Shown here piece by piece: positions 1-32,668 of a stretch of DNA of 32,668 nt. Where the stretch lies: contig SHYQ01000007.1 of the NCBI GenBank assembly GCA_009692765.1, positions 1 to 32,668 on the forward strand. Reading direction: 5' to 3'. The DNA comes from Dehalococcoidia bacterium. Lineage in GTDB: Bacteria; Chloroflexota; Dehalococcoidia; UBA2979. Every line of letters begins with the position of its first letter. Position 1 is the stretch's first letter. The position numbers and the translations under genes were made by a program. The notes beneath the pieces were generated by a model. That model was given only the letters and a program-made list of their open reading frames with translations, did not search any database and was not told the origin of the DNA.

Positions 1-19
1 AGGCGCGGCGCAGGGCGGG

Positions 20-889
20 GTGATGGCATTGACGACTGAGCAGGCGGGATTCAAGCAGATGGCCGTGGAGGACTTCCGGATCACGGAAGAGCCGTTCTAC
101 CTCCCCATCAGCGACGAGGTCGAACTCTTTGAGGTGGCGTACCGGGAAAAGATACCGGTGCTGCTCAAGGGCCCGACCGGCGCCGGCAAGACCCGCTTCG
201 TCGAGTACATGTCGTGGCGGCTGCACAACCGCGACGGGCGTGGCCACCGTGAGGGCGTGCCGCTGATCACCGTCGCCTGCCACGAAGACCTGACCGCCTC
301 CGACCTCGTCGGACGCTACCTGCTCGAGGGCGAGGAGACGCGCTGGATCGACGGCCCGATCGCCCGCGCCGTGAAGAACGGCGCGATCTGTTACCTCGAC
401 GAGATCGTCGAGGCGCGCAAGGACACCACCGTCCTGATCCACCCGCTCACGGACTACCGCCGCCTGCTGCCGCTGGAGAAGCGCGGCGAGCTGCTGGAGG
501 CCGCCGACGGCTTCCTGCTGGTGATGTCCTACAACCCCGGCTACCAGTCCGCGTTGAAGGATCTGAAGCACTCCACGCGCCAGCGCTTCATCGCGATCGA
601 GTTCGACTACCCACCGCGCGATCTGGAAACGCAGATCATCGCGCGGGAGTCGGGCGTGGATCCCGCGATCGCGGGGGAACTCGCGAAACTCGCGGAGAAG
701 GTGCGCCACCTGAAGGAGCACGGCCTGGGCGAGGGGGTCTCCACGCGCCTGCTGGTGTACGCGGGCAAGCTGATCGTGCAGGGCATCGCACCCCGCCGCG
801 CCTGCCAGGTCGCCATCGTGTGGGCGCTCACCGACGACCATGAAGTGCAGCGCTCCATCGAGGAAGTCGTATCCTCGATCTTCGAGTAG
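20..889 (+). CDS. CbbQ/NirQ/NorQ-type AAA+ ATPase (MoxR-like)
   Basis: ORF track; Walker [10 protein letters not shown], Walker B-like [10 protein letters not shown], family features of NorQ/CbbQ; followed by a VWA-domain partner gene. Confidence 0.9.
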
Positions 890-900
890 TCTTCGAGTAG
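879..900 (+). repeat. 11-bp tandem duplication (tcttcgagtag x2) spanning the norQ-like stop codon
   Basis: tcttcgagtag at 879-889 and 890-900. Confidence 0.8.
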
Positions 901-935
901 CAGGAGCGAGCAGCAGCGCGCGCCCGGGGAGTGCG

Positions 936-3900
936 ATGAGCCGCGCGACCGAACTCTCGCTCCGTTACGCCGCCGAGCTGAAGGGCTACGGCGCCGCGCT
1001 GCCGGACGACTTCCTCACCGCCGCGACCGCGCTCGAATCGCGCCTCCCCGCTGAGGCGCTGGACGCATGGGCGCAGTCCGGCATCGAGCTCGCGGCCTCG
1101 TCGCTGCGGGCGTGGGAGGCGGCGGCGGAGTACTTCCGCGCCAGCCCCCACGTGGTCGAGCGCCTGGGCTTCGACGGCATGCGCCAGTGGTCGGGCATCG
1201 CGGCCGAGTTGTCGCAACGCTCCTCGCTGATGGCGGCGGCGTTCCTGAAGTCGACGCCGGAGGCGCTGCAGAGCCTCCGCGCCGATCAACTCGACGCGTG
1301 GTCGCAGCAGGGCGACCGCCTCTGCCGCGGCAACTGGAAGTCGATCGCGCTCTCGTCGCTGTACTTCCAGGTGAGCCCCGGCCTGCTGCGCGCCACCTCG
1401 CTCGAGGCCGTGGGTCGGATCGTCGACATCGTCGACCAACTGACCGAGCGCTCGTACGAGCTCGCCACGACCTGCCTGGAGACGGCGCCCGCGATCTTCG
1501 CGGCGCTGCCGGTGCCGGACCGCGAGCCGTTCCTGCGCTTCGCGCGCGCCGTTGCGCGGGCATCGTGGGCCGACATCCGCCTCTACTTCGAACGCGGGCC
1601 AAAGCTCACCGAAGGCATCGCGCCCTTGGAGCGCGCGCGCTTCCTGGACCTCGCCGCGCGCGTCACGGCCGAGGTGGGGCGGCAGGGCTTCCCGCTGTTC
1701 GCCGACTCCGCGCAGGCCCTCGGTAGCATGCCCTTCGAACTGCACGCCGGCCTGCTCGCGTTCGCCGAGCGCCTCTCCATCGGCAGCCCCACCGCGGCGA
1801 TGGAGTACCTGAAGTCAGCGCCGTTCGTGAGCAGCCGGCTCACCGAACTGCAGATGGCGCGCTGGGCCGACGTGGGCGCGAGCATCCTGAACGACGAGCA
1901 CAACCCGGAGGGGGCGGAGGCGTACTTCCGCCTGGAGTCCGCGCGCGCGGAGGAGACGCTGTCCACGCTGTCCGCTCGCGTGGAGCTGACCAACGTCAAC
2001 CAGTTGCTGCGCATGTACGCGAAGGCGCTCTCCGGCGAGTCGGTCGCCGTGCAGTCCGCCGAGGCACTCGTTGATCGCAACATCGGCTGGGTCACCGAGT
2101 CCTCCGCCACCACGGAGGGCAACGCGATCTACCTCCCGCCCCACGTCGCCACGTTCGAGGACCAGGAGGCCAACTTCCAGGCCTACAAGGTGTTCACCAC
2201 CCACCAGACCGGGCGCATGGAGTTCGGCTCGTTCCGGTACGAGTTCGGCCAGGACGGCGAGCACGTGCCCGGCACCGCCGGCCGCCGCGAGTTGCGCGTG
2301 GAGGAGCAGCGCCTGAACCGCGCCGCAGAAACCGGCACGCCGCTGAAAGAGTACATCGCGCCGGTCACGCCGATGCAGCGCTACTTCAACATGTTCGACG
2401 ACCGCTCGCTCGTCCTTGGCCTGTTCACGATCGCCGAGGATACGCGCATCGATGCGCGCACCGGCCTCGAGTACGGCGGCATCCGCCGCTGGCTGCGCGT
2501 GCTCCAGGAGCATGAGGGGAACCACCGCCCGCCCATCGAGCTGATGGGCCTGCGACAGGCGTACATGGAGAACCTGCTGCGCGTGTCGCTCGGCGTACCG
2601 GAACGCATGCGCTGGCCGCAGTCGCTGGCGGAGTACATGAAGCGCGGTATCGCCGCGCTGAAGATGGTGGAGCTCGCGGGCGCCAACGTGCAGGACTCCG
2701 CCGAGGTGGCCGCGGCGATCTACGACATCGCCCTCGCGATCCCCAACGTGCCGGAGGCCTTCGCCGACGGCAAGTTCGAGCCGATGTCGGAGGACATGAT
2801 GTCGATCGCCCCGGGCATGCCGGGGGAGGGCGAAGGCGAGCCCTCCAACATGCCGGGCGGCGAGGAGATGGAGTTCGAGAACCCGCCGCAGCCGGAGTTC
2901 CGCGGCGACTTCAAGCCGGAGCTCGTGCAGCTGATGGCGAAGCTGAAGGCGCAGCAGGACGGCGGCGAGGACGGGCCGACCTCCCCGCTCACCAAGGAGC
3001 AGTTGATGGAGCTGCTCCAGAACTCCGCCGAGATCTCGCTGGGCGACTGGACCGAGGGCGACCTGGACGCCAGCCTGGGCGCGTTTCTCGACAACATCGA
3101 GCAGGAGGCGGGCAAGCCCGCGGGCGATCAGCAGCCCAGCGACCAGGCGGACGGCGGCGACACCCAGGACGGCGGCAAGGGCGACGGCGGCGAGAGCGAC
3201 CTGCCCGCGCAGATCGACTGGTTCTATTACGACGAGTGGGACTTCCGCGCCTCCGACTACCGCCCTCGCTGGACGCGCGTCGGCGAGCGTTTCTCCGAGG
3301 AGGGCGACGGCGAGTTCTACCAGGAGACGCTGCGCAAGTACCACGGCCTGGTCATGGAGACGCGCCGCCAGTTCGAGATGATGCGCCCCGAGTCGTTCAA
3401 GAAGATCAAGCGCCTGGAGGACGGCGACGAGTTGGACCTCGACCTCGCGATCGAGTTCCACGTTGACCGCCGCGCGGGCGTCGGCCCGCAGGCGCGGATC
3501 TACAACCGCCGCAACAAGGTGCAGCGTGACGTCGCCGTCGCGTTCCTGCTCGACATGTCCGCGTCCACCGACGAGGAGATCGAGAAGCAGCGGCAGCAGT
3601 ACGACACGAACGACAAGGACGACTTCGACGGCGACCCGCGCAAGTACTTCCAGTGGCTTGCCGCGCGCCGCGCGAAGAACGCGATCGAGCCGCCGAAGCG
3701 CATCATCGACCTCGAGAAGGAGTCGACGGTGTTGATCGTTCAGGCGCTGGAGGCGATTGGCGACGCCTACGGGATCTTCGGCTTCTCCGGGTACGGCCGT
3801 GACAACGTGGAGTTCCACGTCATCAAGAACCTGGACGAGCAGATGTCGGAGCGCGTGCAGAAGCGCATCGGCAAGATCGAGCCGATTCGCTCGACGCGCA

Positions 3901-4226
3901 TGGGCCCGGCGATCCGGCACACGATCCACAAGCTGGACGAGTACGAGGCGAAGGTGAAGATACTCATTCTCGTCTCGGACGGCCGGCCGCAGGATCACGG
4001 CTACGGTCGCGACCGCACCGAGAAGGAATACGCGGTGCATGACACCAAGCAGGCGCTGCTGGAGGCGAAGCGGAAGGGCATCACGCCGTTCCTGATCACC
4101 GTCGACAAGGAAGGCCACGACTACCTGAAGCAGATGTGTGACGACATCGGCTACGAGGTGGTGGATGACCTGGAGACGCTGCCGCGCCGCCTGCCGACGC
4201 TGTACCGCCACCTCGCCTCCGACTAG
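936..4226 (+). CDS. NorD/CbbO-like VWA-domain protein with long N-terminal helical-repeat region
   Basis: ATG at 936 is in frame with the 840..4226 ORF; C-terminal VWA MIDAS (LLDMSAST) and LVSDGRPQD; directly downstream of the NorQ-like ATPase. Confidence 0.85.
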   Translation: MSRATELSLRYAAELKGYGAALPDDFLTAATALESRLPAEALDAWAQSGIELAASSLRAWEAAAEYFRASPHVVERLGFDGMRQWSGIAAELSQRSSLMAAAFLKSTPEALQSLRADQLDAWSQQGDRLCRGNWKSIALSSLYFQVSPGLLRATSLEAVGRIVDIVDQLTERSYELATTCLETAPAIFAALPVPDREPFLRFARAVARASWADIRLYFERGPKLTEGIAPLERARFLDLAARVTAEVGRQGFPLFADSAQALGSMPFELHAGLLAFAERLSIGSPTAAMEYLKSAPFVSSRLTELQMARWADVGASILNDEHNPEGAEAYFRLESARAEETLSTLSARVELTNVNQLLRMYAKALSGESVAVQSAEALVDRNIGWVTESSATTEGNAIYLPPHVATFEDQEANFQAYKVFTTHQTGRMEFGSFRYEFGQDGEHVPGTAGRRELRVEEQRLNRAAETGTPLKEYIAPVTPMQRYFNMFDDRSLVLGLFTIAEDTRIDARTGLEYGGIRRWLRVLQEHEGNHRPPIELMGLRQAYMENLLRVSLGVPERMRWPQSLAEYMKRGIAALKMVELAGANVQDSAEVAAAIYDIALAIPNVPEAFADGKFEPMSEDMMSIAPGMPGEGEGEPSNMPGGEEMEFENPPQPEFRGDFKPELVQLMAKLKAQQDGGEDGPTSPLTKEQLMELLQNSAEISLGDWTEGDLDASLGAFLDNIEQEAGKPAGDQQPSDQADGGDTQDGGKGDGGESDLPAQIDWFYYDEWDFRASDYRPRWTRVGERFSEEGDGEFYQETLRKYHGLVMETRRQFEMMRPESFKKIKRLEDGDELDLDLAIEFHVDRRAGVGPQARIYNRRNKVQRDVAVAFLLDMSASTDEEIEKQRQQYDTNDKDDFDGDPRKYFQWLAARRAKNAIEPPKRIIDLEKESTVLIVQALEAIGDAYGIFGFSGYGRDNVEFHVIKNLDEQMSERVQKRIGKIEPIRSTRMGPAIRHTIHKLDEYEAKVKILILVSDGRPQDHGYGRDRTEKEYAVHDTKQALLEAKRKGITPFLITVDKEGHDYLKQMCDDIGYEVVDDLETLPRRLPTLYRHLASD

Positions 4227-4313
4227 CGCCCCGACTAGCACCGCCGAGTGGCCGCGAGGCACGCAGCGCACGCGGCGCACGCGGCGCACAAGCGGCACAG
4301 AAGCACAGGTACG

Positions 4314-4364
4314 GAAACACGCAAGAAGAGGCCCCGCGCAGCGGGGCCTCTTCTTGCGTGTTTC
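4314..4364. terminator. Bidirectional terminator-like hairpin between convergent genes
   Basis: Perfect 24-bp stem GAAACACGCAAGAAGAGGCCCCGC / GCGGGGCCTCTTCTTGCGTGTTTC with 3-nt loop (gca), between converging CDSs. Confidence 0.85.
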
Positions 4365-4681
4365 GGTCGACTTCAGTTGGTTGCGACCGTGCGCATATTG
4401 CTTGCGCGTGAGATCGGAATCTCAATGCCCAGTCGTTGTGACTGGAGGATGATCTGTCGGCGGTTTAGCGCCGACGCGGTGCTCGGTCCAAGGGCGGAAC
4501 CCTCTAGGACTAACGAACGGCTCGTGTCCCCTCTCGGAAGCGTTCGGGTGGCTGCACTCCGCCTCCTTCCGCCTGATTCAGTATCGTCATTCTACTCCAG
4601 CCCGCCAGTGCTATGCGTGCGATTCGCGCAGGATCGCTCGGCAATTCGCGCAGGAACGCGCGCCGGTGTCGCGAGCGGCGA

Positions 4682-5842
4682 TCAGCGCGTGAGGCGGTAG
4701 CGAACGATGCGATCCGCTGGACCGTGCGCCCACACCTCGGGCGCAGCTTCGCCGCGCTCCTCCAGCACGTCGAGGTGGCCGATCACCTCCGTCAGTGCCT
4801 GCCCGATGCGGGCCGCGGGGAGCCGCGGGAACAGCCCGCGCACGATCTCGTAGGCGGTGACGCCGCCCGTCGTGTCGCTCGCCCGTTCGAGGTGGGCGCG
4901 TACCAGCCGCGAGCGGCGCGCGTGGTGCTCCGCGAACTGCGTGAACAGGCGCTGCGGGTCGTCCACCACCGCGCCGTGGCCGGGGAGGATGCGCCGCACG
5001 TCCAGCGCGCGGAGCGCCTGCACAGATCGCAGGAACGGCGGCAGCGAGGGCCAGCGCCCAACCTCGCCGTGGGCGGCCTCGGGTTCGGCTTCGCGGGTCG
5101 CCCGCGCATCGCGCGCGGTCGCGAGGCGTGGCGCGGCAGCGAGGTTCGTCGCGATCACGGGAAACTGGAGGCCGGGCGTGGGCACCGTCGTCGGCAGCAG
5201 CGTGTCACCCGAGCAGAGATCGCCCGCGCCATCCTCGTCGGCGACGAACACGACGAGGTTGCCCGGGGTGTGGCCCGGCGCGGCGATCAGGTGCAGCGTG
5301 CGCTCGTTCGCCAGCGCGCCATCGAGCGCAAAAGTGTCGCCGTCCTGCGCCGCCTCGAAGGCCTCCGTGGGGCACGCCTCCCAGCGCAGCGACCGCCCCG
5401 CGTGCCGCCCGCCGCGCGTCCACGCCGTGAGCGCAGTGACGATCGCGTCCAGCACGTCCGGCGGGCAGCCGTGCGAGCGCATCTCTTCGATGCGGCGCGC
5501 GCGGATCGCGTCGTACGCCGCGTGGCCCGCCGCGAGCATCGGCAGCGCCTCCGGCATCGCGACGATGCGCGCCCCCTCCGCCGCCCAGCGCGCCGCGAGT
5601 CCCGCGTGGTCGATGTGCTCGTGCGTGACCACCACCGCGCGCACGTCCCCCGGCGCGCACCCGATCGCGCGCGCCTGTTCCAGCAACACCTCCCACGCGG
5701 TCACGCAGTCCTCGCCAGTCCCGAAGCTCGTGTCGATCCCGGCGTCCACGAGCAGCCAGCCACCCTCGGCCAGCCGGAACGGCCAGATGTTGTTGTCGCC
5801 AAGGACGAGCGGGGTGGGGGGGAGTGCGGGCATGGGTGTCAT
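4682..5842 (-). CDS. MBL-fold metallo-hydrolase
   Basis: VVVTHEHIDHAGLAARW (HxHxDH-type), APGHTPGNLVVF, ILPGHG motifs; start chosen at MTPMPALPP. Confidence 0.9.
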   Translation of the reverse strand: MTPMPALPPTPLVLGDNNIWPFRLAEGGWLLVDAGIDTSFGTGEDCVTAWEVLLEQARAIGCAPGDVRAVVVTHEHIDHAGLAARWAAEGARIVAMPEALPMLAAGHAAYDAIRARRIEEMRSHGCPPDVLDAIVTALTAWTRGGRHAGRSLRWEACPTEAFEAAQDGDTFALDGALANERTLHLIAAPGHTPGNLVVFVADEDGAGDLCSGDTLLPTTVPTPGLQFPVIATNLAAAPRLATARDARATREAEPEAAHGEVGRWPSLPPFLRSVQALRALDVRRILPGHGAVVDDPQRLFTQFAEHHARRSRLVRAHLERASDTTGGVTAYEIVRGLFPRLPAARIGQALTEVIGHLDVLEERGEAAPEVWAHGPADRIVRYRLTR

Positions 5843-5894
5843 CGTAGAGATGTGGCGGCAAGCGTGATATGAGTCGCCGGGGAAACCCTCCCCC

Positions 5895-5962
5895 CGCCCT
5901 CTCCCGCTTCGCAGGCGAGGGGGCCAGAGTTCAGAACCCTCTCCTGCGGAGCGGGAGAGGGC
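5895..5962. repeat. Palindromic interspersed repeat, family 1, copy A
   Basis: 68 bp with 2 mismatches to 6386..6453; imperfect palindrome with GCCCTCTCCCGCTTCGC ... GCGGAGCGGGAGAGGGC arms. Confidence 0.9.
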
Positions 5963-5988
5963 AGGGTGAGGGTTGGATTGGAGCACTC

Positions 5989-6363
5989 ATGCCAGGCGCC
6001 GAGGAGGATCGAACCTGGCGAAACGGGACGCCACCATCGCGCCGGCAGACGCTTCGACGCACCGAGACCGACGCCGAGCGCGCGCTGTGGGCGCTGCTTC
6101 GTTCGCGGAGTCTCGATGGCCACAAGTTCAGGCGTCAGCACTCGGGGGGGCCGTACATCCTCGATTTCACCTGCGCGGAGGCGCACCTCGCGGTCGAGGT
6201 GGATGGCAGCCAGCACTACACCGCTGACGGGCTCGCCAGCGACGCTGCTCGCACCGCGTACCTTGAGGCAGCGGGCGTGCGCGTGCTGCGCTTCTCGAAC
6301 CGCGACGTGCTGACGAACGCTGCGGGCGTGCTGGAAGCGATCCTGCAGGCGCTTGGGGCGTAG
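5989..6363 (+). CDS. DUF559 domain (Vsr-like PD-(D/E)XK) endonuclease
   Basis: DFTCAEAHLAVEVDGSQH core typical of DUF559; ATG at 5989 avoids translating the upstream repeat. Confidence 0.85.
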   Translation: MPGAEEDRTWRNGTPPSRRQTLRRTETDAERALWALLRSRSLDGHKFRRQHSGGPYILDFTCAEAHLAVEVDGSQHYTADGLASDAARTAYLEAAGVRVLRFSNRDVLTNAAGVLEAILQALGA

Positions 6364-6385
6364 TTGGGGCCACCCTCACCCCCCC

Positions 6386-6453
6386 CGCCCTCTCCCGCTT
6401 CGCAGGCGAGGGGGCCAGAATTCAGAACCTTCTCCTGCGGAGCGGGAGAGGGC
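6386..6453. repeat. Palindromic interspersed repeat, family 1, copy B
   Basis: Direct-orientation copy of 5895..5962, 66/68 identical by eye. Confidence 0.9.
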
Positions 6454-6652
6454 GGGGGAGGGCTTCCCAACCACGCCGGCTACTTCGAGGATCCCGACTA
6501 CCACCTTTGGAGGTCGTGTGGAATCCGGCGTGGGATACGGAGGAGATTCGCCTGACGCGAGTTGATTCCATATCGATGGTGACGATAGGTTAGGACGATG
6601 GCTTGGCGGAACGAGCGCCACAGAACGCAAGAACGATCAACGAGGATGAATC

Positions 6653-7063
6653 ATGAAGAGGCACGCCTTAACAATCCTGGCGTACGTGGTGGCGACCTTT
6701 GTCACGCAGGCGATATCGCATTTCTCGATCGCTGCCGACCACTACGCAACGGTGACCTACATTCGCAAGGAGCCGATGTTTCAGTTCGGCTTGCTGGCCA
6801 TTCTCATTCAGGGCGGCGTCCTCTCCGTGCTGTACACGCGTTTCGTGGGCGGCCAGAGCACGATGAAGAGTGCGCTCGGCTTCTCCTAGCTCATGGGTGC
6901 GTTCTTGGTTTCCTACATCGCCCTCGACGAGGTGGCGAAGTACATGGTGCCCTCGACCGCGAGTTGGATCGCAGTTGAACTGGGGGCTGGACTGATCCAG
7001 TACACGGTCTTCGGCCTTCTTCTCGGCCTTGTCTATCGTGAACGAGCGACGCGCGGCGCATGA
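6653..7063 (+). pseudogene. Small multi-pass membrane protein interrupted by an in-frame TAG (6887-6889)
   Basis: MKRHALTILAYVV...SALGFS*LMGAFLVSYIALDEVAKYMVP...LVYRERATRGA; the same frame stays hydrophobic and protein-like after the TAG; GAGGA upstream of the ATG. Confidence 0.7.
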
Positions 7064-7108
7064 CTCTCGTTGGTGGCCGGCGTTGGATAGTTGGCTGGCA
7101 ACTGCCCC

Positions 7109-8368
7109 CTACTTCCCTGAAGCCGCGCGTTCCATGAGGTACCGGCGCAGCATGGTCAGCGCCTGCAGCACGATGCGGCGCTTCGACTGCTCGCGGCCCT
7201 GGAAGTAGCGGAACGTTGTGTACTCCATGCGCGTGCCGTCGAAGAGCGCGAGGTGCATCGTGCCGGAGGGCTGGCCCTCGATCGGCTCGGCACCGGCGAT
7301 GCCGGTGACTGCGAGGCCGAGGTCGGTGCCGAGGCGCTCGCGCGCGGCGGTCGCCATCGCCTCGGCGGTCTCGCGCGAGATCACGCCGTGGCGCGCGGGC
7401 ACCTCGGCGGGGACGCCCATCGCCACCTTCACCTCGGTCCAGTAGGTGACCAGGCTGCCCTTGAAGTAGTCGGACGCGCCCTCGATGTCCGTGATCGCGT
7501 CGGCGATCGCGCCGCCGCTCGCGCTCTCCATCAGCCCGAGCGTCAGCCCCTGGTCGCGCAGCATCCGCCCCACGCCCGAGGCGAGCGAATCGTCGTCGAT
7601 GCCCCAGATCGCGTGGCCGAGGATGCGCCGCGCCTGCTCCTCCACGGGGCGGATCAGCGCCCACGCCTCCTCGCGCGTGCGCGCCTTCGCAGCGATGCGC
7701 GCGCTCACGCCGTCCGCGCGCGCGTAGATGCCGATCGAGGGGTTGGTGCCGGCGAGCAGCGGCGACAGCATCTCGTCGATCGCCGCCTCGCCGATGCCGG
7801 TCGTCTTCAGCGTGCGCGCGACGAGGATGGAGTCGGCGCGGCGCTCCAGTTCCGGCGCCACCTCGGCGTCCCACATGTGGTGCATCTCCGCGGGCGGGCC
7901 GGGCATCACCGCGATCACCCGCTTCTCACCCGCGGGGCCGTCACGCTCCACCCACCAGCCGGGCGCGGTGCCTCGCGGGTTGGGGATGGCGCGCGCGCTG
8001 GGGATGAGCTTCGCCTGCTTGATGTTGCGCGCCGGCATCTCGCGCACCCCGCGCGCCTCGAACAGCGCGCGCAGCACGCGCTCCTGATCAGCGTCGACGA
8101 ACATCGCCTCGCCCAGCATCTCCGCGATCGTCTCGCGCGTGATGTCGTCCTCGGTGGGGCCGAGGCCGCCCGTGCAGAAGATGTACTCGGAGCGCTCCCA
8201 CGCGCGCGCGAACGCCTCGCGCAGGCGGCCGGGGTTGTCGCCCACCTGCGTCACCCACAGCAGGTCGATGCCGTACTCGGGCAGCGCGCTCGCGATGTAT
8301 GCCGCGTTGGTGTCCGTGATCTCACCGAACATGATCTCGGTGCCGATCGAAAGAATCTCCGCGCGCAT
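7109..8368 (-). CDS. cinA: CinA: competence/damage-inducible protein / nicotinamide-nucleotide amidase
   Basis: N-terminal MoaB-like domain (MRAEILSIGTEIMFGEITDTN, FCTGGLGPTEDD) and C-terminal PncC-like domain (VTGIAGAEP). Confidence 0.92.
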   Translation of the reverse strand: MRAEILSIGTEIMFGEITDTNAAYIASALPEYGIDLLWVTQVGDNPGRLREAFARAWERSEYIFCTGGLGPTEDDITRETIAEMLGEAMFVDADQERVLRALFEARGVREMPARNIKQAKLIPSARAIPNPRGTAPGWWVERDGPAGEKRVIAVMPGPPAEMHHMWDAEVAPELERRADSILVARTLKTTGIGEAAIDEMLSPLLAGTNPSIGIYARADGVSARIAAKARTREEAWALIRPVEEQARRILGHAIWGIDDDSLASGVGRMLRDQGLTLGLMESASGGAIADAITDIEGASDYFKGSLVTYWTEVKVAMGVPAEVPARHGVISRETAEAMATAARERLGTDLGLAVTGIAGAEPIEGQPSGTMHLALFDGTRMEYTTFRYFQGREQSKRRIVLQALTMLRRYLMERAASGK

Positions 8369-8385
8369 TGTTCTACCCCTCTGTG

Positions 8386-8409
8386 CCCCGCACCGCGTTG
8401 GGTGCGGGG
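8386..8409. other. Hairpin in the cinA/moxR divergent intergenic region
   Basis: ccccgcacc-gcgttg-ggtgcgggg, 9-bp perfect stem. Confidence 0.45.
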
Positions 8410-8519
8410 GCAGGATAGCAGCGCAGCGTGCCGGGCCAGCGGTCCAGCACGGCGCGCCGCCGCCTCTGCTATCCTCGGCCTCCCACGAGCAGCGGAGGTC
8501 CCCTCCGGCGGAGGTCAGC

Positions 8520-9494
8520 GTGCAGGAACGAGGCGACGGCGAACTGGCGGCGGCGGTTCGCGCGGTAGCGGACCGCATCCGCGCCAACGTGGGGCGGGTG
8601 ATCGTCGGTGCGGACGAGGCGGTGAACCTCGTGCTCGTGGCGCTGCTCGCGGGGGGGCACGTGCTGCTGGAGGACGTCCCCGGCACCGGCAAGACGACGA
8701 TGGCGCGCGCCTTCGCGGCGAGCATCGGCGGGACGTTCCGGCGCATCCAGTTCACGCCGGACCTGATGCCCTCGGACGTGCTGGGCATCAACTACTACTC
8801 GCAGAAGAGCGGCGAGTTCGAGTTCCGCGCCGGCCCGCTCCACGCCAACATCGTGCTCGCGGACGAGATCAACCGCGCGACGCCGCGCACCCAGTCCGCG
8901 CTGCTGGAGGCGATGGAGGAACACACGATCACGATGGACGGCGAGACGCGCGTGCTCCCGCGCCCGTTCGTGGTGCTCGCGACGCAGAACCCGATCGAGC
9001 TCGAAGGCACCTTCCCGCTGCCCGAGGCGCAACTGGACCGCTTCTTGCTCCGCCTCCACATCGGCTACCCGGACGTGGAGGGCGAGTTCGCCGTGCTGCG
9101 GCGCTTCGAGAGCGCCTCCCCCCTCGAGGACCTGCGCCCGGTGGTGCAGCCGGAGGAACTGGTGGCGCTGTCTGCGCGGCTCCCCGGCGTACACGTGGAG
9201 GATGCCGTGGCGCGCTACGCCGTGGCGCTGGTGCGCGCGACGCGCGATCACGCCGCGTTCGACCTCGGCGCCAGCCCCCGCGCCACGCTCGCGCTGTTCC
9301 GTGCGGCGCGCGCCTACGCCGCGATCCACGGGCGGGACTACGTGCGGCCGGACGACCTGAAGGCGCTGGCGCACCCCGTGCTCGCCCACCGCCTGCTGCT
9401 CTCCAGCAACACGCGACTGCGCGGCCGCACCGCCGACGATGTGCTGGCCGAGATCATCGGCGAGGTGCCGGTGCCGGTCGCGGACGCGGTCTAG
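8520..9494 (+). CDS. MoxR family AAA+ ATPase
   Basis: LLEDVPGTGKTTMARAFA, FTPDLMPSDVLG, ADEINRATPRTQSALLEAMEE, ATQNPIELEGTFPLPEAQLDRF; GTG start at 8520. Confidence 0.93.
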   Translation: MQERGDGELAAAVRAVADRIRANVGRVIVGADEAVNLVLVALLAGGHVLLEDVPGTGKTTMARAFAASIGGTFRRIQFTPDLMPSDVLGINYYSQKSGEFEFRAGPLHANIVLADEINRATPRTQSALLEAMEEHTITMDGETRVLPRPFVVLATQNPIELEGTFPLPEAQLDRFLLRLHIGYPDVEGEFAVLRRFESASPLEDLRPVVQPEELVALSARLPGVHVEDAVARYAVALVRATRDHAAFDLGASPRATLALFRAARAYAAIHGRDYVRPDDLKALAHPVLAHRLLLSSNTRLRGRTADDVLAEIIGEVPVPVADAV

Positions 9495-9514
9495 TTGGCA
9501 CATCCAGGAAGACT

Positions 9515-9811
9515 GGGTGACTGTGTGGGACGGCCCACCCCTGCCCCTGCTATCCCCCCGGATGGAGAACAGCGCTTCGCGCGGGGCGCGGGAGGGGTTC
9601 TGATTCTTGTGGGGGCTACGCCCCCACTGGCCTCCGACTGCGAGACGGGCGCGCCGGGCTCGATTCTTCCTCGCACTTGTGTGGGCAGGGCCCCGTTGGG
9701 GGTGCAACCTCCAACGGATTCATCTCCCTTCCCGCGCCCCGCGCGGAGCGCTGTTCTGCTTCGGGGACAGGAATGGGGCAGGGGGATGGGCCGTCCCCCG
9801 CTGTCGCCAAC
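9515..9811. repeat. Composite inverted repeat, family 2 (two ~115-bp arms around a ~65-bp centre)
   Basis: Left arm ~9515-9628 matches reverse complement of ~9693-9811 (shared GGGACGGCCCA, AGAACAGCGCT-CGCGCGGGGCGCGGGA, small ggggg hairpins). Confidence 0.85.
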
Positions 9812-9864
9812 TGTGTGCTCTGCTGTCTCTGTCCAAGTCGCCGCTACCGAATCGAGGGCGTTCG

Positions 9865-11139
9865 ATGCGCTCGCTGGTGACCGATGCATGGCTCCTGGTT
9901 TCGGCGCTGCTCGCCGGGATCGGCTTCACCTCGGGCTCCGTCCCGCTGATCGTGCTGGGCGCGATGATCTTCACCACCGGCGGTGCGGCGCGCCTGTGGT
10001 CGCGCATCTCGCTGGAGCAGGTCATCTACCGCCGCACGCTTTCCGAGCACCGCGTGTTCGTGGGCGAGTCGGTGCTGGCGACGCTGATCTTGGAGAACCG
10101 CAAGACGTTGCCGGTGCCGTGGATGGAGTTGCGGGAGACGCTGCCGCGGGGGATGCCGGCGCTCCGCGTGCGCACCTCGCCGGGATCGGAGGCCGGATCG
10201 CAGGTGCTGGAGCGCGCGACGGCGCTCGGGCGGCAGGACCACCTGGAGTGGCCGATCACGCTGCAGGCCGTCCGTCGCGGCTATTACCGCGTGGGCCCGA
10301 CGCGCCTGAGATCCGGCGACATCTTCGGCTTCTTCGAGCGCGAGGAGGAGACCGGGCGTCCGGTGGACGGCATCGTCGTCTACCCGTTGACCTACCCGTT
10401 GCCCGACCTGGGCCTAGATAGCGCGCGCCCCTTCGGCGAGTACCGCGGCGGCAATCGCATCTACGAGGATCCCAGCCGCGTGATCGGCGTGCGCGAGTAC
10501 CAGTCGGGCGATGCGATGAAGCGCATCGACTGGTACGCGACGGCGCGGATCGGTCGGCTGCAGTCGCGCCTCTACGAGCCGAGCCGCGAGCAGTCCGTGA
10601 TCGTGGCGCTGAATATCCCCACGTTCGAGTTGAGCTGGCAGGGTTCCGATCCGGTGCTCCTAGAGCGGGGCGTCGCCGTCGCTGCCTCGATCGCGCGGTG
10701 GGCGGCGGACGGCGGCCTGGCGCTCGGACTCGTCGCCAACGGATCGTTTGCGGACGCCGATCGCACGATCCGCATCGGTGCGGGGCGCGGCCCGGATCGC
10801 CTGAGCCGCGTGCTCGAGGCGCTCGCGATGATCACCGCGTTCACCACCTCGAACATGGCGGGGGATCTCGAGGATCCGGCGTACCCGCTGCCCGCCGGCG
10901 CGACGGTGGTGGTGGTGGCTGCGGTGATGCCCGAGGATCTCGCCGCGACGCTGCTGCGGCTCCGCGACCGGGGACACTTCGTGGCCGTGGTGCAGACGTC
11001 GGCGGCGATCTGGGACCGATCGCTCGCCCCGATTCCCGTCGTCTCGGTCGCCGCCGCGATGGAGGTGCTGGAAGCCGAACCCGATCGTGCCCCCGTACGC
11101 GAGCCGCTGGTCAGTGAATTGATGGGGGCAGGCGCATGA
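9865..11139 (+). CDS. DUF58 domain-containing protein
   Basis: RPFGEYRGGNRIYEDPSRVIGVREYQSGDAMKRIDWYATAR motif; follows moxR. Confidence 0.9.
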   Translation: MRSLVTDAWLLVSALLAGIGFTSGSVPLIVLGAMIFTTGGAARLWSRISLEQVIYRRTLSEHRVFVGESVLATLILENRKTLPVPWMELRETLPRGMPALRVRTSPGSEAGSQVLERATALGRQDHLEWPITLQAVRRGYYRVGPTRLRSGDIFGFFEREEETGRPVDGIVVYPLTYPLPDLGLDSARPFGEYRGGNRIYEDPSRVIGVREYQSGDAMKRIDWYATARIGRLQSRLYEPSREQSVIVALNIPTFELSWQGSDPVLLERGVAVAASIARWAADGGLALGLVANGSFADADRTIRIGAGRGPDRLSRVLEALAMITAFTTSNMAGDLEDPAYPLPAGATVVVVAAVMPEDLAATLLRLRDRGHFVAVVQTSAAIWDRSLAPIPVVSVAAAMEVLEAEPDRAPVREPLVSELMGAGA

Positions 11140-12839
11140 ACGCCCGCACCGACTGGAAGCAGACGAGCGTTGACGCGCTGTTCCTGGCGGCGGAAGCGGT
11201 CGCCTGGTACATCATGCTGCATGTCGGGGCGACGGGGCTGGAGCAGGCGTACCTGTCGCAGCTCGAAGATCGCATCCGCCTGGCGACTACGGCCGCCGAC
11301 ATCACCGACACGAGCCGCGCGGCCGACGCGCTCAACCTGATCTCGCGCGTCACGCTGGTGGAGCACGGGCCCAGCATCCTGGTCGTACTCGCTACGGCGT
11401 TCGGCGGCTTCTATGTGATGCGGGTGCTGCTGCGCGCGCGGTTCGAGGGCGTGCTCGGCGCGGTCGTGCTGATCGCCTCGTCGATCCTCGCGCTCAACGT
11501 GCTGCTGCACGTTGCACTGACGGGCGACCTGCGCGTGTGGGACGCCACCAGCCTCGCCGTGTTCTTCACCGATTCCGACGGTTTCGCGGGGCGCACGAAC
11601 ATCGAGGTCTTCTTGCGCCGTCCCGACCTCGATCGCGTGCACGGCTCCACGATCTCCTTCCTGCTCGTGTTCATGACCGTGATGTGGGTGCGGTTCATCC
11701 TCGCCGCGCGCTTACGTGTCACCTTCGAGCGCGTGCTGCGGTCGTTTACCGCGGGGTTCGTCTTCACGATCCTGGGCCTGACATTCGCGGCGATGGAGGG
11801 CATCCATCGCGCGCAGATGTTCGCCGTGCCGCAGTTCATCCTCGGCATCCTCGCGCTCGCCGTGGCGAACAACGCACGCGCCGCCGCACCGATCGATGGT
11901 GTGCGGCGCACCGGGCCGTGGGTGGTGGCGGTCGGCGGCACCGTCGCGCTGCTGGTGGGCGTGGCGCTGATGCTGGGAACGCTCGCGTTCCTCAACGTCG
12001 GCGCGCTGCTGAGCGCGATCGGCGAGATCGCGTGGATGGTGATCGCCTTCCTGCTGATCATCATCATCACGCCCATCTACTGGATCGTGGAACGCATCGT
12101 TCGCCTGCTGCTGCCGAACGGCCTCGTCGGCCTGCCCCCATTGCCGAACCTGCAGCTCGGTCCGCCCGAGCCGGGCGACGGCGCGCGGCAGGCCGCCGGG
12201 TGGGGCGTCCCGCTGTGGGCGCAGAGCGGCCTGAAGTTCCTCGCCGTCTGCGTCATCCTCTATCTCATCTACCGGCTCGCCCTCCTCATCATGCGCCGCC
12301 GGCGGATGATGACGCGTGGCGTCGACGAGGTACGCGGGCAGGCATCGAGCATCGTCGGGCTGGGTGCGCTGTTGCGCGGTCTGCTGCCGGGCGCGCGCCG
12401 GCCCTCGGACGACGATTGGATCCGTCGCCAGCCGATCTACCGTCTCTATGCGCGCGCCGCCGCCGCGGCCGAGGCGCGTGGCTTCCGTTACATGCCCGGC
12501 GAGACGCCGCTTGAGTTCACCGCGCGCGCCGATCGCGCGATCGGCGCGCCGGCGTACCCGCCGATCGGCCTCGCGTTCGATCGCGCGCGCTACGGGCGGC
12601 ACCTCCCGGAGGATGGCCAGGTGCGCTCGTTGGAGGCTTTGCTGGGCGTGTGGGAGGCAGCGACCCCGCCGACCGAGGAGTTGCGTCACCGGCTGGCGGG
12701 GGCGGCCCCGCTCAGCGCCACGCAGGAGTTCCTGCTCACCGTTGCCGCTCGCCGCCACATCATCGCGGCGAGCCGCCCGCGCGCCCGCGGAGCGCCGGAC
12801 CCGGATCAGCCCCAGCGGCCGCCGGAGCCGATGATCTAG
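11136..12839 (+). CDS. Multi-pass membrane protein with C-terminal DUF4129-like domain
   Basis: ATGA overlap with DUF58 gene; several TM segments; C-terminal RGFRYMPGETPLEFTARA. Confidence 0.8.
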   Translation: MNARTDWKQTSVDALFLAAEAVAWYIMLHVGATGLEQAYLSQLEDRIRLATTAADITDTSRAADALNLISRVTLVEHGPSILVVLATAFGGFYVMRVLLRARFEGVLGAVVLIASSILALNVLLHVALTGDLRVWDATSLAVFFTDSDGFAGRTNIEVFLRRPDLDRVHGSTISFLLVFMTVMWVRFILAARLRVTFERVLRSFTAGFVFTILGLTFAAMEGIHRAQMFAVPQFILGILALAVANNARAAAPIDGVRRTGPWVVAVGGTVALLVGVALMLGTLAFLNVGALLSAIGEIAWMVIAFLLIIIITPIYWIVERIVRLLLPNGLVGLPPLPNLQLGPPEPGDGARQAAGWGVPLWAQSGLKFLAVCVILYLIYRLALLIMRRRRMMTRGVDEVRGQASSIVGLGALLRGLLPGARRPSDDDWIRRQPIYRLYARAAAAAEARGFRYMPGETPLEFTARADRAIGAPAYPPIGLAFDRARYGRHLPEDGQVRSLEALLGVWEAATPPTEELRHRLAGAAPLSATQEFLLTVAARRHIIAASRPRARGAPDPDQPQRPPEPMI

Positions 12840-12934
12840 GTGCACTGAGTTGGACATTGGCTACACGGAGCCCTACGTCCCGGCACGATAAACGAGCGTC
12901 GGTGCTAGAGTCCGGCACGTGAAGGAGGCCGAGT

Positions 12935-13090
12935 ATGGCGTTCAGAAAGACCAGCAGAAGGATCGCGGCTGCGCAGAGAGCAGCCACGCGCTTCGATTAC
13001 TGGTTCCAACTTATGACCGACAAAGGGCCGGGTGCTGAATTGACCGCCAAGGAGCAAGCCCGGGGAGATCACTTGCTCGCGAAGTGGTAA
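12935..13090 (+). CDS. Hypothetical 51-aa small protein
   Basis: MAFRKTSRRIAAAQRAATRFDYWFQLMTDKGPGAELTAKEQARGDHLLAKW; AAGGAGG Shine-Dalgarno at suitable spacing; below the ORF-track length cutoff. Confidence 0.55.
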   Translation: MAFRKTSRRIAAAQRAATRFDYWFQLMTDKGPGAELTAKEQARGDHLLAKW

Positions 13091-13136
13091 GAGGCCGTGC
13101 AAGCAATACTTCCGCTGGACTAGGCTCCCGCAGCTT

Positions 13137-13196
13137 TGCCCGTCCCTACGCGCAGGGAAGGGGCAGGGGGATGGGCCGCCCCCGGCCGTCACCAAC
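13137..13196. repeat. Palindromic interspersed repeat, family 2, truncated copy C
   Basis: cgcagggaaggggcagggggatgggccgcccccggccgtcacc matches 14122..14163 and the 9693..9811 arm. Confidence 0.8.
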
Positions 13197-13213
13197 CTCC
13201 GCGCTCAGTACAT

Positions 13214-13999
13214 CTAGGCTCCGCCGTCGCGCGCGAGCGGCCGCAGCACCGGGCGGCCGCCCTCGATGCGCAGGCTCGCGACGATGTCGTACGCGTCCGC
13301 CTGCGCGCAGCGATCGACATCCGCGCCGAAGCCGAGCGCCGTGATGCGCGCCCCGTGCTCTGTGCCGCGGAGGGCCGCGCCCAGGTCATCGCGCGCCGCC
13401 TCGTAGCGTTCGAGCGCAAACAGCGCCTCGTCGCCCGCCCGCGCCCCCGCACGCACCAGGCGTTCGACGAGCAGCCCGGCCGCCAGCGTGTCGTCCTCCC
13501 CCGGCGCGCGCCCGCCGGTCGCGGGGACCAGCCCCGAGCACACCACCAGCACATCGCGCCCGGCCTCGATTGCGACGCGGACGGCAGCGGCGGCGTTGAG
13601 CGGCGCGGCGGGCAGCACCAGCGGCGCCGCGGCGCACGCGAGGAGCGCCGGGGTGCCGTTGGTCGTCGCCAGCACGGCCTCGGTGGGGAGCGCCATGCGC
13701 AGGGCGATGCGCTCGAACTCCAGCGGCGAGTTGCCGTAGTCGAAGCCGGCGGGCGGCAGCGCGTTCACCTCGCCGCACAACATGGCGCGCATCACGCCGC
13801 CGCGGCGATCACCGGGTGCGACGTCGAGCGCGGCGTGGATCGCGCGCCCCTCCTCGATGCTCCCGGCGAGCCACGCCGCTCGCAGGCCGCGTCCGAACAG
13901 CACCGCCATCACGGAGGTGGCGCGCAGCACGTCCACCACCAGGCAGGTGGCGTCCAGCGGCGGACGGGCGGGCGGGACGAGGGCGACATTGACACGCAT
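13214..13999 (-). CDS. comB: 2-phosphosulfolactate phosphatase (ComB)
   Basis: CLVVDVLRATSVMAVLF, GEVNALPPAGFDYGNSPLEF, ATTNGTPAL typical of ComB. Confidence 0.9.
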   Translation of the reverse strand: MRVNVALVPPARPPLDATCLVVDVLRATSVMAVLFGRGLRAAWLAGSIEEGRAIHAALDVAPGDRRGGVMRAMLCGEVNALPPAGFDYGNSPLEFERIALRMALPTEAVLATTNGTPALLACAAAPLVLPAAPLNAAAAVRVAIEAGRDVLVVCSGLVPATGGRAPGEDDTLAAGLLVERLVRAGARAGDEALFALERYEAARDDLGAALRGTEHGARITALGFGADVDRCAQADAYDIVASLRIEGGRPVLRPLARDGGA

Positions 14000-14082
14000 C
14001 GTGCGAGTCTAGCGGTACTGAGCATGGACACTGGTGACGCATCAGGCGCCTGTGCGCCTCGCGCCTGAATCGGCTGGGCGGA

Positions 14083-14163
14083 GTTGGGGGTGTCACCCCC
14101 GACTGATTCATCCCCCTTCCCGCGCAGGGAAGGGGGCAGGGGATGGGCCGTCCTCCGCTGTCA
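14083..14163. repeat. Palindromic interspersed repeat, family 2, copy D
   Basis: gttgggggtgtcacccccgactgattcatcccccttcccgcgcagggaagggggcaggggatgggccgtcctccgctgtca; contains a perfect 10-bp stem CCCCCTTCCC/GGGAAGGGGG (14112-14136). Confidence 0.85.
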
Positions 14164-14235
14164 TGTGCTTGCGGGCGGTCACGCCGGAGACGTAGCCTTG
14201 GGGCGCGTTCGGCGGGGCGCGCACGGAGGCTGCGC

Positions 14236-15963
14236 ATGCGTGCCACGGTCGGGATCTTCGATTCCGGCGTCGGGGGACTCTCCGTCGCGGAGGCCCTGCA
14301 CCGGCTCGCCCCCTCCCTGCCGATCCACTACCTCGCGGACACCGCCTTCTTCCCCTACGGCGAGCGCTCCGCCGCCGAGATCCAGGAACGCTCGGTCGCG
14401 ATGGTGCGCCGCCTGATCGACGAAGGCGCGAACGTCGTCGTCGTCGCCTGCAACACCGCCAGTTCCGCCGCGCTCGAGCGGCTGCGCGCGGAGTTCAGCG
14501 TCCCGATCGTGGGGATGGAGCCGCCGGTCAAGCCTGCTGTCGAGCGCAGTCGCAGCGGGCGCGTGCTCGTGCTCGCCACCACCGGTACGGTGAGCGGCCA
14601 GCGCCTCGCGCGCCTGACCGAGCGGCACAGCGGGGACGCCGACGTGGTGACGATCCCAATGCCCGGCCTCGCGGACGTGGTGGAGGCCGGCGAGATCGAT
14701 GGGAAACGCGTCGAGCAGATGCTGCGGCTGGCGTTGGCGGAGCCCGTGGCGCAGGGCGTCGACCAGGTCGCCCTCGGCTGCACGCACTACGCCTTCCTGC
14801 GGCCGTTGCTGCGCCGCATCCTGCCCGCGCACGTAGAACTGGTGGACGCCGGCGAGCCGGTGGCGCGGCGCACGCTGCACTTGATCGCCGAGGCGGGCCT
14901 CGATGTGGGTGGGGACGTGGGCGCGGGATCGCCCGAGGTCCCCGATGTCCCCGAGGAGGAGGTGCTCTGCTACGCTACCGGCGACTTCGCCGCGTTCGAG
15001 AGCACGGTGGAACGGCTGCGCGCCGCCGGCGCCGCACTCCCTCCGATCCGCATCTTCCGACCCGTGGCGCGCCGTTCCGGCGTTTCGAAGGATTCGCCGT
15101 ATTCAGCCGGGGGGAGAGACTCCATGACCGCCGCCGTCCGCGCCAGTTTCAACGCGCGTCTTCAGGCAGCCGCCCAGCAGAACCACTCGTTGCTCTGCGT
15201 CGGGCTCGACCCCGACCCGCAGCGCATCCCCGCGGGCGTGAGCACGCGCGAGTTCCTGATGAGGATCGTGGAGGCGACCGCGGACATCGCGGCCTGCTAC
15301 AAGCCCAACCTGGGCTTCTTCGAGCCCGACCTCGGCGCGGGCATCGAACTGGTGCGCGACCTGATCGAGGCGATCCACGCGCGCGGCATCCCGGTGCTGC
15401 TGGACGCGAAGCGCGGCGACCTAGGCAACACGGCGATCGGCTACGCGCGCGCGATCTACGAGGCGCTGGACGCGGACGCGACGACCGTCAACCCGTACAT
15501 GGGCCTCGACTCGCTGGAGCCGTTCCTCGCGTACGAGGATCGCACGGCGTTCATCCTCTGCCGCACCTCGAACCCCGGCGCGCGCGATCTGCAGGACCTG
15601 CGCGTGGGCGAGCGGCAGGAGCCGCTGTACATGCACGTCGCGCGGCTGGCGAACGCGTGGAACACGAAGCGCAACGTCGGCCTCGTCGTCGGCGCGACCT
15701 ACCCGCAGGAGGCGCAGGAGATCCGCGCGATCTGCCCGGAGCTGCCGATCCTGATGCCGGGCGTGGGCGCGCAGGCGGGCGACCTGGAGGCCGCAGTGCG
15801 CGCCGGCATCGACGCCACGCGCGCCGGGCTGATCGTGAACGCCTCGCGCGGCGTGCTCTACGCGCCGCCGGTGGCCTCTGCGGATCGCCCGCACTGGGCG
15901 GAGGGCGCGCGCGTCGCCGCGATCGAGTTGCGCGACGCGATCAACGCGGTGCGGGGCGCATAG
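14236..15963 (+). CDS. Glutamate racemase (MurI) in one ORF with orotidine-5'-phosphate decarboxylase (PyrF, type 2)
   Basis: MurI motifs (GIFDSGVGGLSV, ADTAFFPYG, VACNTASSAAL, LGCTHY) then PyrF motifs (CVGLDPDPQRIP, LDAKRGDLGNTA, ATTVNPYMGLDSLEPF, LMPGVGAQAGDL) with no intervening stop; possible internal PyrF start at ATG 15124 with upstream GGGGAGAGA. Confidence 0.88.
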   Translation: MRATVGIFDSGVGGLSVAEALHRLAPSLPIHYLADTAFFPYGERSAAEIQERSVAMVRRLIDEGANVVVVACNTASSAALERLRAEFSVPIVGMEPPVKPAVERSRSGRVLVLATTGTVSGQRLARLTERHSGDADVVTIPMPGLADVVEAGEIDGKRVEQMLRLALAEPVAQGVDQVALGCTHYAFLRPLLRRILPAHVELVDAGEPVARRTLHLIAEAGLDVGGDVGAGSPEVPDVPEEEVLCYATGDFAAFESTVERLRAAGAALPPIRIFRPVARRSGVSKDSPYSAGGRDSMTAAVRASFNARLQAAAQQNHSLLCVGLDPDPQRIPAGVSTREFLMRIVEATADIAACYKPNLGFFEPDLGAGIELVRDLIEAIHARGIPVLLDAKRGDLGNTAIGYARAIYEALDADATTVNPYMGLDSLEPFLAYEDRTAFILCRTSNPGARDLQDLRVGERQEPLYMHVARLANAWNTKRNVGLVVGATYPQEAQEIRAICPELPILMPGVGAQAGDLEAAVRAGIDATRAGLIVNASRGVLYAPPVASADRPHWAEGARVAAIELRDAINAVRGA

Positions 15964-16001
15964 GGGCGCCGACGTGCGGTTCGCGCGGGATCGAGGTCGC
16001 G

Positions 16002-16250
16002 ATGCTGCCGATGACCGACGTGCGCATGGCGGACGTGATCCGGATGCAGCGGCCGCACCCCTGTGGCGGCACCGACTGGGTGGTGGTGCGCGTGGGCGCA
16101 GACATCGGGCTGCGCTGCCTGGTGTGCGATCACCGCGTGCTGATGGAACGTGCCGTACTGCGCAGACGTGCGAAGGCGTACGTTTCGCGCGGGCCGGAGC
16201 TCGATCCCGAGATCGAGCGAGCGCTGTACGGTGACGCGCCAGCCCCCTGA
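16002..16250 (+). CDS. DUF951 family small zinc-ribbon-like protein
   Basis: VRMADVIRMQRPHPCGGTDWVVVRVGADIGLRCLVCDHRVLMERAVLRRRAKAYV. Confidence 0.85.
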   Translation: MLPMTDVRMADVIRMQRPHPCGGTDWVVVRVGADIGLRCLVCDHRVLMERAVLRRRAKAYVSRGPELDPEIERALYGDAPAP

Positions 16251-16390
16251 GCGGGCGAGGGAGACGGAACACGAGGGGCGGGGACGCGTTGCATCCGCTG
16301 GTCCCCGTTTCTACACTTATCATGCATCGGACACTCAGCGTCTGGTGCAGCACCTAGCGTCGCAGCGGCGCGAGGCACCGGGGGACACCC

Positions 16391-16933
16391 GTGCGCGAAC
16401 TCATCATCGACTCCATCCGCGTGGGACTGCGTCACTACCGGCGCGTCGTCGTGCTGCGTGAGAAGGAGGCCGACCGCTACCTGACCATCTGGATCGGCGC
16501 GGACGTCGCGGACGCCATCGCCTTCCGGTTGCAGGAGGTCACGGCGGCGCGCCCGCAGACGCATGACCTGATGCTGAAGCTGCTGGAGGAGTTCGGCAGC
16601 GCCGTGGAGTCGGTCACCGTGAACGATCTGCGCGAGGATACCTTCTACGCGAACATCCACATCCGCCGCGGCGAGGACGTGATCGACATCGACTCGCGCC
16701 CCTCGGACGCGATCGCGATCGCGGTGCGCGCGGGCGTGCCGATCTACGTGGCGGACGAGGTGATGGATCGCGCCGGCATCGTCCTCGACGCGGACGGAGA
16801 GCCGATCGAAGGGGCGGGTGAGGGCGAGAAACGCCCCGCGCCGCCGAGCGCCGAGGAGCTCGAAAACCTGTCCGCGTTCCGCGATTTCGTCTCCGGGTTG
16901 GACCTCGACGACCTGGGCGAGAGCCGCCCGTAA
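16391..16933 (+). CDS. Bifunctional nuclease (BFN/DUF151) family protein
   Basis: LTIWIGADVADAIAFRLQ, DSRPSDAIAIAVRAGVPIYVADEVMD; GTG start. Confidence 0.9.
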   Translation: MRELIIDSIRVGLRHYRRVVVLREKEADRYLTIWIGADVADAIAFRLQEVTAARPQTHDLMLKLLEEFGSAVESVTVNDLREDTFYANIHIRRGEDVIDIDSRPSDAIAIAVRAGVPIYVADEVMDRAGIVLDADGEPIEGAGEGEKRPAPPSAEELENLSAFRDFVSGLDLDDLGESRP

Positions 16934-16983
16934 TCGCGCTCGATGGCGCCCGCGGCAGGGGTACGCCGCCGGTGGCTGGTAAT

Positions 16984-17001
16984 TTGTGCAAATGGCCACA
17001 A
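16984..17001. promoter_or_regulatory. Candidate Rex operator upstream of the ATP synthase operon
   Basis: TTGTG-CAAATGGC-CACAA, an 18-bp inverted repeat with the TTGTG-N8-CACAA geometry of Rex operators; rex is at 27369..28016. Confidence 0.55.
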
Positions 17002-17006
17002 GTCAG

Positions 17007-17035
17007 TTGATCCACCGATCCGGGGATGGTAGGGT
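17007..17035 (+). promoter_or_regulatory. Candidate sigma-70-type promoter for the atp operon
   Basis: TTGATC - 17 nt - TAGGGT, upstream of the GTG at 17072. Confidence 0.3.
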
Positions 17036-17071
17036 TCCCCCGGCCCTGCTCGCAGAAGGTGTGGGCGGATC

Positions 17072-17293
17072 GTGTTGAACTCTCCGGCGTTCGCCCTGGT
17101 GGGCGTCGGGTTCTCGCTCGGGGTGTGGATCGGCGGCGGCGCTTACCTCGGGCACTGGCTCGATGGAAAGTTCGGTACCGCGCCGGTGCTCACGCTGGTG
17201 TTGTTGCTCCTGGGACTGGCGATCGGCCTGTACGACGCCTATCGGAGGCTGAAAGCACTCGTGGCATCGAACGACAAGAACGGCAACCGATGA
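17072..17293 (+). CDS. AtpZ/AtpI-like small membrane protein
   Basis: Two TM segments, GVGFSLGVWIGGGAYLGHWLDGKFGTAPVLTLVLLLLGLAIGLYDAYRRLK; first gene of atp operon; ATGA overlap with atpB. Confidence 0.8.
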   Translation: MLNSPAFALVGVGFSLGVWIGGGAYLGHWLDGKFGTAPVLTLVLLLLGLAIGLYDAYRRLKALVASNDKNGNR

Positions 17294-18453
17294 AGCTGCT
17301 GCTGATCGCCGTTGCCGCCATTGCCCTCATGGCGTCCGGCTTCCTGTTCGTCGGCGGTGTCTCCCCCGCGATCGTGGTCGCCCCGGAGCACATCTTCACC
17401 ATCGGCGGGCTTGCGATCACGAACACCATGTTCACCTCGTGGTGGGTGGTGTTGCTGCTCCTGCTCGTCGGTTTCTTTACGCGCCGCGGCCTCCGCCTCG
17501 TGCCGTCCGGCTTCGCGGGCTTCGTCGAGGCGGCGGTGGAGGGGTTCTACGGCATCGTGGTGTCGGCGGCTGGCGAGAAGAACGGCCGCCGCTTCTTTCC
17601 GCTGGTTGCGACGATCTTCTTCTTCGTGCTGACCTCCAACTACTTCGGCCTGCTGCCGCTCAACAGCATTGGCAAGACGGAGCCGGGGCACGGCGCGAAG
17701 CAGGTCGTCTTCGGCCAGACCTCATTGCCGCTGATCGGCGACCTGGCGTACATCCCGTTGAAGCCGCAGACGATCAACGTCGGCGCGGGTGAGGCGCCGA
17801 TCCTCCCGGCCGGCGCCGAGGGCCACGGTGCGCCTGCCGCGCCGGGCAAAGGCGCACCCGGCCACGGTGCTGCGCTGGGCGCCTCGACCGACGCCGTCGT
17901 CAGCCGCGAGCCCGGTGCGGCGACCGCCTCGGCCGCTGTCGAGCCGAAGGATGCACCGAGCGGGGCGTTCTCCGGCGCGCTGTCGCCGTACTTCCGGTCC
18001 GTGAACACGGACATCAACGCGCCGCTGGCGATCGCGATCTTCTCGTTCCTGTTCGTGGAGTTCTGGGGCCTGCAGTCGCTGGGTCCGGGTTACCTGAAGA
18101 AGTTCTTCGCGTTCGACGCGATCTTCAAGAAGGGCCCGCTGACCGGCCTGATCGACATTTTTGTAGGGATCCTGGAGTTCGTCTCGGAGCTCTCCCGCAT
18201 GGTGTCGTTCACCTTCCGTCTGTTTGGCAACGTCTTCGCCGGGGAGGTTCTGCTGGCGATGATGTCGTTCCTGGTCCCGTTCCTGCTCGTGGACGTGTTC
18301 TACGGCCTCGAGATGTTTGTGGGCCTGATCCAGGCGTTCGTGTTCGCCATGCTGACGCTGGTGTTCGCCGTCACGGCGGTATCGCACCACGGCGGCGAGG
18401 AGCACGCGTCAGCGGAGGGTCACGTCGAATCAGAGCATCACGGGGCGCACTGA
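17290..18453 (+). CDS. atpB: F1Fo ATP synthase subunit a
   Basis: SELSRMVSFTFRLFGNVFAGEVLL motif with conserved Arg; operon context; carries a long low-complexity insertion. Confidence 0.93.
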   Translation: MKLLLIAVAAIALMASGFLFVGGVSPAIVVAPEHIFTIGGLAITNTMFTSWWVVLLLLLVGFFTRRGLRLVPSGFAGFVEAAVEGFYGIVVSAAGEKNGRRFFPLVATIFFFVLTSNYFGLLPLNSIGKTEPGHGAKQVVFGQTSLPLIGDLAYIPLKPQTINVGAGEAPILPAGAEGHGAPAAPGKGAPGHGAALGASTDAVVSREPGAATASAAVEPKDAPSGAFSGALSPYFRSVNTDINAPLAIAIFSFLFVEFWGLQSLGPGYLKKFFAFDAIFKKGPLTGLIDIFVGILEFVSELSRMVSFTFRLFGNVFAGEVLLAMMSFLVPFLLVDVFYGLEMFVGLIQAFVFAMLTLVFAVTAVSHHGGEEHASAEGHVESEHHGAH

Positions 18454-18526
18454 GCCCCGTTGCGAAACAAGGTTTGTGTCGTCCGTGAGGCCCCCCCGGC
18501 GGATCCGGGGACACCCAGAGAGGTAG

Positions 18527-18874
<348 letters not shown>

Positions 18875-18972
18875 TCGAAGCCCGAGGGCACCGCTGACGG
18901 CGCGGATCGCCGGCCTCACGTGAGGCTGGCGATGCAACCGTCGATGTAGCGGTCGATGCGAGGAGCGAACCA

Positions 18973-19635
18973 GTGAGAGCGATGCATATCCCCCGATGGC
19001 TGGTCCCCCGATGGCTGGCGGCAGGCGTGCACCCGCGTGTCGCGATGCTGGCGCTTGGGCTCGCCCTTGGTCTGACCGCAGCGGCGATGCCGCAGGCAGC
19101 GTCCGCGGCAGAGGAAGGGTCGGGCGGCATTGCCGCGCTCGGCATCAGCCTGCCCGGGTTGATCACCCAGCTGGTGAACTTCGCCATCCTGCTCGTGGTG
19201 CTGCGGCTCCTCCTGTGGGGGCCGATCATCAAGATGCTGGACGAGCGCAAGCAGCGCATCGAGAAGGGGCTGCAAGTCACCGAGGACGCGGAGGCGCACC
19301 TGCAGCGCATCCTCGTCCAGACGGAAGCGACGGTCGAAGCGGCGCGCGCCGAAGGGCGTGCATTGGTCGCGCTTGCCGAGGAGCGGGCCGTCCTCCGTGG
19401 CGCCCAACTGGAGCAACAGGCGCGAGCCGATGCTGACCGGATCGTGGCGCGCGCGCACGAGGAGATGGAGCAAGAGCGGGTGCGGGCCGTGCAGGCCCTG
19501 CGCGCGGAGTTCGCGGACCTCACGGTCCTCGCCGCCGAGCGCGTGGTCGGGCAATCGCTGGACCGAAGCGCGCACCAGCGCCTCATCGACGAGGTGATGG
19601 TGAACAGCGACTTCGGTCGGGACGCGAGCAACTAG
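18973..19635 (+). CDS. atpF: F1Fo ATP synthase subunit b
   Basis: LITQLVNFAILLVVLRLLLWGPIIKMLDERKQRIEKGL plus long coiled coil; operon context. Confidence 0.92.
   Translation: MRAMHIPRWLVPRWLAAGVHPRVAMLALGLALGLTAAAMPQAASAAEEGSGGIAALGISLPGLITQLVNFAILLVVLRLLLWGPIIKMLDERKQRIEKGLQVTEDAEAHLQRILVQTEATVEAARAEGRALVALAEERAVLRGAQLEQQARADADRIVARAHEEMEQERVRAVQALRAEFADLTVLAAERVVGQSLDRSAHQRLIDEVMVNSDFGRDASN
18991..19018 (+). repeat. 14-bp tandem duplication within atpF 5' end
   Basis: ccccgatggctggt / ccccgatggctggc (gives PRWLVPRWLA). Confidence 0.7.
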
Positions 19636-19636
19636 C

Positions 19637-20182
19637 GTGGCTGGAACGCGCGATGTCGCTGGCCGCCGCTACGCCGCCGCCGTGCTGGAGATCGCGCGCC
19701 AGGAGCGCAACCTCGACAGCTGGGTGGAGGCGGTGGAGGGGCTGGAGGCGCTGACCTCGCAGCCCGCGTTCGTCGCCGGGCTGCAGGGCGACGGGATGAC
19801 GGACGAGCGCTTCCAGGCGATCGTGCGGCGCGTCGTCCCCGGCGTCACGCCGGTACAACTGAACCTTTTCCGCCTGCTGCGGCGGAAGGCGCGACTGGGC
19901 CTTGGTCCGGACATCGCCTCGTTCTTCCGCGAGCTGGTGGACGAGGAGCGCGGGATCGCGCGGGCGCTGGTCACCAGCGCGGTCGCGCTCGAACCGGATC
20001 GGCGCGCCGCGCTGGAGCGCCGCCTGGCCGAGCAGACCGGGCGGCAGGTGACCGTGGAAACACAGGTCGACCCGAGCATCCTCGGCGGCCTGATCGTCCG
20101 CATCGGTGACCGACTGGTGGACGGATCGACGCGCGCACGCCTCCGGGCACTGCGCGCACAACTGGAGCGACCGGCGCTGTAA
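19637..20182 (+). CDS. atpH: F1Fo ATP synthase subunit delta
   Basis: VAGRRYAAAVLEIA..., VDPSILGGLIVRIGDRLVDGSTRARL. Confidence 0.92.
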   Translation: MAGTRDVAGRRYAAAVLEIARQERNLDSWVEAVEGLEALTSQPAFVAGLQGDGMTDERFQAIVRRVVPGVTPVQLNLFRLLRRKARLGLGPDIASFFRELVDEERGIARALVTSAVALEPDRRAALERRLAEQTGRQVTVETQVDPSILGGLIVRIGDRLVDGSTRARLRALRAQLERPAL

Positions 20183-20253
20183 CGGTAGCCCGGTAGGGCG
20201 CGAAATCGAAGATGAGACGCCGCCCCGTCAGGCGGGAGAACTGAGGTACCGCG

Positions 20254-21783
20254 ATGGCCGTACGAGCAGAAGAGATCGCCTCCATCCTGAAGGAGCAGAT
20301 CGAGCACTTCGATGTGTCCGCTACGTCGGCGAATGTCGGCACCGTGATCCAGGCGGGTGACGGCATCGCCCGCATCCACGGCCTCGGCGAATGCGTCTCT
20401 TCGGAGCTGATCGAGTTCGGCGTCACCGACGACCAGGGACGTCCGGTTCGTGGCCTCGCCCTGAACCTCGAAGAGGAGACGGTCGGCGCGATCATCATGG
20501 GCGACTACAGCAAGGTGAAGGAGGGCGACGAGGTTCGCACCACCGGGCTGGTCGCCTCCGTGCCCGTGGGTGAGGCGTTGATCGGTCGCGTCGTGAACGC
20601 CCTCGGCGACCCGATCGACGAGAAGGGGCCCGTGGGCACCACGGAGCGCTACCCCGTGGAGCGCATCGCCCCGGACGTGGTCTCCCGCGTCACCGTGAAC
20701 CAGCCGCTGCAGACCGGCATCAAGGCGATCGACGCGATGATCCCGCTCGGCCGCGGCCAGCGTGAACTGGTGATCGGCGACCGCTCGATCGGCAAGAGCG
20801 CAATCTGCATCGACGCGATCATCAACCAGAAGGACAGCGGCGTCATCTGCATCTACGTCGCCATCGGTCAGAAGGACGCGAAGGTCGCGCAGACCGTCGC
20901 CATCCTCGACCAGTACGGGGCGATGAACCACACGATCGTGGTGGTCGCCGGCGCGTCCGAGTCTGCCGCCCTGCAGTACCTCGCCCCGTACGCGGGCGCC
21001 GCGATGGCGGAGTACTTCATGGCGAAGGGGCGCGACGTCCTGATCATCTACGACGACCTGTCGAAGCACGCCTGGGCGTACCGCGAGGTGTCGCTGCTGC
21101 TCCGCCGCCCGCCGGGCCGCGAGGCGTACCCCGGCGACGTCTTCTACCTGCACTCCCGCCTGCTGGAGCGCGCCGCGCGCGTGGTGCCGGAGCTCGGTGG
21201 CGGCTCGATCACCGCGCTCCCGATCATCGAGACGCAGGCTGGCGACGTGTCGGCGTACATCCCGACCAACGTCATCTCGATCACGGACGGCCAGATCTTC
21301 CTGGAACTGGACCTCTTCAACAGCGGCCAGCGCCCCGCCACCAACCCTGGCATCTCGGTGTCGCGCGTCGGCGGATCGGCGCAGACGCGCGCGATGAAGC
21401 GCGTCGCCGGCACGCTGCGCCTGGACCTCTCGCAGTACCGCGAACTGCAGGCGTTCGCGCAGTTCGGCACGGACGATCTGGACGCGGCAACGCGCCAGCA
21501 GCTGCTCCGCGGCGCGCGCCTGACGGAGCTGCTCAAGCAGCCGCAGTACCAGCCGCTGTCGCTGGGCCAGCAGGTGACGGTCCTCTACGCGGGCGTCAAC
21601 GGCTTCCTGGACGATGTCCCGGTGGAGAAGGTGCTGCCGTTCGAGAAGGCGTTCCACGAGTTCATGGCCGCCGGCCAGGCGGACATCCTGAGCGAGATCA
21701 CGACCACCGGAAACTTCACCGACGCGACCGAGGCGAAGTTGAAGCAGGCGATCACCGACTTCAAGGGTGCGGTCGCCTACTAG
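20254..21783 (+). CDS. atpA: F1Fo ATP synthase subunit alpha
   Basis: [41 protein letters not shown]-like [20 protein letters not shown]. Confidence 0.96.
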
Positions 21784-21836
21784 GCTCGCATCGAACGACT
21801 GAGAGCGACCGAGTGACAGAGCGAGAGCGGGCATAG

Positions 21837-24156
<2,320 letters not shown>

Positions 24157-24187
24157 CCAGGCTCACGAGCGCGCAGAGAGGCCGCAG

Positions 24188-24637
24188 ATGCCGCTGAAGC
24201 TCACGATCGTCACCGCGCAACGCACCGTCCTGGAGCAGGACGGTGTGACGAAGCTGGTCGTCCCGGCGGCGGAGGGTCAGATCACCATCCTCCCCGGCCA
24301 CGCCGCGCTCATGTCCAGCCTCGCGATCGGCGAGATGGTGGCGACTGCGCCCGGTGGCGTGGAGCCCATTGCGATCCACGGCGGCTTCATCCAGGTCGCG
24401 AACAACGAGGTGAGCGTGCTCGCCGACGCCGCCGAACGCGTCGACCAGATCGACCTCGACCGTGCCGAGGCTGCCCGCGAGCGTGCCCAGGCACGTCTCC
24501 AGAGCCGCGATTCCACGCTGGTCGGCGGCTTCGACGTGCTGCGCGCGCAACTGGCGCTCCAGCGCTCGCTGACCCGCCTGCGCGTCGCGCGACGGCGCAC
24601 GGGCGGCGCCACCGGCGTCCCCTCGCAGCGCGCGTAG
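24188..24637 (+). CDS. atpC: F1Fo ATP synthase subunit epsilon
   Basis: MPLKLTIVTAQRTVLEQDGVTKLVVPAAEGQITILPGHAALMSSL. Confidence 0.93.
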   Translation: MPLKLTIVTAQRTVLEQDGVTKLVVPAAEGQITILPGHAALMSSLAIGEMVATAPGGVEPIAIHGGFIQVANNEVSVLADAAERVDQIDLDRAEAARERAQARLQSRDSTLVGGFDVLRAQLALQRSLTRLRVARRRTGGATGVPSQRA

Positions 24638-24673
24638 GCTTCTCCCGCGGACAGCGCCAACGCTCGTATCTGC

Positions 24674-24700
24674 GAACGTCCCGCGTGAGGCGGGACGTTC
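24674..24700 (+). terminator. Terminator-like hairpin downstream of atpC
   Basis: GAACGTCCCGC-gtgag-GCGGGACGTTC, 11-bp perfect stem followed by tgtta. Confidence 0.65.
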
Positions 24701-24832
24701 TGTTACCCGGCAGACAGCCCGCGGGAGTCGCCCCTCCGCTCAGCCCTGCCATGACCCCGGGGCGCGGCTTCTCTGTATCCTGTACTGGGTGTCCCCGTGC
24801 TGGGCATGGTGTAACCGGGCGCAGGAGGTGCG

Positions 24833-26104
24833 GTGAGCCCCGCAGAAGAGTGCTACGTCATCGGGGGTGGGCGTCCGCTGCGCGGCGACGTAGCCGTGTC
24901 CGGCTCGAAGAACGCCGCGCTATACGCGATCGCCGCCGGGCTGCTCACCGCCGAGCCGCTCACGCTCACCAACGTCCCGCGCATCGCGGACATCGATGAG
25001 CTGGCGGAGATCCTGCGCGCGCTTGGCTCCCAGATCGAGGTCGACGGCGAGACGGTGCGTATCGCGACGCCGGAGATCACCTCCACCGCCCCGCCCGCCG
25101 AGCAGGTGATGCGGCTGCGCGCGTCGTTCCTGGTCATGGGACCGCTGCTCGCGCGGCGCGGCGAGGCGGAGTGCGTATCGCCCGGCGGCGACGTCATCGG
25201 GTCGCGGCCGCTGGACGTGCACTTCGTCGGCTTCCGCATGCTCGGCGCGACGGTCAGCCGTCATGGTGCGAACTGGCGCGCGGCGGTGCCGGAGGGGACG
25301 CAACTACATGGCGCGCGCATCTTCTTCGACTACCCCAGCGTGCTCGGCACGGTCAACGTGCTGTTCGCGGCGGTGCTCGCGCGGGGCCACACCACGATCG
25401 TCAACGCCGCAGCGGAGCCCGAGGTGGCGATGGCCGCGCGGCTGCTGAACCGCATGGGCGCGCGCATCACCGGCGAGGGCACGCCGATGCTCGAGGTGGA
25501 CGGCGTGCGATCGCTGCACGGTGCGGAGTTCGCGATCATCCCGGATCGCCTGGAAGCGGGCACGTACCTGCTCGCGGGCGCCGCGACGGGCGGCGATGTG
25601 CGCGTGACGAACGCGGTGCCGCATCACCTGGACTCGCTGATCACGAAGTTGCGCGAGATGGGGATGACCGTCGAGGCGAGCGATGCGGGCGGCGTGCGCG
25701 CTGCCGCGAACGGGCCGTTGCAGGCGGCCCAGGTGCAGGCGGTGCCGTATCCCGGTTTCGCGACCGATCTCCATCCGCAGATGGCGGCGGCGATGACGCA
25801 GGCGCACGGCATTTCGCTGGTGCACGAGCGCGTCTACGACAATCGCACGCTGTACGTGAACGAACTGCGCAAACTCGGTGCACGCATCGTGACCGGCGGC
25901 GAGTCCGTGATCATCGAGGGGCCGACCCCCCTTGCGGGCAGCGCGGTGCGCGCGCTCGATATCCGCGCAGGCGCAGCGGTGGTCGTCGCCGGACTGGCGG
26001 CCGAGGGCGAGACGACGGTGCTGGGCATCGGCCACCTCGATCGCGGCTACGCCGACCTCGAAGTGCGGCTGCGTGCGCTGGGGGCGCAGATCGAGCGCCG
26101 CTAG
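24833..26104 (+). CDS. murA: UDP-N-acetylglucosamine 1-carboxyvinyltransferase (MurA)
   Basis: [64 protein letters not shown]-like; GTG start. Confidence 0.95.
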
Positions 26105-26178
26105 CGGGCGCACGAGGGGGCGCGTGCGGAAAGCGTCGCGAGGCGCTAACCTCCGGCAGCCCCGGAGCCGCTCCGAGT

Positions 26179-26199
26179 TATCCACAACGCTATCCACAG
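26179..26199 (+). promoter_or_regulatory. Pair of DnaA-box-like 9-mers
   Basis: TTATCCACA (26179-26187) and CTATCCACA (26191-26199), 12-bp repeat period. Confidence 0.4.
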
Positions 26200-26292
26200 C
26201 GCTTCCAGCGCTCCATCCAATGCACGATCCGGCGCAGCATGCTGGGCGTCACCCCGCAGAGCGCCGTCCAGTACTCGGAATTACGTGCCCAT

Positions 26293-27330
26293 ATGTTCGG
26301 CAAGCGCATCGGCATCGACCTCGGCACCGCGAACGTGCTTGTTTACGAGCAGGGGCGCGGCGTGGTGATCGACGAGCCGGCGGTCGTCGCGATCACGGAG
26401 CGCGACAACAGCGTGGTGGCAGTGGGCAACGACGCGCGCGCGATGATCGGGCGGCATCCCGGATCGATCCAGGTCATCCGTCCGATGCGCGACGGCGTGA
26501 TCGCCGACTACCTGATCACGGAGGCGATGCTGCGCTACTTCATCGCGCGCGTGATCGGCCGCTTCAACCTCGTGCGGCCGGAGGTCATGATCTGCGTGCC
26601 GGTGGGCGTCAATAGCGTGGAGCAGCGCGCCGTGCGCGATGCCGCGGAGGCGGCGGGCGCGCGCCGCCCGGCGCACCTCATCCCGGAGCCGCTGGCCGCG
26701 GCGATCGGCGCGGAGATCCCGGTGGGCAGCCCGCGCGGGCACATGGTGGTGGACATCGGCGGCGGCCGCACGGAGGCGGCGGTGATCTCGATGTTCGGGA
26801 TCGTCGCCAGCGAGTCCGTGCGCGTCGCCGGCGACCGCCTGGACGACGCGATCGCGCAGTACATCCGGCGCCGCCACAACCTGGTGATCGGCGAGCGCAC
26901 GGCCGAGGAAGTGAAGATCGCCATCGGCTCCGCAATCCCGCTGACCGAGGACCTCGTCACCGGCGTGCGCGGACGCGATCAGATCACCGGCCTGCCGCGC
27001 ACCATCACGGTGCGGTCGTCGGAGATCTCGCAGGCGATCCATGAGCACCTCGCCACGATCGTGCTGACCGTGCGCCGCGTGCTCGAGCGGACGCCTCCGG
27101 AACTGGCGTCGGACGTGATCGATCGCGGCATCGTGCTCACCGGGGGGGGCGCGTTGCTGCGCCACCTGGACGACCTGCTGCTGCACGAGACGGGCGTCCC
27201 GGTGCACGTCGCGGAGGATCCGCTGCGCTGCGTCGTGAAAGGCGCGGGGCGGGCCCTCGACTACATCGACGTCATCGAGCGTTCGATGCCGACGGAGGAA
27301 GAGTCGCTCATCGGCGACCTGTCGCGGTAG
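26293..27330 (+). CDS. mreB: Rod-shape-determining protein, MreB/Mbl family
   Basis: [64 protein letters not shown]. Confidence 0.93.
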
Positions 27331-27368
27331 GGGCGCACACGAGCCGAATCGGGTCCCCGGCGCGCCCG

Positions 27369-28016
27369 CTACTCAGCGCGCACGCGGTCACGCTGCCGCA
27401 GCTTCAGGTGGTAGGTCATGCTCTGCAGGAAGAGCACCGGGTTGATGTGCTTCAACTCGATGTCGGCCGGCACCTGCACGCGGGCCGGGGTGTAGTTCAG
27501 GATCGCGCGCACCCCGCCGCGCACCAGCGTGTCGGCGACGTCCTGCGCGGCTTCCGCCGTCACCGCGACGATGCCGATGTCCACCGGCGTGCGGCGCAGG
27601 TCCGCCTCCAGGTTCGCGGCGTCGAGGATCGTGTTCCCGTCGATGGTGTTGCCGATGATGTTCGGGCCCGAGTCGTAGCGACCGACAATGTCGAAGCCCT
27701 GTCCCTCGAAGCCCGGGTACGAGGAGATGGCACGCCCCAGGCGGCCGATCCCCACCACCACCACGCGCCAGCGCCGATCCAGCCCCAGGATGTAGCGCAG
27801 CTCCTCGGCGAGCCGCGTGACGGAGTAGCCGCGGCCCTGCTTGCCGAAGCGGCCGAAGTACGAGAGGTCCTTGCGGATCTGCGCTGGAGTGACGCCCAGT
27901 TCTTCGCCGAGCTCTTGCGAGGAGATCACAGAGCGGCCCTCGTGCTCCAGCCGCGACAGGAGCCGGTAGTAGAGGGGCAGACGGTCGATGACGACGTCAG
28001 GGATCTCGATGGGCAA
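27369..28016 (-). CDS. rex: Redox-sensing transcriptional repressor Rex
   Basis: VISSQELGEELGVTPAQIRKDLSYFGRFGKQGRGYSV, VVVVGIGRLGRAI, ILNYTPARVQVP. Confidence 0.95.
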   Translation of the reverse strand: MPIEIPDVVIDRLPLYYRLLSRLEHEGRSVISSQELGEELGVTPAQIRKDLSYFGRFGKQGRGYSVTRLAEELRYILGLDRRWRVVVVGIGRLGRAISSYPGFEGQGFDIVGRYDSGPNIIGNTIDGNTILDAANLEADLRRTPVDIGIVAVTAEAAQDVADTLVRGGVRAILNYTPARVQVPADIELKHINPVLFLQSMTYHLKLRQRDRVRAE

Positions 28017-28097
28017 TGCCTCAGCCCCTGTCCCGCGCTCCGGGGCGCCCGCGCCCCGTTCAGGTCGCGGTTCGGAGGATCATACCTTCCACGGGGG

Positions 28098-28115
28098 TGC
28101 GTGCAATTTCACGCA
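28098..28115. promoter_or_regulatory. Palindrome in the rex / SUMF1 divergent promoter region
   Basis: TGCGTG-caattt-CACGCA, 18 bp. Confidence 0.4.
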
Positions 28116-28133
28116 ACCGCTACGATCGCCTCG

Positions 28134-28943
28134 ATGAACACGATCAGACCCGACGTTGCGGTCCGCCCCGACGAGCGCATCGCGCGGCTGCTCCGTGAGG
28201 GCCCCGCGGCCACCCCCTTCGTCGACCTCCCGGGCGGCGTCTTCCCCATGGGGTCGCACGGCCGGCCGGACGAATTGCCGCTGCGCCGCGTCCGGGTGCG
28301 CGCCTGTTCTGTCGCCCTCGTCCCGGTGACCAACCTCGAGTTTGCGGCGTTCGTGGAGGCCACGGGGCACGAGCCGCCGGGGTACTGGGACGATCCGCAC
28401 TTCCGCCGACCGGATTGCCCGGTGATTGGCGTGTCGTGGTTCGACGCGGTCGACTACTGCGCCTGGCTGGGCGCGCTGCTCGGTCGGGAGTGCCGGCTGC
28501 CGACGGAGGCCGAGCGCGAGTACGCAGCGCGCGGCGGCGAGCCGGGTGGCGTCTACGACTGGGGTGACCGGCCGTGGTCCATCGGCGTGCACGCCTTCGG
28601 AGCGGCGGGCGGCGACCGCCCGCACCCGGTGGGCACGACGCCGCCGAACGGCTTCGGGCTGTACCACATGAGCGACAACGTCCACGAGTGGTGCAGCGAC
28701 TGGTACGCCGCCGACGGCTACGCGCGCGAGGTCAACGCCGGCGGGCAACTGGTGGACGACCCGCAGGGCCCCCCGGAGGGTGTCCGCCGCGCGTCGCGGG
28801 GCGGGTCGTGGCGGCACCGCATCAAGGTGGCCCGGATCGCCGCGCGGTCCTCGCTCGCGCCGGAGCGTCGGTACAACGATTACGGGCTGCGCGTGTACGC
28901 AGAGCCGCTCGGATCACGCGGCCCAGCCGGGCCAGCGGGCTAG
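28134..28943 (+). CDS. SUMF1/EgtB/PvdO-family (formylglycine-generating-enzyme-like) protein
   Basis: GGVFPMGSHGRPDELPLRRVRV, GVSWFDAVDYCAWLG, LPTEAEREYAARGG, NVHEWCSDWY, RGGSWRH. Confidence 0.88.
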   Translation: MNTIRPDVAVRPDERIARLLREGPAATPFVDLPGGVFPMGSHGRPDELPLRRVRVRACSVALVPVTNLEFAAFVEATGHEPPGYWDDPHFRRPDCPVIGVSWFDAVDYCAWLGALLGRECRLPTEAEREYAARGGEPGGVYDWGDRPWSIGVHAFGAAGGDRPHPVGTTPPNGFGLYHMSDNVHEWCSDWYAADGYAREVNAGGQLVDDPQGPPEGVRRASRGGSWRHRIKVARIAARSSLAPERRYNDYGLRVYAEPLGSRGPAGPAG

Positions 28944-29398
28944 CGCGCGAGCCGGGAGAGCAGCAGACGCCACACCGCGCTGCCGCCCAGGAACCCCGTG
29001 AACGCGCCCAGCACGTCGAACGCCACGTCGGACGTTGAGGGCGTACGCGTGCTGGTCAGGAGCCCCTGCGCCACCTCCGTCAGTCCCCCGAAGAGCCACA
29101 GCGCGAGCATCACCATGAGCAGCGTGCGGCGGGGGGATCGGCTCGCCCGGTCGCTGGTGGCGTACCAGAGGGCGGCGGCCGCGCCCATGACCGCGAACAG
29201 CGCGGCGTGCGCTGCCGCCTCTTCCTCGGCCTCGGTCCAGGCCGGCAGGGCGGCCCCGGCAGGGGTGTCGCGGGCGGCCGCGAGGGTTGGCAGCGCGCCC
29301 AGGTGCGGCGGCGCCGTGGACAGCGTGGCGTACAGGATGAGCACAGCGCATGTCGCCGTTGCTGCCTGTGCCAGCCGCCGAAGCGCGCGTCGGTTCAT
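28940..29398 (-). CDS. VanZ-like family membrane protein
   Basis: Four hydrophobic segments, TPSTSDVAFDVLGAFTGFLGG motif; tail-to-tail with the SUMF1 gene through a shared CTAG. Confidence 0.7.
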   Translation of the reverse strand: MNRRALRRLAQAATATCAVLILYATLSTAPPHLGALPTLAAARDTPAGAALPAWTEAEEEAAAHAALFAVMGAAAALWYATSDRASRSPRRTLLMVMLALWLFGGLTEVAQGLLTSTRTPSTSDVAFDVLGAFTGFLGGSAVWRLLLSRLAR

Positions 29399-29811
29399 GG
29401 GGCGAGGGTACAGGCGGCCGCCGCCCCGCGCGAGGTCGAGGTGCGTCCCGCACGTGACGACACCGGCGCGCCCCTGCGGGGCTGGCGAAGACGTACGAGC
29501 GCGGGTGCAGGGAACGCACCCAGGGCGGGCGGCGTGCGCGGTGTGCACGAATCACGGAGTCACTCAGCGCCGGGAACCTGACGATGGTCTGAGCAGGACG
29601 ACCTGACGGAACTGATAACCCTGACGTGATCTTCAGCGCGTCCTCACGCTGCTGTCACCATCGCGGGGCGGCGCGCGTGGTAGGTCAGATCAGCGTCAAT
29701 CGCTCGTCATCCCGGCGACAGGGTGCGCGACGACGGCAGTCAGCAGTCAGGGCTTGGCGGGTCAGATTCGGCTGGCGTCCGGTGAGCCCCGTTGAGCGAT
29801 TGAGGAACACC

Positions 29812-30591
29812 ATGGCGATCCAGTACCAGCCCGCGCGGCGATCCGACTTCCGCACTCCGCCCCGCCCGGCGCCTGCCGCGCAACCGTGGAACACCGCGGC
29901 CACGGCCGACGCGCCTGCCCAGATCCTCCTCGTCGACGACGAGCCGGCTGTTCGCGAGATGCTCTCGCTCGCGCTGCAATCCAGTGGCGACCAGGTGCTC
30001 GCCGTCGACTCGGGAGAGTCGGCGCTCGCCATCCTCGGCAGCGGGGTGTTCGACCTGGTGATCCTGGACGTCGGCCTGCCCGGCATCTCCGGGTTCGAGA
30101 CGCTGCGCCAGATCCGCGCGCGGAGCGATATCCCGGTGATGATGGTGACCGCGGCGGGCACGCTGACGGAACGCGCCGCGGGCTTCGACCTGGGCGCGGA
30201 CGACTACCTGGTGAAGCCGCTGGAGATCCCCGAGCTGAGCCGCCGCGTGCGCGCGATCCTGCGCCGCAGTCGCGGCGGCGGGACGCCTGCGGACGACCAA
30301 CTGATCGGTCCGGACGGCATCGCGATGCGGCTTCGCTCGCACGCCGTGTTCGTGGGTACGGAAGAGGTGACGCTCACGCCGAAGGAGTTCGCGGTGCTCC
30401 GCCTGCTGCTGGAGCACCGGGGCGAGGTGATCCACCCGGACGAACTGTCGGTGAAGATCTGGGGCTACGAGACCTTCGGTTCGCGCAACTTCGTGGAGGC
30501 GCACGTCTCCCGGCTGCGTTCGAAGTTGACGAAGGCGGGCACCGGCGACGTGGTGACCACCATGCGCGGCGTCGGCTACATGATCCGCTAG
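29812..30591 (+). CDS. OmpR/PhoB-type response regulator
   Basis: ILLVDDEPAVREML, DLVILDVGLPGISGFE, DDYLVKPLEIPEL; winged-helix LTPKEFAVLRLLLEHRGEVI, VVTTMRGVGYMIR. Confidence 0.94.
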   Translation: MAIQYQPARRSDFRTPPRPAPAAQPWNTAATADAPAQILLVDDEPAVREMLSLALQSSGDQVLAVDSGESALAILGSGVFDLVILDVGLPGISGFETLRQIRARSDIPVMMVTAAGTLTERAAGFDLGADDYLVKPLEIPELSRRVRAILRRSRGGGTPADDQLIGPDGIAMRLRSHAVFVGTEEVTLTPKEFAVLRLLLEHRGEVIHPDELSVKIWGYETFGSRNFVEAHVSRLRSKLTKAGTGDVVTTMRGVGYMIR

Positions 30592-30604
30592 CGGGCGAAG
30601 GGGG

Positions 30605-31558
30605 TTAGAGGGTGGGCGACGCCGGCGAAGCGTCGATCTCCTCGGGCATCCGGAACTCCACCGTCTCCTCGGCCACGATCACCGGCTCCACGCGGGTGAC
30701 GCCGCGCGCGCGCAGGTCGTCGATCACCGGCTGGAGCAGCGTGTCCGGCACGGACGCGCCCGCGGTGAGGCCGACGATGCCCACGCCCTCGTACCACGCG
30801 GGGTCGATCTCCTCGATGCCGTCCACGCGGTACGACGGCGTGCCCGTTGCCGCGGCAACCTCGCGGAGGCGCACGGAGTTACTCGAATTGCGCGAGCCGA
30901 TGACGATCACCAGGTCGGCGCGTTCGGCGATCACCTTCACCGCCGCCTGCCGGTTCGTGGTGGCGTAGCAGATGTCGTTGCGCACCTCCGCGTCCGGGTA
31001 GCGATCGCGAATCGCGTCGATGGTGGCCGCGGTGTCGTCCACGGACAGCGTCGTCTGGGTGACGACGAAGATCGGGCGGCCGCCCTCCGCCAGCGCCTGC
31101 ACGTCGCGCGGCGTGTCCACCACGCGCGTGTGTTCCAGCGCCTCGCCCTTCGTCCCCTCGACCTCGTCGTGGCCTTCGTGCCCGACCAGCAGCACGTCGA
31201 AACCGTCACGCGCGGCCTTCTTCGTCTCCAGGTGCACCTTCGTCACCAGCGGGCAGGTCGCGTCGATGATGCGCAGACCGCGATCGCGCGCCGCCTGCAC
31301 CACGGCGGGGGCGACGCCGTGCGCGGAGAAGACGATGCGTGCGCCGGCCGGCACCTCGCTCACGTCCTCCACGAAGATCGCGCCGCGGCTGCGGAAGTCG
31401 TCCACCACGTATCGGTTGTGCACGATCTCGTGGAACGCGTACACGGGCTCCTGTGCCCCGTCAATCACCTGGTCGAGCACCTGGTCGAGCACGTTGATGG
31501 CGCGGACGACGCCCGCGCAGAAGCCTCGAGGCTCTGCCAGTAGCACGGTGTGGGGCAT
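30605..31558 (-). CDS. ispH: 4-hydroxy-3-methylbut-2-enyl diphosphate reductase
   Basis: GFCAGVVRAI, HEIVHNRYVVDDF, FSAHGVAPAV, DATCPLVTKVH, NDICYATTNRQ (three cluster Cys). Confidence 0.96.
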   Translation of the reverse strand: MPHTVLLAEPRGFCAGVVRAINVLDQVLDQVIDGAQEPVYAFHEIVHNRYVVDDFRSRGAIFVEDVSEVPAGARIVFSAHGVAPAVVQAARDRGLRIIDATCPLVTKVHLETKKAARDGFDVLLVGHEGHDEVEGTKGEALEHTRVVDTPRDVQALAEGGRPIFVVTQTTLSVDDTAATIDAIRDRYPDAEVRNDICYATTNRQAAVKVIAERADLVIVIGSRNSSNSVRLREVAAATGTPSYRVDGIEEIDPAWYEGVGIVGLTAGASVPDTLLQPVIDDLRARGVTRVEPVIVAEETVEFRMPEEIDASPASPTL

Positions 31559-31627
31559 GAGTGGGCCTTTCGCTCACCCATCGTACCAACCGCGTGCCAA
31601 CGTGCGCGGCACGCGCCCCACGCGACG

Positions 31628-32668
31628 CTACGGGCGGCGCTCCCGCACGCTCGCGGCGATTCGTTGTGCGCCGACGCCGCCGAGGAGCCCCGCGCCCAGC
31701 GACAGCAGCACCAGCCACGTACCGGGCGCGCCCGTGGCGGCGGAGGCGGCCACGACCTCGTGCGCTGCGGCGGCCGGGGGCGGTGCCGCAGCCGCGGGAC
31801 TCGGGGAGCGCGCCCGGCCCGGCGTCGGCTGGTCGAGGATGACGGCGTCGCGATAACTGCCGTCAGCGGCGAAGCGACGCTCGATCGTCCGTCCGGTGCC
31901 GGGCGCGGGGATGCGTGTACCGACGAGGAAGGTCGTGTCGTCGCCGTAGGACAGGGCGTCCACCTTGCGTCCATCGGCGTCGCTGAGCACCAGTCGATCC
32001 CCGGCGTTGCCGAGCCCGTTGCCGATGCTCTGCGCGAGCCGGAACGCCGCGACCCCCGGGACATCGGCGAGGCGCGCCGTCACGACCAGCATGCCGCCCG
32101 CGGGGATGACCAGCGCCGGCAAGGCGACCGATCCGCTGTTGTCGCGGAGCGTCATGCCCTCCACGGAGGCGGGCGTCACGCCGAGGTTGGTGAGCTCCAC
32201 CCACTCGTACTCGCTGTCGCGGCCGGGGTTCGCGGGGTCGGGGAGGAGCTGCGTGATGCGGATCGCCCGCTGCGCGTCCGCCACCCCCGGCGCGACGACG
32301 TTCTCGACCCGCAGGCCCGCGGGCGTTGTGGTGGGCGTCGCACTCGCGCGTGCGGTGGCCGCAGCGCGAGATGTCGATACGGGCGTCGCGGCCCGCGGCG
32401 CTGCGGCGGGCGTCGGGGTTGCGGCACTCAAGAGGCCGGCGAACGCGCCGCGCAGGATCGTCGGCGCTGCGGCGGGCGGCCGGTTCGCGGGCGGGGCTCG
32501 CGGCGACCGCGGCAGCGCGCCGCCGGGTTCCGGCGCTTCCGCCGCCCCGAACGTCACGTCGTCGACGATCAGCCACGCGCCGCCCGTGCCGCCCTCCGGG
32601 CGCAGCAGCACGCGCACGGTCGCGCTGCCCGCGATGGGCGGCGCCTGCACCGCACCGGTCCCCACCAC
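31628..32668 (-). CDS. Lamin-tail-domain (LTD) protein with C-terminal TM segment, truncated at window end
   Basis: IRITQLLPDPANPGRDSEYEWVELTNLGVTPASVEGMTLRDNSG; C-terminal hydrophobic helix GTWLVLLSLGAGLLGGVGA followed by RERRP. Confidence 0.8.
   Translation of the reverse strand: MVGTGAVQAPPIAGSATVRVLLRPEGGTGGAWLIVDDVTFGAAEAPEPGGALPRSPRAPPANRPPAAAPTILRGAFAGLLSAATPTPAAAPRAATPVSTSRAAATARASATPTTTPAGLRVENVVAPGVADAQRAIRITQLLPDPANPGRDSEYEWVELTNLGVTPASVEGMTLRDNSGSVALPALVIPAGGMLVVTARLADVPGVAAFRLAQSIGNGLGNAGDRLVLSDADGRKVDALSYGDDTTFLVGTRIPAPGTGRTIERRFAADGSYRDAVILDQPTPGRARSPSPAAAAPPPAAAAHEVVAASAATGAPGTWLVLLSLGAGLLGGVGAQRIAASVRERRP

Follow-up and report, generated by a model that had tools for sequence, protein, structure and literature searches.

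The window (the whole stretch of 32,668 nucleotides that was analysed, contig C46) belongs to a 1.26-Mb MAG that is 75% complete and spread over 67 contigs. It contains a small DUF559 nuclease gene (5989-6363, + strand) that encodes 124 aa, matches PF04480 at 4.9e-34, and has its invariant E, D, ExD, H, and D residues all intact. The likely start is the ATG at 5989, which has GGAG upstream, and the stop is at 6361-6363; a 164-aa ORF beginning at 5869 was rejected as the gene, as its frame just runs through the left palindrome. An AlphaFold2 model of the protein (pLDDT 87.5) has as its Foldseek neighbours NGO0050 of N. gonorrhoeae (3hrl), the EDxHD homing endonuclease I-Bth0305I (TM 0.74), and Vsr (1cw0; TM 0.72), and the DUF559 sequence itself distantly matches EDxHD homing endonucleases (I-Bth0305I). 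Based on this model, the predicted fold is of the EDxHD homing/Vsr type and not the HUH fold of RAYTs.

The gene is flanked on the left by a metallo-beta-lactamase-fold (MBL) gene (4682-5830, - strand) and on the right by a CinA-like gene (7109-8410, - strand); these two bound the insertion interval, and the gene order is kept in the related loci compared. The C-terminal remnant of a VOC (glyoxalase-like) gene (6462-6545, + strand) abuts, or is fused to, the right palindrome; in the congeners compared with it (G014, G015, and G016), intact VOC genes adjoin the DUF559 cassette. Farther right, 6650-7063 (+ strand) holds a small membrane-protein-like frame (MKRHALTILAYVVATFVTQ...) with a single in-frame TAG at about 6888, either a broken gene or a sequencing error. 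The window also contains a near-perfect 27-bp inverted repeat with a 3-nt loop (4311-4367; GAAGAGGCCCCGC), which is terminator-like; next to the same gene, G014 and G015 have counterparts. Intergenic repeats of 44 nt (three copies) and 69 nt (two copies) occur within 9557-9766, 9669-9811, 13153-13196, and 14057-14168, and a 70-nt inverted repeat lies near 9.6-9.8 kb; all of these are unrelated to the CCCTC palindromes.

Those palindromes form two units, one on each side of the DUF559 gene. The left unit (full inverted repeat 5884-5974) runs from the tag CCCTCCCCC through two short hairpins, inverted around a 15-nt spacer, to the gene-facing tag GGGTGAGGG; its 38-nt arms are 89% complementary, and its ssDNA MFE is -39.9 kcal/mol (z -7.6). 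The right unit (6374-6461; full inverted repeat about 6379-6461) begins with the gene-facing tag CCCTCACCC, continues with two hairpins as in the left unit, and ends with the outer tag GGGGGAGGG (MFE -39.5; z -8.2). In each unit the hairpin sequences are CCCTCTCCCGC...GCGAGGG and CCCTCTCC...GGAGAGGG, with the outer tags beyond. The initial annotation had placed the DUF559 gene between near-identical hairpin palindromes, and this is what we find: in direct register the units share 96% identity over 77 nt (5890-5966 and 6381-6457), and as ssDNA both fold at -37 to -43 kcal/mol, 7-9 s.d. under dinucleotide shuffles, on both strands. Its description of a 68-mer repeated in direct orientation is right as to the register, but each 68-mer is itself composed of two inverted short hairpins, the 15-nt spacer, and outer tags, so that direct versus inverted is a weak distinction.

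The genome-wide count of the palindrome that the same annotation had proposed gave about 50 sites in the MAG, which has one DUF559 gene; the chance of a palindrome lying within 150 bp on both sides of that gene is therefore well below 1%. The GC-N3-GC stem top of the window copies is common to 22 of the 30 perfect hairpins listed. RAYT involvement was rejected, since the MAG has no match to the Y1 transposase (PF01797). Known RNA families were also rejected, the only matches being chance hairpin matches to eukaryotic miRNA models below the gathering score, and PADLOC gave no match for anti-phage defence. Across 44 same-family genomes, CCCTC-type palindromes with differing stems directly flank almost every strong DUF559 match, and the palindrome is present in 13 of 13 genomes that have a strong DUF559 match versus 11 of 31 that do not (p 5e-5). 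Three genomes of one genus (G034, G036, and G037) have 71-129 palindrome copies, with DUF559 not detected, and their congener G035 has a DUF559 gene; either these copies are orphan repeats after nuclease loss or the assemblies are incomplete.

Palindromes bracket DUF559 genes in many phyla

A wide sample of 80 DUF559 loci from many phyla was gathered with a query built from flanked genes (an alignment of the window subfamily). At these loci the half-motif CCCTCNCCC is ~70-fold enriched at distances of up to 150 bp from the DUF559 gene, with a density of 13-14 per kb on either side versus ~0.2 per kb between 0.5 and 10 kb away; intergenic DNA far from the gene has 0.9 per kb. The palindromes are thus concentrated near DUF559 genes and not evenly scattered, and orthologues in relatives do carry them, so that neither of the two outcomes that the initial annotation had named as refuting the pairing was observed. 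Two-sided bracketing was found at 45 of 74 DUF559 genes versus 1 of 673 control ORFs on the same contigs (Fisher 3e-51), and a clear two-sided bracket is absent at about a third of DUF559 genes.

Because the first query came from flanked genes, a second sample not selected for palindromes, consisting of every other PF04480 match in 249 Pseudomonadota genomes, was drawn as a check on query bias. The enrichment persists in this sample (7.6-8.1 versus ~0.2 half-motifs per kb). The negative controls of the PF04480 scan should not be over-read, given that an E. coli control genome gave no match though K-12 has ycjD. A sequence-agnostic test found inverted repeats between the flanks of 46 of 64 matches scoring at least 80 bits and of none of 10 weaker ones, which are mostly domain fragments or DUF559-like stretches inside other proteins. 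The same architecture occurs in isolate genomes of Azospirillum, Rhodopseudomonas, and Cardiobacterium, and Enterobacter and E. coli K-12 (at ycjD) have a one-sided version of it.

Many DUF559 matches without the CCCTC motif carry other clade-specific palindromes. Such palindromes, apparently further families of the same arrangement, were seen at loci L168, L180-L182, and L199-L222; among them are a rhizobial type, ATCTCCCCC..GGGGGAGAT, with a separate outer tag, and a sphingomonad type, CCTCCCCGAG..CTCGGGGAGG. An IMG/VR contig filed as viral (L055, 3208-3700) has a DUF559 gene bracketed by the same palindromes in two stem variants.

The bracket has a polarity. Upstream of the gene, the tag GGGTGAGGG lies between hairpin and gene, and downstream its complement takes that place, so that the tags face the gene on both sides; the motif nearest the gene is G-type in 55 of 61 cases upstream and C-type in 51 of 56 downstream. 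The bracket is also specific to the enzyme it surrounds. The upstream and downstream palindromes of one locus are more alike than those of different loci, and palindrome type clusters on the DUF559 tree (24 changes versus 35.2 when shuffled; 0 of 200). The most telling control comes from inside single genomes: G012 and G015 each hold an A-clade and a B-clade DUF559 gene, each with matching A or B flanks, and host background therefore cannot explain the match of type to clade. Does the specificity extend to copies dispersed elsewhere in the genome? With copies at the locus excluded, type D is plentiful only in genomes that have a D-flanked DUF559 gene (p 2e-5), and dispersal of type B follows the flank type of the resident DUF559 gene (p 9e-4). 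Type A is equally common where the sampled DUF559 gene has other flanks (p 0.72) and, being near-universal in the sample, is uninformative. Distant dispersed copies in the 80 contigs have no clear excess of inverted pairs; the window units are themselves inverted doublets. In total, these observations leave hardly any doubt that DUF559 genes and the palindromes are associated, and that the association is specific.

A portable cassette and its empty sites

When DUF559 loci at different sites are compared, the similarity of their DNA usually stops at the palindromes, which sets the size of the cassette at ~0.5-0.7 kb. No target-site duplication was identified. In the order MBL - site - CinA, which is conserved, DUF559 and palindromes are present in G000, G014, G015, and G016, and the interval is empty of both in G012, G004, G035, and G040. 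Enterobacter ENT03 has palindromes and DUF559 at a site where two close relatives have neither and a third, G096, has a palindrome pair alone. The empty sites that the initial annotation had proposed to look for in relatives thus exist, six without a palindrome and one with the palindrome alone, so that most lack gene and palindromes together.

Its suggestion of recent movement did not hold up. Three congeners have DUF559 and palindromes in the same MBL-CinA interval, and the window cassette is thus of long standing in the genus. Congeners differ in the side of a VOC gene on which the cassette lies, and the VOC remnant abuts the right palindrome of the window; hence, the cassette must have shifted its place, arrived on two occasions, or undergone a rearrangement. 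The two palindromes of the window are near-identical to each other and unlike those at orthologous loci, a pattern that suggests homogenisation of palindromes within the genome. That the copies agree at 96% is thus more suggestive of local homogenisation or duplication than of recent arrival.

Likeness to known systems

The arrangement fits RAYT/REP systems, to which the initial annotation had likened it, in its anatomy: inverted bracketing with tags facing in, dispersed copies, co-variation of nuclease and palindrome, and empty sites. In both systems a nuclease gene is bracketed by palindromes dispersed in the same genome, a short conserved tag marks one palindrome end, enzyme and palindrome co-vary, presence is patchy, and repeats at times occur without the enzyme (PMC3116915, PMC3733652). 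The parts differ. The enzyme here is PF04480, EDxHD/Vsr-like, whereas RAYT is a Y1 HUH tyrosine transposase (PF01797); the gene-facing tag is GGGTGAGGG / CCCTCACCC or variants, whereas that of REP is GTAG (or CGTC); and the stem is the mirror-symmetric triplex motif CCCTCTCCC/GGGAGAGGG.

The stem leads to a second comparison. The study that describes TM intrastrand-triplex or PIT elements ascribes to them neither a known function nor an associated mobility gene; its authors sought mobility genes beside the E. coli copies and reported none (PMC4666352). Their pattern, CCCTCNCCC-N3-6-GGGNGAGGG-N3-GGGNGAGGG, fits the DUF559 flanks at many of the 80 loci (PMC4666352). The copies in the window, whose stems are longer and imperfect, are variants and, strictly, only a partial match; in addition, the published elements were described without an enzyme, and the variant stems described here (types B, C, D, and others) widen the family. 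K-12 has 23 published TM elements, 10 of them in inverted pairs (PMC4666352), and one TM element lies ~180 bp downstream of ycjD. YcjD is named a DUF559 protein by NCBIfam, a match that falls below the model's own cut-off and so shows family, not orthology. A DNA search of 5,426 E. coli genomes did not find a DUF559 gene resembling the one in Enterobacter ENT03. E. coli genomes with ycjD have a median of 19 TM-like places versus 6 in those without (p 4e-10), but this correlation follows phylogroup and is weak evidence, given that the counts in ycjD-negative genomes are split between 12-16 and 3-7, and that no more than 11 and 14 places occur in two divergent genomes that do have the gene.

The enzyme itself resembles two characterised nucleases. 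I-Bth0305I shares the catalytic-domain fold; it is intron-encoded and has extra DNA-binding regions (PMC3943268), whereas the DUF559 protein here is barely more than a nuclease domain, is not in an intron, and is bracketed by repeats. Vsr shares the fold as well, and VsrA of Caulobacter carries DUF559 (PMC12907096); here, by contrast, no methylase link was seen, and Vsr biology lacks palindromic bracketing.

Explanations for the pairing

We propose that DUF559 and its flanking palindromes form one functional REPtron-like pair, in which a nuclease unrelated to RAYT acts on and propagates the palindromes. We put the probability of this reading at roughly two in three. It builds on bracketing, tag orientation, type specificity, dispersal, cassette portability, and empty sites, all of which are observed; that the nuclease would recognise and cut the palindromes, and that cutting would drive their propagation, we infer. 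In this model, the compact EDxHD/Vsr-like nuclease would recognise its own palindrome type, that is, the hairpin plus a GGGTGAGGG-type tag, probably when replication exposes the palindrome as a folded or triplex single strand, and would nick or cut it. Strand transfer is not among the activities of a PD-(D/E)XK-like nuclease, and the copying step must therefore come from the host. We speculate that host replication and repair would copy the palindrome to new places, either by itself or as two copies with the nuclease gene enclosed, and would also homogenise the copies within a genome; recognition of a triplex or hairpin is equally speculative.

The main functional rivals to the cognate-enzyme reading are homing into the repeat and Vsr-type repair. 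In the former, a free-standing EDxHD homing endonuclease would recognise the palindrome and use it as its landing site: DUF559 would cut palindromes dispersed in the genome, the gene would be copied into the break via flanking palindrome homology, and something else would spread the palindromes themselves. This would explain why the palindromes around each gene are of the type found in its own genome, the closest characterised fold is that of a homing endonuclease, and the lone pair in G096 is the kind of site it predicts. We nonetheless consider it unlikely, since it requires a second, unseen mover for the palindromes, most empty sites (the four MBL-CinA intervals and the two in Enterobacter) lack the palindrome too, and the rarer palindrome types appear dispersed mainly alongside their nuclease. 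More doubtful still is a role in genome maintenance, in which a Vsr-like repair or hairpin-processing nuclease resolves palindromes or repairs mismatches at methylated sites and mobilises nothing. Besides the fold, this idea can draw on Caulobacter VsrA (CCNA_02930), a DUF559 protein that is responsible for the SOS response in cells lacking the methylase ScmA and that a 2026 paper proposes as a Vsr-type mismatch repair enzyme (PMC12907096). But a repair enzyme needs neither an inverted bracket with tags facing in nor a clade-specific palindrome type, and patchy presence, empty sites, and a portable cassette are unlike a housekeeping gene.

Could the palindromes instead be terminators or insulators that merely gather beside a small laterally transferred gene? 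They are strong hairpins, and every E. coli copy lies between genes (PMC4666352), yet in earlier work cited in that paper PIT elements had neither terminator nor promoter activity. Passive association also leaves tag orientation and the match of type to clade unexplained; it is made unlikely by the near-total absence of bracketing at control ORFs and by the genomes that hold two clades, and we give it very little weight. Chance or an assembly artefact, which the fragmentary and incomplete MAG might have invited, is already refuted by recurrence of the architecture in the isolate genomes, including the one-sided cases of Enterobacter and K-12.

If the cognate-enzyme reading is extended to the whole family, DUF559 proteins would be the dedicated enzymes of a second, independent, non-HUH class of bacterial palindrome-propagating system, one that may recognise an intrastrand triplex; we see the arguments for and against this broader claim as about evenly balanced. 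No earlier report of a link between DUF559 and palindromes was found in a search of 5.4 million open-access papers. The link joins two orphans, widespread nucleases whose function is not settled and widespread palindromic repeats that lack an enzyme, and suggests that DUF559 (YcjD in E. coli) is the enzyme so far missing from a widespread repeat family of unexplained origin. The second class, if real, would explain PIT/TM repeats in E. coli and in hundreds of other species, and also many clade-specific intergenic palindromes. Since E. coli K-12 holds both ycjD and the published elements, the link is testable there; if it is causal, bacteria have a second, chemically different way of running REP-like repeats.
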